Shown: positions 1 to 64,000 of the stretch, one piece after another
Numbering within the stretch: the stretch's first letter is position 1
How the letters are laid out: each line of letters opens with the position of its first letter
Source: a virus
IMG/VR virus record: IMGVR_UViG_3300027969_000087
Location: 1 to 64,000 of that record
Strand: one strand, 5' to 3'
DNA: 64,000 nt
Translations under genes and position numbers: made by a program
Notes under the pieces: model-generated
Database searches by the model: none
The model's input: the letters and a program-made list of their open reading frames with translations, nothing else
What the model was told of the DNA's origin: nothing

Positions 1-91
1 AGAGTATCTTCTCTCTATCTATTGCTATGGAAACTAAGACTTCTTAGTTCCCCCCGCAAAATTTGCGGAAATTTAAGAGAGAGGTGCGACA
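1..91 (+). promoter_or_regulatory. Leader with two inverted repeats
   Basis: Untranslated stretch before the first gene. It holds an imperfect hairpin at 29-51 (ACTAAG 33-38 pairing with CTTAGT 43-48, extended by GG/CC) and a nearly perfect palindrome at 54-68 (CCGCAAA/TTTGCGG, 7-bp arms around one base). A purine-rich ribosome binding site (GAGAGAGG) lies near 77-84. The hairpins could be an upstream terminator or an operator. No convincing -35/-10 pair was seen. Confidence 0.4.
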
Positions 92-319
92 GTGTCATTT
101 GAAGACTATCAAAATGACCTCAAGTTCACTATCGGTACTTGTACTGGTCGTGACTTAGTTGAGTGTGTAGTTGAAGAATCTGAGGCTGAGGCTGCAGGAA
201 ACAAAGGTTGCTGGAAGTACATTTGCAATGGTTGTGAACGTGGCTACGTTTGGCTTCCGTACGATTGTCTTAGATTAAAAGACTATATGATTGCCTACCA
301 CGCAGTCGAAACGCCGTAA
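92..319 (+). CDS. Small hypothetical protein
   Basis: 75-residue protein of unknown function. It starts with GTG, chosen because a strong GAGAGAGG ribosome binding site lies 8 bases upstream and no ATG is available. It is acidic in its first half and contains a CxxC pair (about residues 45-48) that may bind a metal. A small GC hairpin (311-324) overlaps its stop codon. No family is recognised. It is the first of a run of small rightward genes. Confidence 0.7.
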   Translation: MSFEDYQNDLKFTIGTCTGRDLVECVVEESEAEAAGNKGCWKYICNGCERGYVWLPYDCLRLKDYMIAYHAVETP

Positions 320-381
320 GGCGTCTACCGGGGTTGATCTACCGGTACTGAAGAGACAGATCAATAAGAGAGGAGCAAGAC

Positions 382-735
382 ATGGATTGGTTACTTGCAC
401 TATGTATTGCAGGTGGATTCATCATTGGAATGGGTCTATTACTCATTATAGGCTTCAAATCTGGTGAAGATTCATCAGCAGTACATCATGCACGTGAGGT
501 TGCTAATCTCAAGAGCAGAATCACTGAGCTTGAGCATGAATACAGCGTTCTAGGCACAAACTGGAACAAAGTTGAAGTAGCACGGCACGAAGCAAGTATG
601 TTAGCTAAGGAGCAAACATCTCGTGTCCAAGAACAGGCTAAAGCGATCTCTAGGTATCAACACATTATTCGTCAGCAATCTGATGAAATACGTGCATTAA
701 AGAAAGGTCCTGGAGACTTTGCTTTAGACGCGTAA
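382..735 (+). CDS. Membrane-anchored coiled-coil protein
   Basis: 117 residues. A hydrophobic segment at about residues 4-27 (LLALCIAGGFIIGMGLLLII) is a clear single transmembrane helix or uncleaved signal anchor. The rest is charged, Gln/Glu-rich and heptad-like, so a cytoplasmic coiled coil is likely. AGAGGAGC precedes the ATG. Small proteins of this build are frequent in phages, but the function cannot be read from the sequence. A terminator follows directly, so this closes the first transcription unit. Confidence 0.75.
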   Translation: MDWLLALCIAGGFIIGMGLLLIIGFKSGEDSSAVHHAREVANLKSRITELEHEYSVLGTNWNKVEVARHEASMLAKEQTSRVQEQAKAISRYQHIIRQQSDEIRALKKGPGDFALDA

Positions 736-754
736 GCATTCGGGTAATGCCATT

Positions 755-785
755 GGGCTATCTCTTAGATGAGGTAGCCCTTTGA
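755..785 (+). terminator. Intrinsic terminator-like hairpin
   Basis: GGGCTATCTC (755-764) pairs with GAGGTAGCCC (771-780) through a 10-bp stem with one G-T pair and a 6-base loop, followed by TTTGAGTTT. It sits 20 bases after the preceding stop codon, consistent with termination of the first two genes. A second weaker hairpin (GTTTC..GAAAC) follows before the next gene. Confidence 0.7.
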
Positions 786-829
786 GTTTCCCCGAAAAAA
801 TCGGTCGAAACTAATCAAGAGGAGGACGT

Positions 830-1021
830 ATGTCACGTACTGATAAGCACGTGCCAGCCAGGTTGGTCTCTGATCTACCTTGGTGGTATGCACGTAAGCA
901 CTTTGCCAAAGTATGTAGGCACAGTGAGCAAAACTGTGACTATTGCTATGCAAGGTACCGCAAAGCACGTACCACTCGCAATCGTGAGTGGCTCAACTAT
1001 GAAGGGAAAGCAGATGATTAG
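830..1021 (+). CDS. Small basic Cys-containing protein
   Basis: 63 residues, very basic, with a CDYC motif near residue 36 preceded by H and C residues (CRHSEQNCDYC), which suggests a small zinc-binding or nucleic-acid-binding protein. An AAGAGGAGG ribosome binding site precedes the ATG. The stop codon is overlapped by the next start (ATG at 1014), so the two are probably translated together. No family is recognised. Confidence 0.7.
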   Translation: MSRTDKHVPARLVSDLPWWYARKHFAKVCRHSEQNCDYCYARYRKARTTRNREWLNYEGKADD

Positions 1022-1310
1022 TCTGGAAGTACAGGCCATTTGTAATAAGTGCCACAAGATTTACTCTCACGATTACGATTGGGAGTTTAATCCAATCCAC
1101 TCAGTGGTATTTGCAGGTGATTACGAAGTGTATCTCTGCACAACGTGTAAAACTCCCGAGAATATCGAAGAAATTAACGCGATGTTCACGAGTGAGGAGT
1201 ATTACCAGCCTACGTATCACTGCACTTATTGTGACTCGCGCAATGAGTTCAGCAAGTACTGCAATGATTGCAAGGCAGAGTACGAGAGGAGAACGGGGAA
1301 GAAACTATGA
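1014..1310 (+). CDS. Zinc-ribbon-like hypothetical protein
   Basis: 98 residues if the ATG at 1014 is used. An upstream in-frame ATG at 888 exists but would bury the start in the previous gene. The protein carries a CNKC pair, a CTTC pair and a CTYC...CNDC set, so two zinc ribbons are likely. It overlaps the previous gene by 8 bases and the next by 4 (ATGA), placing it in a coupled operon with the ClgR-like regulator. Function is unknown. Confidence 0.75.
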   Translation: MISLEVQAICNKCHKIYSHDYDWEFNPIHSVVFAGDYEVYLCTTCKTPENIEEINAMFTSEEYYQPTYHCTYCDSRNEFSKYCNDCKAEYERRTGKKL

Positions 1311-1552
1311 GCATGCTACTTAGAGATGCCTTGGGTCTAGCACTCAAGAAGCAGAGGAATCAGAAACATTGGTCAATGCGTCGAGTTGTTATCAATACTG
1401 GTGGCATTGTATCGCTCGGTTATATCTCAGAACTTGAGCGAGGCAAGAAAGAAGTATCGTCTGAGGTATTGAACCTTCTACTCAGTGGCTTGGACGGGGA
1501 TCTTCCTCAGATACTGAGGGACACAGCCGACATATTGGAGGGAGCACGATGA
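1307..1552 (+). CDS. ClgR-like HTH transcription regulator
   Basis: 81-residue XRE/Cro-type helix-turn-helix protein. The segment SLGYISELERGKKEVSSE closely matches the recognition-helix region of the actinobacterial regulator ClgR (typically SLGYLSE.ERG.KEASSE), which activates clp protease genes. The start at 1307 overlaps the previous stop as ATGA; an earlier in-frame ATG at 1268 would lie inside the preceding gene. There is no C-terminal effector domain beyond the DNA-binding fold. By inference it could control phage early genes or capture the host Clp regulon; a Cro-like role is equally possible. Confidence 0.8.
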   Translation: MSMLLRDALGLALKKQRNQKHWSMRRVVINTGGIVSLGYISELERGKKEVSSEVLNLLLSGLDGDLPQILRDTADILEGAR

Positions 1553-1794
1553 ACATCAATAGACTAAGGTGGAAAGCAAGATTGCTTTTGCCTAAGTCAG
1601 TCAACAAACTCATTAGGCACGTCAGCCTTACCAATCCTTGGTACAGGTATGAGGAAGAAAGGCTTAATGAACTAAAAAGAGAGTACCAAGATGGTACACA
1701 GTGCAAGGTTTGCAACTATTTTACTGACAAGCCTTGGAAAGCTCGTGCAACAGGGTGCTACATCTGTGATGAAGCACGTGGATTCAACGATTAA
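1549..1794 (+). CDS. Small CxxC/CxxC protein
   Basis: 81 residues, basic N-terminus, with CKVC (about 52-55) and CYIC (about 70-73) pairs that would make one zinc ribbon. Its ATG overlaps the stop of the ClgR-like gene (ATGA), so translation is probably coupled. No family is recognised. Confidence 0.7.
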   Translation: MNINRLRWKARLLLPKSVNKLIRHVSLTNPWYRYEEERLNELKREYQDGTQCKVCNYFTDKPWKARATGCYICDEARGFND

Positions 1795-1805
1795 GGAGGG
1801 GCACG

Positions 1806-2015
1806 ATGAAGATCAACGTCAAAGTGTTCATCCCTTGTAAGAATGAGGGATGTACAGAAGACACAGGTTCGTACAAAGAGTATGACTCACAAGGTGAGTG
1901 GCACTTTGTAGAGGATGCATACGAGGCAGTCTTGCATGATGGCAAGGCTATCTATGTATGTTCAGTGGGTTGCCAACAGGTGGCAATCCAACGTAGTAAG
2001 GAGATGGCACGATGA
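1806..2015 (+). CDS. Small Cys-containing hypothetical protein
   Basis: 69 residues with two spaced Cys pairs (CKNEGC near residue 11 and CSVGC near 57) that may coordinate one metal ion. TAAGGAGGGGCACG gives a strong ribosome binding site before the ATG at 1806. The last codons overlap the next gene by 4 bases (ATGA). Function is unknown. Confidence 0.7.
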   Translation: MKINVKVFIPCKNEGCTEDTGSYKEYDSQGEWHFVEDAYEAVLHDGKAIYVCSVGCQQVAIQRSKEMAR

Positions 2016-2470
2016 TTAAACCAGTGATCCGTGGTCTACAAGCACTAGACACTAACGCTGTAAGACTACGGTGGAGCATCTACAACCGCTTACACAAGAA
2101 AGCACTTGAGCCTTTTTACATGCAAGACGAGAAGTTGTGGGCTCTTGAGCGCAAGTACAAGACTATTTTAGAGCTGCACAACCCTATGTGGCAAGGAGAA
2201 GAAGATGGCTACATATGTGGGAATTGCTCTATAGATGAAGAGCGAGTGGTCAGAAGTTATATAAGCAACACTGGCATGACTACATCATGGTCTGAAGAGG
2301 ACTGGGATAAATGGTGGGAGGCAGCAACAGAAGCAAAGACATTCAAAGTTCCATACCCCTGTTATGACGTACGTATTATGGAGGGGATACAAGATGATGA
2401 CGAAGCAATCGCTGAGTTCATGGAGAAAGTAAAAGAAAACGACATTACTAGGAGATGGCGAAATGATTAA
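2012..2470 (+). CDS. Hypothetical protein with CxxC and PYPC motifs
   Basis: 152 residues, with CGNC near residue 70 and a later VPYPC motif near 113. The CxxC...PYPC arrangement resembles the small proteins at 3238-3408 and 32544-32789, in which CxxC is followed by (P/V)YPCPTI, so these may be related zinc-binding folds. It overlaps both neighbours (ATGA upstream, 8 bases downstream). No catalytic motif was seen. Confidence 0.7.
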   Translation: MIKPVIRGLQALDTNAVRLRWSIYNRLHKKALEPFYMQDEKLWALERKYKTILELHNPMWQGEEDGYICGNCSIDEERVVRSYISNTGMTTSWSEEDWDKWWEAATEAKTFKVPYPCYDVRIMEGIQDDDEAIAEFMEKVKENDITRRWRND

Positions 2471-2819
2471 GTGCACGTTGTGCGGTGTTGACCGCAGGTC
2501 AGTTGATGAGGATTACAACGAGCCAGGAGATACTCAGGTTATTGAGCGTGGTCTTAAGATCAATGTAAGTGACTCAGGTTACTACATGGGGTTTACAGAC
2601 TGCAACTTCAAGTGGATGAACAGTGACGGCACACTAACTATTAGTGGTGAAGATGTTGTATGGGATATATGCCATGATTGCGTGGTCAAACTGCTAGAAA
2701 CATTCCCGCAGTTAGATAACACCATGTTAGGTGGCGGTCATCCATACGACTACGAGAAAGGTCCTTGCTGCAAGTGGGGATGGACAGTCACACCGGAAGA
2801 AAGGAAAGCAATGAAATGA
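2463..2819 (+). CDS. Hypothetical Cys-rich protein
   Basis: 118 residues with an N-terminal CTLCG pair, a central CHDC pair and a late CCKWG, giving enough cysteines for one or two zinc sites. It overlaps the preceding gene by 8 bases and the following one by 4 (ATGA). The N-terminal CTLCGVDRRS resembles small zinc-ribbon proteins encoded by actinophages. Function is unknown. Confidence 0.7.
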   Translation: MIKCTLCGVDRRSVDEDYNEPGDTQVIERGLKINVSDSGYYMGFTDCNFKWMNSDGTLTISGEDVVWDICHDCVVKLLETFPQLDNTMLGGGHPYDYEKGPCCKWGWTVTPEERKAMK

Positions 2820-3049
2820 CAGTGTATAAAAAGGAAGAGTACACAGTAGAACGTCTTACCACCGCACGTCAGATACGTGATGCGTATCGGTTAGTCATTG
2901 AAGACTTAGCCCAATCTAGTTATGGGCTAGGTGATGACAAGAAAGAAGCAGACGTCGTCACTACTATGACTGTGCTCGGTGAGATAGAGCATAGCCGCAC
3001 TACATCTTTGTATGGGTTAGCATTACTTACACCAAGGGAGGAACAATGA
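2816..3049 (+). CDS. Small hypothetical protein
   Basis: 77 residues starting at the ATG that overlaps the previous stop; an in-frame ATG at 2765 is less likely because it lies deep inside the previous gene. The protein is soluble, mixed-charge and predicted mostly helical, without cysteines. It overlaps the next start (ATGA). Not recognised. Confidence 0.65.
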   Translation: MTVYKKEEYTVERLTTARQIRDAYRLVIEDLAQSSYGLGDDKKEADVVTTMTVLGEIEHSRTTSLYGLALLTPREEQ

Positions 3050-3237
3050 AAGAACGCATAAAGCGCTTTGCCTTATGGCTTGGCGTCATTGAGTACAAAG
3101 AGAATGAGCGAGAGACACAGCAACGTGTAGATCAGTTGATGTTCGAACTAGCCAGCCTAGAGACTTGGAATGAGTACATCAACATACGGTGGGACTTGCC
3201 CAACGTAAACAAACCGCGCCAACCACAGGAGATCTAA
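3046..3237 (+). CDS. Small hypothetical protein
   Basis: 63 residues, helical and charged, preceded by GGGAGGAAC. It ends with a Pro-rich tail. One copy of the CCAACGTAAACAA motif (3200-3212) is embedded near its 3' end, encoding Pro-Asn-Val-Asn-Lys. The next start (3238) follows the stop directly. No family is recognised. Confidence 0.65.
   Translation: MKERIKRFALWLGVIEYKENERETQQRVDQLMFELASLETWNEYINIRWDLPNVNKPRQPQEI
3200..3212 (+). repeat. 13-bp motif copy 1
   Basis: CCAACGTAAACAA, lying 25 bases before a stop codon and 26 bases before the next start. It is one of at least eight near-identical copies, all oriented with transcription. Confidence 0.8.
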
Positions 3238-3408
3238 ATGACGTACTTCCTAGCACGAGCCAATCAGGCTGAAGAAGCAATCGAGCGTGTGCGTGAGTTA
3301 CATGTGCCTAAAGAGTATGAGAATACTTGCAAGACATGTGACAAGACAGACATGGGTGTAACAGTTCCATACCCATGCCCTACTATCCAAGCATTGGATA
3401 GCGAGTAA
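3238..3408 (+). CDS. Small CxxC / PYPCPTI protein
   Basis: 56 residues. The C-terminal half contains CKTC followed by VPYPCPTIQALDSE. A paralogue on the other strand (32544-32789) shares RVRELH, a CxxC and YPCPTIKALDGE in the same order, so the two are homologous. The pattern suggests one zinc site built from CxxC and the later Cys. The start directly follows the previous stop, with AGGAGATCTAA as the ribosome binding site. Function is unknown. Confidence 0.75.
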   Translation: MTYFLARANQAEEAIERVRELHVPKEYENTCKTCDKTDMGVTVPYPCPTIQALDSE

Positions 3409-3756
3409 AGACTTATAGGGGAGCGATCACGGGAGTCACTACGGCGCTGTAGCCGCTACGACAGGGCGCAGGAGACCAGGTATACCGGCGATGAATAGGC
3501 AGCATCGAGCTTGAGTTAGCCTTAAAAACCTAACAATAGGGTTTCGACTGGCACGAAAATTCCCAAACGATTCCGTTCCTAATAAGAGTCCTGAGCATGA
3601 CTATAAACTGCTCTTTAGTTTTACCTGAGTTAGTCAATACGAGGAGAAACGCTCAGGTAATTCACACCTACTATTTACTTGGTAGGCACTTGACAAGTGC
3701 GGCCCTGACTTGTGTGAGAAAACAGGGCATCCAACAACAACAACAAGGAGAATAAC
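3409..3756 (+). ncRNA. Structured gene-free region, possible ncRNA or long leader
   Basis: About 350 bases without a credible gene. Clear helices include CGGC/GCCG around 3442-3455, GTTAG/CTAAC around 3515-3534, TTTCG/CGAAA with flanking GGG/CCC at 3539-3565, a perfect 9-bp stem TTACCTGAG (3621-3629)/CTCAGGTAA (3652-3660), CCTAC/GTAGG near 3667-3685, a 15-base palindrome GCACTTG-A-CAAGTGC near 3686-3700, and GCCCTG (3702-3707)/CAGGGC (3723-3728). The last hairpins lie just before the next gene, so attenuation is possible. The stretch CAGGAGACC (3469-3477) resembles part of a cobalamin-riboswitch B12 box. No known RNA family is firmly recognised. Confidence 0.45.
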
Positions 3757-4197
3757 ATGGCAAGCGCATCTAGCATCACACTCGATACAGCATATGTATT
3801 GGATAAGTTAGAAAACAAGTTGGCACTAGCCAAGAAATCATACGCTCAATACAAGAGAGATATGGAGAAGTTTGAAGAAACACGTGAAGCACGAGAGTCA
3901 AAGCTAAAGAAGCAGATACTCAAGAGCCTCACAGTTGATGACATTTCTTTTTCAAGCCACACCAAGTACGATCACACAAGCCGTGAGTCATACGACTACG
4001 TCATCTACCCCGTTATTGATGGTAGAAAGGAAAAGCATATCTTCAAGGTTGAAGACCTGCCAGAGTTCGTGACACCAAAGTGTGAGTTCAATGAGCACTC
4101 CATCAAAGAGATGGAGCGTATGGTTGAAGTGCTAAAGGCTTGTGCTACAGCCACATTCAATAGCAAGATCCTTGGTAGCGTACAAGACTACCTCTAA
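3757..4197 (+). CDS. Coiled-coil hypothetical protein
   Basis: 146 residues. Residues 10-60 are strongly heptad-like and charged, so a coiled coil is likely; the rest is a mixed alpha/beta region. AAGGAG precedes the ATG by 7 bases. The gene follows a long structured untranslated region, suggesting it is individually regulated or well expressed. No family is recognised. Confidence 0.75.
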   Translation: MASASSITLDTAYVLDKLENKLALAKKSYAQYKRDMEKFEETREARESKLKKQILKSLTVDDISFSSHTKYDHTSRESYDYVIYPVIDGRKEKHIFKVEDLPEFVTPKCEFNEHSIKEMERMVEVLKACATATFNSKILGSVQDYL

Positions 4198-4222
4198 CCA
4201 ACAACAAAAAGGAGAAGATAAC

Positions 4223-4612
4223 ATGGGTATTCGCCCAGGAGAACGACATCCAGCCCGCGCAATCAATACGGCCAACAACTGGCTAGGTGCTTTGCTGCTT
4301 GACAGCACAGCCTACCGTATCCCAAATGATCCGGACATGCCAGACCTTGAGGGTGCAACACACAGTCACGTTATTGAGGGTGAGAACTTTGTAGTTATGG
4401 TTCTTACTCACTACAACGAGGACACCGAGACCTACACGCTGTTGAGTGTAGACAAGTCAGAGTACAACGTAGAAGATAAAAGCGGTCTGACTACACTGCT
4501 AGCACGTGGTAAGACACGTGAACAACTAGACGAGCAGAACGCTCGTGAGGTTGAGCCTAGTGATGAACACATGGCGCAAGTCATCTCTATGTTCAAAGAA
4601 CTAAACAGCTAG
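4223..4612 (+). CDS. Hypothetical protein
   Basis: 129 residues starting at the ATG preceded by AAAAAGGAGAAG; an in-frame ATG at 4142 would overlap the previous gene by 56 bases and lacks a ribosome binding site. The protein is acidic and soluble, with a central beta-rich segment. A perfect 11-bp hairpin follows its stop (4627-4659). Not recognised. Confidence 0.75.
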   Translation: MGIRPGERHPARAINTANNWLGALLLDSTAYRIPNDPDMPDLEGATHSHVIEGENFVVMVLTHYNEDTETYTLLSVDKSEYNVEDKSGLTTLLARGKTREQLDEQNAREVEPSDEHMAQVISMFKELNS

Positions 4613-4626
4613 GTGGTATGACTGTG

Positions 4627-4659
4627 GTGGCTGGCCGACATAAACAACCGGCCAGCCAC
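4627..4659 (+). terminator. Perfect 11-bp hairpin carrying the repeat motif
   Basis: GTGGCTGGCCG (4627-4637) pairs perfectly with CGGCCAGCCAC (4649-4659). The 11-base loop is almost exactly the repeat motif (ACATAAACAAC). It sits 15 bases after a stop codon, as a terminator would, but the T-run is absent (TCGCAGCCTT follows). It may be a processing site or a protein-binding hairpin instead. Confidence 0.6.
4635..4647 (+). repeat. 13-bp motif copy 2
   Basis: CCGACATAAACAA, lying in the loop and upper stem of the perfect hairpin at 4627-4659. Confidence 0.8.
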
Positions 4660-4692
4660 TCGCAGCCTTACCATCATCGGGAAGGAACCAGA

Positions 4693-4973
4693 GGTGAGAG
4701 GGATTATGCGATACGCCCTGCATAACATCATAGATTGTATGAACTGAAGAATGGTCATAGGCTCCAAGGTAAGCAATGTATCACACAGTCAATACGAAAG
4801 TATCCGGCTGTCCATGTTACTAGTCTTCGGATGGTGATGAAACTAGTCTGAGGTGTTATTCGTAGAGTAATGTGCGTATTCCTGCGGGACATACAATCAT
4901 AGGCTTTGCATCTCATCGTTGAAAGGCCAGGCTCATACAACTAGATACCATGCGTACCATAATCCCTCTCATT
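4693..4973 (+). ncRNA. Large structured RNA element, family unknown
   Basis: A gene-free stretch closed by a perfect 14-bp long-range stem: 4695-4708 (TGAGAGGGATTATG) pairs with 4958-4971 (CATAATCCCTCTCA). It continues inward as TACGC (4712-4716)/GCGTA (4952-4956) and then a nested perfect 9-bp stem GATTGTATG (4733-4741)/CATACAATC (4890-4898). Inside are ATAC-GAAA-GTAT (4792-4803, a GNRA tetraloop) flanked by ACAG/CTGT, and ACTAGT/ACTAGT (4819-4824/4842-4847). This nested long-range pairing is far beyond chance and points to a folded RNA of about 280 nt. It lacks a tmRNA tag or tRNA-like ends. A group I intron, GOLLD-like or ROOL-like RNA is not recognised. Confidence 0.7.
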
Positions 4974-4994
4974 TCTACACACTAAGGAGGCAGC

Positions 4995-5084
4995 ATGCCA
5001 AAGAAAGATAAAGAGTTGATCTTGAGTCTATCAAGAGCCAACTCTAAGCGTAAGACAACTACCCCACCAAAGAAAGGTAAGTAG
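4995..5084 (+). CDS. Small basic peptide
   Basis: 29-residue Lys-rich peptide (MPKKDKELILSLSRANSK then a basic tail). It is supported by a near-perfect ribosome binding site AAGGAGG at 4984-4990, five bases before the ATG, and by tight spacing to the next gene (1 base). It directly follows the large structured RNA. Function is unknown; the composition fits a nucleic-acid-binding peptide. Confidence 0.6.
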   Translation: MPKKDKELILSLSRANSKRKTTTPPKKGK

Positions 5085-5085
5085 T

Positions 5086-5580
5086 ATGAAAGAGATACAC
5101 CCAGGTATCTATGAGGCGTCATTAGATGATGTCAAAGATACCAAGATTGTAGGTAACGAGAGTATGCACGACTATGGGGATGGTGTAGTAGTACAAGGAA
5201 CTCTATCTTTGCTCAGTGAACTATCAAAGCACCCTGAGTTTAAATCTAGGGCTGTTGCTATTGCTGTGTTCAATGAGTCTAACAAAATGAGCAAAGTATT
5301 CTGGTACACAGGTCAACATATATTCCCCAAAGAGTATTTAGAGTTGGCTGTTGATGATAACAACATTGTAGTTGTACTTACCAACATGCCAAATCCAACT
5401 CTTACAGATGCAGAAAAGTTGACTGAGGTATTCTTACCTAAGAATGAGAACACCAACCTTGACTACCATGTGCTTGATTACATATGGTCAAACCATACGC
5501 ATGGTGCATCACTCATGTGTGAAGACTTTAGCTGTTGCCCTAAAGAGGGTTACGAAATAGAACAGATAGTGAGTATCTAA
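5086..5580 (+). CDS. Hypothetical protein
   Basis: 164 residues, acidic and soluble. A central hydrophobic beta-strand run (NNIVVVLTNMPNP) and a C-terminal CEDFSCC cluster are visible, but no known motif. GAAAGGTAAG precedes the ATG. The last base is shared with the next start (TAATG), indicating translational coupling. Confidence 0.7.
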   Translation: MKEIHPGIYEASLDDVKDTKIVGNESMHDYGDGVVVQGTLSLLSELSKHPEFKSRAVAIAVFNESNKMSKVFWYTGQHIFPKEYLELAVDDNNIVVVLTNMPNPTLTDAEKLTEVFLPKNENTNLDYHVLDYIWSNHTHGASLMCEDFSCCPKEGYEIEQIVSI

Positions 5581-5861
5581 TGGCAAAGAAACTAAAGAAG
5601 AAGCAAGTCAAACGACTAATCAATGACTTAGTCAAGATGATTGAGTTAGCTGACTTGGCTGAAGTAGAAGACGAAAGCATTGACTTGTCTGATTACCATC
5701 GTGGTTCAGCAGCAGGCTTACGTGCTGCACTATCCTTGATCAGTGATAAGGATGTTCCAGCATACGCAATCATCAAGCGTGGTGATGCATTCCCATATCG
5801 TTTCGTACCATACACAGAGACTGGTGCTGCACCAGAACTCGCATTGGATTGGTGCGATTAG
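5580..5861 (+). CDS. Small hypothetical protein
   Basis: 93 residues, with a very Lys-rich N-terminus (KKLKKKQVKR) followed by an acidic region. It starts at a TAATG overlap with the previous gene. It is followed almost directly by the tandem structured elements and tRNA-Met. Not recognised. Confidence 0.7.
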   Translation: MAKKLKKKQVKRLINDLVKMIELADLAEVEDESIDLSDYHRGSAAGLRAALSLISDKDVPAYAIIKRGDAFPYRFVPYTETGAAPELALDWCD

Positions 5862-5862
5862 C

Positions 5863-5989
5863 ATTGCACGACGGCGCTGTACTTTATTTAGCTAAGTTGC
5901 GGTACTGATACGGTAGCCCTCCGTGTGATAAGCCCTGCACGACGGAACGTAGACATGACTATTGTCAGTCTTGTTCCCTCCGTGTAGGG
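5863..5989 (+). ncRNA. Two tandem related stem-loops upstream of tRNA-Met
   Basis: Two hairpins of about 67 and 57 nt in tandem. Both use the same flanks, CACGACGG on the 5' side (5867-5874 and 5938-5945) and CCCTCCGTGT on the 3' side (5917-5926 and 5976-5985), with diverged loops. The outer stems are ATTGCACG/CGTGTGAT (5863-5870/5922-5929) and CCCTGCACG/CGTGTAGGG (5933-5941/5981-5989). The second continues as GGAAC/GTTCC and AGAC-a-TGAC/GTCA-GTCT. A conserved AC/CTC internal loop is shared. They end three bases before the tRNA. They may be tRNA-processing signals, decayed tRNA-like genes or a small RNA pair. Confidence 0.55.
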
Positions 5990-5992
5990 TGA

Positions 5993-6066
5993 GGGGCGTT
6001 AGCTCAGTTGGTCAGAGCAGCAGACTCATAATCTGCCAGTCGTGGGTTCAAGTCCCACACGCCCCA
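5993..6066 (+). tRNA. tRNA-Met (anticodon CAT)
   Basis: Complete cloverleaf: acceptor GGGGCGT/ACGCCCC, D arm GCTC/GAGC, anticodon stem GCAGA/TCTGC with loop CTCATAA (anticodon CAT), T arm GTGGG-TTCAAGT-CCCAC, discriminator A. CCA is not encoded. It could serve as elongator Met or, if the wobble C is converted to lysidine, as tRNA-Ile; the sequence alone does not decide. Confidence 0.95.
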
Positions 6067-6070
6067 CAAT

Positions 6071-6091
6071 GAACACATACTCCGTGTGTTC
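6071..6091 (+). promoter_or_regulatory. Small hairpin in tRNA-to-gene spacer
   Basis: GAACACA (6071-6077) pairs with TGTGTTC (6085-6091), a perfect 7-bp stem with a 7-base loop, directly after the tRNA and 23 bases before the next start. It may aid 3' processing of the tRNA or shield the ribosome binding site. Confidence 0.4.
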
Positions 6092-6113
6092 AGATATAAA
6101 AGGAGGTTCATCA

Positions 6114-6407
6114 ATGCGCATTCCAGACGAAATCAAATGGGATTCATTCGATGACGAAGAAACACCTAATAGCACGTACGTATCACCCTACGATCGAATT
6201 AGGGTGTGGTTTGAACAAGGTGGTAGTGAGGGGTACAACCCATCATGGGCTAGACTAATGAACCCAGCAGTAGATGCATATGTAACTATGCGAGAAGTGT
6301 TGGGTGAGATAGCTGACCAAGGCCAAGAGATAGATGAGTGGCCAGAAGAATACGATGTAGCCCCCCTATTGCGTAGGGCACGCAGGCTCCAACGTAAACA
6401 ACAATAG
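6114..6407 (+). CDS. Hypothetical acidic protein
   Basis: 97 residues from the ATG preceded by AAAAGGAGG; an in-frame ATG at 6042 lies inside the tRNA and is rejected. The protein is acidic for most of its length with a strongly basic C-terminal tail (LLRRARRLQRKQQ). A copy of the 13-bp motif overlaps the 3' end of the gene. Not recognised. Confidence 0.7.
   Translation: MRIPDEIKWDSFDDEETPNSTYVSPYDRIRVWFEQGGSEGYNPSWARLMNPAVDAYVTMREVLGEIADQGQEIDEWPEEYDVAPLLRRARRLQRKQQ
6389..6401 (+). repeat. 13-bp motif copy 3
   Basis: CCAACGTAAACAA, overlapping the last codons of the gene ending at 6407. Confidence 0.8.
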
Positions 6408-6596
6408 CATTCCCTAGGTTAGCTGCGGCTCAACCGACAGGATAATAACTAACAAGCAAACATGTATGTATTGTTGCGTGGAAGGCCTAGAGAACGTAAT
6501 AAGTCCACCGAACCAGGCTTCGAAAGCTGTCATAGGGGTAAGGTGCGTTGAATCCTTCTCCATTTTCCGCTGCATTCGGGAGTAGTTAGTTATTTA
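6408..6596 (+). ncRNA. Leader RNA with long-range closing stem
   Basis: A gene-free stretch of about 190 nt in which AATAACTAAC (6444-6453) pairs perfectly with GTTAGTTATT (6585-6594), enclosing 131 nt with further local helices, for example GCTT-CGA-AAGC near 6519-6529 and AAGG/CCTT around 6540. The closing stem ends three bases before a strong intrinsic terminator. This order (closed domain, terminator, ribosome binding site) is that of a transcriptional riboswitch or attenuator ahead of the gene at 6667 and the CobS/CobT-like pair. No known aptamer consensus was found in it. Confidence 0.5.
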
Positions 6597-6641
6597 GTCT
6601 CGCTGATGATTGCTGGGAAGCAAGCATAGCGGGACTTTTTT
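6597..6641 (+). terminator. Strong intrinsic terminator
   Basis: GTCTCGCT (6597-6604) pairs with AGCGGGAC (6628-6635), with an inner TTGCT/AGCAA stem closed by GGGA, followed by TTTTTT (6636-6641). It is the most canonical rho-independent terminator of the rightward block and stands only 26 bases before the next start, so read-through control is likely. Confidence 0.9.
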
Positions 6642-6666
6642 GTATCTAATCAATCAAGGAGGAAGT

Positions 6667-6885
6667 ATGCAAGACCTCGATCGCACGCCACATGAACCTC
6701 CATCAGAGGAAGATATCAATGCTCTGGTGGAATTCTCTGCGGCGTTTATAGATCAAGCAGATTGCGATGGTAATCTGTTTGATGCAATTACGAACTGGTC
6801 TCCTGAACGTACGGTTGTCTATCAACAGGCATTCCTTATGTTCAATGCGATCAGCAATCCAGAAGCCTTTGGCTTCCAAGAGTAA
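6667..6885 (+). CDS. Small acidic hypothetical protein
   Basis: 72 residues, acidic and helical, from the ATG preceded by AAGGAGGAAGT; the in-frame ATG at 6610 is inside the terminator. It is the first gene after the structured leader and precedes the AAA ATPase gene. A 7-bp hairpin (6899-6917, CTCACAC/GTGTGAG) follows the stop. Not recognised. Confidence 0.7.
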   Translation: MQDLDRTPHEPPSEEDINALVEFSAAFIDQADCDGNLFDAITNWSPERTVVYQQAFLMFNAISNPEAFGFQE

Positions 6886-6948
6886 GACAAAGTAACACCT
6901 CACACAAAGAGTGTGAGTCAACCCAGTATAGAGAGAAGGCAATACATT

Positions 6949-8394
6949 ATGGCAATTTCCGTTTTCACCGAGTCTTATGATTCTACGATGGACAACCACC
7001 GTCGACAAGTAATGCTCGTGCCGATTGACGGTACCGTTCGCGTCTACTCACGCGTCACCGATGGTGCTAAGGGTCCACACAACAAGTGGATCGAGACCAA
7101 CGTTGACGACTTGGCTAATGAACTTCATGAGAATGAAGTACTGACTGCTGAGCCAGTGGGTGTACAAGTTACAGTTGCTGACGAACGTTCTATCCGTGAG
7201 CTTGGTTACTCACCAGTTCTCGGTACCAAGTCAGTTGCTGCACACGGTAAAGCCGAAGCAGTGTCCGACGTAAACAACTCTGCCGCCCGTATCTTTGAAC
7301 TCTACGAATCTATCATCAACAATGATGATTCATTGGTAGATCTTATCATCGATCGTCGCAAGGAGTCGTCAGTGTTCACTCCACCAGTTGCCGCCCAGCC
7401 AGCATCTATCGTTGAGACAACGACAATCGCTGCTACTGAGCAGTTCGAAGCTCCCAAGCTTCAGGTGGCACTTGCATCTGTTCCACGCAAGGAACTTGAC
7501 GAGCGTTACGTTCACCGCAACGTGTTGGGCGACACAGTCGAAGACTACAAAGCCTACGACGATGCTCGTGCCAATCACGTCAACGTGTTGATCTATGGTC
7601 CTACCGGTCCTGGTAAGACTACATCAATCGAAGCGTGGTGCGCTTCTCGTGGCCTACGCTTGGCTCAAGTATCAGGTAATGCTGCGCTTGAACCAGGTCA
7701 CCTGTTCGGTCGTCTTGTACCAGACGGTAAGGGCGGCTTTGCATGGGTCGACGGTCCTGTCACGGACGTTGTTCGCAACGGCGGTGTTCTTAACCTTGAT
7801 GAGGTCAACTTCATCTCACCTAAGATCTACACTGTTCTGTACCCATTGTTGACTAGCCAGCGTATGATTACGCTGCTTGATCATCACGGCGAAGTTATTG
7901 AGGCTCATCCAGACCTCACTATCTTTGCTACGATGAATCCTGATTACATTGGTACTCAGGGTCTCAACCATGCATTCAAGAACCGTTTCGATCTACAGAT
8001 CCCTTGGGATTACGATGACAAGGTCGAGTCCAAGCTAGTCAAGTCCAAGAATCTATTGGTACTTGCCAAGCAGTTGCGTGCAGAAGCAGCCAAGGGTCTA
8101 TACGAGACACCTATCTCAACCAACATGTTGATTGAGTTTGGTGGTTTCGTTGACCGTCTTGGTTACGAGTTCGCTGTCGAGAACTTCATTGCTCACTTTG
8201 CAAATGAAGAGCAGCCATCAGTTCGCCTCGTGTTCCAAACTCACGAGCACAATCTGAAGCCTGACTTCGGCATCGAAGTTGTGGTCAAGGAAACAAAGGT
8301 TGAAGAGCCTTTCATCCCAGGTCAAGTGATCCCAGATCCAACACCTACCGCAACCAACAGCACAGTCACTAATCCAGTGATTGTCAATATCTAA
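6949..8394 (+). CDS. MoxR/CobS-like AAA+ ATPase
   Basis: 481 residues. An N-terminal region of about 190 residues without recognised motifs is followed by an AAA+ core: Walker A GPTGPGKTT near 217, Walker B LNLDEVNF (DE near 284) and sensor-1 ATMNPDY near 327. This matches the MoxR/CobS group, ATPases that work with a von Willebrand A (vWA) partner; CobS powers cobalt insertion in aerobic cobalamin synthesis. The ATG at 6949 follows GAGAGAAGG; an upstream in-frame ATG at 6913 is less likely. The gene is followed by its probable vWA partner. In phages the real role of such pairs is unsettled; a chaperone-like remodelling role is as plausible as metal chelation. Confidence 0.85.
   Translation: MAISVFTESYDSTMDNHRRQVMLVPIDGTVRVYSRVTDGAKGPHNKWIETNVDDLANELHENEVLTAEPVGVQVTVADERSIRELGYSPVLGTKSVAAHGKAEAVSDVNNSAARIFELYESIINNDDSLVDLIIDRRKESSVFTPPVAAQPASIVETTTIAATEQFEAPKLQVALASVPRKELDERYVHRNVLGDTVEDYKAYDDARANHVNVLIYGPTGPGKTTSIEAWCASRGLRLAQVSGNAALEPGHLFGRLVPDGKGGFAWVDGPVTDVVRNGGVLNLDEVNFISPKIYTVLYPLLTSQRMITLLDHHGEVIEAHPDLTIFATMNPDYIGTQGLNHAFKNRFDLQIPWDYDDKVESKLVKSKNLLVLAKQLRAEAAKGLYETPISTNMLIEFGGFVDRLGYEFAVENFIAHFANEEQPSVRLVFQTHEHNLKPDFGIEVVVKETKVEEPFIPGQVIPDPTPTATNSTVTNPVIVNI
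7265..7277 (+). repeat. 13-bp motif copy 4
   Basis: CCGACGTAAACAA inside the AAA ATPase gene, encoding part of Ser-Asp-Val-Asn-Asn. Confidence 0.7.
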
Positions 8395-8410
8395 CTACAT
8401 CCGTAGTTAG
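8391..8410 (+). other. Hairpin between ATPase and vWA genes
   Basis: CTAACTAC (8391-8398) pairs perfectly with GTAGTTAG (8403-8410), loop ATCC. It overlaps the ATPase stop codon and ends just before the AGAGGAGG ribosome binding site of the vWA gene. It has no T-run, so it more likely tunes message stability or relative expression than terminates. Confidence 0.5.
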
Positions 8411-8430
8411 TAAAGAGAGGAGGCAATACC

Positions 8431-10380
8431 GTGTATCAAGATGAGCTAACTAGTCAATCTTATTACGGTTCATCAGTTCAGACTGATGAAGATGCACAAG
8501 AGCTAGCTGTTCGCTTAGGCTCGTTGTGCCGCGTGTATGAACAAACTGACCGTGTGCTTACTGGTGATCCAGTACAAGTTCACGTAGTCAATGGTGGTCC
8601 TGCACCGGCATGGTCTGACGGCTCAGACATTTACATCAACAAGGAAGAGATCGAACAGTTTGATCTTGACGAGTTGGTGCAGATCAATGGCCTCAACTAT
8701 CACGAGCTAGCCCACCATCTGTATACTCCCCGCAAGGGTACTACACTGATGCAATGGGTCATGGAGCAGACAGCTATTGACCCGCTGTACATGATGGCAG
8801 TCAATGTTCTAGAAGATCAGCGCATTGAGACATTGTTCACCGCACGTTATCCCGCTATCGTACCCTATCTAACCAAGACAGTGGTTCGCTGGTTGGCTGA
8901 CAGCCCAGATAAAGTATCGTCGAACTACCTAGCAATTCGTGGTCGTCAATACCTACCTCTGGACTTACGTATTGGATTCCGTGACATGTTCTTCATGCCG
9001 GAATTAATACCAGTCATTGCAGATATCGTAGATGAGTATCGTACGCTGCACTTTCCTAAGCAATACGCAGATGCACAACGGTTGATTCAGCGCTTCAAGG
9101 AGGAAGTGTTGGATAAACTAGAGCTGCCACCGGAGCAAGCACCAGACGGTGGTCCATCAGGCTGTGGTAAGCGCAACCCTGTTAGTAAGGGTAGGCCAGA
9201 AGCGGGCAAGGCTCAAGAGCGTGACTCAGAGCGTGCTAAGGGACAAGGTAATCCTGAACCGGAATACACACCTAAGCCACCTGAAGATAAGCAGCCAAGC
9301 AATGACAAGGGTGACAGTGACGACGAGTCCAACGTAAACAACGTCGGTCGTGGTCCTGGCTCTCCTGGTAATGATGGTTCATACGTTCCACCAACTACAG
9401 TTGATGAAGCACTAGCCCTGCGTGAGACCGAACAGACCACAAGTCCTGCCGGTGATGCGCATGCTCAAAGCTTGGGCGGTATCCCAGATAACATCTTGGA
9501 TATCATACGTGACATCGAGCAGTCTATTTACAACCGCAAGGACGTACAGGCTGACGTCAAGACCAAGCAACGTGTCATCATTGGCGGTGACGGTAAGCAT
9601 GACGATGGCATCAGGCGTGGCAAATACAGTACAGTAGCTGTCCCAAATGAAGTACTCGTTGTTGCTCGTCGCTTTGCCCGTGAGCTTGAGAAGCTCAAGC
9701 AAGACTGTGAGCCCAACTGGGAGCGTGAGCAATCAGCTGGGCGTCTCAACGTACAGCGCGTGATATCAGGGGCTGACCTTGATAAAGTGTTCGATCGTTG
9801 GGACGATGGAGTGGATGGCACAGACATTGAGACTGTCATGTTAGTTGACAGGTCCGGGTCTATGGGCAGCAACAATAACGACATGCGTGCTTCTGAAGCA
9901 TCATGGGTTATCAAGCGCTCAATGGAGCAGATCAAAGCTCCAGTGACTATCTATGCGTTTGACGGTCAAGCTGAGCTTGTTGCGTCTCGTGATGACAAGG
10001 TTGACAAGCTCAACCTACCATTCATCTATGGCAGTGGTGGTACTGATCCAAAGACTGCGCTTGTTGCTACCGAACGTCTGTTCAGGTCCAGCAAGCACAA
10101 GACCAAGATCATGTTCCTCGTCACTGACGGTGAGTTTAGTCACTACGAGAATGACGACATTGTCAAGCGTCTCAATGCTATGGGAGTTGTTACAGTTATG
10201 ATTCTCATTGCTGACCCGTACAGCTTGCAATCAATCACTGATCGGTATGCTCAATACCATGAGGGTGAGGACATGTGGCACGAGTGCTCTATCCACGGCT
10301 CCGTGACCACCGCTGCTGACCTTATTCCGTTCGCTAAGCAGGTTGTGACAAGCACAATCAAGAAAGCACTCAATCGATAA
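8431..10380 (+). CDS. CobT-like vWA-domain protein
   Basis: 649 residues, GTG start preceded by AGAGGAGG. The N-terminal domain holds HELAH at 91-95, an HExxH zinc-site signature also seen in CobT-type proteins. A low-complexity Pro/Gly/Glu-rich linker (about 225-330) follows, then a helical stretch and a C-terminal vWA domain with the MIDAS motif DRSGS (473-477), GGTDP near 536 and VTDG near 565. This is the build of CobT, the vWA partner of CobS. Direct adjacency to the ATPase supports a two-component chelatase- or remodelling-like machine. No CobN-like large subunit is seen in the window. Confidence 0.8.
   Translation: MYQDELTSQSYYGSSVQTDEDAQELAVRLGSLCRVYEQTDRVLTGDPVQVHVVNGGPAPAWSDGSDIYINKEEIEQFDLDELVQINGLNYHELAHHLYTPRKGTTLMQWVMEQTAIDPLYMMAVNVLEDQRIETLFTARYPAIVPYLTKTVVRWLADSPDKVSSNYLAIRGRQYLPLDLRIGFRDMFFMPELIPVIADIVDEYRTLHFPKQYADAQRLIQRFKEEVLDKLELPPEQAPDGGPSGCGKRNPVSKGRPEAGKAQERDSERAKGQGNPEPEYTPKPPEDKQPSNDKGDSDDESNVNNVGRGPGSPGNDGSYVPPTTVDEALALRETEQTTSPAGDAHAQSLGGIPDNILDIIRDIEQSIYNRKDVQADVKTKQRVIIGGDGKHDDGIRRGKYSTVAVPNEVLVVARRFARELEKLKQDCEPNWEREQSAGRLNVQRVISGADLDKVFDRWDDGVDGTDIETVMLVDRSGSMGSNNNDMRASEASWVIKRSMEQIKAPVTIYAFDGQAELVASRDDKVDKLNLPFIYGSGGTDPKTALVATERLFRSSKHKTKIMFLVTDGEFSHYENDDIVKRLNAMGVVTVMILIADPYSLQSITDRYAQYHEGEDMWHECSIHGSVTTAADLIPFAKQVVTSTIKKALNR
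9329..9341 (+). repeat. 13-bp motif copy 5
   Basis: CCAACGTAAACAA inside the vWA gene linker, encoding part of Ser-Asn-Val-Asn-Asn. Confidence 0.7.
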
Positions 10381-10390
10381 TACAAATGTC

Positions 10391-10416
10391 GGGCGGGCGT
10401 GTAACAGCGCCCGTCC
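10391..10416 (+). terminator. GC-rich hairpin after vWA gene
   Basis: GGGCGGGCGT (10391-10400) pairs with GCGCCCGTCC (10407-10416), 10 bp with two G-T pairs and a 6-base loop, 10 bases after the stop codon. Instead of a T-run the 13-bp motif overlaps its last bases. It may be an attenuator. Confidence 0.5.
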
Positions 10417-10427
10417 AACATAAACAA
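10415..10427 (+). repeat. 13-bp motif copy 6
   Basis: CCAACATAAACAA, directly after a GC-rich hairpin and 15 bases before the next start. It can also form the loop of GTCC/GGAC. Confidence 0.8.
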
Positions 10428-10442
10428 GGACAAGGAGACAAT

Positions 10443-11150
10443 ATGAATCGCACAGGCGTTAGAGGCTATGACACAGCCAACGCATGGTTGCAAGGTGGTA
10501 GGTCTAAGTCAAAAAACGAGCGCAGTCTATATGAGACTGGTGTTCGTCTAATACGAGACTCACCTACAGAAATTAGCGTAATACTTAAGCATTGGGGTAA
10601 TAGTAGGTACACTCATCTAGTTACTTACCGTTCTGATGGCACTACAGTTATACACCCAGGTTGGAAGTGGCAGAGTATACGCAGGATTATTACCGAGTAT
10701 GTTCCTAACCTTACAATGGTAATTCGTAAGGGACAACTAGTAATAAGCTTACCGACTGATGGTATGACACCGCCTAAAATTAGTAAGTGTCGTACATGTA
10801 GCGGTATAGGTACTAAGCCAAAGGAATGCTATGGTCCAGGGTATCGTTGCTGGGATGATGACTGCGAGCAGTTTGCAGCGACAAAACCAATGAGGGAGAA
10901 AGCCTGGCGCCTTCCATGGGGCGTGCCTGAAAGGAATGAGCTAGAGCAACTTATTCGCCTAGAAGAACACAAGCATGCTACTTGTAAGCATGGCTCTACT
11001 GTGGCGCATAAACTCTATAACGATCGCTATGACTGCTTCAGGTGTCGTACAACAGGCAAGGTTGACTACGGTAGTAAGCAACGTGGTCGTGTATGGGACA
11101 ATCGATCACCCATTGGTATCGATGCCAATGGGCATTACATAGAAGTATAA
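10443..11150 (+). CDS. Hypothetical protein with zinc-finger-like cysteines
   Basis: 235 residues from the ATG preceded by AAGGAGACAAT. The C-terminal half carries CRTCSG, then CYGPGYRC...C, and later CKH...C..CRTTG sets resembling DnaJ-type or zinc-ribbon metal sites. The N-terminal half is beta-rich and without known motifs. It lies right after the vWA gene behind a hairpin, so it may share its transcript. Function unknown; RNA or DNA binding is a guess. Confidence 0.7.
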   Translation: MNRTGVRGYDTANAWLQGGRSKSKNERSLYETGVRLIRDSPTEISVILKHWGNSRYTHLVTYRSDGTTVIHPGWKWQSIRRIITEYVPNLTMVIRKGQLVISLPTDGMTPPKISKCRTCSGIGTKPKECYGPGYRCWDDDCEQFAATKPMREKAWRLPWGVPERNELEQLIRLEEHKHATCKHGSTVAHKLYNDRYDCFRCRTTGKVDYGSKQRGRVWDNRSPIGIDANGHYIEV

Positions 11151-11159
11151 GGAGGAACT

Positions 11160-11354
11160 ATGTACGTTATTACAGATCTAAATAGCGACTCAGCAATTGG
11201 GCCGTTCGAAATGTACGAAGATGCCATTAGCTTTATTGCTAAGGTAGACGAAATGTCATACTTAAATGAATCAGGTCTAGAAGTTCTAGACGTAAGTACC
11301 CCAGAAGATTGGCTCCTTGAAAACATGGACTCAATTCTTATGGCTAACTGCTAG
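11160..11354 (+). CDS. Small acidic hypothetical protein
   Basis: 64 residues, acidic, with an ideal AAGGAGG ribosome binding site four bases before the ATG. Its N-terminus (MYVITDLNSDSAIGPFEMYE) resembles small phage proteins with a single alpha/beta unit, but no family can be assigned. Confidence 0.7.
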   Translation: MYVITDLNSDSAIGPFEMYEDAISFIAKVDEMSYLNESGLEVLDVSTPEDWLLENMDSILMANC

Positions 11355-11362
11355 GAGGAATA

Positions 11363-11845
11363 ATGGATACAGAAGAGAACGTACGCATACATTCGGATAT
11401 TGATTACCGGCGTGAGATTTATCAGTTGGTATACAATACCGTTACTAGTAAGTCATTGGATCTAAATGTTGATATGGTAGGTGACTACCTAAGGATTGCA
11501 AGGATCAGGGACGCTGTTCTGCACACACTATTTAGTAACCCTGAAGATAGGCAGCTATTCTTTGACTGGTTCGATGACAACAAGAGTGAACTCTCAAAGT
11601 TAAATGAAGAATACAAGACATACTATCTATGCTTAATGGTTGGTGCCTTATTTCTTGATGGCAAATCTGAAATTGCATACAACACAGGTAAGTTAGCTAT
11701 TGCGTATGGAGAGGCTAGTGGAGTTTCCTACAATCTTGCTAAGTTAATAGTTGGCGCTATTGACCAGATGGGTAGGGAAACTGCTCTTGAACTATTTACT
11801 AAATCAATGAAAGCACTAACACTGGATAGTACACTCAGTAACTAA
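11363..11845 (+). CDS. Hypothetical helical protein
   Basis: 160 residues, mostly helical and acidic, with a TPR-like look in the second half (pairs of amphipathic helices), though no repeat consensus is clear. AGGAGG precedes the ATG by five bases. Not recognised. Confidence 0.7.
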   Translation: MDTEENVRIHSDIDYRREIYQLVYNTVTSKSLDLNVDMVGDYLRIARIRDAVLHTLFSNPEDRQLFFDWFDDNKSELSKLNEEYKTYYLCLMVGALFLDGKSEIAYNTGKLAIAYGEASGVSYNLAKLIVGAIDQMGRETALELFTKSMKALTLDSTLSN

Positions 11846-11875
11846 TAAAGACCCATAACTAAATATAGGAGGAGC

Positions 11876-12064
11876 ATGGTAAAGTACGTTCAAATCACCG
11901 CTACTTTAGCAATCAGCAATGAGCGTGGTATCGATAATCTTCGAGACCCACGCTTGTGGAACATCACACTGATTGATGAACAAAACGGTGTACTTATATT
12001 TGACGTTGACCTTACGCTCGAAGGCGAGAAATGCTGGGAGCCTAAGATCATCATGTGGGAATAA
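11876..12064 (+). CDS. Small hypothetical protein
   Basis: 62 residues, beta-rich, preceded by AGGAGGAGC. It ends seven bases before a perfect 15-bp terminator and so closes its transcription unit. Not recognised. Confidence 0.65.
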   Translation: MVKYVQITATLAISNERGIDNLRDPRLWNITLIDEQNGVLIFDVDLTLEGEKCWEPKIIMWE

Positions 12065-12070
12065 AGATAA

Positions 12071-12112
12071 GAGGCTCTACACTAAAGCCATTAGTGTAGA
12101 GCCTCTTGTTAG
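12071..12112 (+). terminator. Strong intrinsic terminator
   Basis: GAGGCTCTACACTAA (12071-12085) pairs perfectly with TTAGTGTAGAGCCTC (12091-12105): a 15-bp stem with loop AGCCA, followed by TTGTTAGTT. It directly follows the gene ending at 12064. Confidence 0.9.
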
Positions 12113-12222
12113 TTACGGGAATAACTATTCACCTTGGAGGGGTAATACATTAAGTCTAACTGACATAGTTTATGACTCTCACAAGACAACAGAAATACCT
12201 TATCGTTTGGCAAACAGGTTGC

Positions 12223-12235
12223 CCAACGTAAACAA
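12223..12235 (+). repeat. 13-bp motif copy 7
   Basis: CCAACGTAAACAA, joined directly to the AGGAGG ribosome binding site of the gene at 12246. Confidence 0.8.
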
Positions 12236-12245
12236 AGGAGGCACA

Positions 12246-12362
12246 ATGGAATGTGGTACCGGATGTGGAAATATCATCACAGATGATAACGTATGCACCC
12301 TTGAGTTAGAAGAGAACAATGTATCTATCTGCAACTACTGTTGCTCATGCGAGGAGAAATAA
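12246..12362 (+). CDS. Cys-rich mini-protein
   Basis: 38 residues with seven cysteines (CGTGCG near the start, then CNYCCSC near the end), probably a compact zinc- or disulfide-stabilised peptide. The ATG is chosen from AAAGGAGGCACA; a longer in-frame reading starting at 11973 crosses the terminator and is rejected. Its stop overlaps the next start (TAATG). Confidence 0.6.
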   Translation: MECGTGCGNIITDDNVCTLELEENNVSICNYCCSCEEK

Positions 12363-12571
12363 TGGAACATGAAGAAACTTGGTGGGACATCTTCACAGAT
12401 GTGAACCACATCATGGCTGAACTTGGCTGGACTATTGTCCAGGACGTAATCATCATAGGATTACTCTACAACGTAGTGTTCAAACGAATTATCGTGCCAA
12501 AGCTTAAGCATCAATTACATCAAGAAATAGACAAAGAGCATGGAATTGTCCATGATGAGGAGGATAACTAA
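12362..12571 (+). CDS. Small membrane-associated protein
   Basis: 69 residues with one hydrophobic stretch at about 24-40 (IVQDVIIIGLLYNVVF) flanked by an acidic N-terminus and a basic, His-rich C-terminal part: a likely single-pass membrane protein. GAGGAGAAAT precedes the ATG. It shares single bases with both neighbours (TAATG), so expression is coupled. Function unknown. Confidence 0.65.
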   Translation: MEHEETWWDIFTDVNHIMAELGWTIVQDVIIIGLLYNVVFKRIIVPKLKHQLHQEIDKEHGIVHDEEDN

Positions 12572-12732
12572 TGCAATACGAAATGACACAAATAATTAGC
12601 TACCTAGTAACAGCTGATTCAGCTGACGAAGCTCTGGACAAGTGGAACAACCACCCTAAGACAGCTGTAATCCAATGGCAAGACGGTGACGTTGAGCTAT
12701 TTGATGAACAAGTAGAGCTCAATGGCTACTAA
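12571..12732 (+). CDS. Small hypothetical protein
   Basis: 53 residues, acidic, starting at a TAATG overlap with AGGAGGATAACTA upstream. The pattern ISYLVTADSADEALDKWNNH with a following beta strand resembles small phage proteins of one beta-alpha-beta unit. No family can be assigned. Confidence 0.65.
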   Translation: MQYEMTQIISYLVTADSADEALDKWNNHPKTAVIQWQDGDVELFDEQVELNGY

Positions 12733-12871
12733 ACGTAAGGAAGTCGTATACAAGACTGGCTGGTGTGGTGGTGTTGAAGTTGACAAGGCCCACGACCTAT
12801 GCCCGTATGAGACTACGCAAAAAGGTCTTGTATGCGGTTGCGACTGCCACGAAAATACTGTGGTAGATTAG
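12722..12871 (+). CDS. Small Cys-rich hypothetical protein
   Basis: 49 residues, with GWCGG, DLCPYE and a CGCDCH cluster, so metal binding is likely. It overlaps the previous gene by 11 bases in another frame and has only a weak ribosome binding site, so it probably depends on coupling. It ends eight bases before the hairpin that precedes tRNA-Arg. Confidence 0.55.
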   Translation: MATKRKEVVYKTGWCGGVEVDKAHDLCPYETTQKGLVCGCDCHENTVVD

Positions 12872-12878
12872 GAGGGTG

Positions 12879-12915
12879 TTGGCTAGGGGCTTTGAACTCC
12901 TTTCACCCTAGCCAA
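12879..12915 (+). terminator. Hairpin upstream of tRNA-Arg
   Basis: TTGGCTAGGG (12879-12888) pairs perfectly with CCCTAGCCAA (12906-12915) around a 17-base loop and ends five bases before the tRNA. There is no T-run; a processing or attenuation role is as likely as termination. Confidence 0.5.
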
Positions 12916-12920
12916 TGCCA

Positions 12921-12993
12921 GCCCTCGTAGCTCAGGGGATAGAGCAGCAGGTTTCTACCCTGCGTGCCGCTGGTTCGAATCCAGCCGAGGGTA
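12921..12993 (+). tRNA. tRNA-Arg (anticodon TCT)
   Basis: Complete cloverleaf: acceptor GCCCTCG/CGAGGGT (first pair G-T), D arm GCTC/GAGC, anticodon stem GCAGG/CCTGC with loop TTTCTAC (anticodon TCT, reads AGA/AGG), T arm GCTGG-TTCGAAT-CCAGC, discriminator A. CCA is not encoded. Rare-codon supply for AGA is a likely reason for carriage. Confidence 0.95.
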
Positions 12994-12995
12994 CT

Positions 12996-13022
12996 AATAG
13001 CCGGGGTGTTCCCGGCTATTGT
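12996..13022 (+). terminator. Terminator after tRNA-Arg
   Basis: AATAGCCGGG (12996-13005) pairs perfectly with CCCGGCTATT (13011-13020), loop GTGTT. It starts two bases after the tRNA. A short GTCATAT follows rather than a long T-run. Confidence 0.7.
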
Positions 13023-13037
13023 CATATAGGAGGAACA

Positions 13038-13190
13038 ATGAATGAGAAATGGTTAGATGAGTCTATCTCATGGAGTGCAGAACATCTAGTGGGTATGCAT
13101 TACTTAGCAGATCAAGATGACTGGGAAGAGTTCAAAGACGCTGTGCAAGAGTTTGTACAGCATTACCTGGAGGAACTAAACTATGAATAA
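13038..13190 (+). CDS. Small acidic protein
   Basis: 50 residues, strongly acidic and helical (EEFKDAVQEFVQHYLEELNY at the end). The ATG is preceded by AGGAGGAACA; a longer in-frame reading from 12915 would cross the tRNA and is rejected. It lies directly upstream of, and overlaps by 8 bases, the HicA-like gene, a position where an antitoxin could be, but it has no HicB features. Confidence 0.6.
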   Translation: MNEKWLDESISWSAEHLVGMHYLADQDDWEEFKDAVQEFVQHYLEELNYE

Positions 13191-13482
13191 ACGTAATAGA
13201 AAGAAAAAGATGATCTTTGCTCTAGCAATGATCTCTCCTGATAAAGAGATCCGCCGGGTCGTTCGTGAGTTAGAACGAGCCGGCTTTGTTGTTACTAAGA
13301 AAGGTAACAAGCATGTCAAGATCTTTAACCCTGTTACAGGGCAACAAGCATCTATTCCGTCCACACCAGCTGGCAATGGTCGTCAGCGTCAAAATATGTA
13401 CATGACCCTACGTCAGATAGGCTTTGATGTATCAGAGCTAAAGGGTACCAACCAAAAGAAAAAGGAGCAAGCAAATGGGTAA
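13183..13482 (+). CDS. HicA-like (YcfA family) protein
   Basis: 99 residues. Residues 24-80 match the HicA fold: a helix with VVRELERAGF, the GNKH motif (G41, H44, where the His is catalytic in HicA mRNA interferases), then a strand and IPSTPAG. The very basic N-terminal tail (NKRNRKKKM) is unusual. HicA proteins are RNA-cleaving toxins normally paired with HicB; no HicB-like gene is adjacent, although the acidic 50-residue gene upstream overlaps it. It may be an orphan toxin, an RNA-binding protein or a host-takeover RNase. Confidence 0.7.
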   Translation: MNKRNRKKKMIFALAMISPDKEIRRVVRELERAGFVVTKKGNKHVKIFNPVTGQQASIPSTPAGNGRQRQNMYMTLRQIGFDVSELKGTNQKKKEQANG

Positions 13483-13678
13483 CGCCGGAGAAATAATCAG
13501 CGAGGTAATTAGAGCATCTAATGTTTTAGTGACTAGTGTGTTAGACCTAATTATGAAGGGCGCAGTAGAAGCGTCAGTAACTGATGAGCATGGAGAACGT
13601 CAGATCTCTATCCTTAAGCTTGTCAGCATCATAGATAGTGCCAAAGAAATTATTAATGGGGAGAACAATAATGGTTAA
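13475..13678 (+). CDS. Small hypothetical protein
   Basis: 67 residues, helical with a hydrophobic N-terminal half (IISEVIRASNVLVTSVLDLI). It overlaps the HicA-like gene by 8 bases and the next gene by 8, so all three are co-translated. It does not resemble HicB. Not recognised. Confidence 0.6.
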   Translation: MGNAGEIISEVIRASNVLVTSVLDLIMKGAVEASVTDEHGERQISILKLVSIIDSAKEIINGENNNG

Positions 13679-14195
13679 TACTTTTCTACCTGTAGCTGAC
13701 TATAAAGAGTCAGCTAAAATATTAGACTACCGTCGTTTAGGCAAACAGCGTGTAGAAGTAATACAACTACTAAAAGCTAACTTTGGCCTAACCAAAGGTT
13801 GGGTCAACCATCCCGCAGCTAAGATGTGGCGTGGTCACGAAGTAGCTCTTGGCCTATACGGTATAGCAATGTGTGAAGAGTGGATCGATCGTGGATTCAA
13901 AGATTCATGTACTGCAAAGATAAAAGCACTTGTAGATGAGCATACTAACGGCAGGGTTGTCATGCCTCATTGGTATGCTAACGAGTACTTCCATAGAACA
14001 CATAGATCTAATCTATTGCGCAAAGATCCTGTGTTCTATGGCAGGTACAACTGGGACGTGTCTGATGACCTTGATTACATATGGCCTGAGCCTGGGCCAA
14101 TACGACTAGTCAATCGTAATTTAGATAAAGTACTACACGTTCAAGACTTAGATGAACACACCTTGGAGGTACTACGTGATGAATCGCTTATATAG
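13671..14195 (+). CDS. Pyrimidine-dimer DNA glycosylase-like (MSMEG_6728 family) protein
   Basis: 174 residues. The pattern TFLPV.D...SAKILDYRRLGKQRVE, then GWVNHPAAKMWRGHE, and YFHRTHRSNLLRKDP matches the actinobacterial MSMEG_6728-type relatives of T4 endonuclease V, which excise UV-induced pyrimidine dimers. The ATG at 13671 is preceded by GGGGAGAACAATA; an earlier in-frame ATG at 13638 lies in the previous gene. The catalytic residue of T4 endonuclease V is Thr2; here Thr is at position 4, as the N-terminus reads MVNTFLP, so activity is uncertain. Family assignment is good; the role in repair is inferred. Confidence 0.8.
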   Translation: MVNTFLPVADYKESAKILDYRRLGKQRVEVIQLLKANFGLTKGWVNHPAAKMWRGHEVALGLYGIAMCEEWIDRGFKDSCTAKIKALVDEHTNGRVVMPHWYANEYFHRTHRSNLLRKDPVFYGRYNWDVSDDLDYIWPEPGPIRLVNRNLDKVLHVQDLDEHTLEVLRDESLI

Positions 14196-14280
14196 CCTAA
14201 TCTATCGATGGGCTATGGGATGTAAGAAAAGCGAAGATGGTCTTCGCACTGGAACGTACTACGTACAAGAATGGGAATAA
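14179..14280 (+). CDS. Small peptide
   Basis: 33 residues, starting with MNRLYSLIYRWAMG, aromatic and basic, then a polar end. It has a TTGGAGG ribosome binding site eight bases upstream and overlaps the glycosylase gene by 17 bases. Small size makes it uncertain. Confidence 0.5.
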   Translation: MNRLYSLIYRWAMGCKKSEDGLRTGTYYVQEWE

Positions 14281-14283
14281 CTA

Positions 14284-14601
14284 ATGGCTAACATATCAAT
14301 ACACGCACTGGCAACTCTAATTATAGATACCCCTGATGGTGATACACCTACCATGGGCCATATACGTGAGTTTGTTGAGAAGGCAAATCAATTCAATCTA
14401 CCCGATGACTTAGAGCTGCTAGATTGTGTGCTAGCTGTTGAGATCCCCATCAAGGATCTAGACGTCATCTCTTGTGGTCAGCATGTAGGTGAAGAACCAA
14501 CAGACATTGTGCTTTACACACACGAGTGTGACCATGAAGTGTCTGATCCTTTGTGGTTTGAAGCCTCAGACAACATTGTTAAAGAAATGAACCCTTCCTA
14601 A
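14284..14601 (+). CDS. Hypothetical acidic protein
   Basis: 105 residues, strongly acidic, starting three bases after the preceding stop. A late cluster (CGQHVGEEPTDIVLYTHECD) holds two Cys and two His. It is the last rightward gene, followed by the bidirectional terminator. Not recognised. Confidence 0.7.
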   Translation: MANISIHALATLIIDTPDGDTPTMGHIREFVEKANQFNLPDDLELLDCVLAVEIPIKDLDVISCGQHVGEEPTDIVLYTHECDHEVSDPLWFEASDNIVKEMNPS

Positions 14602-14605
14602 TAAC

Positions 14606-14637
14606 AATAGCCCCCGGCCTTATGGTCGGGGGCTATT
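14606..14637. terminator. Bidirectional terminator between convergent blocks
   Basis: A 14-bp stem (14606-14619 with 14624-14637, one G-T pair, loop TTAT) built on AATAGCCCCCGGCC and GGTCGGGGGCTATT, with a T-rich run on the right and A-rich bases on the left. It separates the rightward genes from the convergent ribonucleotide reductase gene. Confidence 0.9.
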
Positions 14638-14649
14638 TGTTTATGTTGG
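14637..14649 (-). repeat. 13-bp motif copy 8 (minus strand)
   Basis: On the minus strand this reads CCAACATAAACAA and lies between the reductase stop codon and the terminator hairpin, again in the direction of transcription. Confidence 0.8.
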
Positions 14650-14660
14650 GCTACTTGGGC

Positions 14661-16691
14661 CTACTTGGATGCTACTGGTATCTCACAGGCATCGGTGGTG
14701 CAGTATGCCTCGCCGGCAGCGTCTAGGGCATTGCCCTTATAGATGCTGTTCAGACTTAACTTCTTAATCTTGCCCACGTAAGAGTTGTACTCGTCCTCAG
14801 TAATCTCAGTGTATGGTTGCTGAGGATACACGTCTTTACCCTGCGGTAGGAACGATACCGTCTTCAACCGGCCTTCGTACATGTGTAGGATTGTACCCAC
14901 ATGCTTGGCCTCTTCTTCTTTATTAAAGCTGAGAGTTACTGACACTGAGTTGTCTGACCAATACTGCTGCGCAAATGCTGCCAGATTAGCCTTTTCAAAG
15001 AGTGACACGTCACCCTCAGGACGGACTGCTACCGACTTGACTGGGAAATAAACCACCACAGTGTTCTCGGGATCTGTAATAGAGTCTTCAATTGTGTATC
15101 CTGCCTTTTCAAATAGGGGGACCATAGGATCTAGCTTTGAGAACCTAATAGACCGAAGTACATATTGCCCACCTACTGGCCAGTGAACTCCGGGAGTTTC
15201 ACCAGCAAGAATTGATACCGTGCCGGACGGCTTTACGGTTGTAGTCTTTACCGATTCACGCACACATAGCCACTCAGAATAGAGAGTGTCCCACTTTTGG
15301 ACCTCTTCGTAGCCCTTATCCAACCATTCACGAAGAACCGGTAGGCCCTTGACGTCTGCGAATGCTGCAAGACCTGATACTGAGCAACCGATGCGGCGGT
15401 TACGCTGCATGATTGCGTTTGTCTTCTCCCAGTGTGTTGGAATAAGAGTTACAGTCTTGGCATAGAGATACGCAAACTTCAGGGTGCGGTGGAAGTCTTC
15501 GATGCTGTCATGGCGGTTGAGGTAAGTCTCAACTAGGGTACAGCACTCATATGACTCTAGGCTCTGCTCTGCACAAGGATTGTAACCCGCTACACGAGCA
15601 TCCTTATTGTTGATTGGGTCATTGAGACGGCCATACTTACGAGATACATCTAGCCAGATGAACCCAGGCTCACCGTTTAGCGCAATGTTCTCTACAAATG
15701 GGGTGTAGTCCATACCAACTGTAGCTTCAAGCGAGTTGTTTGACATCCAGCCCCAGCCTGGAGCTTCTTGATCATAAGAGTTACGAGTTGGGAACTTTTC
15801 AGCATTCTTAGCATTGATAAAGTCCACGTCATCTGGCTGGCCTAGAGCTAGTTCAGCTGAGCGACGGACGTTACCGGATACAACGCAGACACCAATGAGA
15901 TTAGCAATATCAGTGAGCAGAATTGAATCTACAGTCTTGCCGATCTTTGCGTCTAGGACCTTACGCAGGGATTCGTGCATCTTGCGCAATGGATCAGGGC
16001 CGGAGGATGTACCACCAAAGCCCTTAATTGGCTCACCAGCTTCACGAATAAAGTCATAGTTAAACGTAACCGCATGCTGACCTGGCTTTAGGTATGAGTT
16101 TACCAAAACAGCCATAGAGTCTACCCAGCCCTCACGGGTATCTGGAATACGGTACTCACCCTCTAAACCTTCTGAAGGGCCGTAGACTACAAATCCCTTG
16201 TCCTTGCCCTTAGTGTCGAAACCTACCCCAATTCCGAGCATAGAGGCTTCCATTAGGAACTTAAAGGGTTCCGCAGGATCATTCTTAGTCATGCTAGCGG
16301 TAGAAACAAACGCACAGTTCTGTAGCGCAGCCGAGTTCCGCTTAGACATTACGTATTCGGTACCCATCATCCATAGCCCACGACCTGGAGGTGTCCACTT
16401 CAAATTGAACATGCGGTCAAATGCTTCTTGAGCAGATGCCTGGGCCTGCTGACCATTCCAAGGCAAGCGGTTATCCTTACAGTGGTTCTTCTGGATTGAG
16501 TACATGCCCTCAATAACACGGCGGCATACCTCTACCCAAGTTTCTTTGGTACCATCATGCTTGATACGAGAATACGTACGCATGAAGGTAATTTCACCAA
16601 TTGAGTTCTTACCAGCATCAGTGTAACCCCAAGGAACTTGGCGGCCAACATACGATGCTACGAAGTCATCATTTAGATTAAAAGAAAACAT
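14661..16691 (-). CDS. nrdJ: Adenosylcobalamin-dependent ribonucleotide reductase (class II)
   Basis: 676 residues, close to the monomeric class II ribonucleoside-triphosphate reductase of Lactobacillus leichmannii type. Reduces ribonucleotides to deoxyribonucleotides using a cobalamin-derived thiyl radical, feeding phage DNA synthesis. The active site is visible: N371-P-C373-A-E375 (radical Cys and Glu), C384 eleven residues later and C126 (LQNCAFVS) as the redox pair, and C-terminal shuttle cysteines in CTTDAC (664-669). AAAAGGAGTAATA precedes the ATG. It has its own promoter-like sequence and a terminator on each side, so it is a single-gene unit at the end of the leftward block. It is complete, with no intein or frameshift seen. 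Confidence 0.95.
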   Translation of the reverse strand: MFSFNLNDDFVASYVGRQVPWGYTDAGKNSIGEITFMRTYSRIKHDGTKETWVEVCRRVIEGMYSIQKNHCKDNRLPWNGQQAQASAQEAFDRMFNLKWTPPGRGLWMMGTEYVMSKRNSAALQNCAFVSTASMTKNDPAEPFKFLMEASMLGIGVGFDTKGKDKGFVVYGPSEGLEGEYRIPDTREGWVDSMAVLVNSYLKPGQHAVTFNYDFIREAGEPIKGFGGTSSGPDPLRKMHESLRKVLDAKIGKTVDSILLTDIANLIGVCVVSGNVRRSAELALGQPDDVDFINAKNAEKFPTRNSYDQEAPGWGWMSNNSLEATVGMDYTPFVENIALNGEPGFIWLDVSRKYGRLNDPINNKDARVAGYNPCAEQSLESYECCTLVETYLNRHDSIEDFHRTLKFAYLYAKTVTLIPTHWEKTNAIMQRNRRIGCSVSGLAAFADVKGLPVLREWLDKGYEEVQKWDTLYSEWLCVRESVKTTTVKPSGTVSILAGETPGVHWPVGGQYVLRSIRFSKLDPMVPLFEKAGYTIEDSITDPENTVVVYFPVKSVAVRPEGDVSLFEKANLAAFAQQYWSDNSVSVTLSFNKEEEAKHVGTILHMYEGRLKTVSFLPQGKDVYPQQPYTEITEDEYNSYVGKIKKLSLNSIYKGNALDAAGEAYCTTDACEIPVASK

Positions 16692-16721
16692 TATTACTCC
16701 TTTTTAATTGTTGTAGGCATA

Positions 16722-16749
16722 ACTCTACCCACATTGAAATTGCTGTCAA
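16722..16749 (-). promoter_or_regulatory. Sigma70-like promoter for nrdJ
   Basis: On the minus strand, TTGACA (plus coordinates 16744-16749) and TAGAGT (16722-16727) are separated by 16 bases, in the gap between hairpins and the reductase ribosome binding site. The -35 is perfect; the -10 keeps T, A and the final T of TATAAT. Confidence 0.6.
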
Positions 16750-16755
16750 ATTTTA

Positions 16756-16802
16756 CTGAGCCGTTTCATGCTCAGTTAACACTGTTATCAGGGTCTGATA
16801 AC
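16756..16802 (-). terminator. Two hairpins downstream of the TGT-like gene
   Basis: GTTATCAG (16784-16791)/CTGATAAC (16795-16802) is a perfect 8-bp stem abutting the stop codon of the upstream leftward gene, followed by CTGAGC (16756-16761)/GCTCAG (16770-16775). U-runs are weak, but the placement before the nrdJ promoter fits termination of the accessory-island transcript. Confidence 0.5.
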
Positions 16803-18275
16803 TTATTCTTCTATTTGCTGAACAATGATCTCTGTTACAGCTTCTTCTGTCAAACCGTCGTTTGGAAGGTTCTTCAGGATAGCAGCTTTATCGCCAAAAA
16901 GGTTACTTAAAACGCCTCCGCCAGTCTGACGTTCTACCGTCATTCTCACAAACTCATTATTAGACTCAAGCTTCTTTAATTGTTCGACTATCTTGAATAG
17001 TCTATCAATTTCCTGACCGGTATTTGGGTCAGGGTATCCGCCGTTTAATTCCTCAGAAAACCTTGCAAATGCTACACGAGCGCCTTGCATCTCAATGATT
17101 GCGTTGAGTAGGGCACGGAGCTGATCCTTGGTCTTTACCTCTACTGGAAGACTAAATGCACAGGCACTCTGAGCCTTAAAAGCAGGGCAGTTTGCAGACA
17201 CAAAACAGGTGTCACATTGCCTCAAAGATTGGTGGTTTGAGGAGAGCAATGGAGCGTCCCTGAGCACGTCTCTACCGGACGCATCTTTGTCCACTACCGT
17301 GCTATGGGTGACCCCAAATACGGGCAGTGTGGTGCGTTCTGAGGCCTCTCTAGGGGCCAATTCTTTCCGCACCTCTATAGCACTATTATCAGGGTTAAGA
17401 CCCCCTGTTTCCGCGTTACCGGGGTCATCCATATCATCACTGTTATCAGATAACAGCGGGCGATTCTTATCCAATGATTTCTCCAATTGTAAATATGACC
17501 AAATTGCGAGGCGAGTTACCTCATTTGGATCATCAGCCATGATCTTATCAAAGTCCAAACCGGCAGTTTCAATGATCCTTTTATACCGTGGTCGGGCTTG
17601 GTCTTTCATCTTCTTGGGATAACGCACTAACTTTGTGCCGTCCCATACGATAGTCTCGCCTCTCATCATAGGAGATAGCCATGACAGGGTGCTAGCGGTG
17701 GTAAAAGGTACTTGGCGAAGGTTATCTGGCTTTGCGCAGGCAATTCCATGCAAGTCAAAGTCGTACTGGCTCTTTAGGGCTCTAACTCTAGAAGCTAGGG
17801 TTAGCTCTGTCTCTATAGCATTACCAGGGATAGCTACATTATCGTAGGTCTTAGCCAGGTTTACCAACTCTGCTGGACCTTGTTCAGGGTCCCACATAGG
17901 CCAGAATAGGCCCTCTGCGGTATAGTTCCAAAACTCCTCGCGCTGTTTTTGTACCCAGTTAGCTCCTAGAGAAGCATGGGTAAACTCTGTAGCCCCAGCA
18001 ATTCGCTCTTCATTGAGAGTAATCCACTCTTGGTACTCCTCGTAATAGCCTTCGAGCTCCATTACGGATAGGTTAGACTTAGCTGCGCTAGAGATACCGC
18101 TGTCAATAAAGATGCTGACGCTAGGGTCATACCTCTCTGATAATAGATAATCCTTGGTCTTAGGTAGACCACGGCGCTTTAGGGCCCAGTAGTTAATGCC
18201 GATAGCTGTTACGCCAGCATTAGTTAGTAGGTTTCTATGGGACGGTACTTCTCCGCCCAAAAATACAAGGGTCAT
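16803..18275 (-). CDS. TIM-barrel-like protein resembling TGT/DpdA, with Cys cluster
   Basis: 490 residues. The N-terminal half reads like an alpha/beta barrel: FLGGEVPSHRNLL near 5, IFIDSGISS near 55, NVAIPGNAIE near 145 and HGIACAKP followed by PFTTASTLSW near 175-205. This resembles the queuine tRNA-guanine transglycosylase superfamily, including DpdA enzymes that insert 7-deazaguanines into phage DNA, but the match is weak. The C-terminal third holds C-x2-C-x6-C-x6-C (QCDTCFVSANC...), a possible metal or Fe-S site, then helices. No 7-deazaguanine synthesis genes occur in this window. It overlaps the next leftward gene by 4 bases (ATGA). Confidence 0.4.
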   Translation of the reverse strand: MTLVFLGGEVPSHRNLLTNAGVTAIGINYWALKRRGLPKTKDYLLSERYDPSVSIFIDSGISSAAKSNLSVMELEGYYEEYQEWITLNEERIAGATEFTHASLGANWVQKQREEFWNYTAEGLFWPMWDPEQGPAELVNLAKTYDNVAIPGNAIETELTLASRVRALKSQYDFDLHGIACAKPDNLRQVPFTTASTLSWLSPMMRGETIVWDGTKLVRYPKKMKDQARPRYKRIIETAGLDFDKIMADDPNEVTRLAIWSYLQLEKSLDKNRPLLSDNSDDMDDPGNAETGGLNPDNSAIEVRKELAPREASERTTLPVFGVTHSTVVDKDASGRDVLRDAPLLSSNHQSLRQCDTCFVSANCPAFKAQSACAFSLPVEVKTKDQLRALLNAIIEMQGARVAFARFSEELNGGYPDPNTGQEIDRLFKIVEQLKKLESNNEFVRMTVERQTGGGVLSNLFGDKAAILKNLPNDGLTEEAVTEIIVQQIEE

Positions 18276-18745
18276 TCGAATCTAATGCCATCTTCATTGT
18301 TGAGGTATTTCAGGTAGTTTTCTGCTACCCGCTTCTTCTGACGCTCTTGCTCTTCAGTGATTGCTGTCCAAGGCCTAATGTTTCTATTAGACTTAAAATA
18401 TGCTGGAGAAGAGAACAGTACGGTTGGGATTCCCATTTCTAAAGCTGTTGCGCACTTATCTGGGTCTGAATCAATAAATAACTCAACTTTGCCATCCTTG
18501 CGGGCAAGCTCTAGATGGCGGAAGCGAAGCTCCTGGCCCTCGTAGAAGGTAGAGCTAGACATTACGTCTGCGTAGTCTAAGACATAGTTAGTCTTAAGCC
18601 AGTGATCAATCTCTTCCGGCGTGCTGTCTGTAGACAGTACAACTCTGTATGTAAGAGAAAGTGTTCTAAAAAGCTTTAGACCCTCTGGGATAGGATCTTT
18701 GTTTTCTTTTCTTAGAACACCTTCAACAGCCATAATAGCGGTCAT
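18272..18745 (-). CDS. HAD-like protein lacking the nucleophile
   Basis: 157 residues. LFIDSDPDKCATALEMGIPTVLF (about 88-110) matches HAD motif IV and following helix, and RVVLSTDST (about 34-42) matches motif II. Motif I, normally DxDG, reads AVEG near residues 6-9, so both catalytic aspartates are missing (Ala and Glu instead). It is thus probably an inactive HAD relative, perhaps structural or regulatory, unless the start is misplaced. It overlaps the gene on each side by 4 bases and 1 base. Confidence 0.6.
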   Translation of the reverse strand: MTAIMAVEGVLRKENKDPIPEGLKLFRTLSLTYRVVLSTDSTPEEIDHWLKTNYVLDYADVMSSSTFYEGQELRFRHLELARKDGKVELFIDSDPDKCATALEMGIPTVLFSSPAYFKSNRNIRPWTAITEEQERQKKRVAENYLKYLNNEDGIRFE

Positions 18746-19644
18746 TACTTAATACCCCTAAGTGCTGCACGTCTAATTAAGGTGTTAGTATTAGGCAGCT
18801 CTACGCCATAGGAAGAGACATTCCCAGCTTTTTGTAAAGTATCTTTGTAATCTTTAATAAGCTTTAGTTCTTGAATTATACCTGACTGCTTACCTGCTTG
18901 CCAGCGGTAGTTATGGTAGTCAGCATAGCCTGCTCCAGTCTTACTAAAAGCCAGCTTGCGTCCCTTATGTATAGTCTCATAGAACTCAGCAGCCTGATCA
19001 ATTGCAAGCATAAGTTTGCGCTCAGCATTTACTCTATTTGGAGTACTGGCAGCCCCATTAAACTCAGCAAGAGCCTGGCTGTAACGGTTAAGCAGAGCAG
19101 CAGCCGTATCATAATCTTTTTCTGTGCTCTGTTCCCAGGCGCGAGAGTATGGGGGGCTCTGAGTCTTGCTAGGCTCTACAGTCCACTCATCATTGATTAA
19201 GTCGTAAGCTGAGTAAGGATTGATGTCAACAATATTTGTCTGTGGGTTGACGTAATATGTGAGCTCAAAGCCTTCCCAATTAGAAGTGAGAGGCAAGAGG
19301 TTATTTGCGAAGTCCTCATTGAACATGCTGGCAATCTCTTCGTTAGAGAGACCTGCGTAATCAGAGTTAAAACGACGGAAAGTAACATAGTCAATGCCAA
19401 CTAGGCAGTCCAGATCTCCTGGGGTACGCTCACTTTCCCACTGGTAGGACACGCCTGAACCAGCTAGCCAAGCTTTTACCCAACGGTGTGGGTCTTGGTA
19501 AACTACGGCTAGGTGGTCAAACAAAAATCTTAGTACGCTATTGCGTACCCAAGAACGCAGGTGCATTCCCTCAAATAGCTTTTCATCAAGGTCTGAACCT
19601 GGGTCACTAAAGTAAGATGTGGGGTTACTAGGAATATTGTACAT
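18745..19644 (-). CDS. Nucleotidyltransferase-like protein
   Basis: 299 residues. AGSGVSYQWE then GDLDCLVGID (about 62-85) gives the GS...DxD signature of the DNA polymerase beta-like nucleotidyltransferase fold. The remaining region is helical and may bind a substrate. Such proteins transfer NMP groups to proteins, RNA or small molecules; the substrate is unknown. Its stop overlaps the HAD-like start by one base, so the two are translationally coupled and may act together. Confidence 0.7.
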   Translation of the reverse strand: MYNIPSNPTSYFSDPGSDLDEKLFEGMHLRSWVRNSVLRFLFDHLAVVYQDPHRWVKAWLAGSGVSYQWESERTPGDLDCLVGIDYVTFRRFNSDYAGLSNEEIASMFNEDFANNLLPLTSNWEGFELTYYVNPQTNIVDINPYSAYDLINDEWTVEPSKTQSPPYSRAWEQSTEKDYDTAAALLNRYSQALAEFNGAASTPNRVNAERKLMLAIDQAAEFYETIHKGRKLAFSKTGAGYADYHNYRWQAGKQSGIIQELKLIKDYKDTLQKAGNVSSYGVELPNTNTLIRRAALRGIK

Positions 19645-19646
19645 AG

Positions 19647-19868
19647 TTACACCTCATCTTCTTTTGGCTTGGTTACCCTCTTGGCCTTTACAGTTGATTT
19701 GTTAAATGTTTCGTTCTCCGTCTCTGCGGCCTCACCTGACGTGATAAACCCACAACGAATGTGAGCATTACCAAAACGCCAGATGAGGGCCCAAAGATGG
19801 TCGTTATGTTCGCCGTCAGAATCAATGCTGAACGCCGAGTCGCAATTACATGACATTTCTACATACAT
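19647..19868 (-). CDS. Small hypothetical protein
   Basis: 73 residues, with SCNCDSAFSIDSDG near the start, a central WRFGNAHIRCGF segment and a basic Lys-rich tail. AAGGAGAAG precedes the ATG. It lies two bases upstream of the nucleotidyltransferase. Not recognised. Confidence 0.65.
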   Translation of the reverse strand: MYVEMSCNCDSAFSIDSDGEHNDHLWALIWRFGNAHIRCGFITSGEAAETENETFNKSTVKAKRVTKPKEDEV

Positions 19869-19884
19869 TGATTCTTCTCCTTAA

Positions 19885-20184
19885 TTATTCGGCGGTTGGT
19901 TCTTCAGTAGGCTGAGCTACACGCTGGGTGAGAGCACCTACAGTGTATTCGGCTGCAGCCTGAGCCTGGAGATCCATAAGAATCTCTGACAGGTAGCGAC
20001 GAACTTCAATGAGAGTTGCTGGACGCTCTACTGGAATAGTTAGAGAGTCAGTGTTCAGCTCTAGGTAGACGCGACCGTCTGGATCGATGGCTACAACAAA
20101 AGCTGTCTTGAGGTTTAGGTCAGCAGCTTCTGCACCTTCTGGAGCAGTAGTTTCTTCGGTTGTGGTTTCGGTGTTTTCTTCCAT
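19885..20184 (-). CDS. Hypothetical protein with low-complexity termini
   Basis: 99 residues. The first 20 residues are Glu/Thr-rich (MEENTETTTEETTAPEG), the core has the beta-rich motif AFVVAIDPDGRVYLELNTDS and a helix, and the tail is again Glu/Thr/Pro-rich. AAGGAAAAATG marks the start. Disordered termini around a small fold suggest a virion or adaptor protein, but this is inference. Confidence 0.65.
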   Translation of the reverse strand: MEENTETTTEETTAPEGAEAADLNLKTAFVVAIDPDGRVYLELNTDSLTIPVERPATLIEVRRYLSEILMDLQAQAAAEYTVGALTQRVAQPTEEPTAE

Positions 20185-20194
20185 TTTTCCTTCT

Positions 20195-20776
20195 CTATTT
20201 GTACATACCTGCAGCGGCTCGCTGCTTGGTCATTACTTTGGACTTAACTGGGCAGAAGTCGCATAGGTACACACGAGTTCCTGCCGAGGCTGTTGGGGAC
20301 ACTAGGCCAGCATCTTTACGTTCTGCGGCAGTGTTAGGTACGAGACGCTTAGACTCTGACTTCCAGTCAGTGCAGCTGTTCTCTGGGCGAAGGTGCTTTG
20401 AATAGCACTTTAGCGCATCTTCATGGAAGGTAGCGCGAGTAGTGTAGTAATCTGGGTCAAGGTTAGACAAACCGCCCGAGATCTGGTCACGCATCTGATC
20501 AATGATTGCTTTACGCTGTGACTCTACAGACCAAATCTTTACACCGATCTTAAAGAGTGTACCCTTATGTGGGACGCCGGTGGTTACATGAGGCTCAATG
20601 ATAATAGCTAGAAGATTGTCATCGTCTGGGTTGCCTTCAAAGTCTGGAAGCTCTTCAATAGTCTTGCAGTTCCAGCAGTATAGAACTCGAATCTTTGGTC
20701 CATTGTCAACAATTTCTTTGACTGGCCCTTTATCGGCTGGTACGCCGCTGTTTTGACCAATTATTGGGATACCCAT
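20195..20776 (-). CDS. Zinc-binding hypothetical protein
   Basis: 193 residues, with CWNC near 33-36 and CDFC near 172-175 plus two more cysteines between. TAGGAGCACTT precedes the ATG, and a perfect 19-base palindrome stands just upstream. The family looks like conserved actinophage proteins of unknown role. Metal binding by the distant CxxC pairs is plausible. Confidence 0.7.
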   Translation of the reverse strand: MGIPIIGQNSGVPADKGPVKEIVDNGPKIRVLYCWNCKTIEELPDFEGNPDDDNLLAIIIEPHVTTGVPHKGTLFKIGVKIWSVESQRKAIIDQMRDQISGGLSNLDPDYYTTRATFHEDALKCYSKHLRPENSCTDWKSESKRLVPNTAAERKDAGLVSPTASAGTRVYLCDFCPVKSKVMTKQRAAAGMYK

Positions 20777-20789
20777 AAGTGCTCCTATT

Positions 20790-20808
20790 AGTAGTTACTG
20801 TAACTACT
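20790..20808. promoter_or_regulatory. Perfect 19-base palindrome, operator or hairpin
   Basis: AGTAGTTAC-T-GTAACTACT, 9-bp arms around one base, located 14 bases upstream of the start at 20776 in a 76-base gap between leftward genes. A one-base centre favours a dimeric-protein operator over an RNA hairpin. Confidence 0.55.
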
Positions 20809-20852
20809 GTACATGCACTTTGGGATTTTATCCGCAGTTATTCGAACTAAAT

Positions 20853-21680
20853 TTACCCTACACCGGACTGAATCTCTGGCATATTTTCATACCAGTTATC
20901 TCCAGTGTTATCTCTCTCATCTTCCCAGAAATCCACAGCTTTCCAGTGCGGAGATGCGGCCACGTGGTCACCAGAAGCTAAAAATTCCTCAGCTTTTTGA
21001 GTGTGATGGTCAATATGCTCTGTAGCAGTCATAGGGCGAGAAATTTGCTCTCCAGACGGAGATGTAACAGTAACTCTGTGGAATGTACGACCCTTGTACC
21101 TATCTCCAGTAGGTGTTGGTCTAGCAGTAGCTTGTGGAAAGTCACCAGCTGCCATAGGACGTCGGTTTTTCCAAGGAGTTTCTTCAAGCTTTTCTTTAGA
21201 TATTCGTTGATCTTCTGGGAGAATAGTTTGTTCAGCACGTTCTTTTTCTTCATCAGTCATCTCACGAACTTTTAAAGATTCTTCAGCTTTTGCCCGCTCT
21301 ATACCTGCTTCAGTTTTAGCTCTAGAGGGTCTTTTAGCCGGCTTACCGGTTTTATCTTCGCCTGTTTCGCCCTTAGCAGCTTTTCTAGCAGCTTTTCTAG
21401 CTTCGTACTCTCTTTTACGAGCCGCCTCTTTAGTCTCAGCTTTTTTATCTGCGTAAGCTTCAACTTTTGCAGCTCTTTCGGCGGCTTTTTTATCTGCTTC
21501 TTCTTTTCTGGAGTTAAATCCAGGATTAGGGTCACGCTCTACTCTATCTGCCTGTCTTGGGAAAGAGTATCCTGGCTCTTGATAAACGGACTTAAATACT
21601 GTACTTCTTGGATCCTTTTTAGATTTTTCGTCTAGCTCCGGATTATTAAGAGGTACCCATGGAATTTCTTGTTCACTCAT
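20853..21680 (-). CDS. Highly charged Ala/Lys/Glu-rich protein
   Basis: 275 residues. Residues 55-130 are an Ala/Lys/Arg/Glu-rich helical stretch without hydrophobic breaks, probably an extended single helix or coiled coil; the C-terminal 90 residues look folded (HRVTVTSPSGEQ, then a His/Glu/Trp-rich helix). No enzyme motif is visible. Structural, scaffold-like or DNA-binding roles are possible. Confidence 0.65.
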   Translation of the reverse strand: MSEQEIPWVPLNNPELDEKSKKDPRSTVFKSVYQEPGYSFPRQADRVERDPNPGFNSRKEEADKKAAERAAKVEAYADKKAETKEAARKREYEARKAARKAAKGETGEDKTGKPAKRPSRAKTEAGIERAKAEESLKVREMTDEEKERAEQTILPEDQRISKEKLEETPWKNRRPMAAGDFPQATARPTPTGDRYKGRTFHRVTVTSPSGEQISRPMTATEHIDHHTQKAEEFLASGDHVAASPHWKAVDFWEDERDNTGDNWYENMPEIQSGVG

Positions 21681-21688
21681 TATTACAC

Positions 21689-23155
21689 TTACCTATCATC
21701 TACAGGTGAGCGCTCTGGGCGGTTTTCACGAGCTTTTGCAGCTCCAGATTCTTGCTCTATTCTATTCGCCTCTAAAATCTCTGTACGCTCTGCTTCGCTT
21801 CGTCTACGAGCTACTTCTTGTCTATGGCGATAAGGCGTGGAAGCAGACATTTCGTGCTCAGTATATAGGCTATTGTCCGGTTTTAATGCAGGCTGGTTTG
21901 TTGGAATCCAGTGATACATCTTATTGCCTTGCGCGTTGACAGTATGCTTGCCCTTAAGAGTAGTGGCAGGCACTACCTCAATCATAACTGGTTTACCATC
22001 ATGCCAAGCCATGGGACGACCAGTGTGATGAGTCATAACAGCAAGAGGATAAGCTTTACTAGATTCAATTGGGGTAGTCATTGAGGCGCCTGCTACGGTA
22101 CCTAGAGTTTCTCCCTCACCCTCGACACCCAAAAGTGCTTTTTGTGATTCAGAAATTAACCCGCTAATTTCACTACCAGCCGCTTCTCTATCTCTCTTTG
22201 CACCAGCTAAGTTAAGATTCATAGCGTCAAATTGCCGAGAAATACTAAGATCCGATACATCTAATGCTTTTGGTCTAATCCTGGTTTGATCAGGATCAAG
22301 AGGGGCGTTAGCAGATGAAGGAAAAGCATCTTCAACAGTTTGAGTTCTTAGACCTTGTGCAGCGCCCTTACCTGGTTGATGACCTTTTTCTATATACTTC
22401 TGACCACTTGCATTTTCTTTTTCTATATCTTCTCTGATAGATGCTTGGGGAGTACCTTCATCATCAAGAGTTACTTCAACTCCAGTACCCCTGTCGAATC
22501 TATTTTTACTGTACATAGTGACATCCGCTATGCCTTCTGGTGCGTAAATAGGTCTACCAGGACCTTTTGATGGTTCTGCGGGTAAGCCACGTGAACGTCT
22601 ATTACGGTTACGGCTTCCAGCTCGTTCACGCTCTTCTTTTTCAGCTTGCAACCTATTAAAGTGTGCAACTGCATCTTTTTCAGGCATAACCCGTGTAGTT
22701 TCAAGGCCACCACTTGATGGGCGGATCTCTTCAAAGTTCTCTCTAGCAAGCTCAGACTCCATAGATTCTGGAACTTCTGGAACACCATCGGTACGTGCAA
22801 GTACATTACGAGCAATAGCGGTTGCTATGCGGGATCTAAATGCTCCCGGAAATCTTTTAAAACCTTCCATACCTTCAGAAGGATGGGGGATATCAACTAG
22901 GTGTGCTGTTTTTCTAGGTGTTACACCTGCGGCAGGTGCAGCCTCACCAGCAATATTTCTTTGTAGAACTAACAGATTACCGTGCTTTGCGCAAACTGGT
23001 GTTACACCAGAACGGTCATCTAATTCACCCTCAGGATCATAACCAGGTTTTGTTACATAATGAACATGTGTGGCTTCAGCAGGACATCTGTATTTTTTAC
23101 CGTTGTGTGACTCAACCATTTGGCACTTAAACGGCGAAGGTGCTTGAGCATCCAC
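21689..23155 (-). CDS. Large hypothetical protein with N-terminal zinc-finger-like region
   Basis: 488 residues. The first 60 residues carry C-x13-C and later C..H (CQMVESHNGKKYRC, then VCAKHG), suggesting one zinc site, similar to small Cys proteins around it. The long middle is polar and partly disordered; a compact patch (MTHHTGRPMAWHDGKPVMIE) near 375 looks beta-rich, and the C-terminus is a charged helix. No known family. Confidence 0.65.
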   Translation of the reverse strand: MDAQAPSPFKCQMVESHNGKKYRCPAEATHVHYVTKPGYDPEGELDDRSGVTPVCAKHGNLLVLQRNIAGEAAPAAGVTPRKTAHLVDIPHPSEGMEGFKRFPGAFRSRIATAIARNVLARTDGVPEVPESMESELARENFEEIRPSSGGLETTRVMPEKDAVAHFNRLQAEKEERERAGSRNRNRRSRGLPAEPSKGPGRPIYAPEGIADVTMYSKNRFDRGTGVEVTLDDEGTPQASIREDIEKENASGQKYIEKGHQPGKGAAQGLRTQTVEDAFPSSANAPLDPDQTRIRPKALDVSDLSISRQFDAMNLNLAGAKRDREAAGSEISGLISESQKALLGVEGEGETLGTVAGASMTTPIESSKAYPLAVMTHHTGRPMAWHDGKPVMIEVVPATTLKGKHTVNAQGNKMYHWIPTNQPALKPDNSLYTEHEMSASTPYRHRQEVARRRSEAERTEILEANRIEQESGAAKARENRPERSPVDDR

Positions 23156-23158
23156 GTG

Positions 23159-23296
23159 CTATTCCTGTTCTGAATGTAATTTATCTAACGCTTCTTCTAA
23201 CAATGCGTATAGTTCTTCTTCTGTTCTTCTAGAATGTAATTCTTTAAGGGTCCGCTCTTTGTGAGTTAGGCCCTCATCTTCCTCATCATAGAACAT
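23159..23296 (-). CDS. Small acidic protein
   Basis: 45 residues, extremely charged (MFYDEEDEGLTHKERTLKEL then an EEE-rich helix). It fills the gap between two genes with three-base or shorter spacings, which supports its reality, although the ribosome binding site is weak. Probably a helical peptide. Confidence 0.6.
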   Translation of the reverse strand: MFYDEEDEGLTHKERTLKELHSRRTEEELYALLEEALDKLHSEQE

Positions 23297-23298
23297 TA

Positions 23299-23589
23299 TT
23301 ACTTATACCCGCCATCTTCCGCATCGTCATATGAAAGGTAGTTATCGAGCCCATCGATAATGTGCATACCATACGGCATGTATGGGCCGCTAGTACGGCT
23401 ATTAGGATGAACATATTGAGTTTCTGGCTCTGGAGCAGCACTAGTGCAGCCGCAGCTGCCTCTTTCGTTTCTCTTTACTCCACAGCCCTGGCAAGTACCA
23501 TCGCAAGAACATCCGCCCATTACATTCTTTAGTTGGCTACAATCTCTGCAGACACCCGAAGTAGTCTGACTCTTGCGTCTTCTCCACAT
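23299..23589 (-). CDS. Cys-rich protein carrying the shared SGVCRxC module
   Basis: 96 residues with two Cys-rich modules: SGVCRDCSQL...GGCSC at residues 11-29 and CQGCGVKRNERGSCGC at 33-48. The first is nearly identical to the C-terminal modules of the ART-like protein (28238-28699) and the GNAT protein (27781-28254). The C-terminal half is acidic and Tyr-rich. This may be a free-standing copy of a zinc module used elsewhere as a tag or docking domain. Confidence 0.7.
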   Translation of the reverse strand: MWRRRKSQTTSGVCRDCSQLKNVMGGCSCDGTCQGCGVKRNERGSCGCTSAAPEPETQYVHPNSRTSGPYMPYGMHIIDGLDNYLSYDDAEDGGYK

Positions 23590-23591
23590 GA

Positions 23592-23882
23592 TTACTGATC
23601 CTGAGCAGATGTACTGTAATTAGTTAGGTAAGATACTGGGGCAGCGTAAGCAGGTGCTGGACCTGACTTAGTCTCTGCGGCACCTGGAGATACCTGGTTA
23701 GATGACTCGGTGTCAATGAAACCATAGTTAAAGAAAGGGTGCAGACCTGCACGGTTTGCCTTAACTAGTTCTTCACCAAGACCTGGGGCTACATCCGTAT
23801 GCGGGCGTGCCTTACGGTACTTACCGTCAGTAGCGCCTTCATTCATCGCCTGATTAGGGGACTTGTATTGATAAACGGCCAT
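23592..23882 (-). CDS. Hypothetical protein
   Basis: 96 residues, polar, with an Ala/Pro-rich C-terminal third (SGPAPAYAAPVSYLTN). Its single-base overlap with the next gene (TAATG) supports an operon. Not recognised; a minor virion protein is possible. Confidence 0.65.
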   Translation of the reverse strand: MAVYQYKSPNQAMNEGATDGKYRKARPHTDVAPGLGEELVKANRAGLHPFFNYGFIDTESSNQVSPGAAETKSGPAPAYAAPVSYLTNYSTSAQDQ

Positions 23883-24994
23883 TATGATTTTCCTGTCATT
23901 CTGTTGTGTAGGGTATGAGCTGCGTCTACGCTTAAACCGTGATCAGTCATAAGTTCATGGATATGCTTTGCGGACTTTGCATCTACTGCACGTGTATCCA
24001 TAATATTGTGCATACTTTCAGCTGTCTTGGTATCTACATCCCAACCAACCATGGTATCCATAAGCCTAGTTTTTGCGGCTAGACCCGCAGCACTAACTCC
24101 AGCAGGGCTTGCTGCTGCAGCAGCACGACCTACGTTAACACCTTCAGAATCAGTATCAGCAGCAACGTTAGCTTCCCGACGTGCACGTGCCTGACGTTCT
24201 TGATTCAAATCAGACTTAGTATCTTTTTCACGCTTCTTGTACCACTCATGCTGTTCTTTCTGCGTGTATGGTTCTCCACTAGAGTGACGAGGGGCGGTTG
24301 GATTGTGGCCATAAGATACGTCGTGTACTTGTTCGTCTGGGTAGAAACTATCACCTACATGAATACCTTGTACTCCATCAACAGTCCCTGACTTTACACC
24401 ATGAATGTGGAAAGAGCCTAGGTGGTGTACGCCCTCACCGTATGGCTTCTTTAGGCTAACGGTTGCCTGATAGAAGGTAGGGCTTGATGGATGTTTTAGC
24501 ATCTTAGTCATATAATCTACGTGCTGTGAAGCAGATGAACTAAGACCACCAAATCTTGGTGTAAATGTAGCAGTTTTAGTTTGACGATCAATTTGTACCC
24601 CAGCGTTGCCTTCTATGTGTGCGCGAGCCGCATCTGGATCAGAAGCATGCGCAATAATGCTTTCTCTAAGATCATCTACTGGAGCACGCAAAGACTGTGG
24701 TAGTACAAGATTAGCGGTCTCGTCACTAACTCCCTTAGATGTCTCAGCTGCTAGACCTGGTACTGCTACCTTAAGAGCTGTTTGGGCATCAGGGGTTGCA
24801 GCCATTTTTCTTTCATAATTCTTTTTACGAGTACCTGTAAAGAATTTATGAGCATACTTAGCTTGCTCTTCAGGAGTATCGTAATAATGCGTATGAAGTC
24901 TTTGACCATCTTTTTCTGGTGGTCCCTCAATTAAAGGGTCGCCACATAGCTCGCACCTATTTTGCACAGCAAATTGGTCTTGATCTTGAATCAT
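23882..24994 (-). CDS. Hypothetical protein with N-terminal CxxC
   Basis: 370 residues. CELCG near residue 14 with His/Cys around suggests a small zinc site. The central region (FGGLSSSASQHVDYMTKMLKH, then GVHHLGSFHIHGVKSG) is His-rich, followed by a long Ala-rich helical stretch and a C-terminal repeat-like area with two related units (TAESMHNIMDTRAV and SAKHIHELMTDHGL). No family is assigned. Confidence 0.65.
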   Translation of the reverse strand: MIQDQDQFAVQNRCELCGDPLIEGPPEKDGQRLHTHYYDTPEEQAKYAHKFFTGTRKKNYERKMAATPDAQTALKVAVPGLAAETSKGVSDETANLVLPQSLRAPVDDLRESIIAHASDPDAARAHIEGNAGVQIDRQTKTATFTPRFGGLSSSASQHVDYMTKMLKHPSSPTFYQATVSLKKPYGEGVHHLGSFHIHGVKSGTVDGVQGIHVGDSFYPDEQVHDVSYGHNPTAPRHSSGEPYTQKEQHEWYKKREKDTKSDLNQERQARARREANVAADTDSEGVNVGRAAAAASPAGVSAAGLAAKTRLMDTMVGWDVDTKTAESMHNIMDTRAVDAKSAKHIHELMTDHGLSVDAAHTLHNRMTGKS

Positions 24995-25143
24995 GCCATT
25001 GCTCCTTTTAGTTTCTTAGTAAAAGCTTCATTTTTGCAGGTTGGACAAGTACTATTATCCACTACAAATAGTCTTTCTACAGGGTTAATTAGTTCCCCGC
25101 ACTTTTTGCATTCTGCGGAGTAATTGTACTGAGTGTCGGTCAT
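24991..25143 (-). CDS. Small zinc-ribbon protein
   Basis: 50 residues with CKKCG and CPTC pairs 24 residues apart, a classic zinc-ribbon spacing. It overlaps its neighbours by 4 bases (ATGA) on each side, strongly supporting it as a real gene in a coupled operon. Function unknown. Confidence 0.7.
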   Translation of the reverse strand: MTDTQYNYSAECKKCGELINPVERLFVVDNSTCPTCKNEAFTKKLKGAMA

Positions 25144-26012
25144 GACTGCTCATTCATACGAACACTATTGCCGCTGGCGTCGGTGGTTGATCTAAAGAGA
25201 CCTGCAGAGCGATGGGTACGTAGCTGAGGTAATTCTTGATACTCTCTATGACGAGGGTTCTTTTGATTTGCAGTTCTAGCATCCCAGTGCAAAATCAAAC
25301 GATCTTTATGATCTGCAGTGTCAGGGGTGCACTGTCCTGTAGTGCAAGCTTCATCTTGAAAATGGACGGTTCCTCCCTTAGACCAAGCCATATGCTTGTA
25401 ATCTTCAAGGGTAGATGTTGGCTTGATAACTCCTGTAGTGGCATATGCATCGCTAACATCAAATGAGGGAGGCTTTATGAGCTTAGTGTTAGTTCCATGA
25501 GTATCGCACTCTCCAGCAAACATTTGCACACCACAGTTTTCGCAAACACCTTGTTTTTCTCTGCGACGAACTTCAATTTCTCCAAGAGTCTGAAGACCTT
25601 GACGAGTCTTTCCACCCTTATCTGGAATAAAAGAATTAGGAGAACAAGAAGGGCAGGCGAGCCTAGAATCTCCACCAAAGTTATTTGTACTCTCTTGTGC
25701 AGGACCATTACACCAAGTGCACTTTCCACCAACAATTTTGCTTTGCTCTCTAGCTTTTGCAGCAGCGTTGCCTCTTTTAGCCTCTTCTTCTAATCTGTCT
25801 GTAAGAGCTTTTTCATTAGCTGATTTACACCTGGGACATACCTGTACGTAGGATGGAAGCCAATCCTTACAATCAGGACACATACGGTCTTTACCACCAG
25901 GTTTTGTAGTAAACCTTGCTGTAGGGTCAAACTTTATATCAATAGGTGGGTTTGCGTCTTTAGTTACAGGAAGCTCATTGCCCCAGTCTTCAGGCTTGGA
26001 AGTGTCCGCCAT
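25140..26012 (-). CDS. Multi-zinc-ribbon protein
   Basis: 290 residues with four CxxC-type sites: CPDC/CPRC (about 44-62), CTWC/CPSC (about 98-124), CENC with GECDTHG (about 152-170) and later C...C (EACTTGQC). The remaining sequence is polar. The third site (GVCENC...GECDTHG) vaguely recalls the SGVCRxC module of neighbours. Possibly a nucleic-acid- or protein-binding adaptor. Confidence 0.7.
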   Translation of the reverse strand: MADTSKPEDWGNELPVTKDANPPIDIKFDPTARFTTKPGGKDRMCPDCKDWLPSYVQVCPRCKSANEKALTDRLEEEAKRGNAAAKAREQSKIVGGKCTWCNGPAQESTNNFGGDSRLACPSCSPNSFIPDKGGKTRQGLQTLGEIEVRRREKQGVCENCGVQMFAGECDTHGTNTKLIKPPSFDVSDAYATTGVIKPTSTLEDYKHMAWSKGGTVHFQDEACTTGQCTPDTADHKDRLILHWDARTANQKNPRHREYQELPQLRTHRSAGLFRSTTDASGNSVRMNEQS

Positions 26013-26026
26013 AATTTAATCCTTAC

Positions 26027-26371
26027 TTACCAGGCAGCGTTGCCTGAAGAGTTTCTGCTAGTTCCTTCAAATCCTGCGGCGCCAGTTAGCTCAGTACGTG
26101 GCTCTGCATAGATTGCATCTACGTCCATAATGTCAGAAATTTGCAGTTGGCGTGTTCTATACCCGTATCTAGACCTAAATAATTGTACTTGTGGCAGGGG
26201 TGGGCGCACAATATCGGCTAGATATTCTCCCGGAACAGTGTTAGCTGCTAGTGCTTGAGAGGTTAGCTGCTGCTCTTTATCGCTAAATGGTCCCATGTAA
26301 TCGTATCGAGGGCCCTGCTTGTCATCTCTCCAAGGCTTTGTATGATCATAGACACCGTCTTGTGACTCCAT
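26027..26371 (-). CDS. Hypothetical protein
   Basis: 114 residues, polar, with aromatic residues at the start (YDHTKPWRDD, YDYMGPF). Its start overlaps the previous stop by one base. No motif seen; possibly a minor virion protein. Confidence 0.6.
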   Translation of the reverse strand: MESQDGVYDHTKPWRDDKQGPRYDYMGPFSDKEQQLTSQALAANTVPGEYLADIVRPPLPQVQLFRSRYGYRTRQLQISDIMDVDAIYAEPRTELTGAAGFEGTSRNSSGNAAW

Positions 26372-27207
26372 TATTTAATATGCTCCGTTGCTCCCGTGTA
26401 AAACTCCACGGATCGTGGAGTAAACGCTCTTGGACGTAAAATTACCGCGCTATCATTATATAGCTCCGGAGTTTCAGGGACATGTAAATAGTCATGACCC
26501 TCTTTTCTTAAGTGTATATTTACCCCAGCGAGATCAGACCCTAACAATGGGGATCCGTCGCTTTTTACTGCAAAACTACCTTTAGCTGGGTAAAGAGTTT
26601 CATAAGGTGTGCCTTTTTTAGGATCAACTACTGATCTTGAAGAGCCTATGTGAGTACCTATATGTTGTATATGGGTAAACATTTCGTATGCTCTTTTAGG
26701 GTAAATACCGTGCTTTTCAATTAAATCTCTAGGTGTTTTAGCCCCTAGTTTTTCTACAAGATCTTTGTATACATGGCCTAATGAGGGACCTGACGGATCA
26801 GAAAAAGGTACAAACATTGGTTCGCCCAGATGAGGTTTTTTCCCTAGTAATTTATCAGATATTTTTCTTACTTTTGGATCTTCAGCTAAGTTAGTAAGTT
26901 CTTCAAATTGCATAGAGACCGGGGATTTTGCCTGTAATTCGCCAGAAACTAATGCTCCAGAAGGGTAATCATCTGCGTAACTTTTAGCGTGCTTCTTACT
27001 ACCAGTTACATAAAGGCCTGGGCCATAAAGACGTGGGTACTCGTCTCCTCTACCTTGTGTTGAAAGACTTGTAGAGCTAAATCCAGTCCTAATTTTTGAA
27101 GGTTCTTGAGGACGATTTACTCTAAGTCCAGATAGTACTCTTGCGGAACCAGCGTCTGTACCATGATATGCGGTTCCCCTACCTAAAGAAAATTCTTCTA
27201 AACTCAT
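26371..27207 (-). CDS. ADP-ribosyltransferase-like protein 1
   Basis: 278 residues. RGTAYHGTDAGSA (about 10-22), GFSSTSLS (about 42-49) and GPGLYVTGSKKHAKSYA (about 62-78) fit the H-Y part of the HYE-type ADP-ribosyltransferase fold, where the His and Tyr hold NAD. A clear catalytic Glu cannot be fixed by eye. Phage ARTs such as T4 Alt and ModA modify host RNA polymerase or ribosomal proteins. A second ART-like gene lies 1 kb away. The fold is a fair guess, the target unknown. Confidence 0.55.
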   Translation of the reverse strand: MSLEEFSLGRGTAYHGTDAGSARVLSGLRVNRPQEPSKIRTGFSSTSLSTQGRGDEYPRLYGPGLYVTGSKKHAKSYADDYPSGALVSGELQAKSPVSMQFEELTNLAEDPKVRKISDKLLGKKPHLGEPMFVPFSDPSGPSLGHVYKDLVEKLGAKTPRDLIEKHGIYPKRAYEMFTHIQHIGTHIGSSRSVVDPKKGTPYETLYPAKGSFAVKSDGSPLLGSDLAGVNIHLRKEGHDYLHVPETPELYNDSAVILRPRAFTPRSVEFYTGATEHIK

Positions 27208-27212
27208 ATCAG

Positions 27213-27743
27213 CTACCAGTTCGGTCTTAGGTGAGCTAAGTTAGCTGCACGAGCGTAGTTGACATCGGCTGGGTCAGTAGCCTTGATGTTTGCTTTACCA
27301 TCATTAACAAGAGAAGGTGGTGGAGCCATCTGTAACTTTTGGGCATGGCGTGGAACCATCAAGTTGATAGACCCGTCATTGTCTACTGGCTTGACCCTTA
27401 CTTTCATTCTTTGATCTGGCTCTAAACCCTTTGGCCAGTAATATTGGCCCGGATCAATGCGCTCACCCTTGTGTACACCACGTTGGTAGGCTCGCTGGTT
27501 ACTTCTTTGCTTCAAAGAGTCCAGTACCGTGTCGGTACCATTACCCTTATCATCACGACGTGAGCGGATTGTGCCTAGGTAACCATCTGGATACTCAGCA
27601 GCAGGGGTCTTGCCGACACCCATTCGGGCAAAGTCCATCTCACTACGACCAGTTACGGGCGTGCCGCCGCCGCCGGTGGTGGTGTAGGAACCTACAAATC
27701 CATTACCGCCAAGGTATTGCCAATTTTGATGAGATGAAGGCAT
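27213..27743 (-). CDS. Hypothetical protein
   Basis: 176 residues, polar and Gly/Pro/Arg-rich, with FVGSYTTTGGGGTPV near the N-terminus. The composition is typical of small virion or disordered proteins. AAAGGAAAATGAGAGT precedes the ATG. Not recognised. Confidence 0.6.
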   Translation of the reverse strand: MPSSHQNWQYLGGNGFVGSYTTTGGGGTPVTGRSEMDFARMGVGKTPAAEYPDGYLGTIRSRRDDKGNGTDTVLDSLKQRSNQRAYQRGVHKGERIDPGQYYWPKGLEPDQRMKVRVKPVDNDGSINLMVPRHAQKLQMAPPPSLVNDGKANIKATDPADVNYARAANLAHLRPNW

Positions 27744-27780
27744 ACTCTCATTTTCCTTTACTTATTGAGAGTTGTAAGGC

Positions 27781-28254
27781 TTAACCAAACAAATGTGGTG
27801 GTCCAGTATCGTTACAGTCGCAACCACCCCTATCGGTTCTTAATTTACTACAAGTTCTACAAACTCCGGACGCTATGGGGGGCACAGGATCACGAGTACT
27901 TTTTGCCCAAGCCGTACCTTCTGGGGTCCTATTATCAGAGTGCTTTGGCAACTGTAAGGGTACTGGTGAATCTTTGCCATGCGTGGTAACAAAATCTTTT
28001 GCAGCAGACCACATTGCTGTGGCTATACCTTTTCTTCTGTAATAAGGGTGTACCTCTATATAAAGTAAGTGACCTGTTTCAGGGTGCCAGTGCATTGCCC
28101 CAACATTTTGCATCCCTCTTTCAGGGTCATGTATGTCTGGAGCTTTAGTGTATAAAGCAAAATAGTTATTTCTACCAGTGTTATTAGTATGAAGCTCTTT
28201 AGGACCACCGGTAAAGTCATGCTGTAGTGACTTTGGGTCAATCTTGTTGTCCAT
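27781..28254 (-). CDS. GNAT acetyltransferase with C-terminal Cys module
   Basis: 157 residues. IEVHPYYRRKGIATAMW (about 68-84) is GNAT motif A, with RRKGIA as the acetyl-CoA pyrophosphate loop. The last 27 residues hold SGVCRTCSKLRTDRGGCDC, the shared Cys module. The ATG at 28254 is preferred because GGAGG lies 11 bases upstream; another in-frame ATG at 28272 would add six residues. It overlaps the ART-like gene by 17 bases. The substrate is unknown; joint expression with an ART-like protein suggests host-protein modification. Confidence 0.8.
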   Translation of the reverse strand: MDNKIDPKSLQHDFTGGPKELHTNNTGRNNYFALYTKAPDIHDPERGMQNVGAMHWHPETGHLLYIEVHPYYRRKGIATAMWSAAKDFVTTHGKDSPVPLQLPKHSDNRTPEGTAWAKSTRDPVPPIASGVCRTCSKLRTDRGGCDCNDTGPPHLFG

Positions 28255-28699
28255 TACAACTACAACCTCCATCTAAGTCTCTTAAATCATTGCAGTCTCT
28301 GCATACCCCAGAATGGGTGACTTCTCTGTCAACTACAAAACCTGATGGGCTCTTGTAGTCTTTAAACTTTTTCTGACCAGGCTCATTTCCGCCAAATTCA
28401 TCAACAGTTACGTCATCTGCAACAGGTTTCACCCTGTAAACCCTAGTTTTTACCTCTGGACCTGGCGGAACTGAGTATTTGTTGTCACGATTTTTCCAAA
28501 AAGATGCGTGTTGACCATAGTTTACTGCACTAAATAGTCTGTCACTTGCGTATGCAAAATCAGGGGCATTGTAACCCTCAGGAGCATACTGTCCATCACC
28601 ATAATTAGAGTCAGCTCCGCTTTTACCTCTAGGAAGAATTACATCCCCCGGATTTAATGCGACATGGGTGCCATGCCAAAAGTGTTCAGGCCTGTTCAT
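28238..28699 (-). CDS. ADP-ribosyltransferase-like protein 2 with C-terminal Cys module
   Basis: 153 residues. FWHGTHVALNPGDVILP (about 7-23) and APDFAYASDRLFSAVNYG (about 44-61) resemble rifampin ADP-ribosyltransferase (Arr) proteins, small single-domain ARTs. The C-terminal SGVCRDCNDLRDLDGGCSC is the shared Cys module. Arr enzymes modify rifamycins; related small ARTs modify proteins or nucleic acids. The target here is unknown. Confidence 0.6.
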   Translation of the reverse strand: MNRPEHFWHGTHVALNPGDVILPRGKSGADSNYGDGQYAPEGYNAPDFAYASDRLFSAVNYGQHASFWKNRDNKYSVPPGPEVKTRVYRVKPVADDVTVDEFGGNEPGQKKFKDYKSPSGFVVDREVTHSGVCRDCNDLRDLDGGCSCNGQQD

Positions 28700-28711
28700 T
28701 AGTGCTTTACC

Positions 28712-29218
28712 CTAAACTCCCTTTATATGGGCAACATCTTCTTTAAGGCCCTGCTTAACGCTAGTCATATGGTCATGAGTAGCGTTAAGGTCATCTGCTA
28801 AAAGGGCGGCCTCAGCATCATTTAATTTAGATATATGCCCAATAGCGTTATTTTGAAGAGTAGTGGCTAACTGCTCATTATCGTTTTTCATCTTATTTTT
28901 TAACTCTAGTTTATTAGCACACTCGGGGCAAGATACTTCTTTTTCTTTTCCTGAGGAGACATCTGTTGAAGAAAGTCTTTGTATATGCTCATTTATATTA
29001 TTTCTTACTCTATCTATACGCTCATGCGCAATTTCTTTTAATCCATTTTTTGCTGCATGAGCCCCATTTTCAACTAGATCTGCTTTTTCTGTATAGTCTC
29101 TATTTATACGCCCAAATAATTTCTTATATTTATCTATCATATGCATGAGGTCGTAAGCATGGTTAGTACATGTAGCACATGGTTGTGCGTCTGCAAACTG
29201 GGAAGTTTCCGGGTTCAT
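28712..29218 (-). CDS. Coiled-coil protein with CxxC
   Basis: 168 residues: CATC near 14-17, then a long charged helix with heptad pattern, CPEC near 96-99 and a second helical half. The two CxxC pairs may close a zinc-stapled helical bundle. No clear ribosome binding site precedes the ATG, and a terminator lies 13 bases upstream, so a promoter or leaderless start nearby is expected. Not recognised. Confidence 0.65.
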   Translation of the reverse strand: MNPETSQFADAQPCATCTNHAYDLMHMIDKYKKLFGRINRDYTEKADLVENGAHAAKNGLKEIAHERIDRVRNNINEHIQRLSSTDVSSGKEKEVSCPECANKLELKNKMKNDNEQLATTLQNNAIGHISKLNDAEAALLADDLNATHDHMTSVKQGLKEDVAHIKGV

Positions 29219-29230
29219 TCATACAGCATA

Positions 29231-29271
29231 ACAAAAGAACGGGCCCGCAACTCGGTTAAGAGTCCGGGCCC
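29231..29271 (-). terminator. Intrinsic terminator downstream of phosphoesterase
   Basis: GGGCCCG (29241-29247) pairs with CGGGCCC (29265-29271), with an inner ACTC/GAGT stem. On the minus strand it is followed by GTTCTTTTGTT. It ends the replication-side transcript before the accessory island. Confidence 0.8.
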
Positions 29272-29290
29272 ATCAATTATTTATACTCTA

Positions 29291-30310
29291 TCAGACTTTA
29301 GAGATAAATTCTTGTCCTTTATAGAGAGTTTTGCCTTCATCAATATGGACTAAGTCCACATGGAATGAACCTTCATCCTTGTAGCGAATGACTGCGATAC
29401 CTTGCTGCCAGTTTTCCCAGTAGGTTACTGGTTTGCCGTTAGAATCCGTAGAGCCCTTGACGCTAGGTACGTGGCCATCTATACGGCATAGGCAACCGGG
29501 ACTGATAGCCATAGCCTTGATACGACCCTCACGGTCAAAGGTGGTCTTTGATTGGATTTCCTGGCGGTGGATATGCCCAAATACTGTAGAGATATGTGGC
29601 ATTTCGTTGGTGTACTTCATGGCTGTTGAACCACCCGAGTTTACCTTATCGCCATGAATAGCACGAAGCTTGTCGTTAATCCACCACATACCCGCAGGAT
29701 AGGCGTCAATGTAGTCCACATTGAAGTCTTCTAGGCGTAGAAGGTATGGCATAGACATGACTGGCCATGAGCTTGGAGTATTAGCACGACGTAGACCAAA
29801 GGCTGACAGGGCGTTAGCCTGTACGAACTTCTGCATACGGCGATCGTGGTTGCCCTCAAGGATAATGATTTTTGCATCAGGGGCAGCAGCACGCTGTTCA
29901 GCAGCAAATAGGCTGCCACGATCTAGAGCATGCTGGGTAGTGAAAGCAAACGCAGCTTCCTGCTCGTACTTACCCTGTGCTGGGAGATCAATGTAATCTC
30001 CAAGGTTTACTACCTGGTGTACACCGCTCTCATGCTGCTCAGCATTAAGAATCTGTAGGGCCACACTCATAGCAGCCTCATCATGGAAAGGATCTAGATC
30101 TTCTCCCTCAAACTGGCGAAAACCAATTTGTGGATCTGGCAGGATAACCGCAGTCTTCCACCCACCAATTAGGGCAGGAGTCTTCTTAGGCTTGGCCGGC
30201 TGCTTGATTACTATAGGTTTTGCTGGCTGTACTACTGGCCACTCTGGACCATCGAAGGCCATTTGCTTACGCAACTTAGAGAGTTCAGTTCCTAGAGTAG
30301 GCATGCGCAA
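29291..30310 (-). CDS. Calcineurin-like metallophosphoesterase
   Basis: 339 residues with all metal-ligand motifs in order: LPDPQIG (D59), NLGDYID (D105), EGNHDRR (153-159), IHGDK and FGHIHRQE. Such enzymes hydrolyse phosphodiesters (DNA, RNA or cyclic nucleotides); related phage enzymes are found beside replication genes. The N-terminal 50 residues are Pro/Lys-rich and may be a linker. It overlaps the upstream gene by 19 bases. Substrate unknown. Confidence 0.85.
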   Translation of the reverse strand: MRMPTLGTELSKLRKQMAFDGPEWPVVQPAKPIVIKQPAKPKKTPALIGGWKTAVILPDPQIGFRQFEGEDLDPFHDEAAMSVALQILNAEQHESGVHQVVNLGDYIDLPAQGKYEQEAAFAFTTQHALDRGSLFAAEQRAAAPDAKIIILEGNHDRRMQKFVQANALSAFGLRRANTPSSWPVMSMPYLLRLEDFNVDYIDAYPAGMWWINDKLRAIHGDKVNSGGSTAMKYTNEMPHISTVFGHIHRQEIQSKTTFDREGRIKAMAISPGCLCRIDGHVPSVKGSTDSNGKPVTYWENWQQGIAVIRYKDEGSFHVDLVHIDEGKTLYKGQEFISKV

Positions 30311-30531
30311 GCCTCCGTACGATGACGGCGAAGTGCTTCAACGCTGTATGTCGCACCTACTGTGCGAAAGATTTGTAGCAAAGCCCGATTCGGGATAGAT
30401 ACATCATTGAGGGCTTCTTCTAGAAGCACCTGATCTTCTTCCGATAAGTGGTCAGACCATTCGCCTACGACACACTTACGTACTTGGGTGCTTATCTTGA
30501 TCTTATAATCTTGCAAGGCCTCAGCCAACAT
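30292..30531 (-). CDS. Small possible HTH protein
   Basis: 79 residues, helical. RALLQIFRTVGATYSVEALRRHR (about 48-70) has helix-turn-helix character. GGAGTAAAAT precedes the ATG. Its overlap with the phosphoesterase gene suggests co-expression. The family is not recognised with certainty; a DNA-binding role is a guess. Confidence 0.6.
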   Translation of the reverse strand: MLAEALQDYKIKISTQVRKCVVGEWSDHLSEEDQVLLEEALNDVSIPNRALLQIFRTVGATYSVEALRRHRTEACACLL

Positions 30532-30554
30532 ATTTTACTCCAATTGTTATCCCG

Positions 30555-30580
30555 ATTAAAGAGTGGCCCCGAAGGGCCAC
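30555..30580 (-). terminator. Intrinsic terminator with UUCG-type loop
   Basis: GTGGCCC (30563-30569) pairs with GGGCCAC (30574-30580); on the minus strand the loop is TTCG and the stem is followed by CTCTTTAAT. It ends the gene at 30605-30991. Confidence 0.8.
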
Positions 30581-30604
30581 CCAATTATTAAATTATTGTA
30601 TTAC

Positions 30605-30991
30605 TTAATTGTACGATGAACCCATGCCATCGTCAAATACCGAACGACTACGGTTAGTAGAAGGAGGAACGATACGACCGCTTGCCTGTGTAGCACCAGC
30701 TTCTGGAGCCGTAGGGATTACAGTGTTAACTGTAACTGCATAGCGAGCGCCATTACGTTCTGCTCCGCCACCAACATTAGGTGAAAGGATATTTGGACGG
30801 TTAGCCTTATTGGTGATCGTAGGATCTCCAGCTGCCGTGTTACCACGTGGCATTAGGGTAGCGCGACCGGTTTCGGTAGCTGATGGGTACTGAGCAGAAC
30901 TAGCTGCTTCTGTGCCCATAGGTACGCGAGGCGCACCGGTTTTGGCCATACCGGCCAAGGCTTCGTCTACATTGTCGGAAGAATTAGCCAC
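30605..30991 (-). CDS. Hypothetical polar protein
   Basis: 128 residues, GTG start with GAGGT upstream. The sequence is Ala/Gly/Asn/Pro-rich and low in hydrophobics, so largely disordered. It has its own terminator and a 70-base gap upstream, so it may be a separately expressed, possibly virion-associated, protein. Not recognised. Confidence 0.6.
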   Translation of the reverse strand: MANSSDNVDEALAGMAKTGAPRVPMGTEAASSAQYPSATETGRATLMPRGNTAAGDPTITNKANRPNILSPNVGGGAERNGARYAVTVNTVIPTAPEAGATQASGRIVPPSTNRSRSVFDDGMGSSYN

Positions 30992-31064
30992 TTTTTACCT
31001 CATTCTAGAATAGAGAGCTGTACTGCTATATAAACGGTAAGTCTTATAGCTTTAAATATCAGCC

Positions 31065-31352
31065 TTAACTTGCAGTAATTGTGAATACAATTGCTGAAAT
31101 AGTACCTTCTCTGGACTCAACAGAAGTGAATCCCGGCTTGCAAACAAGGTCAAGCCCTCGTGGGGCTACATAACCTCTGGCGATTGCAATGGCCTTAACA
31201 GCCTGGTTTACAGCTGAAGCGCCTACCGCACGGATACGTACTGTTGGATTTTCGTACAATGCATGGGCAATAGCTGAGCCGACTGACTGAGCATTTGATC
31301 CTGCACTCACCCTTAGGGTGTTTTCTTCTTGCTTATCTGATGTTTCGCTCAC
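31065..31352 (-). CDS. spoVS: Stage V sporulation protein S (SpoVS) family
   Basis: 95 residues, GTG start with AAGGAAC upstream. LRVSAGSNAQSVGSAIAHAL, then RIRAVGASAVNQAVKAIAIA and GYVAPRGLDLVCKPGF match SpoVS along its whole length (Alba-like, putative RNA- or DNA-binding). In Bacillus SpoVS affects septation and sporulation. In a phage it may bind nucleic acid or interfere with cell division. The N-terminal 15 residues are an added polar tail. Confidence 0.9.
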   Translation of the reverse strand: MSETSDKQEENTLRVSAGSNAQSVGSAIAHALYENPTVRIRAVGASAVNQAVKAIAIARGYVAPRGLDLVCKPGFTSVESREGTISAIVFTITAS

Positions 31353-31407
31353 GATTAGTGTTCCTTATGGTTTCGATTATTGGAGCGCCCTCAGTAAAAC
31401 TCTATCA

Positions 31408-31950
31408 CTATTTAGTTAGTAACTTGTCGTAAACTTCTTTTTCATACTCAAAGTCGTGGGCATTACGGGCAATCCGTGCTAACCCATAGGAGTCTGCGGC
31501 ATTGTCATTATTGAACTCCACGCCCCATTTCTTATATACATTGAGAAGGATCTGGTTCTTATCTACCCGACCCTTGCCGGTTATGTACTTCTTTAGGCTG
31601 GTAGGTGGAACAACTAGAGGTAAAGCCGCTGCTTGATTAGCAAATCTATAAGCATCAAACAAAGCTAGGCGAATCATTCCTCCGAGTTCTCCTGCCATAT
31701 TTGCCATTTGGCTCCCAAATGCGTAACCCTCAATAGCCACCGACCCAACAACGTACCTATCAAGAAACCCAAGCATAAAGGCCCTAGCTTTATGAAGACG
31801 CTCAACACCAGTTCCATCTATCTTCTTTACCTCCGTGTAGTAGTTACCGTCTTTATCAATAGCAGTAATAGCAAAGCCAGAGTAAGACTGGTCTATGCCA
31901 ATAGATACTTCACCCTTGAGATCAGGAGATCCAAATACTTTAAGACTCAT
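31408..31950 (-). CDS. ruvC: RuvC-like Holliday-junction resolvase
   Basis: 180 residues with the RNase-H-like catalytic set: IGIDQSYSGFAI (D20), VAIEGYAFG (E74) and NDNAADSYGLA (acidic residues near 149-153), plus PPTSLKKYITGKGRVDK between. It cleaves four-way junctions, needed before packaging of recombined DNA. The ATG at 31950 is chosen over one 54 bases upstream because the motifs begin close to it. It overlaps the next gene upstream by 11 bases. Confidence 0.85.
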   Translation of the reverse strand: MSLKVFGSPDLKGEVSIGIDQSYSGFAITAIDKDGNYYTEVKKIDGTGVERLHKARAFMLGFLDRYVVGSVAIEGYAFGSQMANMAGELGGMIRLALFDAYRFANQAAALPLVVPPTSLKKYITGKGRVDKNQILLNVYKKWGVEFNNDNAADSYGLARIARNAHDFEYEKEVYDKLLTK

Positions 31951-32233
31951 TACTATAACTTTCTTTATGCTTTGAACAATCAGGGCCACATACCCTAAAC
32001 CCATTACGAATACTTTTAGTAATAATTTGCCAGCTTATAATCTGAAGCCGTGAGAATACCCTAAAATCTACGTGTAGATGCCCATGCCAATACTTTACTT
32101 TAACCCAACGTGTTTCAAAAGCATTATCTATAAAGGGAACAGAGGTAATAAATATACGTAAATACTTAGACCTAAAGTTATAAATATTTTGAGTACGTGT
32201 TTTAGTTTGATGTATAGTTTTTTCAATACGCAT
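31940..32233 (-). CDS. Small hypothetical protein
   Basis: 97 residues, basic, rich in Arg/Lys/His/Ser and aromatic residues (IHQTKTRTQNIYNFRSKYLR). It ends with CGPDC. It lies between RuvC and a further small gene with one-base and 11-base overlaps, consistent with an operon. Not recognised; RNA or DNA binding is a guess from its charge. Confidence 0.55.
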   Translation of the reverse strand: MRIEKTIHQTKTRTQNIYNFRSKYLRIFITSVPFIDNAFETRWVKVKYWHGHLHVDFRVFSRLQIISWQIITKSIRNGFRVCGPDCSKHKESYSNES

Positions 32234-32547
32234 TACTGCTCACCGTCTAACTTTTTTTCTAATAACTCTGCTAATTTGTTTTCTTCATACTCTATAGAAC
32301 TAATTATTTCATCGGTGATAGATAGAGGCTGTATACCTTTACTATATCTATCCCAAAACCAACCCATCATGTAACGTACAGCATCCGTAGCACAAAGACA
32401 CTCTTTTTTATTTTGTGGAATACAGTCAGTAATGTGAAAAACATAAGTGTGTACGTTTATAAACTTATCAACTAGCTCTAAGTCTAAGTACCTATGTTTT
32501 GAATCTTGGGCAGCTTTATGAGCAAACGCCTGTGGTGCAGGGATCAT
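32233..32547 (-). CDS. Small hypothetical protein
   Basis: 104 residues, with CIPQNKKECLC near the centre, a helical C-terminal half and an acidic tail ending LDGEQ. It overlaps the next gene (ATGA). Not recognised. Confidence 0.65.
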   Translation of the reverse strand: MIPAPQAFAHKAAQDSKHRYLDLELVDKFINVHTYVFHITDCIPQNKKECLCATDAVRYMMGWFWDRYSKGIQPLSITDEIISSIEYEENKLAELLEKKLDGEQ

Positions 32548-32789
32548 TCCTGCTCACCGTCTAACGCTTTGATTGTTGGACATGGGTAAACAATAGGAAA
32601 TACTGAAACGCTAAAACCATTTTCCCAACTTTGGTAACAAGTGATGCAGTTTCCAAATCCATTATCAAAATGCAACTCACGTACACGCTGAATGGCTTCA
32701 GTCTTTTGCTTGTTAAGTTCCATGTACTGAACAGCAGTTGCGTTCCAATCAACGGCACCGACGTCAATGGTTTCAATTTTGTCACTCAT
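32544..32789 (-). CDS. Small zinc protein, paralogue of 3238-3408
   Basis: 81 residues with RVRELH, CITC and YPCPTIKALDGE in the same order as the 56-residue protein at 3238-3408. The N-terminal 35 residues are an extra helical part. Overlaps both neighbours by 4 bases (ATGA). Function unknown. Confidence 0.75.
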   Translation of the reverse strand: MSDKIETIDVGAVDWNATAVQYMELNKQKTEAIQRVRELHFDNGFGNCITCYQSWENGFSVSVFPIVYPCPTIKALDGEQE

Positions 32790-33316
32790 GCTACTACCAA
32801 CATCATCTTATCTATTAGATATTTTAAATTTGCTAGGTCACCATCATTCTTAATGGTAAAGTCAAATGTGTAGTCGTCTAGATCTACTTCAGACTTATGC
32901 TTGTTGACTGGTCCGGTGCCTGGGCGCTTTACACGCCATAACTGACCACCTAGGTCACGGATAGCGTCTGCCTCATTCTGGTAGCGAACATCAGTAATGA
33001 TGTAGTTCTTAGAGGGATCTAGTCCACCTAGAGTCTTGTTGACCCAAATGTTTTCCCCAAAGATCTCACGACCAGCTTCTGTACCCATACGCTGTAGGAG
33101 CATACGTAGTTCTGGGCTAGTACGCTTAGCCTTTTCCCACCCCATTAGCATTACAAGATCTTTAACCCTGACCCCAATACCAAGCAAGGGGTTCAAAGCT
33201 ACAAGAGCTTCACGCAATGTATCTGCAAAAGCAGCACGCTCAAAGCCGTACTCTAGTGCAATCTTGGCGATCTCATCCTTACCGGACTGTGCGTAGCCTG
33301 ATACTCCAATAATCAT
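32786..33316 (-). CDS. Deoxynucleoside monophosphate kinase
   Basis: 176 residues with P-loop GYAQSGKDE (6-14), a lid-like central region with LRMLLQRMGTEAGRE and the ITDVRYQNEADAIRDLGG segment typical of phage dNMP kinases (T4 gp1 relatives). It phosphorylates dNMPs to dNDPs to supply DNA synthesis. Adjacent small genes overlap it by one and four bases. Confidence 0.85.
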   Translation of the reverse strand: MIIGVSGYAQSGKDEIAKIALEYGFERAAFADTLREALVALNPLLGIGVRVKDLVMLMGWEKAKRTSPELRMLLQRMGTEAGREIFGENIWVNKTLGGLDPSKNYIITDVRYQNEADAIRDLGGQLWRVKRPGTGPVNKHKSEVDLDDYTFDFTIKNDGDLANLKYLIDKMMLVVA

Positions 33317-33813
33317 TACTTTTCCTTATTGCTGTATGGTGAATGGACTTCGTTAGAGTTTGTGCTGTAAGTAGAGGATTCTTTAAATGAAGGTGGGTAC
33401 TTACGAGACTTAAATGAATTTAACCTTTTTTCATGGTTTTTGTCTGCGTCCTTTTGAACTATAGCTCCTAACTCCCGCTGAAGACTAACTATCTCTGCCC
33501 TAGCAACAGCTAACTGTTCTTGAAGTTTCTTTTTCTCATCGGGGGATATTGCATACTCATTAATAAGAGATGCTACAAGAGCTTGACCTAATGCGACAAA
33601 ATCTACAACGCTAGCTTCTTCAGCACAGCATTCTTCTTCACACATGACTAGAGCATCTTGAAGAATGTTATGTAGTAGTTCTCCAGCTTCTTCAGTATCT
33701 TCATGACTTAGTACTTTGAGTGTTGACTCTTTACGCTTACCAAAACTAACTGTAGTACTAGAGCCATTGGTAGTTGTAGTACTAGTTTTTGAATAATCTG
33801 TTGGATGGAACAT
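33316..33813 (-). CDS. Coiled-coil hypothetical protein
   Basis: 165 residues, with a Ser/Thr-rich N-terminal tail, then an acidic stretch with three cysteines (CEEECCAEE near 77-85) and a heptad-rich coiled coil (about 105-140). The C-terminal 30 residues are Ser/Tyr-rich. Overlaps both neighbours by one base. Not recognised. Confidence 0.6.
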   Translation of the reverse strand: MFHPTDYSKTSTTTTNGSSTTVSFGKRKESTLKVLSHEDTEEAGELLHNILQDALVMCEEECCAEEASVVDFVALGQALVASLINEYAISPDEKKKLQEQLAVARAEIVSLQRELGAIVQKDADKNHEKRLNSFKSRKYPPSFKESSTYSTNSNEVHSPYSNKEK

Positions 33814-34292
33814 TAGGCCGTATACCTCCGTGCACGGTTCTTTACACCGCTATCTGATGTGCGACGAGTTAGTTCACGAGAAACCAGTGCAGCATCACGC
33901 TCTAGGTTTTGTAACAACGTCTCAATCAACTTACGATAAGCATGCTTTTCATCTAGTTCTTGCTTTGCCTCAGCAACTTTAGGGTCTAGCGCGATTTGCG
34001 CTTTAGCAATAGTGACGCGATCACCAGTACCGCCCTTCCAGTTATTGATCAAAGCTGTTGACTCTAGCACAGATACTAGTCGGTCAGACTCACGCTCATC
34101 AATTGCTGCTACAGCTAACTGTGGTGCGACATAGTCATTCCATGTAGTTAGTGTAACGAATAGGTCCATTAGCTCATCGTCATCAAGTTCTGTAATGTCC
34201 CTAGGTAGTTCTGGGATATCGTAGGACGGCTTAGATGGGATCTTAAAACCTTTGGTGCTAAGAGAATTTAGTGCTCGTAAACTGTTACTCAT
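33813..34292 (-). CDS. Hypothetical helical protein
   Basis: 159 residues from ATG 34292, preferred because GGAG lies 6 bases upstream (an in-frame ATG at 34304 adds four residues). Helical and charged, with LTTWNDYVAPQLAVAAIDERESDRL in the middle and a basic tail. Proteins like it are common near actinophage recombination genes; the role is unknown. Confidence 0.65.
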   Translation of the reverse strand: MSNSLRALNSLSTKGFKIPSKPSYDIPELPRDITELDDDELMDLFVTLTTWNDYVAPQLAVAAIDERESDRLVSVLESTALINNWKGGTGDRVTIAKAQIALDPKVAEAKQELDEKHAYRKLIETLLQNLERDAALVSRELTRRTSDSGVKNRARRYTA

Positions 34293-34491
34293 TTGTATCT
34301 CCATTTAGTAAACGGATAGTGTTGCATGGCCAAGCTTGTCCACACTCAGTGCAAGCAACCTTACCATAGATATGTGTCATCTTCTTATGCAGCCTTAGTA
34401 GGCCCCCATACAAATCTATTAGACCTTTTTCTGCTAGAGCCTTATCAAGCAAAGCATATTCTTCGCTGTTGTCTACATCAGACCACTTCAT
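34285..34491 (-). CDS. Small hypothetical protein
   Basis: 68 residues with CTECGQAWPC near residues 47-56, probably a small metal-binding knuckle. Overlaps its neighbours by 8 and 14 bases. Not recognised. Confidence 0.65.
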   Translation of the reverse strand: MKWSDVDNSEEYALLDKALAEKGLIDLYGGLLRLHKKMTHIYGKVACTECGQAWPCNTIRLLNGDTNE

Positions 34492-35377
34492 TTGCTTCCT
34501 CCCTAAAAGTTTCGCAACGCTTGCAACCCTTTACTGGATCAATATTACATGCAGGTGGGCGCTTGTTGTCAACTGCCCACTTTACATCCAGTGCGTTCTC
34601 AAAGATCTCGGCTACATACTCTGGGTCATACTGGACCTCAAACTCTTTGTAGTCTTGGTTAGCTTTGAGTTCGTAGATGAATACTATCGATCCAGGAGCT
34701 GACTCTGCAAGTCCTTCTTCTACCATTAAGTGACACAGGTGCAAATAGACCTGGCCCTGAAGCATATGTGACCTGAAAGGCTGCTTGACTGCCCTCCATG
34801 CAGTTTCCAGGTCACCATTGGCAGCGGATAGTAGCGCAGGCGCTTCAAACCTAAACGTGCCAGTCCCCATTGATTTAATCTCAATGAGGAAATCATCTCC
34901 TAAGCCCTTGACCCAGCCATCAGAATGGCCACGGATCATATGCTTTTCAGACGATAAAGGTACTTCCTTGTAGAGTAGACCGCCTTCATTACAGAACTGG
35001 CAACCATCTGGTGAAGTACCATAAAAAGATTCATTGCAATATACACACTCCCAAAGACCATACATGTTGCCCATGCTGGTAATCCAGGTCTGCCACTTGT
35101 GGTGGATAGCGTGGCCCTCATCAAAGATTGACTGTAGGCGTAATGTTGGCTTCTCTTGAGTAGCTACGTAGTTACCGGTCAACTGGTGGTAGGCATGCAG
35201 TGCACACCATTCCTTCTTAATCATGTCACTAGGGTGAAGATACGACTGATCCCGGAACTCTGGCTCACGGGTAAGAATGTAACGCTCTAGTGGACCAGTT
35301 AACCGGCTTACACGCTTGTTAGCATCAAGAAAGGCTTTCAGGTTTTTGCTTGTTATTTTTTGAGGTTTTGAGGGCAT
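34478..35377 (-). CDS. Cas4/RecB-like PD-(D/E)XK nuclease
   Basis: 299 residues. Nuclease motifs are RGHSDGW (D153) and LIEIKSM (E166, K168), with Gln/Tyr in MLQGQVYLH near 206-212. C58 together with C277, C285 and C288 fits the four-cysteine iron-sulfur frame of Cas4/AddB-type exonucleases. An extra CVYC...CQFC zinc ribbon sits inside (111-129). No CRISPR array or other cas gene is present, so a recombination or end-processing role with RecA is likely. It overlaps the WhiB gene by 53 bases. Confidence 0.8.
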   Translation of the reverse strand: MPSKPQKITSKNLKAFLDANKRVSRLTGPLERYILTREPEFRDQSYLHPSDMIKKEWCALHAYHQLTGNYVATQEKPTLRLQSIFDEGHAIHHKWQTWITSMGNMYGLWECVYCNESFYGTSPDGCQFCNEGGLLYKEVPLSSEKHMIRGHSDGWVKGLGDDFLIEIKSMGTGTFRFEAPALLSAANGDLETAWRAVKQPFRSHMLQGQVYLHLCHLMVEEGLAESAPGSIVFIYELKANQDYKEFEVQYDPEYVAEIFENALDVKWAVDNKRPPACNIDPVKGCKRCETFREEANEVV

Positions 35378-35684
35378 TTGGAGTTTCCAACCATTCGTCT
35401 AAGGTCATACCTGCTGCAGTATATTTACGAATCATAGCGTTCCTTTCACGATGTGACAAACCGCCCCAAATACCATGAAGCTCATCATTCTTGATTGCTT
35501 CTTTTAGGCACTCTTTGCGTACAGGGCAAGCTGGTTCACCATCGTTACCAAGACAGACTGCCTTGGCTTTGTCTGCTATGTTCGTGTAAAGATCTTTATC
35601 CCGAGGTGGGAAGAAAATCTCGGTGTCTATTCCTCGGCACTTAGCATCGTATCGCCAAGCCCAGGGGACGTCGTCGTCGTACAT
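35325..35684 (-). CDS. WhiB-family iron-sulfur regulator 1
   Basis: 119 residues with the four cysteines C16, C44, C53, C59 and the turn motif GIWGGLSHRER (71-81). The usual CxxC spacing is widened to C-x8-C. WhiB proteins are actinobacterial 4Fe-4S regulators that bind the principal sigma factor. A C-terminal basic tail extends 53 bases into the Cas4-like gene. It may redirect host transcription. Confidence 0.85.
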   Translation of the reverse strand: MYDDDVPWAWRYDAKCRGIDTEIFFPPRDKDLYTNIADKAKAVCLGNDGEPACPVRKECLKEAIKNDELHGIWGGLSHRERNAMIRKYTAAGMTLDEWLETPNALKTSKNNKQKPESLS

Positions 35685-36001
35685 ATATGCTCGTTCCTAA
35701 AATCTCGAAGTTCCATGAAATCATGTTCCTCCATAAGCACATAGTTTTTCCCGTTTAAATGTATTCCTAAAACAGCTGTACGACTATCTAAGATAGCTTC
35801 CATAACTATCTTTTCTAATACATCTGATTTGAGAGTGAAAGACTTCTTACTTGTCCACTTATGTTCAATGAGCAAGTCGTCAGTGCGTACATCACCCTTA
35901 CGTGACCAGAAGGCCCCGGAGCCAGCAGAACGCTGGCCTCCGAGGGCTTTCTCTAAACGCTTTTCATGCTTTAGAGATTGCTTTTGGCCTTCAGTCTTCA
36001 T
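35627..36001 (-). CDS. PD-(D/E)XK resolvase-like nuclease
   Basis: 124 residues. RTDDLLIEHKWTSKKSF (about 39-55) gives the D...E-x-K signature (D near 41-42, E46, K48) of small phage Holliday-junction-resolvase-like endonucleases; a basic GGQRSAGSGAFWSRKGD segment precedes it. The gene overlaps WhiB by 58 bases and touches RecA by one base. Its role alongside RuvC would be partly redundant. Confidence 0.65.
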   Translation of the reverse strand: MKTEGQKQSLKHEKRLEKALGGQRSAGSGAFWSRKGDVRTDDLLIEHKWTSKKSFTLKSDVLEKIVMEAILDSRTAVLGIHLNGKNYVLMEEHDFMELRDFRNEHICTTTTSPGLGDTMLSAEE

Positions 36002-37056
36002 TAGTCTTCCTCATCAGTAATATTTGGCACAGGCGCTGTACGCAGAGTGTCCATTACTTCCTTAGTTAATGCATCCTTGAGATCAATTTCCTCACGGATA
36101 GACTCTAGCATGTTAGCGGCACCCTGCCACTTCCTACCTTCATAGTACAGCCACCCGCCACGGCGCTCTACAATTCCATTGAGAATAGATAGAGAAATAA
36201 TCTCCTTAGCAGAGTCGTAAGACCCAGCATCTAGTGGACCACCATCTGCAAACCAGAAATCTAGGTATGCAGTTTGCTGTGGTGGGAATGTCTTGTTCTT
36301 AATAGTACGTACACGGATAGTCTGACCACAACGGCGCTTACCTTCTCCGACACCTACTTCTAGCCACTCGTCGCGCTTTACTTCTACGCGAATAGCCATG
36401 GCGTAGTCCTTGCCTAGACCACCAGGTGTAGTACGAGGATCTCCGTGCATTACGCCGATCTTCATGCGGAACTGATTAATCAATAGGCAAGTAATCCCAC
36501 GCTCATTCTCAACAAGAGAACGCTTAGTGGCCTTAGAGACCTTGCGGAAGAACTTGTTAGTAAGCAGGGCTCCACGACCTACGGTCATTTCATCCATGTT
36601 CTTATCGTCTTCTGCTGTAGGAACTAGAGCAGGAAGAGAATCAATAACAATAAGATCAACAGCCTTAGACTCACAGAACTGAATAGCTGCTTCATATGCT
36701 TCCTCCATGATATTAGTGGATACTACAAACACACGGTCAGTATCGATTCCACACATTTGTGCGTAACCAACATCAAAAGGCTCTGCGGCAATCCACACAG
36801 TTGTGAACTCTGGATCCCTTGCTTGATTAGCTGCAACGGTCTTTAGAGCAATTGCAGTCTTACCATTAGATGCTTCACCGATAACTTCAGTCCACTGGTT
36901 TACTGGCCATCCACCACCTAGTACAACGTCTAGTGTAAGTGAGCCTGTAGTAATACGGGTAGGAAGCTGAGCCTCACTAGCTTTTATTACCGTACCTGGA
37001 CCCATCTTCTTATTGAGAAGTGCGGCAACTTTCATTACCTCTGCGTTTAGCGCCAC
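36001..37056 (-). CDS. recA: RecA-like recombinase
   Basis: 351 residues, full-length core: Walker A GEASNGKT (60-67), LIVIDSLPALVP as Walker B, and the TPGGLGKDYAMAIRVEV region after L2. It catalyses strand exchange for recombination-dependent repair and replication. Highly divergent L1/L2 loops compared with bacterial RecA are expected for a phage protein. It shares one base with each neighbour. Confidence 0.9.
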   Translation of the reverse strand: MALNAEVMKVAALLNKKMGPGTVIKASEAQLPTRITTGSLTLDVVLGGGWPVNQWTEVIGEASNGKTAIALKTVAANQARDPEFTTVWIAAEPFDVGYAQMCGIDTDRVFVVSTNIMEEAYEAAIQFCESKAVDLIVIDSLPALVPTAEDDKNMDEMTVGRGALLTNKFFRKVSKATKRSLVENERGITCLLINQFRMKIGVMHGDPRTTPGGLGKDYAMAIRVEVKRDEWLEVGVGEGKRRCGQTIRVRTIKNKTFPPQQTAYLDFWFADGGPLDAGSYDSAKEIISLSILNGIVERRGGWLYYEGRKWQGAANMLESIREEIDLKDALTKEVMDTLRTAPVPNITDEED

Positions 37057-37454
37057 TATCCGATCCTGTCTACGATTACTGAAGGGTTAAAATTATTACC
37101 GGTTGATGTTTGCTTTGACGGAGTAGAAGGTCCACCGGCTGAACCGCCTGGCATTCCTGCACCTGTACCGGCTTGCTGTAGCGGGTAACCACAGTCATAG
37201 CAACGCTTTAGTGAAGTACCGTTAGGTGCAAAGTAGTTACCTGAGTAACATCCTGGGCAATTATCATTCTGCCGTGAACTCTGCGCTTTGCTAACTAGTT
37301 GATCCTGATTTGGATCATACGTTACCGGGGTACTAGTTACATTACCTTCTGGTACATAGCGAACATTAGGTAGTGGAGATGTAGGGGCGCTTTGTCGCTG
37401 AGGAGCTGCAGGGGTATTCTCTGAGAGCCTCCGTGACCACCAATCATTACTCAT
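37056..37454 (-). CDS. Zinc-ribbon protein with disordered flanks
   Basis: 132 residues: polar N-terminal 65 residues, one ribbon CPGC...CYDCG (about 66-88) and a Gly/Ser/Pro-rich C-terminus. It directly precedes RecA in the message. Similar proteins adjoin recombinases in actinophages. Role unknown; nucleic-acid or protein binding is plausible. Confidence 0.7.
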   Translation of the reverse strand: MSNDWWSRRLSENTPAAPQRQSAPTSPLPNVRYVPEGNVTSTPVTYDPNQDQLVSKAQSSRQNDNCPGCYSGNYFAPNGTSLKRCYDCGYPLQQAGTGAGMPGGSAGGPSTPSKQTSTGNNFNPSVIVDRIG

Positions 37455-37869
37455 TAAGATATCCTCCTGAAATTAAGTTCAAGTCTATTAGCGCAGCTAC
37501 GCATGAGACTGCAGACGAGAACGATACGTACTTAAATAATTGTATCATGGCTTCTAGTACATCTTCCCCAGGCACATCTTCGTTAACTTCTGCTGAAGAG
37601 GCAAAGTACGATACTGCGCTAATCTTTGCTGAGATCTGAGAGTGCATCTCAATGATTGGGAGTATTGCTGCTATCTTTGCAATACGTTCGCTACTTGCAT
37701 CCTCTTCCATCTCAGCAACCTCATCAGAGATGCCAGTAAGCCCCAGCATTTCTGCTACAAGTTCGGGGTCTTTACACCCAGAGTCATAGATGATCTTACG
37801 TATCTGGGCTGTTGGAGACAACGCAGTTATTTTAATTTCGTTCTTTTTGTTCTTACGGAAAAAGCCCAT
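37447..37869 (-). CDS. Hypothetical protein
   Basis: 140 residues with a basic start (MGFFRKNKKNEIK) and helical remainder containing two hydrophobic Ala/Ile-rich helices (about 65-85 and 110-130). It could be weakly membrane-associated. It touches the polymerase gene by one base (TAATG). Not recognised. Confidence 0.65.
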   Translation of the reverse strand: MGFFRKNKKNEIKITALSPTAQIRKIIYDSGCKDPELVAEMLGLTGISDEVAEMEEDASSERIAKIAAILPIIEMHSQISAKISAVSYFASSAEVNEDVPGEDVLEAMIQLFKYVSFSSAVSCVAALIDLNLISGGYLNE

Positions 37870-39845
37870 TACTTAGCTTCACCCCACCTTTGTACAGTTT
37901 TAACATCAGCTAATAGCGGAATCTTTAATACGTTAATGCCTTCCATGGCCTCACGTATTGCCTCGGCCGTCTCCTCTACCAAATGGTTTGGAGTTACCGT
38001 TACCAATTCATCGTGGACGGTCAATATCAAATTGGCCTCCTCTGGAATCATATCATAAGCACGTACCATTGCAACTTTGATCAAGTCTGCAGCGGAGCCC
38101 TGAATTACAGTGTTGAACGCTTGACGCTCTGCGCGTGACCGCTTCCAAGTCTCTGATGAGCGCAAGTCTGGTAGATACCTACGACGCTTAAGAATAGTAG
38201 TGGCATAAGGCATGGGAGTCTTATTACGACTCTCAGTAATAACACTGCGCTTATACCGTGTAACAGACGGGAACTTTGCACTGAACGCGTCCAGCAGATC
38301 CCTAGCCTGAGTTACGGTACATCCGATATCAGCAGCAATCTTGTCAGGACCTACTCCGTATGCCATAGCAAGCACAAGAGTCTTACCGGCCTTACGATCA
38401 ATGCCCATAGTATCGCCCACAGTTGTATAGATATCCCCACCATCTAGGTAAGATCCGCACATGATCCGGTCATTAGAGAATGACGCAATAACACGGGGTT
38501 CAATCTGAGAGTAGTCAGCAACAATCAATGAATGATCTTCTGGAGCTACAAATAGATTACGAATAGCCTTGCCGTTAGACGTATGTGGAGCAGGTACGTT
38601 TTGCAGATTTGGGTTACGACTGCTGAAACGACCGGTCTCTGTACCATACTGTACAAAGTCTGTATGGATACGACCGTCAAGTAGCAGAGCCTTCTTAGCA
38701 ACGGTCTTGCTCTTGCCAAGCAGTGTGCGGGTGATATCTCCACCAAGGTATGGAATTACATAAGTAGTGAGGAGCTTGTTGAGATCTGCATAACGTACGA
38801 GACCATCTACTACAGCATCCTTACCCACAAAATGCGCTAGTGCAGGCTCTGCTACAGAGTAGTCAGTTACTAAAGGATCTTCTCCAGCACTCTGCTTCTT
38901 CTCACCGTTAGTAGTTAGGACCTTAGGACGTAGCCCACGGCCCCCCTCTTTCTTAGAGGTATAAAGAATCTTCTGCTTCTCTGGAACACTATTAAGATTA
39001 AAAGGCTTGCCAGCAGCTGCGTAGATCTCACCCTTACATAACTCTAGTTGCTCCTCAAGATCCGTCTTCAAGATACGGAGAGCAGCTACGTCAATATCAG
39101 CACCACGTAGTTCCATGCTGCAGATAACTTGTAGTACATCCATCTCTAGGTTGAAAAGCTTAGTGAGCTTGTCGGTATCAAGACGTGAGGATAGTTTCTT
39201 CCACAGCTTCCATGTCCACTCGGCATCTAGCCCAGCGTAGGTTGCAACCTCATCAAAGCTATGTGCTTCGATCTCTTTACCAACACCCTTTACCATCTCG
39301 TAGCCAAACTCACGCTTCAAGCATGCAGCTAGACCAAGTTCGTGACGGATCTGGTTATCTAAGATAAACGCAGCGTTGAGAGTACAGGCGTAGCTTGGAT
39401 TAGGCATACCACCTAGATACTTAGCAACACTCTGTAGGTCGAACTTTACGTTGTGCCCGACCTTTACCTGATCGCCCATGAATATAGGCTTAAGAGCACG
39501 AAATACTTCACCAGCAGTTAACTGCTCGCAAGGTTCTGTAAAGACCTTAGTGGCTTTCTTCTCATCCTTGCTGTAGTCCTGTGGACGTAGGGTCATGCCC
39601 TTAGCCTGACGAAGCTTAGCGGACGGTAGCAATGGGTAATCAGTGCGGATGTACTCACCATTAGGGTGACCCATAGGGATAACGTCACAGCGACCCTCAG
39701 TCGCTAGAGCAATCCATACGACAGCATTCTGGCGAGGATCTCCACGGTGAGGGCCTGACGTTTCTACGTCAAATACAAATTCATCTACTTGTGAGTAGGC
39801 ATCGACAACTTCTTGAAGTTGATCGGTAGTCAAAACAATATTCAT
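37869..39845 (-). CDS. DNA polymerase, family A (with 3'-5' exonuclease)
   Basis: 658 residues. The N-terminal exonuclease has FVFDVETSG (about 22-30) and HNVKFD; the polymerase has motif A ADYSQIEPR (D444), motif B KAGKTLVLAMAYGVG and motif C TVHDELV (H611, D612, E613). No 5'-3' nuclease domain is present, which is usual for phage replicative PolA. CGGAGAGCATT precedes the ATG, and a terminator-like hairpin separates it from the ssDNA-binding protein gene. Confidence 0.95.
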   Translation of the reverse strand: MNIVLTTDQLQEVVDAYSQVDEFVFDVETSGPHRGDPRQNAVVWIALATEGRCDVIPMGHPNGEYIRTDYPLLPSAKLRQAKGMTLRPQDYSKDEKKATKVFTEPCEQLTAGEVFRALKPIFMGDQVKVGHNVKFDLQSVAKYLGGMPNPSYACTLNAAFILDNQIRHELGLAACLKREFGYEMVKGVGKEIEAHSFDEVATYAGLDAEWTWKLWKKLSSRLDTDKLTKLFNLEMDVLQVICSMELRGADIDVAALRILKTDLEEQLELCKGEIYAAAGKPFNLNSVPEKQKILYTSKKEGGRGLRPKVLTTNGEKKQSAGEDPLVTDYSVAEPALAHFVGKDAVVDGLVRYADLNKLLTTYVIPYLGGDITRTLLGKSKTVAKKALLLDGRIHTDFVQYGTETGRFSSRNPNLQNVPAPHTSNGKAIRNLFVAPEDHSLIVADYSQIEPRVIASFSNDRIMCGSYLDGGDIYTTVGDTMGIDRKAGKTLVLAMAYGVGPDKIAADIGCTVTQARDLLDAFSAKFPSVTRYKRSVITESRNKTPMPYATTILKRRRYLPDLRSSETWKRSRAERQAFNTVIQGSAADLIKVAMVRAYDMIPEEANLILTVHDELVTVTPNHLVEETAEAIREAMEGINVLKIPLLADVKTVQRWGEAK

Positions 39846-39865
39846 AATGCTCTCCGAATAAAGAA

Positions 39866-39906
39866 GTAGGGTGCTAGATCAAGGAGGGAGAGACCTAGCA
39901 CCCTAC
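39866..39906 (-). terminator. Perfect 12-bp hairpin between SSB and polymerase
   Basis: GTAGGGTGCTAG (39866-39877) pairs perfectly with CTAGCACCCTAC (39895-39906); on the minus strand it is followed by TTCTTTATT. It sits 10 bases after the SSB stop and 20 bases before the polymerase start, so it probably limits read-through and keeps SSB more abundant. Confidence 0.75.
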
Positions 39907-39916
39907 ATGTGAGGGA

Positions 39917-40606
39917 TTAGTCTTCTGGAATCTCGCGGGCAATCTCTACAAGTTCAGCCTTGGTTGACATACGCAATGCGTCTGTGCCAAGAGCCTTCAA
40001 GTTAGAGATTACTTCCGCTACTTCAGAAGCGTCCAAATCCCAGTCATCGGGGAGGTCGCGTTCTTTCACTGGCATGATTGAGTAGCTAGTCTTAGTGCCT
40101 TGACCTGACTTGCTAACTGCCCAGAACATACGATCTAGAGGCCCTGTCTTAGGATCGCTGTTTAGCTTTTCTAGCTGACCACAAAGGCGTAGACCAACAG
40201 TCATTAGCTGTACCTTTGGATCTTCTTCCATGAGGTTAACAATTGAGAAAGCAAACTTGTTGTCTGCCTTGTTACCTGCACGGCATAGTGGGCACTGAGT
40301 TGTGCCTAGACATACGAATGACTTCTTGCCCTGGCGCTGTACCCAGTGCTGTGCAAAGCTCATTGGTTCCGGAGAGAGGAACTTGATTAGCTGCACATCT
40401 TCTTCGAACTTGAAGTCGGTTGCGTATGACTTTGCAGCCTTGGCCTGAACTTCCTTAGCCTTAGCCCAGCCTACCTGTACTACTGAAGAACGCTCAGGAA
40501 CTTCTTCTTCATCTTCGGTTTCAAAGATATCGTCTGATACAGCGGTAGGTGTTACATCCTCGTCATCGTCGAGGTATGAGTTTACATTAGTGTTGCGGGT
40601 GTTCAT
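39917..40606 (-). CDS. ssDNA-binding protein-like (gp32-type zinc) protein
   Basis: 229 residues. An acidic N-terminal 40 residues is followed by a fold with FLSPEPMSFAQHWVQRQGKKSFVC then CPLC (zinc site with the earlier Cys/His) and a long C-terminal helical part with an acidic end. The arrangement recalls phage gp32-like single-strand binding proteins, usually encoded beside the polymerase. Assignment is by architecture and context. Confidence 0.65.
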   Translation of the reverse strand: MNTRNTNVNSYLDDDEDVTPTAVSDDIFETEDEEEVPERSSVVQVGWAKAKEVQAKAAKSYATDFKFEEDVQLIKFLSPEPMSFAQHWVQRQGKKSFVCLGTTQCPLCRAGNKADNKFAFSIVNLMEEDPKVQLMTVGLRLCGQLEKLNSDPKTGPLDRMFWAVSKSGQGTKTSYSIMPVKERDLPDDWDLDASEVAEVISNLKALGTDALRMSTKAELVEIAREIPED

Positions 40607-40631
40607 AGGTTTATTCCTTATTGGTTGTTGG

Positions 40632-41105
40632 TTATGCGGTTTCTTGGTTGTGAATCTTAGTCCAGTTTTCGTAAAGTTCTAGCGAAAGGTCTGGGTGTCG
40701 ATTCCAATCAATCCGGGGAGCTTCAAGAAGCCCTCTAGATTGAAAACTTTGTATTGCACTTTCTACCATGTCACGACTATACATGCGCCAGCCGGGTTTT
40801 TTCTCACCCTTAACTATAATCGCCTTTAGTCGATATGGTGCCCTTGGGATGTACCCCTTACGCTCCCACAGTCTAATGGTAACTAGTGGCCGTCCTAATG
40901 CTGCTGCAAAAGTACCGGCACTAAATAACTCTACCACAGTTCCGTTAGGAAGCGTTTTGGTTTGAGGATCTGAATCCCAAGCTTCTTTGTCTTTAATTTC
41001 TTTACGTTTAGCAACTTCAGGATGTAGCGGTTGACGCTTCTTTTTAGAACCAGGATAAAATTCATTAAGAGACCCAAAGATCTCTTCAATCTTATCCTCG
41101 TTCAT
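40632..41105 (-). CDS. MerR-like HTH DNA-binding protein
   Basis: 157 residues. FSAGTFAAALGRPLVTIRLWERKGYIP (about 61-87) is a MerR-type winged helix-turn-helix with the usual WERKG wing, followed by GWRMYSRDMVESA. The N-terminal 55 residues are charged and probably flexible. No effector domain. Could be an excisionase-like or replication-associated DNA-binding protein. Confidence 0.75.
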   Translation of the reverse strand: MNEDKIEEIFGSLNEFYPGSKKKRQPLHPEVAKRKEIKDKEAWDSDPQTKTLPNGTVVELFSAGTFAAALGRPLVTIRLWERKGYIPRAPYRLKAIIVKGEKKPGWRMYSRDMVESAIQSFQSRGLLEAPRIDWNRHPDLSLELYENWTKIHNQETA

Positions 41106-41263
41106 TACTTAATCAACCCTGCCATTGCTTTCTTAAAAATATCAATTGCTATAAATGCTGCACCCATACTATCGTCTACACGAGAGAATAGCAACGGATC
41201 CCAAGCACGTAGTCCCTGAGATACTAACTCAAGTAACCGCTCTTCTGTCAAATCGCTAGACAT
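41105..41263 (-). CDS. Small hypothetical protein
   Basis: 52 residues, helical, with an Ala/Gly-rich C-terminal helix (MGAAFIAIDIFKKAMAGL). AAGGATGACCATA precedes the ATG. It shares one base with the MerR-like gene (TAATG) and overlaps the upstream gene by 8 bases. Not recognised. Confidence 0.65.
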   Translation of the reverse strand: MSSDLTEERLLELVSQGLRAWDPLLFSRVDDSMGAAFIAIDIFKKAMAGLIK

Positions 41264-41480
41264 TATGGTCATCCTTAAGGTGAGCCATTAGGTCTAACAA
41301 CTCGTCGTAGGTAGCGTCACAGATTGAGCACTCATGAGGATAATCCTCTAACAAGAGTGTTTTAACTTTAGCCATTTTGCTCCTCTTATGCTTCTGGATA
41401 TCGTTCCAAAATCCGAACCCAACTAAGACTATACTTGATGCGAGCCAAAGTGCAAATAATAACCATTCAAAGAAAAACAT
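41256..41480 (-). CDS. Membrane-anchored C2H2-type zinc-finger protein
   Basis: 74 residues. Residues 3-24 are a strong transmembrane helix (FFEWLLFALWLASSIVLVGF), followed by a basic segment and a C-terminal C2H2-like finger CSICDATYDELLDLMAHLKDDH (about 51-72). An internal in-frame ATG at 41375 (residue 36) has a better ribosome binding site (AGAGGAGC) and would give a soluble 39-residue finger, so two products are possible. Function unknown. Confidence 0.65.
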   Translation of the reverse strand: MFFFEWLLFALWLASSIVLVGFGFWNDIQKHKRSKMAKVKTLLLEDYPHECSICDATYDELLDLMAHLKDDHNV

Positions 41481-41483
41481 GGG

Positions 41484-41930
41484 CTACTTCTTTACAAGGA
41501 TAAACGCAGAAGTTACCTTCTTTGGGAACATGGTATCAACGTCGTCTTCGGTAAGAAGGCCTTCCATCAAGCACTCCATTACAGCCTGCTCATCAAGCAC
41601 TGGCTTAAGTTCATAGCAACGAGCCGTAAGATCCTTGTCACGAAGCAAGTCGTGAGCAGCTGCCTCATCAAGAGTCTGTGATACACGGCGCTGACGCTGC
41701 ATACCAGCATAGCCACCATACTCTTGCATGTCATACCACTTGTGACCCTTGTCATCTTCTAGACCATTAGAGTCTACAAACTCGGACAGTTCCTTTTTAA
41801 TGACATTCTGACGTGCAGTAAGGTCGTCAATGTTCTTCTTGAGATGTACATACTCTTTGTACATAGTGTCAAGATCCGACTGACCAAATGTTTCTGCAGT
41901 CGGTAGTTCTTTACCAATTACTTCTGGCAT
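41484..41930 (-). CDS. Hypothetical helical protein
   Basis: 148 residues, preceded by TAGGAGGGC. A heptad-rich first half (about 22-52) suggests a coiled coil; the middle (KWYDMQEYGGYAGMQRQRRV) is basic and aromatic. Such proteins commonly lie next to actinophage replication helicases. Function unknown. Confidence 0.7.
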   Translation of the reverse strand: MPEVIGKELPTAETFGQSDLDTMYKEYVHLKKNIDDLTARQNVIKKELSEFVDSNGLEDDKGHKWYDMQEYGGYAGMQRQRRVSQTLDEAAAHDLLRDKDLTARCYELKPVLDEQAVMECLMEGLLTEDDVDTMFPKKVTSAFILVKK

Positions 41931-41947
41931 GATGCCCTCCTAAATTA

Positions 41948-42085
41948 TTAAACTCCTACGAACTCTTCTAGAGCCGTAATTACTATATCAGTAACTGTGA
42001 CACCTTCTTCAGCAGCTTTTTCTTTGGCTGCATTCCAAAGTTCATCAGATACTCTGATAGTACGCGTTGGCGTTGGATTAGGCAA
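41948..42085 (-). CDS. Ribbon-helix-helix regulator
   Basis: 45 residues using a TTG start placed five bases after AGGAG; a GTG two codons earlier would overlap the ribosome binding site. TRTIRVSDELWNAAKEKAAE then a second helix (VTVTDIVITALEEFV) match the Arc/CopG ribbon-helix-helix fold, a dimeric DNA binder. Likely controls a phage operon, possibly its own. Confidence 0.75.
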   Translation of the reverse strand: MPNPTPTRTIRVSDELWNAAKEKAAEEGVTVTDIVITALEEFVGV

Positions 42086-42128
42086 ATTCACTCCTAGTAC
42101 CGGGCCCTCGCTATACCCTAGTCTATAT

Positions 42129-43682
42129 TTAATTGTTTTGCAAGAATTGCCTAAGTGTGCCGAGTGTTAAGTTCAACTCACCAGTCTTACTGATTCCTTC
42201 ACCATCAACAATAGCATTAGCGACTGACATTTTTTGCTGCAGCATATCGTATTGGCGTTGCTCTATTGAGCCTAGCATAAGTAGGTCCTGGATTACAACA
42301 TGCTCCCAGGTGCTAGAGGCTCGCTGGATACGTCCGTTACGTTGGAGTGCCAGACCGGCGTTCCACGGAAGATCGTAGTTGACCAGTAGATTAGCCTGAG
42401 GAAGATCCACGCCGTACCCACCAGCATCAGAACTAATGAGCAGGCGAGTATTTGGGTTAGTTTGGAAATCAACCTTAGCATGCTCTTTCTCTTTTGCACT
42501 TAGCTTTCCAGTATAGACATTGGCCCCATGCTCTTTTAGCTCTTTACCAAGTATATCGGTCATACTGACAAAAGTAGTGAAAATGACAGCTTTGTTATTG
42601 CGATCTTCAGCTAAAAAGTTAGACACCGTTTCTTTCAAGGTCTCTAGCTTGGGAGACTTAAAATCTTTGTCAAGTGCTCCTGATTGTAGTAGCTCAGCTG
42701 CAAATAGGGATCCGTTACCGGCAAACCCATCAAACTGTAGCCCACTGCTCTTTAAGAGTTGTGGGTGAGCACATACCTGACGCAAAGCAATTAGCTTTGG
42801 CATAATGCGGCCACGGAACTCATCAATTAGACCACCGTCTTTAGTGTAGATGCTTGCCCCAGAATTGATAAATGCAGCAGCCTCATCAAGATCTTCTAGC
42901 AGCATTTCACAGATTGCTTTGTATAACCTACGACCCATTGGGTCAAAAGGAACAAGTATTGGTGATGCCATGATTGTCTCAGGTAGGTACGGAGAAACAT
43001 CTGGATCTGACTGGCGCTTACGAACCGACGTAGATTTTAATGAATCGTGTAGATGTGAAAGATTCCTGTACCCGTCAATCCAACCCATGTTATTACGGTT
43101 GATGTACTTGGCCTCAAAAGCTGGAAAAGAACCTAGCACACTGCGGTCTACAAACTCCATAATAGAGAATACTTCTTCAGCCTTGCCATTCTCTACCGGG
43201 GTACCAGTGAGAGCAAACATGTACGGGCAAGTCAGTTTCTTTACCGCCTTTGAGCGCTTTGATTTAAAACTCTTTAGTGCAGTAGCTTCGTCAGCGATAA
43301 CAAATGCCCTAGGTAGTTTCCTGACAATTTCCCAATCAGAAACTACTTGTTCATAGTTCATAATGATGTAGTCAACCTGAGAGTTCTTAAACTGCTCGTA
43401 CTGTTCTTTACGCTGCTTAGGCGTGCCATCAATAACTACTGGGAAAGATGTGTGTCCAGTAAACTTATCAATAGCGTTAGCCCATTGATATTTAAGGCTG
43501 GATAGACAAATGACAAGGCCTGGACCATTAATTTTTCCTTCATCTCGTAAACGCTCTATAGCTGCAATAGTTAGAACAGTCTTGCCCAAGCCAAGATCGT
43601 ATGCAACAAGCACCTTACCGCGCTCGCACATTAAGTCTACAGCCTCTTCCTGATATGGAAGTAAGGTGCCAGTGAAACTCAT
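42129..43682 (-). CDS. SNF2-family DNA helicase/translocase
   Basis: 517 residues with superfamily 2 motifs: Q-like start LLPYQEEAVD, Walker A DLGLGKT (29-35), ADEAT (130-134), LTGTPVENG, and motif VI QRNGRIQRAS near the end. SNF2/RapA-like proteins translocate on double-stranded DNA and remodel protein-DNA complexes. It sits among replication genes; it may act in replication restart or RNA polymerase removal. Confidence 0.9.
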   Translation of the reverse strand: MSFTGTLLPYQEEAVDLMCERGKVLVAYDLGLGKTVLTIAAIERLRDEGKINGPGLVICLSSLKYQWANAIDKFTGHTSFPVVIDGTPKQRKEQYEQFKNSQVDYIIMNYEQVVSDWEIVRKLPRAFVIADEATALKSFKSKRSKAVKKLTCPYMFALTGTPVENGKAEEVFSIMEFVDRSVLGSFPAFEAKYINRNNMGWIDGYRNLSHLHDSLKSTSVRKRQSDPDVSPYLPETIMASPILVPFDPMGRRLYKAICEMLLEDLDEAAAFINSGASIYTKDGGLIDEFRGRIMPKLIALRQVCAHPQLLKSSGLQFDGFAGNGSLFAAELLQSGALDKDFKSPKLETLKETVSNFLAEDRNNKAVIFTTFVSMTDILGKELKEHGANVYTGKLSAKEKEHAKVDFQTNPNTRLLISSDAGGYGVDLPQANLLVNYDLPWNAGLALQRNGRIQRASSTWEHVVIQDLLMLGSIEQRQYDMLQQKMSVANAIVDGEGISKTGELNLTLGTLRQFLQNN

Positions 43683-43685
43683 TTG

Positions 43686-44666
43686 TTATCCTAAAATTGC
43701 TGCTTTACCGAGTACGCAATGCTTAGCGGACTCTATACCATAGCGTATCTCATCTTCTGACATATCGCCAACATCCTTAGCTTCGGACTTTCCGTAGTTA
43801 AAGAACTTGCACTCAAACCCAGTCTTGCGACTCAAGTCTAACATGCGTAGGGAAGCGGTTTGCCCAGCCTGATCGTTGTCAAAAGCAAAGATAATATTCT
43901 CTGCGTTAGCTCGAATGATATTTACTTGAGCCGGGCTAACAGATGCACCAAAGGTGGCAATAGAGTCACGAAAACCAAGAGAGTGCAAACGAACTGCATC
44001 TAGTGGACTCTCTACAACTATAAAAGATTCGGTTTTGGGATAGCTACCTGGATTAAAAACTGTGCTGCTTTTTAAAACTCCGGTAGGGCGGTTTTTAAAG
44101 TGACGCATGACCTGACCCTTTTCTTGCCAACCAAGTAGTTTGCCAGTTTCATAGTCACGAATAGGAAGAATCCAAACACTATTTTTATCATCCCACCTAA
44201 CTGTGTAGACCTTGCAAGAATCATCTGTTAACCCACGAGCATTTAGTGCCCATGCAGGTACGTGAGGAGTGTATACAGATAGGCGAGCCTCGCTCATCTC
44301 TACAGGCTTCGGGATAGCAATGTAAGAAGACTTTATCTCTTCCATTTGCTTGGCAATCAAGTCAAGGTCAATTGCAGTATTAGCATGCAACCAACTCTTT
44401 GCAGCATCAAGATCTAGTCGACCCCACTGAGTCTTAAAGTCCATCTGCTCTGCAACGAGAGTAATCAGATTGCCCTTGTAACCACAAGAGAAGCAGTGGT
44501 GTACGCCAGTCTCAATGTTAATAGACCAGGATGGATTGTTATCTTTGGCACCGGTACGTAGCTCGTGCCCTGGGCAGATACCCAGAACCTCATCCCCACG
44601 AACATGTGCGATATCTACATCTAGTTTGAAGAGTACTACCTGTACTTCTTTTTCGGTGATAATCAT
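43686..44666 (-). CDS. DnaG-type DNA primase
   Basis: 326 residues. An N-terminal zinc-binding CHC2-type site (C31, H34, C58, C61, in CPGHE and CFSCG) is followed by a Toprim catalytic domain with VVESPLDA (E219) and AFDNDQAG. It makes RNA primers and probably works with the DnaB-like helicase. Shorter than bacterial DnaG: the C-terminal helicase-binding domain is absent. It overlaps the WhiB gene (ATGA). Confidence 0.9.
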   Translation of the reverse strand: MIITEKEVQVVLFKLDVDIAHVRGDEVLGICPGHELRTGAKDNNPSWSINIETGVHHCFSCGYKGNLITLVAEQMDFKTQWGRLDLDAAKSWLHANTAIDLDLIAKQMEEIKSSYIAIPKPVEMSEARLSVYTPHVPAWALNARGLTDDSCKVYTVRWDDKNSVWILPIRDYETGKLLGWQEKGQVMRHFKNRPTGVLKSSTVFNPGSYPKTESFIVVESPLDAVRLHSLGFRDSIATFGASVSPAQVNIIRANAENIIFAFDNDQAGQTASLRMLDLSRKTGFECKFFNYGKSEAKDVGDMSEDEIRYGIESAKHCVLGKAAILG

Positions 44667-44917
44667 ACTGACGCCTGACGACGCATGCGACCACGGAAAG
44701 ATTCACGCTGACGCTGCGTTGTTGCTCCCCAGATACCCTGCAAGGATGGCTCCTTTACTGCATAAGCAAAGCAAGGATCTACAAACGCACAGGAGTTACA
44801 GATATCCTTTGCGGCTTGTATCCCATCTTTATCGGCAGGGTGAGGAAAGAATGTATCAGGGTCTATATCGGCACATGGCTGTGTGCCGTCGAACTGTGGT
44901 GCTTGTGGCTCAAACAT
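44663..44917 (-). CDS. WhiB-family iron-sulfur regulator 2
   Basis: 84 residues from the ATG preceded by AGGAGAAGGT; a longer upstream reading overlaps the helicase gene and lacks a ribosome binding site. Cysteines C15, C40, C43, C49 follow the canonical C...CxxC-x5-C frame, with GIWGATTQRQR as the turn motif and a basic C-terminal helix (RGRMRRQ). Probably binds the host principal sigma factor. Confidence 0.85.
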   Translation of the reverse strand: MFEPQAPQFDGTQPCADIDPDTFFPHPADKDGIQAAKDICNSCAFVDPCFAYAVKEPSLQGIWGATTQRQRESFRGRMRRQASV

Positions 44918-44925
44918 ACCTTCTC

Positions 44926-45000
44926 CTAATGATCCATAAATGATGCTATGGCTGCAATGATAAACACGACTATAAGAATTCCCGTAACTATATTTGTCAT
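44926..45000 (-). CDS. Tiny single-pass membrane peptide
   Basis: 24 residues, almost entirely one transmembrane helix (IVTGILIVVFIIAAIASFM). The ATG overlaps the helicase stop (ATGA) and GGAG lies 11 bases upstream, so it could be translated by coupling. It ends nine bases before the WhiB start. Real if conserved in relatives. Confidence 0.45.
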   Translation of the reverse strand: MTNIVTGILIVVFIIAAIASFMDH

Positions 45001-46223
45001 GGTGTTGCGTACTCCTGAAACTTTCCGTTCTCCCAGTCCCACAGTAACTCGACCTCAGTCTTACCACAGTTACGACTGGCTTCAATCCTGAACAGACGTG
45101 AAGAGTCATCCTCAGCGTCCTGACGCTCTAGCGCTAAGATTACGTCAGCATCTTGGAAGAACGATGATGAGTAACCAATAGACTGGGCAGTAACCTTACC
45201 GCCACGCATTTTAGATTCCAATGCCTGAGTGGTAACAACAATTGGCTTCTGTACTTTTTGAGCAAGCCTCTTCAATGACCGAGTGATATTAGTCAAAGCA
45301 AGATAAGAGATACCTAACTCACCTGTGACCTCATCTGTCATAAGATACACACCATCCACAAAGATAACGTCTGGCTGTAGCTTATCAATCTTTGCTGCCA
45401 AACCAGAGATTGTTCCTGCAGACGTGCTGTCAGTCAGGTAGAAGTTGTGCATATCTTCCATGCGCTTTAGTGCCTTTTGGTAACGCACTTCTTCGTCGGT
45501 CTTTAGTGCACCACGGGTAAGGCGAGCATGTGAGATGTTTGCACGCATGGCGTCGTGGCGAGTTTGCTGCTCACGACTGCTCATCTCGAAAGACTGGAAC
45601 ATCGGTACAAAACCATCCTTGTGAAGGTTAACCGCAGTCTGCAAAGCGATCACAGACTTACCCGTCTTTGGTGGAGCAACAATAACGATAAGTTGGCCTG
45701 GTTGTAGACCGGCTGTTGCCTGATCAATGAGAGTAAATCCTGTGGCCATTCCGATCAAACCATTAGGGCGTGTCTTTACATCCTGGTACTCGTCGTAACG
45801 AGACATAGGGCTCTTGCTCAAGTCCACATCGTGGGATGTACCAACACCCTCATCTAAGATCTTTGCAAGCCCTGTGCTCATAGAAGCAATCGCAGTCGCA
45901 TGGTCGCCCTCTGAGATAGCCTCAGCAGCATCCTGCACAATCTCAATTGCTTTCTGACGACGACGGTACTCAACTAGCTGGTCTAGTAGGTACTCAATCG
46001 AATCGTCTACAGCTAGTAAGCGGTATGTAGGAAAGTTATCCTTTACCGTTACTGCTGTAGGAACCTCAGAGTATTTAGTCCAGTGCTGCTTGATGAAGCG
46101 CCACACGTTGCGATGCTCATCTACATAGAACCAATCATCTTCTAATCCATACTCAAGTATGGGTGTGATATCCCTCGTGCGTATTGCACGACTGATTAAG
46201 CGCAGTTCATTATCTGCTGCCAT
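44997..46223 (-). CDS. DnaB-like replicative helicase
   Basis: 408 residues: N-terminal DnaB-type helical domain, linker, then a RecA-like motor with APPKTGKSV (Walker A, about 183-191) and VIFVDGVYL (Walker B). It unwinds DNA at the fork and should be loaded by the ATPase at 46934-47617 and prime with the DnaG-like protein. No intein seen. Confidence 0.9.
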   Translation of the reverse strand: MAADNELRLISRAIRTRDITPILEYGLEDDWFYVDEHRNVWRFIKQHWTKYSEVPTAVTVKDNFPTYRLLAVDDSIEYLLDQLVEYRRRQKAIEIVQDAAEAISEGDHATAIASMSTGLAKILDEGVGTSHDVDLSKSPMSRYDEYQDVKTRPNGLIGMATGFTLIDQATAGLQPGQLIVIVAPPKTGKSVIALQTAVNLHKDGFVPMFQSFEMSSREQQTRHDAMRANISHARLTRGALKTDEEVRYQKALKRMEDMHNFYLTDSTSAGTISGLAAKIDKLQPDVIFVDGVYLMTDEVTGELGISYLALTNITRSLKRLAQKVQKPIVVTTQALESKMRGGKVTAQSIGYSSSFFQDADVILALERQDAEDDSSRLFRIEASRNCGKTEVELLWDWENGKFQEYATP

Positions 46224-46631
46224 TTAAACCCTCCAAAGGTCGCGGTACCAACTACCATATCGTAATGCTCGCTGGGGTACATCTATGACACCCTTTAGTT
46301 CATTTCGATAAGGCAGTTCTGCAACTAAGTCTGCTACTACGTTGTAAGCCTTAACGTAGTTAAATGGATTAGTACCCAAGTTGTCAAGGTCGTCCATAAA
46401 TTCTTGCATTTCAGCCTGTGAGAAACCAAATCCCACAAGCTCTAAGATGAAGCCATTATCGCTAGAGTACTTCCACAATTTAGAAAGTATCTGACGATCG
46501 TACGTGACTTCTTCTTGTGCGTAAGAGATGACACCTAAAAGTTTTTTTATGACCGGTGTCCTGTTTAAGATACAGTCAAGAGACACAGCGATGCGCATTA
46601 TGCGATCGTTACTTAAATCCCCTCCCTGCAT
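46224..46631 (-). CDS. Hypothetical replication-module protein
   Basis: 135 residues, helical, with no cysteine pairs. It lies between the SWIM protein and DnaB-like helicase, separated by 0-3 bases, in a module where all other genes act in replication initiation, so a helicase accessory role is plausible. The start lacks a clear ribosome binding site. Confidence 0.65.
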   Translation of the reverse strand: MQGGDLSNDRIMRIAVSLDCILNRTPVIKKLLGVISYAQEEVTYDRQILSKLWKYSSDNGFILELVGFGFSQAEMQEFMDDLDNLGTNPFNYVKAYNVVADLVAELPYRNELKGVIDVPQRALRYGSWYRDLWRV

Positions 46632-46634
46632 GAG

Positions 46635-46922
46635 TTAAACCTCAATGTAGCCGTATTTGACTACAAACTCCCTAAAGGCCTCAGACGAACGAGTCGCTGT
46701 TGAGATCTCAGCCTTAGACGCACGGTCTGAGACTTTAAGCGGATATGTGCCGTCATTCTTTTGGGCACGTGAAACTACGGTGCGAGAATGCTTACATACG
46801 TTACGAGAAACGAATCCTGGGCATGTGCAGCGGACGTCTTCGCTCTCAAGGTCAATCTCTACCTCAAACACTCCACGTGGAGATAGGAAGAATTGCACTG
46901 TACGCCAGTCTGCCTTTGCCAT
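46635..46922 (-). CDS. SWIM-type zinc-finger protein
   Basis: 95 residues from the ATG at 46922, preceded by AAGGATAAAACA; an in-frame ATG at 46937 is weaker. CTCPGFVSRNVCKH is a SWIM finger (CxC-x8-CxH), a module found in DNA- or protein-binding proteins including SNF2 helicases. Its position next to the loader and helicase suggests a replication or recombination accessory. Confidence 0.75.
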   Translation of the reverse strand: MAKADWRTVQFFLSPRGVFEVEIDLESEDVRCTCPGFVSRNVCKHSRTVVSRAQKNDGTYPLKVSDRASKAEISTATRSSEAFREFVVKYGYIEV

Positions 46923-46933
46923 TGTTTTATCCT

Positions 46934-47617
46934 TCATTTCCTACGATCACCCTCTGTCGATACTATGTTAATTGGAATAAACGCCTCGTGTGCAAAGCTA
47001 CCCATAGCCTCGCCGTAGACGTCACCCCAATTCTTTAACGGAACATTTGTTGTAACAATAGTCGGTAGTCCTGCATTGTACCTAGACCTTAACACAGCGT
47101 CAAAGGTATTTTCAGCCCACCCTGAAGCGGTCCTATGCTCTTTACCTAAATCATCTAATACAAGCAAGCTTATATTATCTGGGCCCTTCATATCGCCATA
47201 GACCTGCTCCATGAGGAAAGCCTCAGGACCATCGGTATCTTTCCAAGACTTCTGCTGGATACGTAGAAGTTTCGGATAGTCAACAAATAGCGCTGGATTT
47301 TTAACCGATATGTCAGGTGAACCCCAAAGTTCTGGGGTTGCCTTACGAATCACTTCTTGTAGTACAACACTAGCAAGAGTTGTCTTGCCGTGTCCTGGCT
47401 TGCCAACTAGCAATAATCCCATGCCACACTTCTTTGAGCCACGGGCCTTGATAATCTCACCAGAAAGTACAGAGTTTACCCATTTATTTATGAGAATCTC
47501 TGGTTCGCCCTCATAAGAAGCTAGGTCGTCCAAGGTTAGCCCTACAAACCGTTCAGGAATGCAGGCCTGATTTATCTGCCTACGGACCGAAGGCCGTAGT
47601 TCTGATATGTCGTACAT
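46934..47617 (-). CDS. DnaC-like helicase loader ATPase
   Basis: 227 residues, AAA+ fold with VGKPGHGKTT (Walker A, about 68-77), LLVLDDLGKE (Walker B) and TTNVPL (sensor 1). It resembles DnaC/IstB-type loaders. The ATG at 47617 follows GGGAGGACTA and shares its first base with the upstream stop. It probably loads the DnaB-like helicase. Confidence 0.85.
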   Translation of the reverse strand: MYDISELRPSVRRQINQACIPERFVGLTLDDLASYEGEPEILINKWVNSVLSGEIIKARGSKKCGMGLLLVGKPGHGKTTLASVVLQEVIRKATPELWGSPDISVKNPALFVDYPKLLRIQQKSWKDTDGPEAFLMEQVYGDMKGPDNISLLVLDDLGKEHRTASGWAENTFDAVLRSRYNAGLPTIVTTNVPLKNWGDVYGEAMGSFAHEAFIPINIVSTEGDRRK

Positions 47618-48531
47618 TAGTCCTCCCATAACTTGAGCATCTTTGACTGATGGTTCAAGAAGTCGTCATCTTGGTACTCTACCTCAGTTTCCCTGGAATA
47701 AATACCATGGACTGTTGGGTAGTACGCAATGAACCTACGCCATAAAGGATTACCTATGCCAGCATCGTTTGTCAAGCGGGGATCATTAAAGAACCCACGC
47801 ATGGCTTTTAGGACCGTGTGACGGGTGATTCCTTCGCCCACCTTTTGGTTAATCCAAGATGCTAGGCCTTTGCCATTCACCTGACTAGGGATTCCTGGGG
47901 CGTGAGCACGTGTTAGAGAGTAGAACTCAGCTAGCAGGTCGCTAGTAGTCCACTCGTCCTCTGGACGCTCCTGACGCAGCATAGAGGCCGGTACAGCCTC
48001 AAACTTGGTCTTCTTGTACTTCTGCCTACGCATCTCGGCTTTGTCTATAGGCTCTGTTAGTTTGCCTACAACCCCGGCCTCTACGTAATCCGTGGACTTC
48101 CTCGCTTTTTTGACTACTACCTCTTCATCTTCAAAACCTGGCCATGCCATATCTATAAACGCCTCCTTTTCGGGCTCGCCCGATACGTTAGTTGAACTTA
48201 CGTTAGTAAGTTCTACTAATGTACTATTAGTTATTAGCTTACTAGCTGTACCGTATAAAAGGGTGCCTGAAAATCCGTCCCGGGTAAACCAGGCCTGGGT
48301 GATCTTTAATTCATAGGACCACTGGCCATTTTTATTACGGAAACTGGTCTCAGAAACGTACCCAGCAGATATCAATTCGCGCACAGCTTTACGTACCGCA
48401 TCACGGCCTTCTGGCACGAGCGGATATATTTCGGCAGCAGAGAGTGCTTTGCCTGCAGCCATGTATAAACCCCAAATGCCTTTGGCACGTAGGGATAATT
48501 TTGAATCCAACAATGGTGTTGGGTCAATCAT
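47617..48531 (-). CDS. Winged-helix replication initiator-like protein
   Basis: 304 residues. The first 70 residues form a winged helix (SLRAKGIWGLYMAAGKALSA...DAVRKAVRELISAGYV). The middle is acidic and Lys-rich and probably flexible; the C-terminal 100 residues are helical and carry GKGLASWINQKVGEGITRHT, similar to DnaD-like or primosome proteins. It likely binds the origin and recruits the loader. Confidence 0.75.
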   Translation of the reverse strand: MIDPTPLLDSKLSLRAKGIWGLYMAAGKALSAAEIYPLVPEGRDAVRKAVRELISAGYVSETSFRNKNGQWSYELKITQAWFTRDGFSGTLLYGTASKLITNSTLVELTNVSSTNVSGEPEKEAFIDMAWPGFEDEEVVVKKARKSTDYVEAGVVGKLTEPIDKAEMRRQKYKKTKFEAVPASMLRQERPEDEWTTSDLLAEFYSLTRAHAPGIPSQVNGKGLASWINQKVGEGITRHTVLKAMRGFFNDPRLTNDAGIGNPLWRRFIAYYPTVHGIYSRETEVEYQDDDFLNHQSKMLKLWED

Positions 48532-48549
48532 CTAAGCCCTCCTAGATGT

Positions 48550-48837
48550 TTAAAGTGGAGGTACCCGCCTAGGTACACCCCGAAGTACTCTCGGATCTCT
48601 ACTATCTATCAAAGTACTTACTAACATAGCACACGTCATGCTAGCAAATGAACAAGCTAGTGCGGTGCAAATTACTACGCCCCACTTTTGCTCTACTGTA
48701 ACAATAGATGCCACTGTTGATAATACTAGCGCTAAAAGTCCGCGCCACTTACCAATTGGAAATATTAGCTCTTCTACGCCAGTAAGCACAAATGCTACGG
48801 CAAGAGAGATTATCACTAGATCTGTCATGTCCCTCAC
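48550..48837 (-). CDS. Small membrane protein, holin candidate
   Basis: 95 residues with three hydrophobic segments (about 5-20, 32-48 and 52-78) and a basic Arg-rich C-terminus (RDPRVLRGVPRRVP). The start may be GTG at 48837 or ATG at 48828. A class I holin has this layout, and it lies beside the tail genes, but the membrane protein downstream at 52547 is an alternative candidate. Confidence 0.5.
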   Translation of the reverse strand: MRDMTDLVIISLAVAFVLTGVEELIFPIGKWRGLLALVLSTVASIVTVEQKWGVVICTALACSFASMTCAMLVSTLIDSRDPRVLRGVPRRVPPL

Positions 48838-48843
48838 TATACC

Positions 48844-51800
48844 TTATATTTTCTTAAAGATTACCCGGTCAAGCATAAACCCATTAACTCCAGCAGTACT
48901 GCTAGATGTTGTAGGGGTAAACGTAAACGTAATTTTAGCAAATACTGCATCCCATGGAACCTGTGCTTTTCCAAAAAGTAAGTTCCAACGTTGGGCATTA
49001 TTTGACGTTAGCGTTAGACCACTAATAGATGTGCTAGTAGTGACAGCTGATGCTGTTGTACCATCAGCTTGGTACCAGTAAATAGTTGCTACGTAAGTTC
49101 CAGTACTTCTATTTACATATGTTCCAGTATCTACTGGAAGGCTCTTTATAGCTGCCGAGAAGTAGTAATTAATAGTATCGTTAGGGCCTGTTCCGGCAGC
49201 GGGTCGAACTCGTATATTTGTCTTTGATACTGATATAGAGGTCGGAGATGTAGATGTACCGACTACCCTTAGCCAAGACGTACTGTATGCTCCATAAAGA
49301 GTATTGGAGTTAGTATCTGTATATATACTGCCTATTCCTACAGCTTTAGCGGATACAGTATTAGTACCACTTACCCAGTTATTTAAATTGTTTTCAAAAG
49401 AATTCTCAACAAATACTGATGAGTCAACTTCTGGTAATGAAACAGGTGTAGGGTCTCCCTGAGTAAATTTAAAGCTAGCTCCCAATGGCAAATAATTGCT
49501 AACACTACGTTGCAGACGCTCAAGCTTGTTATCTTGACGTGTCCAGAAATAGCTTCTACCTCCACCAATAAGTGGACGAGTAGCAGAATACATCAAGGCA
49601 ACGCCGTCTTTAGGATGGATTGTTGAAACTGTAGTTCCAACTGAAGGATCAACAAACGGAGTAGGAGTTGTACCAAACTCCATTTGAGCACCGTCTACAT
49701 AGTACGTTCCAGACGTTAGATTAGATCCAATATGTAGGTATAGATTAATAGGTGTAGTTCCCGTAGTAAATTTAGGTACTTGTACGGTGGTATGGATTCT
49801 AGTCCAAGTATTAAGAGGTACTACAAAAGAACCACCGGAATCAATTGCGGTATCACCAGCGGCGCTTACACCCAATAGAGTTGTAAGCGAGGATGTAGTG
49901 GATGTGCCACACCCAATAGTGTAAGTTCCTGCAGGACCGTATACATACGCAGATACTGTAACGCTCTCCCCACCACTAAGGTAGGATGAAACGGTGTCTG
50001 ATCCTGATAACGTAATGATTGATGGGAAATAAGAGTTTGTGTACACTTGGTAGTTACTAGAAGCACTGGCGGTAACAGCTAACGAGTAGGAACTAAACTT
50101 TGCTTGAGCATTGCTTCTAGTCATAGCAGACGCTGAAGCAGTTTGTCGTGTCCAACCAGTAGTATTAGTTTCAAGACTGGGGTTAGCTAACCAGTTAGTA
50201 GTAGTACGTGTTTCCCACTCACAATCTGCGTCTCCAACAAAATCTTCCGTCAAGGGATTAGTAGGTGCTAGACCACCGGTTCCTTGGAAGTATGTATTAG
50301 GTATGCTAGATGTAGCAAGTCCATTTGTAAATGTGCCAGAAGTTGACGAAGTAACTGTAAATGTTGTCGTAGTAGGTACGCTAGCTACGGTCCAGTTTCC
50401 TGTGTAAGAGTTTGTTCCAGAAATACTTACACTGTTTCCTGCAACTAATCTATGTACAGAACTAGTAGTGACTGTAAAGGTACCTGAAGCTGGGGTAGCG
50501 GGTTCAATTTTTGATATAGCAGTATTTGATGGTCCAGCAGCTTCAAGAAGACAAGCATCTACATAATAAGAGTTGCCAGAAGTAGTACTAGGGAAATTAA
50601 TAATTGCTTTAGCAACTGGTAAGCCATTATCAGCAACATACTCAGGAGACCTAACAGTTACAGAAATGCGCGTAAAAGTAGTGGCGTTAATAGTTACTGG
50701 GTCAGAGTAAATAATGCCCGTAGGTGCAGGTAAGTAACTACTATATGCATCTTTAGATACTTTAATCTGATCCACAGCTTTTTGTGGAAAGGTAAACTCA
50801 ATGCCTACTTTAGCTGTTTTTGTAGCAGGACCTTTAACATAAGCACTAAAGGTGTAGTAAGTATTAGGGTCTAGAGTTATCCAGTCTGAGTGTATAGCTC
50901 CAACGTTGTTGGCCGCAGTAAACTTACCTGAAGTAGCTCCATACACATAGTTTGCTGTATCAATGCTCAAAGTTCCATTGAGAATACCCCAACCATTTGT
51001 GCCATAATCGAAGCCAGGATTTGGAAGGTAATTAGTTCTAGTCCCATCAAGCTGAATATTTACAGTTCTAGCATCTTCATAAATTGGATACCCAGCACCA
51101 AAAGAAAGATCTGATTTAGGGATCTCAGCAAATTGCAGATCATCAATATAAAAAATTGTTCCGCTTGTACCTGATATAGCAAAAGAAATGCCTGCATATG
51201 CTGCGTTTGATGGCGCAGTTGCATCTGTAGTTGTGAGTGATGACTCAAGTTTTGTCCACCCAGCGTTTGTAGGGTTAACTGTGGAATTATAAACTGTTGA
51301 GCCTATTTGAGTACCTGTTAAATCAAACCACTGAATTCCAGCCGCAATAGTAGTGCTGGTTGCGTTAGCTTCACGTACATACCCTGAAAAATAGTATTTA
51401 GTGCCCGGGGTTACTGGAATAGTGTCCGTACGCTTATGGTCGCTAGAGTAAGAGTTAACAGTTGCAGTAGTTGCAGTAGTTGTAATACTTCCATAGTAAC
51501 CTTGCTTAACTTTAAAGTACGTAGAAGTTGTATCCGAAAGACCTGTTGTAAGGCCTATAGGAGGTGATTGGGCTGATGTTAAATTGCCTGAGCCATTATA
51601 TGCATTTGATGCAAGAGTTGCACCAGTAGCAGTCCAAGTACCAATACCGCCTTCAAATGAAGAAGTTAGGTAATCTAAGAATAGGTTAGTTCCTAAAGTA
51701 ACTGTGTTACTAAAATGCGTCAGCGATTTAACATAAATGCTAAGGCCAAGAGATGAGCCTTTTAGGGAATTAATTGTGTTGCCGTACCTAAACAAAGAGC

Positions 51801-52524
51801 GGTGGTACTGGTCACCTAAGGTTGGTTCAGAAATAAAACCCATGTCATTAATAGCCGTAGCTAACTGTCGACGAGGATAAAATCTGTAGTCACTTGAGCG
51901 ATGTATATTTTTTGCTTGCAAGTTTAATTTGTCATAGTAAAAGCCAAACCCGCTCATAAACGTATAAATATCAGTTTCTACAAGATCACCGTTAGGGTTT
52001 CTTTCTTGATTGTATCTATCTGGATATGAGCCAGTTTCAGTAATATTTGAATTATCTGATGTCCAAACTCCTGGAAGCATGCTTATTAGTTTTAAAGTTG
52101 TAGAATGATCATCGGAAACTACAATTACTTCTACCGCACCGCAAAAATACCAATCTAACCCGTTAAATATCCAAAAGGAGTATGTTACTTCAGTACCTGT
52201 AGGAAATTTAGACTCTGTATCAGTAAACGTACCTCCAAGTACTGCGTTAACTCCCAGTGTACCGCCAGGTGCTGTACCACCAGTTACATAAATTCCATCA
52301 TTAGGGTGATCTGGGACTCCGCTACCGGTTTTAATAATTTTCCAGTGAGTGGCTGTAGGAGCACCGCCACTAACGTCAACATTAATTGATTTCCAAGATA
52401 GGTTTACAACCCTGTAATCTGTTTGTAGGGCGTTTATATTAGAGTTATATGCTGTAGTTGCAGCATCTTGGTCACCATAATAAACCCCAGCTCCATAGAG
52501 GGAGCCAGCTCCATATCTAGCCAT
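48844..52524 (-). CDS. Large tail fibre with repeated CBM-like modules
   Basis: 1226 residues. The first 260 residues (YGAGSLYGAGVYYGD... and DKLNLQAKNIHRSSDYRFYP) resemble baseplate-attached tail proteins of the P2-I type. The rest has about four carbohydrate-binding-like beta-sandwich units, each ending in Y(Y/F)(V/I)D, near 458, 653, 940 and 1215, separated by an Ig-like stretch (about 690-745). Each contains (Y/F)FS(A/G)YV. Long tandem sugar-binding modules suggest recognition of the cell surface. The gene directly follows the baseplate cluster. Confidence 0.75.
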   Translation of the reverse strand: MARYGAGSLYGAGVYYGDQDAATTAYNSNINALQTDYRVVNLSWKSINVDVSGGAPTATHWKIIKTGSGVPDHPNDGIYVTGGTAPGGTLGVNAVLGGTFTDTESKFPTGTEVTYSFWIFNGLDWYFCGAVEVIVVSDDHSTTLKLISMLPGVWTSDNSNITETGSYPDRYNQERNPNGDLVETDIYTFMSGFGFYYDKLNLQAKNIHRSSDYRFYPRRQLATAINDMGFISEPTLGDQYHRSLFRYGNTINSLKGSSLGLSIYVKSLTHFSNTVTLGTNLFLDYLTSSFEGGIGTWTATGATLASNAYNGSGNLTSAQSPPIGLTTGLSDTTSTYFKVKQGYYGSITTTATTATVNSYSSDHKRTDTIPVTPGTKYYFSGYVREANATSTTIAAGIQWFDLTGTQIGSTVYNSTVNPTNAGWTKLESSLTTTDATAPSNAAYAGISFAISGTSGTIFYIDDLQFAEIPKSDLSFGAGYPIYEDARTVNIQLDGTRTNYLPNPGFDYGTNGWGILNGTLSIDTANYVYGATSGKFTAANNVGAIHSDWITLDPNTYYTFSAYVKGPATKTAKVGIEFTFPQKAVDQIKVSKDAYSSYLPAPTGIIYSDPVTINATTFTRISVTVRSPEYVADNGLPVAKAIINFPSTTSGNSYYVDACLLEAAGPSNTAISKIEPATPASGTFTVTTSSVHRLVAGNSVSISGTNSYTGNWTVASVPTTTTFTVTSSTSGTFTNGLATSSIPNTYFQGTGGLAPTNPLTEDFVGDADCEWETRTTTNWLANPSLETNTTGWTRQTASASAMTRSNAQAKFSSYSLAVTASASSNYQVYTNSYFPSIITLSGSDTVSSYLSGGESVTVSAYVYGPAGTYTIGCGTSTTSSLTTLLGVSAAGDTAIDSGGSFVVPLNTWTRIHTTVQVPKFTTGTTPINLYLHIGSNLTSGTYYVDGAQMEFGTTPTPFVDPSVGTTVSTIHPKDGVALMYSATRPLIGGGRSYFWTRQDNKLERLQRSVSNYLPLGASFKFTQGDPTPVSLPEVDSSVFVENSFENNLNNWVSGTNTVSAKAVGIGSIYTDTNSNTLYGAYSTSWLRVVGTSTSPTSISVSKTNIRVRPAAGTGPNDTINYYFSAAIKSLPVDTGTYVNRSTGTYVATIYWYQADGTTASAVTTSTSISGLTLTSNNAQRWNLLFGKAQVPWDAVFAKITFTFTPTTSSSTAGVNGFMLDRVIFKKI

Positions 52525-52546
52525 ATAAGTACACCGATCCTAAAAA

Positions 52547-52894
52547 CTATTTATTGTCGGCGTTACGATTGCCTTCGACAATGTGTTGCTGAAATTTACC
52601 CGATAGGTTTGCTACTTCATCCCCCATCTTAGTCATTCTTTCGTCTATTTTCAGCATAGTTTGGGACATATTATTAACAGCTTCGCGTAATCCACCGCCA
52701 TTTGGACCAAACTGATGCTCAATTCGCTCTAAACGATCCTCAAGCCTCATAGAAGAAGACTCAATACTTTGTTGACGCCTATCAATTTTTCTCCACATTT
52801 GAAACACACCTGCAAATCCTGCTACTAGTACGGAGCCCACCTGAGTAATACCTGCTGCGGTATTTACGTCTATTGCTGCTAATAGTGTACTCAT
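52547..52894 (-). CDS. DUF2746-like membrane coiled-coil protein
   Basis: 115 residues: one transmembrane helix near 17-33, then a coiled coil with the signature EHQFGPNGGGLREAV (about 60-74) seen in DUF2746 proteins of actinophages. Likely inserted in the membrane; holin- or spanin-like roles are proposed for such proteins but not proven. Confidence 0.7.
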   Translation of the reverse strand: MSTLLAAIDVNTAAGITQVGSVLVAGFAGVFQMWRKIDRRQQSIESSSMRLEDRLERIEHQFGPNGGGLREAVNNMSQTMLKIDERMTKMGDEVANLSGKFQQHIVEGNRNADNK

Positions 52895-53430
52895 TACATT
52901 CCCGTTAGTAGTAGTGGGTTGATAGTTTGTAGTGCTTGAAGATTTGTAATATCTGCTTTAATTGTATTGTAGTTAGTGTCATTAACTACTACTACTAAAT
53001 TAGTTCCCACAGATGGGATACCCGCAGAGCTTACGTTAAAACCTAGGTTAGTGGTACCTGTAACATATGTTTCAAAAAGATTTGCCGTGTTTCCTGTTAC
53101 GTTTTTTAGCGCAAGAGTAACAGTGCCTGTAGCTGCAGTTATAGTGCTAGCCGCGTCTGTTCTTACATACGGGGTGCCTGAAACCCCTAGTCTTAATCCA
53201 CGCTCAATATTACTAAGTCTTGCATGTACTGAAGTAAAAGCTGAAGAGCTGTTTGAAAAAGCAGTGCTAGTTTGATCTTGATAGAGGATGCCGGAACCCA
53301 AAGTAGATTCGATAGCTATAATTTCGTCGTATGCCGAATTAACGTCATTAGCCGCTATAGTATTTACAAGGTCTGTTCTAGGTACTAGCTGTGCAATGCC
53401 AACTACACTGCCTGGATATACAGCGGCCAT
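52894..53430 (-). CDS. Tail/baseplate-associated fibre protein
   Basis: 178 residues, Ala/Thr/Ser-rich and beta-rich, with an N-terminal helical part (LVNTIAANDVNSAYDEIIAIE). Composition and position after baseplate J suggest a short fibre or adaptor. Overlaps the previous gene by one base. Confidence 0.6.
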   Translation of the reverse strand: MAAVYPGSVVGIAQLVPRTDLVNTIAANDVNSAYDEIIAIESTLGSGILYQDQTSTAFSNSSSAFTSVHARLSNIERGLRLGVSGTPYVRTDAASTITAATGTVTLALKNVTGNTANLFETYVTGTTNLGFNVSSAGIPSVGTNLVVVVNDTNYNTIKADITNLQALQTINPLLLTGM

Positions 53431-53503
53431 CTATTAATCTCCATAATGCTCTGGGATCCCTCTTTATATACTCTCTGATTATAGAGAATAAATCTTTTTA
53501 AAA

Positions 53504-55042
53504 CTATACAAATCCGCCGGTTGGCGTAATCGTTAGGTTAGCTGCAGTAAGTGACGCAATTTGACCTGCGTTAAGTTGTAGATCCGATACCGCAGTACCT
53601 CCGGAGGAAGTAGTTGATAATCTAGTAAAGGTTACATTTAGTACGCCTGGAACAGCCATAAGAAGAGCAATAATAGCTGACTGAGTTATGTTTGCCCCAA
53701 AACCGTATGAGTTATAAGAAAATAGTCCTATATACTCATCTAGAAGTGCTTTAGCTACATTAATCTTAACATCTCGCTGTTTATATGCTGAATCAACAGT
53801 TATATTTAATGCGAGATATATCGGTACATAGGTGGGTGGTGAAACAGTTACTGTTGTAGTAGCGGGACACCTAGAGGTTAATAACTCAAGTACTTGAGCT
53901 TGTATGCTGTACCATGAAGCAGTTGGTGTACCTGAAGAGATACCTGGTGTAGCAGTAAGGTCATTAAACGGCTGTACATATACAGTTACTGAGTTATACA
54001 CAGATGACTCCGCATTTGCGCGGCCAACTCCATACAAACCAACGGCAAGATTTTTATAGTCATCTATTGTAACAGCTCTATTTCTAGCGGTAAGTGTGCT
54101 TTGTAAAGCTACCCGTAAAGAAGCTAAATTCTCACCGTCAGTACCTCCAAATGCATCTGAGGCATTTGTAACATTAAGTCCGTAATTTGACGAAATATTA
54201 TATCCTTGCCCTGGTATATAAGTTGGATACGCAGACACTGAGCTTGAAGGAACGTTTCCAAATACACCTACACTTGTTTTGTATACAGCTGATACGGTTC
54301 CAGATGGAATAGCCCCACATACCCCATCCCCAAAAATAATGGTAATAGTCCCGTTCTCATCCATCTTTGTAGTGTAAACAGTATTATCAGGGCCATACTC
54401 AATAATAGTATCTACATAACTCCACTTAACTAGAGCATTTGCCTCTCCAACATAAACCTGTACAGAATCTCCAATAACACCTGAGTTAGGTATTGAAAAC
54501 TCTTGATAAGCATATGTAGATGCTTCTCCTAAAGAAACTGGAAGTACATATCCATATGCATCGACACCATCCCCGTTTGTCTTACCTTCAACAGCCGATA
54601 AGGTTACGCTTGCTCCAGCAGCAAGTTGCGGGTAATCCGTAATAGTTTCAAAGTAAGCTGTAGTGTAGCTGCCTGTAGTAATTGGTGCTTCAACCTGTGT
54701 TCCTGCTGGTATATCAATCGCATTAGCAGAAGTATTAGTAAACGTTAGGTAAACATATGCTGGTGAGGGACCAGAAACACGGTAACCAAAAAGCTCAGCA
54801 AAGTTTAAAAGTGTACTTTTTTGAGTAGCTGTCTGAACAGCTGCCTCATTAAGTGCTCTATCAATATAGTAAGACAAAAGATCTCCGGCATATGCAAATG
54901 CTTCTACCAGGGCAAGACCAAAATCTGAACTACTCGAAGTTGAGTTAGGGTTCCAGTTTGGAACTCTTTGTTGCACTACTTTAATAAGTTCGTCTCTTAA
55001 AGAGTCATAATCACGAGAGGTGTAGTCTACTTGGTAGGCCAT
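53504..55042 (-). CDS. Baseplate J-like protein
   Basis: 512 residues. The first 90 residues (DYTSRDYDSLRDELIKVV then DFGLALVEAFAYAGDLLSYY) match gpJ/gp6-type baseplate wedge proteins, which form the ring around the spike in contractile tails. The C-terminal part is a typical beta/alpha fold. It shares one base with the gp25-like gene. Confidence 0.9.
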   Translation of the reverse strand: MAYQVDYTSRDYDSLRDELIKVVQQRVPNWNPNSTSSSSDFGLALVEAFAYAGDLLSYYIDRALNEAAVQTATQKSTLLNFAELFGYRVSGPSPAYVYLTFTNTSANAIDIPAGTQVEAPITTGSYTTAYFETITDYPQLAAGASVTLSAVEGKTNGDGVDAYGYVLPVSLGEASTYAYQEFSIPNSGVIGDSVQVYVGEANALVKWSYVDTIIEYGPDNTVYTTKMDENGTITIIFGDGVCGAIPSGTVSAVYKTSVGVFGNVPSSSVSAYPTYIPGQGYNISSNYGLNVTNASDAFGGTDGENLASLRVALQSTLTARNRAVTIDDYKNLAVGLYGVGRANAESSVYNSVTVYVQPFNDLTATPGISSGTPTASWYSIQAQVLELLTSRCPATTTVTVSPPTYVPIYLALNITVDSAYKQRDVKINVAKALLDEYIGLFSYNSYGFGANITQSAIIALLMAVPGVLNVTFTRLSTTSSGGTAVSDLQLNAGQIASLTAANLTITPTGGFV

Positions 55043-55437
55043 TAGTAAATATCTCCTGAATTCGTTCCGTCACTTAATAAAGCCGCTGTTTTAATAATCG
55101 TAGCTCCTACAGTATCATCTGGAAAGCTCAATAGCAGCTCAACTGAAGACTGCCCCAAACTATTAGGATCTGTAATCTTTAAGCTTACAATAGTAATATC
55201 GGGTAAATATGTTGCAATAGAACGTCTAATAGCCTCGGTAATTGCTAACTCGTAATCATAGGCAGACTCATATAAAGCTCTAGCCATGTCTGTACCATAA
55301 CCTGGGCGCATGGGTCTCTTGTAAACTACCGTAGATAATATGCTATTTACTCTATCTAAATAGATTTTTTGCGTTTCAGTTGTGGTATCAATAACCCCAA
55401 AAGAATTTAAAGTAAACGGGTGGGAAATAGCTATCAT
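55042..55437 (-). CDS. gp25/W-like baseplate protein
   Basis: 131 residues. RPMRPGYGTDMARALYES (about 41-58) and the following helix match the gp25/GpW lysozyme-like baseplate wedge family of contractile injection systems, which nucleate sheath assembly. This supports a myovirus-type tail although no sheath gene lies in the window. Confidence 0.85.
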   Translation of the reverse strand: MIAISHPFTLNSFGVIDTTTETQKIYLDRVNSILSTVVYKRPMRPGYGTDMARALYESAYDYELAITEAIRRSIATYLPDITIVSLKITDPNSLGQSSVELLLSFPDDTVGATIIKTAALLSDGTNSGDIY

Positions 55438-55440
55438 AAT

Positions 55441-57195
55441 TTAATACCACTCAAGAGCACATCGGTAGAACTCGCCACCACCAGCACGCATAAAGTACAG
55501 CCAGTTAACACCATCAAGTGATCTAATGTTAAGCATTTTACGTCCATCAAACGCTGAAGGCGCAATGTAAGGCAACGTACCCAATGGCTCAACAAATCCA
55601 TCTGAAAGACGGATCCCGTATAAACGAGTAGTACCTTGCGTCAAAAGAGCCATACGGTTGTTATCGTAAAGAATGCAGTGCTGTGAACCCGTGGATGGCA
55701 GGTCAGTGCCAAGGTAAGAAGTTGAACCTGCACCTAGCGACGGGTTAATTCTAGTGAACACGCGTGTACCAATGTCATAGCGGTAGATAGGCGCGTTTGT
55801 ACCACCTTGAATAAAGAACAGAGAGAAAGGCGCGGCCTCTTTACCGTAATGTAGCATAGATCCACCAGTTACGTTTACAGGCAATGTAGCGCCACCAGGA
55901 GCTACCCATGCTGTAGCAGCAGTTAAGCTAAGGTCATTGCGATAGAACGTAGCAGTACCTGAGCCTGTGGTTTGGTAGATAAAATCGTTTGGCGGAAGAA
56001 TCTTATATACACTGTCTGTACTAAAGGTTGTAAAGCCAGCAGTCGGGTTCTTACTTCCAGTATTAAGAGTTTCCAAAGTAATCACTGTAGTTGTATTACT
56101 TGCAATACGCCTACGCTGACCCGCACCAGTTCCAGAAATAATTAGTACATCGCAATCACGATACTGGTTTGTAGTAAATATAGCTACGCTTTCAGTGATA
56201 GTGGTAGCAGCAAACGTCGCAGTTGAGCCTGTGTTTTGAGTTGTCGCAGTACTTCCATTACCTGTTGGGTACTCTATGACAAAAGTATCACCAACAGCAA
56301 GGGAAGATACCGCCGAGCTAAGAGTAGTGGTTACAGTATCTAGTGCGCAGGTTATTGCACTACTTACAGCAAAGGCATTAGCCACAGATAGCGTAACAAC
56401 TTTACCTGTTATGTTTGTAATGTAGGCGTTATAGCCAATACCTGTACCTACAACCGTCATACCTGCAGCAAGGTTAGTTGTGTCATCAACCGTGATAGTT
56501 GTTCCAGCAGCTGCGCCAGTAGCACGAGTGGTGTACCGAGTTCCTCGGGACACAGTAATAGCGCTAATAGTCCTTCGGCTACCTGAAGATGCTCCAGAGG
56601 TAAGGCGCACCGCGCACCCTACATACCCACCATTAAGCAAAGAGTTACCAAGCGTCTCTACTAAAGACGATGTTGTAGAGCCAGCTATTGTTGTACCAGA
56701 AGCAAAGGGTTCCCCAAATCCAGCGTCTTCAACAAAAGCAAGAGATCCGCCGTTGAAAGGCCCAGCACCTGTAGTAAGAGCATTTGTTCCTGTCATGCTA
56801 GTTGCAGTTAGTGGTTGAAACACCGTACCTAGAACGGTTACTGCAGTGGGGTTTAGGTTAAGCCCTTGCCAAGTGACAGTAGCGACTGCGCCACCATTAG
56901 TGAACCACAAAAAGTTACGAGCCGAGTCGTACATAAGGTCACAGCCAGAAGCACCGACGTTAATGCCTGAACCAATTAGCAATTGCCAACCATCAGACCA
57001 AGTATCGTATCGGTAAAGAGTAGACGTACCAGTAGTAGAGTTACCCGCAGTACTACCCGTGTTTAGGTAGTACACATATCTTTGATTATCATAAGCAATA
57101 GATGCGCCGTAGTTACTTGCACCAACAGGATTGAACGAAAGCCAATCCCATGTTGGAAGGTCCGTACCTTTCCGAAAATTGCTATTCCAAGCCAT
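55441..57195 (-). CDS. Large tail-associated beta-rich protein
   Basis: 584 residues from the ATG at 57195, which shares a base with the upstream stop (TAATG); an in-frame upstream ATG is possible. The sequence is Thr/Gly/Ser-rich with repeated beta strands and two or three Trp-containing turns (YDTWSDGWQLLIGSG, DNQRYVYYLN), suggestive of a beta-propeller or receptor-binding fold. No enzyme motif seen. Confidence 0.65.
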   Translation of the reverse strand: MAWNSNFRKGTDLPTWDWLSFNPVGASNYGASIAYDNQRYVYYLNTGSTAGNSTTGTSTLYRYDTWSDGWQLLIGSGINVGASGCDLMYDSARNFLWFTNGGAVATVTWQGLNLNPTAVTVLGTVFQPLTATSMTGTNALTTGAGPFNGGSLAFVEDAGFGEPFASGTTIAGSTTSSLVETLGNSLLNGGYVGCAVRLTSGASSGSRRTISAITVSRGTRYTTRATGAAAGTTITVDDTTNLAAGMTVVGTGIGYNAYITNITGKVVTLSVANAFAVSSAITCALDTVTTTLSSAVSSLAVGDTFVIEYPTGNGSTATTQNTGSTATFAATTITESVAIFTTNQYRDCDVLIISGTGAGQRRRIASNTTTVITLETLNTGSKNPTAGFTTFSTDSVYKILPPNDFIYQTTGSGTATFYRNDLSLTAATAWVAPGGATLPVNVTGGSMLHYGKEAAPFSLFFIQGGTNAPIYRYDIGTRVFTRINPSLGAGSTSYLGTDLPSTGSQHCILYDNNRMALLTQGTTRLYGIRLSDGFVEPLGTLPYIAPSAFDGRKMLNIRSLDGVNWLYFMRAGGGEFYRCALEWY

Positions 57196-57494
57196 TAGTA
57201 GGTCCACCTATTCTTACGCACGTTGTCTGCTAGACCACGCATTTGGAGCCTCTGAACTTCTCGTGGCTCAACGACGGTTGGTGAGTAAGTATCGTACCAA
57301 ATGGGGGTCGTAGCGCCATTAGCTGAGTTACCTGCGCTACCTGCAAGCATGGCGCTTCTAGTAACAATTGTCGTATTAGTATCAGCAATAACCCTAATAC
57401 GGTCACCAGAATCACGCGAGAATGTTAGAAGGTTAGCGAGTCTTCTAATTGCTTCTTCCGTACTTAGATTATCAAAAGCATTGCGTAGTGCCAT
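57195..57494 (-). CDS. Small tail/baseplate protein
   Basis: 99 residues, helical start (LSTEEAIRRLANLLTFSR) then a Pro/Thr-rich stretch. The ATG at 57494 shares a base with the stop of the spike gene upstream (TAATG). Position between spike and large beta protein suggests a linker or adaptor of the baseplate. Confidence 0.65.
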   Translation of the reverse strand: MALRNAFDNLSTEEAIRRLANLLTFSRDSGDRIRVIADTNTTIVTRSAMLAGSAGNSANGATTPIWYDTYSPTVVEPREVQRLQMRGLADNVRKNRWTY

Positions 57495-58546
57495 TATGTT
57501 CCGTCCTCGATCCAAAGAGTTAAATTATTGTCGGAAGTATCCCACCAGAGGTACTTATCTCCTAATGATACACTAGGAGCAGTCGTTTGGATATACGTAT
57601 CTATTGATGTTTTCCAATAAGTATCGTAGTCCGCACTAGAGTTTTTTACTAAATGTTGGTTTGCTACACCCCCAACAGGGACTCCATATCCTTGTGCCCC
57701 TGTCAAGCCCGTAGGCCCTGCAGGGCCAGTAGGTCCTGCCGGCCCAGTAGCGCCCGTAGCTCCGGTTGGACCAGTAGCTCCAGTAGGTCCAGCTTGGGTA
57801 CTCATCACTTGTTGTATGTTTACTACAACACTTGGTGTAACTGGGTACACAGGGCTTGTAGTATGGGCGGGCCAGTATTGTAGGTTTACCGATTGAGTAG
57901 AGGACCAGTAAAATTCAATGTAATCATTTGCTGCAAAAGTTGCTGTGTGATTAAATGAGGGTACTGCGTAATGGTTTTGATTAGAAAGATCGTATTGCCA
58001 ATTAGTCTCTGGAACATTATTACCATTCTTTTTAATCCAAATATTAATTGCGGGGCTACCATTAGACGGCTGGTGCAACTGAGCCGAGAATTGAATATTA
58101 TAGGTGCCCGCAACAGAAAAATTAATTCTTGAAGAAGTAGATAAAGATATGCCATTAGCTTCAGAGGTTTGGTCAATTGTAATTGCTTGAGCTGATGTTG
58201 AGCTAGCCTGTGTACTATTAGAATAGAAAGATCCATAAGATCCTTGAGAAGAAGCTGCTGATCCAGCACCACTCATCCATAGAGGGTAGCTTGGATCCCC
58301 AGATTCAAAGATAACCCAAACTGTCTCGCCAATTTCAGGAACAGTAATAGAAGAGATTGATCCTGAAGATACGGCGGGATCTACTAAGTCAATAGTGTCT
58401 GAACCAGATACCTGAGGAACTATAAGAGATAGTCTCTTTTTATTCTCATAGTCAACATTGTTTTTTACTGTTGCTCTATAGGTGCCATAAAACCTGACCC
58501 TACCAAGAGGGTCCATATTATAATCTGTGTAGTCAGAGTAACTCAT
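57494..58546 (-). CDS. OB-fold baseplate spike protein with collagen-like tract
   Basis: 350 residues. Residues 1-100 (KKRLSLIVPQV, VPEIGETVWVIFESGDP, PLWMSG) fit the gp5/gpV-type OB domain at the base of the tail spike. The central part is beta-rich; residues about 252-285 are an uninterrupted Gly-X-Y repeat (GPTGATGPTGATGATGPAGP) typical of collagen-like trimeric phage fibres. The C-terminal end (YLWWDTSDNNLTLW) resembles fibre tips. Fusing a collagen-like stalk to a spike is unusual. Confidence 0.75.
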   Translation of the reverse strand: MSYSDYTDYNMDPLGRVRFYGTYRATVKNNVDYENKKRLSLIVPQVSGSDTIDLVDPAVSSGSISSITVPEIGETVWVIFESGDPSYPLWMSGAGSAASSQGSYGSFYSNSTQASSTSAQAITIDQTSEANGISLSTSSRINFSVAGTYNIQFSAQLHQPSNGSPAINIWIKKNGNNVPETNWQYDLSNQNHYAVPSFNHTATFAANDYIEFYWSSTQSVNLQYWPAHTTSPVYPVTPSVVVNIQQVMSTQAGPTGATGPTGATGATGPAGPTGPAGPTGLTGAQGYGVPVGGVANQHLVKNSSADYDTYWKTSIDTYIQTTAPSVSLGDKYLWWDTSDNNLTLWIEDGT

Positions 58547-59142
58547 CTGTCATTCCAAACTATCTTTTGATGAACATTAGAAAAAGTAGGTGATCTTAGC
58601 TCATATGGATTATGATGAAGTTCACCGGATGTTTGGGTAATGCTGCTATACGTGTAGCTTTTAAGTTTATTTTGCATCCAGCTAGGAGTTAAGGTAGTTT
58701 CTAGGGGTAGCTTATTAACTCTTACTTTAGTAACATGATACTTTTTTGTATCATAGTTTTGTTGGCTATGAAAACTCTCATACTCAGTAGGAACCTTTAC
58801 GTGTACTTTAGTTGAGTGGGTAGAAATATCGTTAGCTGAGTCTTTAGGCCTAATTTTTAATAGCTGATCGTTAGAACCTAAGTGAACCTTCATAGTGTAT
58901 TTAAGGCCACTGTTAAAGATATGCGTAACTGAAATTACTACCCAAATCCCGGACATGCCATCTCGAAGACCTTTAAAGTAAACAGGATCATAGGGACGTA
59001 AAGAGGAAAGTCCAACCAATAAAGCATTAGCGTTGTACTTATACCTAGTGGTGCTGCTATGTCCTTGGGCAACGGATAATGCTTTTTGAGGGCTATCAAT
59101 TACTTCATGTGCCAAAGATATTTTTGAATTGCTATTGGCCAT
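58543..59142 (-). CDS. Baseplate hub C-terminal-like protein
   Basis: 199 residues. YDPVYFKGLRDGMSGIWVVISVTHIF (about 51-76) resembles the last domain of gp27/gpD hub proteins. The gene overlaps the following hub-like gene by 11 bases, so the hub may be split into two polypeptides. The C-terminal half is polar. Confidence 0.65.
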   Translation of the reverse strand: MANSNSKISLAHEVIDSPQKALSVAQGHSSTTRYKYNANALLVGLSSLRPYDPVYFKGLRDGMSGIWVVISVTHIFNSGLKYTMKVHLGSNDQLLKIRPKDSANDISTHSTKVHVKVPTEYESFHSQQNYDTKKYHVTKVRVNKLPLETTLTPSWMQNKLKSYTYSSITQTSGELHHNPYELRSPTFSNVHQKIVWNDR

Positions 59143-59944
59143 ATGTGCCTCCCCAATTTTTTACCGTATTAATAGGACGTGTTACACGAGATCCGTGGCT
59201 AACATCAACCCCAGAATCAAATGCGTACCTTGAACCTTCATCAGAGTAAAGCTCTAGGCCTACGTCGCCTTGACCAAGTTCTGGTGACTCCACAGCATCT
59301 AACGCTGTAAAGGTAATTAGTGTTTGCTTACCCATAATACCTCTTGGCGCATTATCAAAGTGGTAAAACGTCGGTGCATTTTCTATTTTATCTGCCAGAA
59401 TACTATCTCTAGATTTAAAGGTAATTGTTTTATTTTCAGCTCGTAAAGCATAACCTGTTTTAAAAGATAGATGCCTTAAAAATTGCCAATCAGTTTGCCC
59501 GGTCTGAACTAGTTTTGAGTGAGAAAGCGGATGGTGAGCAGTATTAGAATAAAAGCCCGCTTCTTCTGCAATTTTTTTTACTACCCCATCTGCGCTTATA
59601 TTTTGATACACCTTCTTATTAGGTGTCTTTAACTTTGAAGAGTTGTTTACACACACCACCCTAGTAAATACATTTAGAGGAGTAACATTCTTTTCAATTA
59701 CTTGCACAAATCCAATAAAAGTCTCAACTTTATTCTTATTTGTAGACCAAACAAACATGACAGGATCGCCCTTAGAAAGCCTATTTCCAGTGTTTCTATC
59801 TAAGGCTCCCTTGAACTGGATCGATAGAACGTCATGCTTTGCTTCTGCTTGGTGTAGCTCAGCTGAAACCATCAATAGGTTAAACGCAGGTGATTGTGGA
59901 AAAGTCACCTGCCACTTTAGATACCGTTGAATTTGATTAGGCAC
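59132..59944 (-). CDS. Baseplate hub protein (gp27/gpD-like), N-terminal part
   Basis: 270 residues. SAELHQAEAKHDVLSIQFKG (about 27-46), VMFVWSTNKNKVETFIGFV and LVQTGQTDWQFLRHLSFKTGY (about 145-165) match the hub family, which joins tail tube to spike. The tail of the molecule usually fused behind is encoded by the overlapping gene at 58543-59142. Confidence 0.7.
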   Translation of the reverse strand: MPNQIQRYLKWQVTFPQSPAFNLLMVSAELHQAEAKHDVLSIQFKGALDRNTGNRLSKGDPVMFVWSTNKNKVETFIGFVQVIEKNVTPLNVFTRVVCVNNSSKLKTPNKKVYQNISADGVVKKIAEEAGFYSNTAHHPLSHSKLVQTGQTDWQFLRHLSFKTGYALRAENKTITFKSRDSILADKIENAPTFYHFDNAPRGIMGKQTLITFTALDAVESPELGQGDVGLELYSDEGSRYAFDSGVDVSHGSRVTRPINTVKNWGGTYGQ

Positions 59945-60212
59945 GAGGAATCCTAATAAAAGTACCTACTGGAATATTAAATGGGTCAGGAACATTTGGG
60001 TTAATATCCATAATGTATGACCATAGATGTGAGGAGCCTAAGAAAATATCAGCGAGTACGTCAATTCTATCCCCCTCTTTAAACTGGTACTCGCTGTATC
60101 TCTTTAGCTTACCAACATTAAATTTTCTAAGAACGAATATGTCATAGTCATCACCTCTTTTATTTAGGCTTTGGCTAAAACGCCCGTCAGCATACCGCGA
60201 TGTATCTCTCAT
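59937..60212 (-). CDS. LysM-like tail protein (gp53/gpX-type)
   Basis: 91 residues. YQFKEGDRIDVLADIFLGSSHLWSYIMDINPN with the later PVGTFIRIP is a degenerate LysM, as in tail protein X that joins tail tube and baseplate. It overlaps the hub by 8 bases. Confidence 0.8.
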   Translation of the reverse strand: MRDTSRYADGRFSQSLNKRGDDYDIFVLRKFNVGKLKRYSEYQFKEGDRIDVLADIFLGSSHLWSYIMDINPNVPDPFNIPVGTFIRIPRA

Positions 60213-61384
60213 TACTTACTAGCCTCCGTATCCGCAGGAGCACCGTATACCGGAAGCTTAGATCCGGTTTTGCCCTCATCATCCGTTGTTGTGTACCTTT
60301 CAGTTAAGAATGTATCTGTAGTATCCGTTTCGTAACTAGGTGTAGGAATACGCATCATGCCTATAGACACTTCGCTAAGAATAGGGATCATTTTTTCAGT
60401 AAACATGACGTGATTTACTGAAATACTAGTAACAACTACCTTATATTTAAAATTATCGTGAAGTCTAAACCAAATTGGGGCGGGAGCAATAAAACCAAAG
60501 TCAGATGTTGCACGATCCATGGAAGGACCAAGCTGTGGTTCACCATTAAGAACTCTATACAAAAATTCTAAATCATACTCAGTACCTCTAGTTAAAATAC
60601 CATGAATATCGTTGTTAGTTAAAGCTCTTGAGTAGTCTCCAGTACCCGCTGACTGCTGCGCTCGATCACTAGCAAGAGCCGACATATCCATTACTCTATT
60701 TATAAAAAGATTTACACTAAATGTTTGGTTACCTGTTAGCTGGTTAGAAATATCCGCAGTGTTAGTGATATCAAAGTTAGCGTTAGAAAGACTATGCGAA
60801 ATAGTAGTTGGATTATACATAAACTGGAATCCCCAAAGCTGAGAAGCTTTTGTTTTAAAATCTCCATTTGCCATATAAGCATTGTCCATGTCTTGAAAGA
60901 AGTAACCTCTTTGATTAACGCGTTGCAACCTTCTTATAGTTGCTCTATCAGCAGAAGAGCTGACGGTATACCCAGCAAGTGCCGTTGGCGGCAAAGTTCT
61001 ACTAGCCGCATGTGGTGGTGGGTTAAACTTACTAGTACCTACATCTGCTGAAGTAATTACTTCGGAAGGTACGGGTTCTTCCTCTTCAGGTTTTGTCACA
61101 GGAGTTTTAGGGGTAGCGTAAAAGTATCTGTATACTTGTTCTCTGTATGGTTTTCCTCCACGTGCGCCAGGATGCATCCTGTACTCACTAATTATATCGC
61201 CAGGCTTTACACCCGCTGGAATTGGAGCGCCAATTTTAATGTAATATTCTTTTGCGCCATCACGTACTGCTGCAGTAGCATTACCTCTATTTACTTCTGC
61301 AATCTGTCCGTTTTTGGTATGCTTTGCTTGTCTCCAAATTCTTTTTAAATTTGGATCTGGTTTTGCAGGTGATCTTGTACCCAT
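60212..61384 (-). CDS. Minor tail/baseplate protein
   Basis: 390 residues. A disordered Pro/Glu-rich first 140 residues, then QRGYFFQDMDNAYMANGDFKTK and a beta-rich second half (WGFQFMYNPTTISHS), a pattern shared by actinophage proteins between tape measure and hub. It shares one base with the LysM gene. Function inferred from position. Confidence 0.65.
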   Translation of the reverse strand: MGTRSPAKPDPNLKRIWRQAKHTKNGQIAEVNRGNATAAVRDGAKEYYIKIGAPIPAGVKPGDIISEYRMHPGARGGKPYREQVYRYFYATPKTPVTKPEEEEPVPSEVITSADVGTSKFNPPPHAASRTLPPTALAGYTVSSSADRATIRRLQRVNQRGYFFQDMDNAYMANGDFKTKASQLWGFQFMYNPTTISHSLSNANFDITNTADISNQLTGNQTFSVNLFINRVMDMSALASDRAQQSAGTGDYSRALTNNDIHGILTRGTEYDLEFLYRVLNGEPQLGPSMDRATSDFGFIAPAPIWFRLHDNFKYKVVVTSISVNHVMFTEKMIPILSEVSIGMMRIPTPSYETDTTDTFLTERYTTTDDEGKTGSKLPVYGAPADTEASK

Positions 61385-61399
61385 AGTTAACTACACTCC

Positions 61400-64000
61400 T
61401 TAGTATGAACCAATTTTAGATGTTCTGAGATCTTTTTCAAGCATACTCTTAACATCGTTTGCAAACTTACGGGCATCATGAGCACTAGTTCCATTAACCG
61501 TAACGTTCATGTGAATAACAACTCCAGCATTACTACCCCCGCCACTACTAATAGGCATCATGCCAGCATCTCCACCAAAAGCAAGAAGACCTTGAGTTGT
61601 TGTATCTTTGTTACCAACAAATCCTTCCCTACCTGAGTATCCCAGAGTCTTAATTCCCCCAGAACTACCTACTTTTGAAAAACCATTATCCTCGGAATCA
61701 TCATTTCCTGTTAACCAGTCAAAAGCTTTACCTAGATTTCTCTTAATCCCCCCAAAGAATCCACCATCATCCTTAGGTTGTTCTCCGGTACCGCCCGAGA
61801 CACCTGTATTTTTTCCTAGTAGGCCTGCTAGGTACCCCTTTGGATTTTTTGTATTAGCCGCAGAGAAGGCCCCCTCACGGATCTCAAAGTGTAGGTGGGC
61901 ACCATGAGCACCACTACCACTATCACCGGATAGGGCAATCTGTTGACCGGCTGCTACTTTCTGACCCTTCTTTACCATGCCACGCTCAAGGTGAGCATAC
62001 ATACTTTCATGACCGCCATGGTCTACAACAACAATGTTTCCGTATGCCTTTCCAGCACCAGGATAATTACTAGCGGGCCCAGCATAGGCTACAGTACCTG
62101 CTCGGTAAGACTTAACTGGTGATCCCTTCTTTACGCCGTAGTCAGTACCTGTATGGTAACCCTTCATCTGCCAATAAGTATTATTCTTAGGCTTTTGTCC
62201 GTAGTGAGCAGTAATAGGGCCATCAGCAGGAGCAACTATGCCTCCGCCAACGCCACCATGCAGAGCACGTACTTTTGATCCTGTATTACTTTTTCCTGCG
62301 CCACCTGATCCAGTTGGGTGACCAAAATGCTTCTGCCCTTTATCCAAGTATTCTTTGTAGGCTCCATTTTTATATGCTGACCATGGTGACCAATCACGGC
62401 CCTTGTTTGACATTTTGTATGCAATTTTTGCATTTAAAACTGGATTAAAAAGCTCATTGTTACTTTTTATTCCGTATTGTTTGCGTCGGGATGGTCCAAG
62501 ATCATCAATCATATTAATCTGGAATAGGCCGTACGAGTTATCCCCAGTATCTCTATTCGTATTATGGGCCCTAACATTTCCACCACCAGATTCAGCCATA
62601 GCCACAGCAAATGCTATTGGAGACGCCTTGGGACCAAAACCAGCTTTTCTAATAGCTGAGGCTACAATATTTTCCTCAGCGTCACCGCCAGTATTTGGGT
62701 CTTGCTCTTTGCTTTCGGACCAACCTTTAAATAGACCGATACTTGCGCCGATAACTGCACCTGCGGCTGTACCAACAACCGGTACGGCGCTACCCATTAA
62801 AGCTCCAGCGGCCGCGTAACCTCCAGCATAGCCGAGCATTGTTGCGCCTTTTTCAAAGCCGCTACCTGATTTAACGCCTAAGCTATTCCTACCAAAATCA
62901 CGTAGCTTAGGCATAGCCCAGCTTGTGCCCGCAGCAGCGGCTGCACCTAGACCAAGACGTGCTGCGGCAGTTCCCCCAAAACTTTTTATTTTTGCTAGCG
63001 AACCCGAACCGCCTTTTCCAAACATCATTGGGCCACCAGGGCCAGAGTGTCTTCCTTTACCGGACTTTCCAAATATATCTTTTAAGATATTTGTACGTTT
63101 TCCGGCATGTCCACCACCCTCTTCGCCCATACCAATCATACTTTCGCCGGTTTTAATAAACCAGTCGGAGGCTCTTTCTTCTAGCTTGGCTTTAATGTCA
63201 GCACCAATATTGCCGGCAACATTAGCGCCAAGACCTGCCATGGTAGAGCCAGTGTTACCTGCTTGAGGTAGGGTACCTAAGAATCCCTTGAGTCTAGCCA
63301 TGTTATCTACTACACCCGGAAGGACTTTAGCTAACTCAACAAACTGATTATTAACAGCTGTAGTAGCGTCAAGTGCACCGCCATAACCCTGAACTAGACC
63401 CTTACCGCTAACTTCTAGCTTCCCAGCCTCAGACTTCTGGTAGTTGTACCACTTACGCATAGGGTCATCTGCAGGCCTGCCCAGAATCTTATTTACGCCC
63501 TCTGCACTCATATCAAGCTTCTTGCCCTTGTTCTTGGCTTGGTATACCAAGTTACCAGCAAGAGTCGTAAATAGTTCTTGGTTACCACCAGCAGCGGCCA
63601 TTACAGACTGGTATGCCTTACTATTAACATTGTAGACTTGAGCAGCATTTTCTGCGGTAACATTTTTTTTATTACCGTACATTCTGCGGTAAAGATCACT
63701 AGAAATATCAGATGTAGCCCTTAGGTTGCCCTTAGCGTCACGTGTTCTAATACCCATACGCATAAAGTTCATGCCGTTAATAGAGGCCATACCACTAGCA
63801 ACTTGCTCATTAGATTGCCCAGTAAGCATACTGTAGCCACCTACTTGGCCCATAAGGTTCTTATAGGAACCCATGGTAGGAAGAATACCTCCAGAAGCAA
63901 ACATAGTTGTTGCGCCTGTAGCTCCAGTTGAGCTAGTAAAACCTGCACCAAGCGCAGCGTTACTTGACTTAATAAGCCCTTGAGCATCCATGCCAGCCAT
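61400..64000 (-). CDS. Tape-measure protein with lysozyme-like and M23 peptidase domains (partial)
   Basis: At least 866 residues; the gene is open at the right window edge, so the true start may lie beyond. It has Gly/Ala-rich and helical tape-measure stretches, a Gly/Ala-rich hydrophobic segment near 380-430 (possible membrane insertion), a transglycosylase-like unit (AESGGGNVRAHNTN, catalytic Glu near 467, then YGLFQINM) and an M23 peptidase (HTGTDYG near 615, LHFEI near 702). The two domains cut glycan and peptide bonds of peptidoglycan during DNA injection. A short C-terminal tail ends the protein. Confidence 0.85.
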   Translation of the reverse strand: MAGMDAQGLIKSSNAALGAGFTSSTGATGATTMFASGGILPTMGSYKNLMGQVGGYSMLTGQSNEQVASGMASINGMNFMRMGIRTRDAKGNLRATSDISSDLYRRMYGNKKNVTAENAAQVYNVNSKAYQSVMAAAGGNQELFTTLAGNLVYQAKNKGKKLDMSAEGVNKILGRPADDPMRKWYNYQKSEAGKLEVSGKGLVQGYGGALDATTAVNNQFVELAKVLPGVVDNMARLKGFLGTLPQAGNTGSTMAGLGANVAGNIGADIKAKLEERASDWFIKTGESMIGMGEEGGGHAGKRTNILKDIFGKSGKGRHSGPGGPMMFGKGGSGSLAKIKSFGGTAAARLGLGAAAAAGTSWAMPKLRDFGRNSLGVKSGSGFEKGATMLGYAGGYAAAGALMGSAVPVVGTAAGAVIGASIGLFKGWSESKEQDPNTGGDAEENIVASAIRKAGFGPKASPIAFAVAMAESGGGNVRAHNTNRDTGDNSYGLFQINMIDDLGPSRRKQYGIKSNNELFNPVLNAKIAYKMSNKGRDWSPWSAYKNGAYKEYLDKGQKHFGHPTGSGGAGKSNTGSKVRALHGGVGGGIVAPADGPITAHYGQKPKNNTYWQMKGYHTGTDYGVKKGSPVKSYRAGTVAYAGPASNYPGAGKAYGNIVVVDHGGHESMYAHLERGMVKKGQKVAAGQQIALSGDSGSGAHGAHLHFEIREGAFSAANTKNPKGYLAGLLGKNTGVSGGTGEQPKDDGGFFGGIKRNLGKAFDWLTGNDDSEDNGFSKVGSSGGIKTLGYSGREGFVGNKDTTTQGLLAFGGDAGMMPISSGGGSNAGVVIHMNVTVNGTSAHDARKFANDVKSMLEKDLRTSKIGSY

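Follow-up and report, generated by a model that had tools for sequence, protein, structure and literature searches.

A candidate phage RNA family whose closing helix is kept by compensatory change

Introduction

To our knowledge, very few phage RNAs that are both large and structured have been described, and no settled function exists for the GOLLD/ROOL type. The DNA analysed here (the window, 64,000 nucleotides) makes up most of a 68,039-bp IMG/VR virus record. A reading made from its sequence alone had noticed, at 4693–4973, what looked like a large structured RNA of about 280 nt closed by a 14-bp stem. Is this stretch an RNA that selection has kept, does it belong to a known family, and what might it do? 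The question is worth asking since the RNA offers a compact case (~290 nt) whose ends are defined and of which nature supplies four divergent variants, and since an operon with several uncatalogued conserved RNA modules is a good place to ask what structured RNAs do in phages. The nearest annotated isolates, found through a CobT-like protein (8431–10380), are Gordonia and Brevibacterium phages at an identity of about 30% or less, so the host is probably an actinobacterium.

Results

The locus and its homologues

The RNA sits in a gap of 382 bp. The gene 5′ of this gap encodes 129 residues and ends at 4612; the gene 3′ of it encodes a 29-residue peptide and begins at 4995. No notable open reading frame was found inside the RNA region, in agreement with the sequence-only reading, which had seen no gene there. 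The features discussed below are as follows.

4627–4659, + strand: hairpin hpA, with a 10-bp stem in the window and the loop motif CRACAUAAACA
4666–4685, + strand: small hairpin hpB directly 5′ of P1, with the stem CCUU:AAGG in the window
4690–4708, + strand: 5′ strand of the 19-bp closing helix P1, pairing with 4958–4976
4712–4716, + strand: 5′ strand of P2 (UACGC), pairing with 4952–4956
4735–4742, + strand: 5′ strand of P3 (UUGUAUGA), pairing with 4933–4940 in the minimum-energy fold
4749–4754, + strand: 5′ strand of the tentative helix Pc (GAAUGG), pairing with 4856–4861
4785–4811, + strand: hairpin P4 with a GAAA tip; in L041 the stem persists, altered in sequence, and the tip is non-GNRA
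4856–4861, + strand: 3′ strand of the tentative helix Pc (UUAUUC), pairing with 4749–4754
4862–4909, + strand: apical hairpin Pa/Pb, comprising an outer stem, an asymmetric internal loop, an inner stem, a bulged C and a UCC-UGCG-GGA tip
4933–4940, + strand: 3′ strand of P3 (UCAUACAA), pairing with 4735–4742 in the minimum-energy fold
4952–4956, + strand: 3′ strand of P2 (GCGUA), pairing with 4712–4716
4958–4976, + strand: 3′ strand of P1, ending 7 nt 5′ of the AAGGAGG of the next gene
4995–5084, + strand: gene of a basic 29-residue peptide, a neighbour and not part of the RNA

Homologues were sought by recruiting 38 viral loci through the AAA ATPase gene that lies 2 kb downstream of the RNA; L041 was added through a conserved 93-residue neighbour. 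Four close relatives were obtained (L041, L002, L003 and L029). L041, L002 and L003 each carry a stem-closed stretch of 285–305 nt at the equivalent place in the operon, so that all four members of the RNA, the window's included, are syntenic. The L041 RNA region is 71% identical to that of the window. L002 and L003 have almost no sequence that can be aligned to the window over the RNA, and each has a ~300-nt non-coding stretch with a long closing helix. L029 has the peptide gene and lacks the RNA, which is thus evidently dispensable in some phages.

The peptide gene and its ribosome-binding site had been called correctly from the sequence: the AAGGAGG is present and homologues of the peptide occur in three relatives. 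The family consists of basic peptides of 26–29 residues (window 4995–5081, L002 8297, L003 7449, L029 8388; consensus MPKKDKKLVLSLV.ANSKRK), and the window peptide gave no Pfam match. A fixed link between RNA and peptide is not supported. In the window and in L003 the RNA is followed by the peptide gene, and in L041 by the gene of a 164-residue-type protein; in L002 at least two further RNA modules separate it from the peptide gene. An assignment of the 164-residue neighbour to DUF4192, made from a CCP motif, was dropped because Pfam gives no match.

Further members were not found by a DNA search against phage records, by searching GTDB genomes with two of the proteins, or, by motif, among viral contigs with the CobT-like protein. 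A search of viral contigs with the two small neighbouring proteins yielded no new carrier besides L041, and the matches of an RNA motif pattern search other than L041 look unrelated by their flanking sequence.

The closing helix

The 14-bp pairing reported from the sequence (4695–4708 with 4958–4971) is present as placed, and five more pairs extend it to a 19-bp helix, P1 (4690–4708/4958–4976), which includes two G-U pairs. None of 2000 dinucleotide shuffles reached 19 pairs, the maximum being 14, and none reached 14 Watson–Crick pairs. The closing helices of the relatives are 17 bp (L041), 18 bp (L002) and 14 bp (L003) long and unlike that of the window in sequence; in L002 AUGAGAGUAGAGAGUAAC pairs with GUUAUUCUCUACUCUCAU, and in L003 AGGGAAUGGGGAGU pairs with ACUCCCCAUUCCUU. 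These lengths were equalled by 0, 0 and 5 of 2000 shuffles for L041, L002 and L003, respectively. Between the window and L041 all 16 aligned P1 pairs are kept, 11 of them unchanged, 2 with a change on one side and 3 with changes on both sides. Since unlike closing helices occupy one genomic place in four phages, it is the pairing and not the sequence of P1 that is conserved, and comparison of the four homologues shows this as compensatory change.

The + strand of 4680–4990 folds at −93.2 kcal/mol, better than its shuffles (z = −2.7), whereas the − strand hardly differs from its own (z = −1.2). The z-scores and the G-U pairs both favour the + strand.

The apical hairpin

The second element common to all carriers is the hairpin Pa/Pb. 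Each of the four sequences, folded alone, gives the identical apical shape of an outer stem, a short asymmetric internal loop and an inner stem. This is followed by a bulge, which is C in all but L003 (CU), and by a three-pair tip, UYY-UGCG-RRA. The stems vary in sequence, the outer ends being GAGU..GCUU in the window, UAGU..GCUA in L041, ACAAG..CUUGU in L002 and UUGAC..GUUGA in L003, and the 12-nt tip TTCYTGCGRGAC is retained; the motif common to the four is UYY-UGCG-RRA-C. Compensatory change shows that the predicted hairpin is kept in four phages. Among 51 phage records, namely the window's own, L041, L002, L003, L029 and more distant kin, each of the four carriers has a single copy of TTCYTGCGRGAC, and the one other occurrence lies within a coding frame. 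A match to TTCTTGCGAGAC in the record of L033 was discarded because it falls inside a 640-residue reading frame.

Interior helices

The 5-bp stem that had been seen inside the closing helix is present as P2, and hand alignment gives changed counterparts in two relatives (AGUGC:GCACU in L041, GGUA:UACC in L002). For P3, alignment by hand gives AAAUGAU:AUCAUUU as the counterpart in L041 and GCGUA:UACGC as that in L002; L003 has no clear P2 or P3. The tentative helix Pc has the hand-aligned counterparts GAAUCCA:UGGAUUC in L041 and CUAACA:UGUUAG in L003 and is imperfect in L002 as tested. The P4 stem is ACAGUC:GGCUGU in the window and ACAGUAA:UUACUGU in L041. The counterparts of P2, P3 and Pc were placed by hand, and conservation of the interior helices, though plausible, is weaker evidence than that from P1 and the apical hairpin. 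In the two distant members the interior helices are aligned wrongly by MAFFT.

Two inner elements of the sequence-only reading fared less well. Its perfect 9-bp stem (4733–4741 with 4890–4898) exists as a string match and was rejected as a conserved part. The minimum-energy fold does not contain it, and L041 offers no complement for it. It also conflicts with two conserved helices, since it shares its 5′ bases with P3 and, if formed, would destroy the inner part of the apical hairpin. Its GNRA hairpin, UAC-GAAA-GUA, does lie inside 4785–4811, but the tip is not conserved, being UAUU in L041. The comparison across related phages that the reading had proposed came out for the closing pairing, which shows compensatory changes, and against the 9-bp pairing. 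The overall picture of a large structured RNA closed by a stem is upheld by the homologues, in which P1, the 5-bp helix inside it and the apical hairpin persist in different sequences.

Upstream hairpins and the extent of the unit

Two hairpins, hpA and hpB, lie upstream of P1 in all 4 carriers, with stems that are changed yet paired. The hpA stem covaries, being UGACCGGC:GCCGGUCA in L002, GAUAGCCAGCC:GGCUGGCUAUC in L003 and UGGUC:GACCA in L041, where it is interrupted by the contig end; the L002 loop motif is CAACAAAAACA. The hpB stem is CCUGA:UCAGG in L041, CCCCU:AGGGG in L002 and UCCCUUU:AAAGGGA in L003. The hpA motif was looked for in L029, the phage without the RNA, and not found. On these grounds hpA and hpB probably belong to the RNA, and the unit would then span 4627–4976. 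Over hpA, Rfam gave weak microRNA, C4 and Atu_Ti1 matches, all far under threshold, consistent with a plain hairpin.

The 11-mer CCAACATAAAC is over-represented in these phages. Overlapping loci that total 2.05 Mb contain it at 26 distinct places and its reversed control at 1; examples are window 4636, 10415 and 14649 (− strand), with others in L003, L041, L071 and elsewhere. Its copies are frequently 3′ of stop codons or adjoin hairpins, some of them terminator-like. As it recurs in this way, CCAACATAAAC is not specific to the RNA.

Comparison with known RNA families

The 280-nt element matched none of 4227 Rfam families, either at gathering thresholds (searched over the window) or at E-values up to 10 (searched over 4400–5200), in line with the sequence-only reading, which had recognised no family. 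The scan it had suggested for GOLLD, ROOL, group I introns and tmRNA was likewise negative. None of the covariance models for GOLLD, ROOL and the group I intron (Intron_gpI, with the conserved P7/P3 core) matched, whether at gathering threshold across the whole window or with E-values as high as 10 in 4400–5200. No tmRNA, with its tRNA-like domain and tag reading frame, was reported by ARAGORN, which lists only two tRNAs in the window. One of the window's tRNA genes, a tRNA-Met gene called by ARAGORN, is 1.0 kb from the RNA. The element resembles group I introns and tmRNA in overall size and in its nested long-range helices, but differs from them in having no Rfam or ARAGORN match.

ROOL RNAs are encoded by phages or prophages, multi-branched, often near tRNA genes and without known function; the solved structure is a 659-nt RNA with several pseudoknots that forms an octamer, and in one strain ROOL is as abundant as 16S rRNA (PMC12286853). 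The window RNA is like ROOL in being phage-encoded, multi-branched and close to a tRNA-Met gene, and unlike it in its length of ~290 nt and the lack of an Rfam ROOL match. GOLLD RNAs are large, carried by phages or prophages and located near tRNA islands, with many members longer than 800 nt and a conserved 3′ region (PMC12286853); the window RNA shares the phage origin and the tRNA gene nearby, but not the length or an Rfam match. In its homologues the fold is kept by compensatory change, as expected of a structured phage non-coding RNA. On this comparative evidence we regard the element, read on the + strand, as a real and new family of phage RNA.

Discussion

What the RNA may do

We tentatively favour a stand-alone non-coding RNA that would be cut from an operon transcript and act in trans as an RNP or scaffold, a reading to which we give somewhat less than an even chance. 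P1 would join both ends and isolate the RNA domain from the flanking coding sequence. P2 and P3 would lead to a junction bearing an internal domain and the conserved apical hairpin with its bulged C and UGCG tip. In consensus scans of the + strand, neither a sigma-70-like promoter upstream of the RNA nor a terminator in its surroundings was found. Because neither a promoter nor an intrinsic terminator was found between the RNA and its neighbours, it would be made within the operon transcript. (A search for a single-subunit RNA polymerase, PF00940, gave no match, but control genomes gave none either.) Nucleases might then shorten or cleave the transcript as far as P1, so that a stable RNA remains, most likely an RNA–protein particle or scaffold with the apical hairpin as putative binding site.

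GOLLD and ROOL already provide examples of long, multi-branched RNAs that phages carry close to tRNA genes, which speaks for this reading. A precedent for a helix such as P1 is found in the processing stems of precursor rRNA, which are long closing helices of variable sequence and conserved pairing that frame an RNA within an operon transcript. P1 is likewise long, variable in sequence and kept in pairing, and frames a structured RNA in an operon. No RNase III (PF14622) is recognisable in the record of the window's phage or in that of L041, so cleavage by RNase III would need the host enzyme.

The main rival is a cis-acting leader or an mRNA-protecting element. As a leader, riboswitch-like or sensing a protein, the RNA would control translation of the gene just downstream, and we think this unlikely while taking it seriously. 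Its position in the operon is conserved, and in 3 of the 4 members (window, L003 and L041) the closing helix ends 18–31 nt 5′ of a start codon, leaving the ribosome-binding site free. This synteny and proximity count against the trans-acting reading, because a cis element would show the same. Against a leader, however, the downstream gene varies (peptide, 164-residue-type protein, other RNAs), making control of a single gene less likely than an RNA with a job of its own; moreover, L029 has the peptide gene without the RNA, and no alternative pairing was seen between the RNA and the ribosome-binding site.

Rather improbable, in our judgement, is that the RNA punctuates the operon. As a rigid block it would halt exonucleases or guide cleavage by endonucleases, and the mRNAs on either side would then decay separately. 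The long P1 and its intergenic position fit such a role, as do the many structured modules of the same operons (fam2, fam3 and the H-type pseudoknot described below) and the hammerhead match within the window. A simple hairpin would suffice for it, however, and a multi-branched RNA of 290 nt with conserved loop blocks exceeds the need; its length, its branching and these loop blocks fit an RNA or RNP that acts in trans better than a simple stability element.

Very little speaks for an element acting as DNA, either an origin or a small mobile element with terminal inverted repeats. Inverted repeats of 14–19 bp do flank ~250 bp, but they differ among homologues while staying complementary, the reverse of the pattern in a mobile-element family, and a MITE or similar inverted-repeat element was rejected on this covariation. 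In addition, inspection by eye showed no target duplication at the flanks, and P1 contains G-U pairs, which need RNA. A retron-type RNA closed by a1/a2 repeats would share the long helix around a structured RNA, but is hardly credible, as no reverse transcriptase (PF00078) was found in the record of the window or of L041 when control genomes did match. Chance complementarity, to which the z of only −2.7 for the single sequence might point, is refuted by the homologues, with four closing helices of unlike sequence and a shared apical hairpin, and its probability is negligible.

Beyond the trans-acting reading itself, this could be the first-seen family of stand-alone phage RNA particles acting in trans and encoded in operon RNA islands, an extension that we regard as speculative and on balance doubtful. 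In such islands several unrelated structured modules (the window RNA, fam2, fam3 and a widespread H-type pseudoknot capping fam2 and fam3) would stand in tandem.

Other RNA modules in these phages

A second conserved structured RNA, fam2, lies at 3409–3622 of the window, at about 7960–8060 in L002, at 6342–6530 in L003 and, as two tandem copies, at 7905–8305 in L029. Its end sequences, ACUUAUAGGGGAGCGAUC and CGAUUCCGUUCCUAAUAAGAGUCC, are nearly fixed, and the window copy has no credible Rfam match. A third conserved non-coding module, fam3 (AGAAGACUCGUA ... AAAUAACGGAG; L002 8128–8285, L003 6200–6340, L029 7757–7905), adjoins fam2 and was not seen in the window.

The 3′ end of fam2 is an H-type pseudoknot (AGUC-CU-GAGCA-U-GACU-AUAAAC-UGCUC, window 3589–3615), whose first stem covaries freely. 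Its architecture is a 4-bp S1, CU, GAGCA, any nucleotide, S1′, AUAAAC and UGCUC, and this pattern matched at least 120 viral stretches (L136–L255). It is also present at L002 8031 and 8095, L012 2444, L027 3502, L029 8071, L060 3409 and L072 3456, often just 3′ of a stop codon and ahead of the following gene. Two isolates, Roseobacter phage SIO1 and Celeribacter phage P12053L, have it shortly 3′ of the ribonucleotide reductase gene. Rfam over 20 pseudoknot loci gave tRNAs, whose overlaps were partly checked, and one pistol ribozyme, none suggesting a pseudoknot family. No description of it was found in the literature searched, which is weak evidence of novelty. A covarying pseudoknot in more than 100 phage contigs may outweigh the main RNA in importance.

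A type II hammerhead ribozyme match lies at 304–365 of the window (39.4 bits against a threshold of 37), and L003 has an 80% identical stretch at 3055–3124. In L002, an eight-codon frame (ATGAGAGTAGAGAGTAACACTACATAA) behind a perfect AGGAGG follows the 5′ side of the closing helix (7647–7681); by eye, it has no counterpart in the other three carriers. Two more stem-closed elements were seen by eye directly 5′ of the tRNA-Met gene, at L003 8338–8455 and L029 8776–8895. The window sequence at 5862–5990 is divergent relative to these two elements, the ends of which are, again by eye, changed yet paired (UUCUGCGUG/CACGCAGAA against UUUUACGUG/CACGUAAAA).
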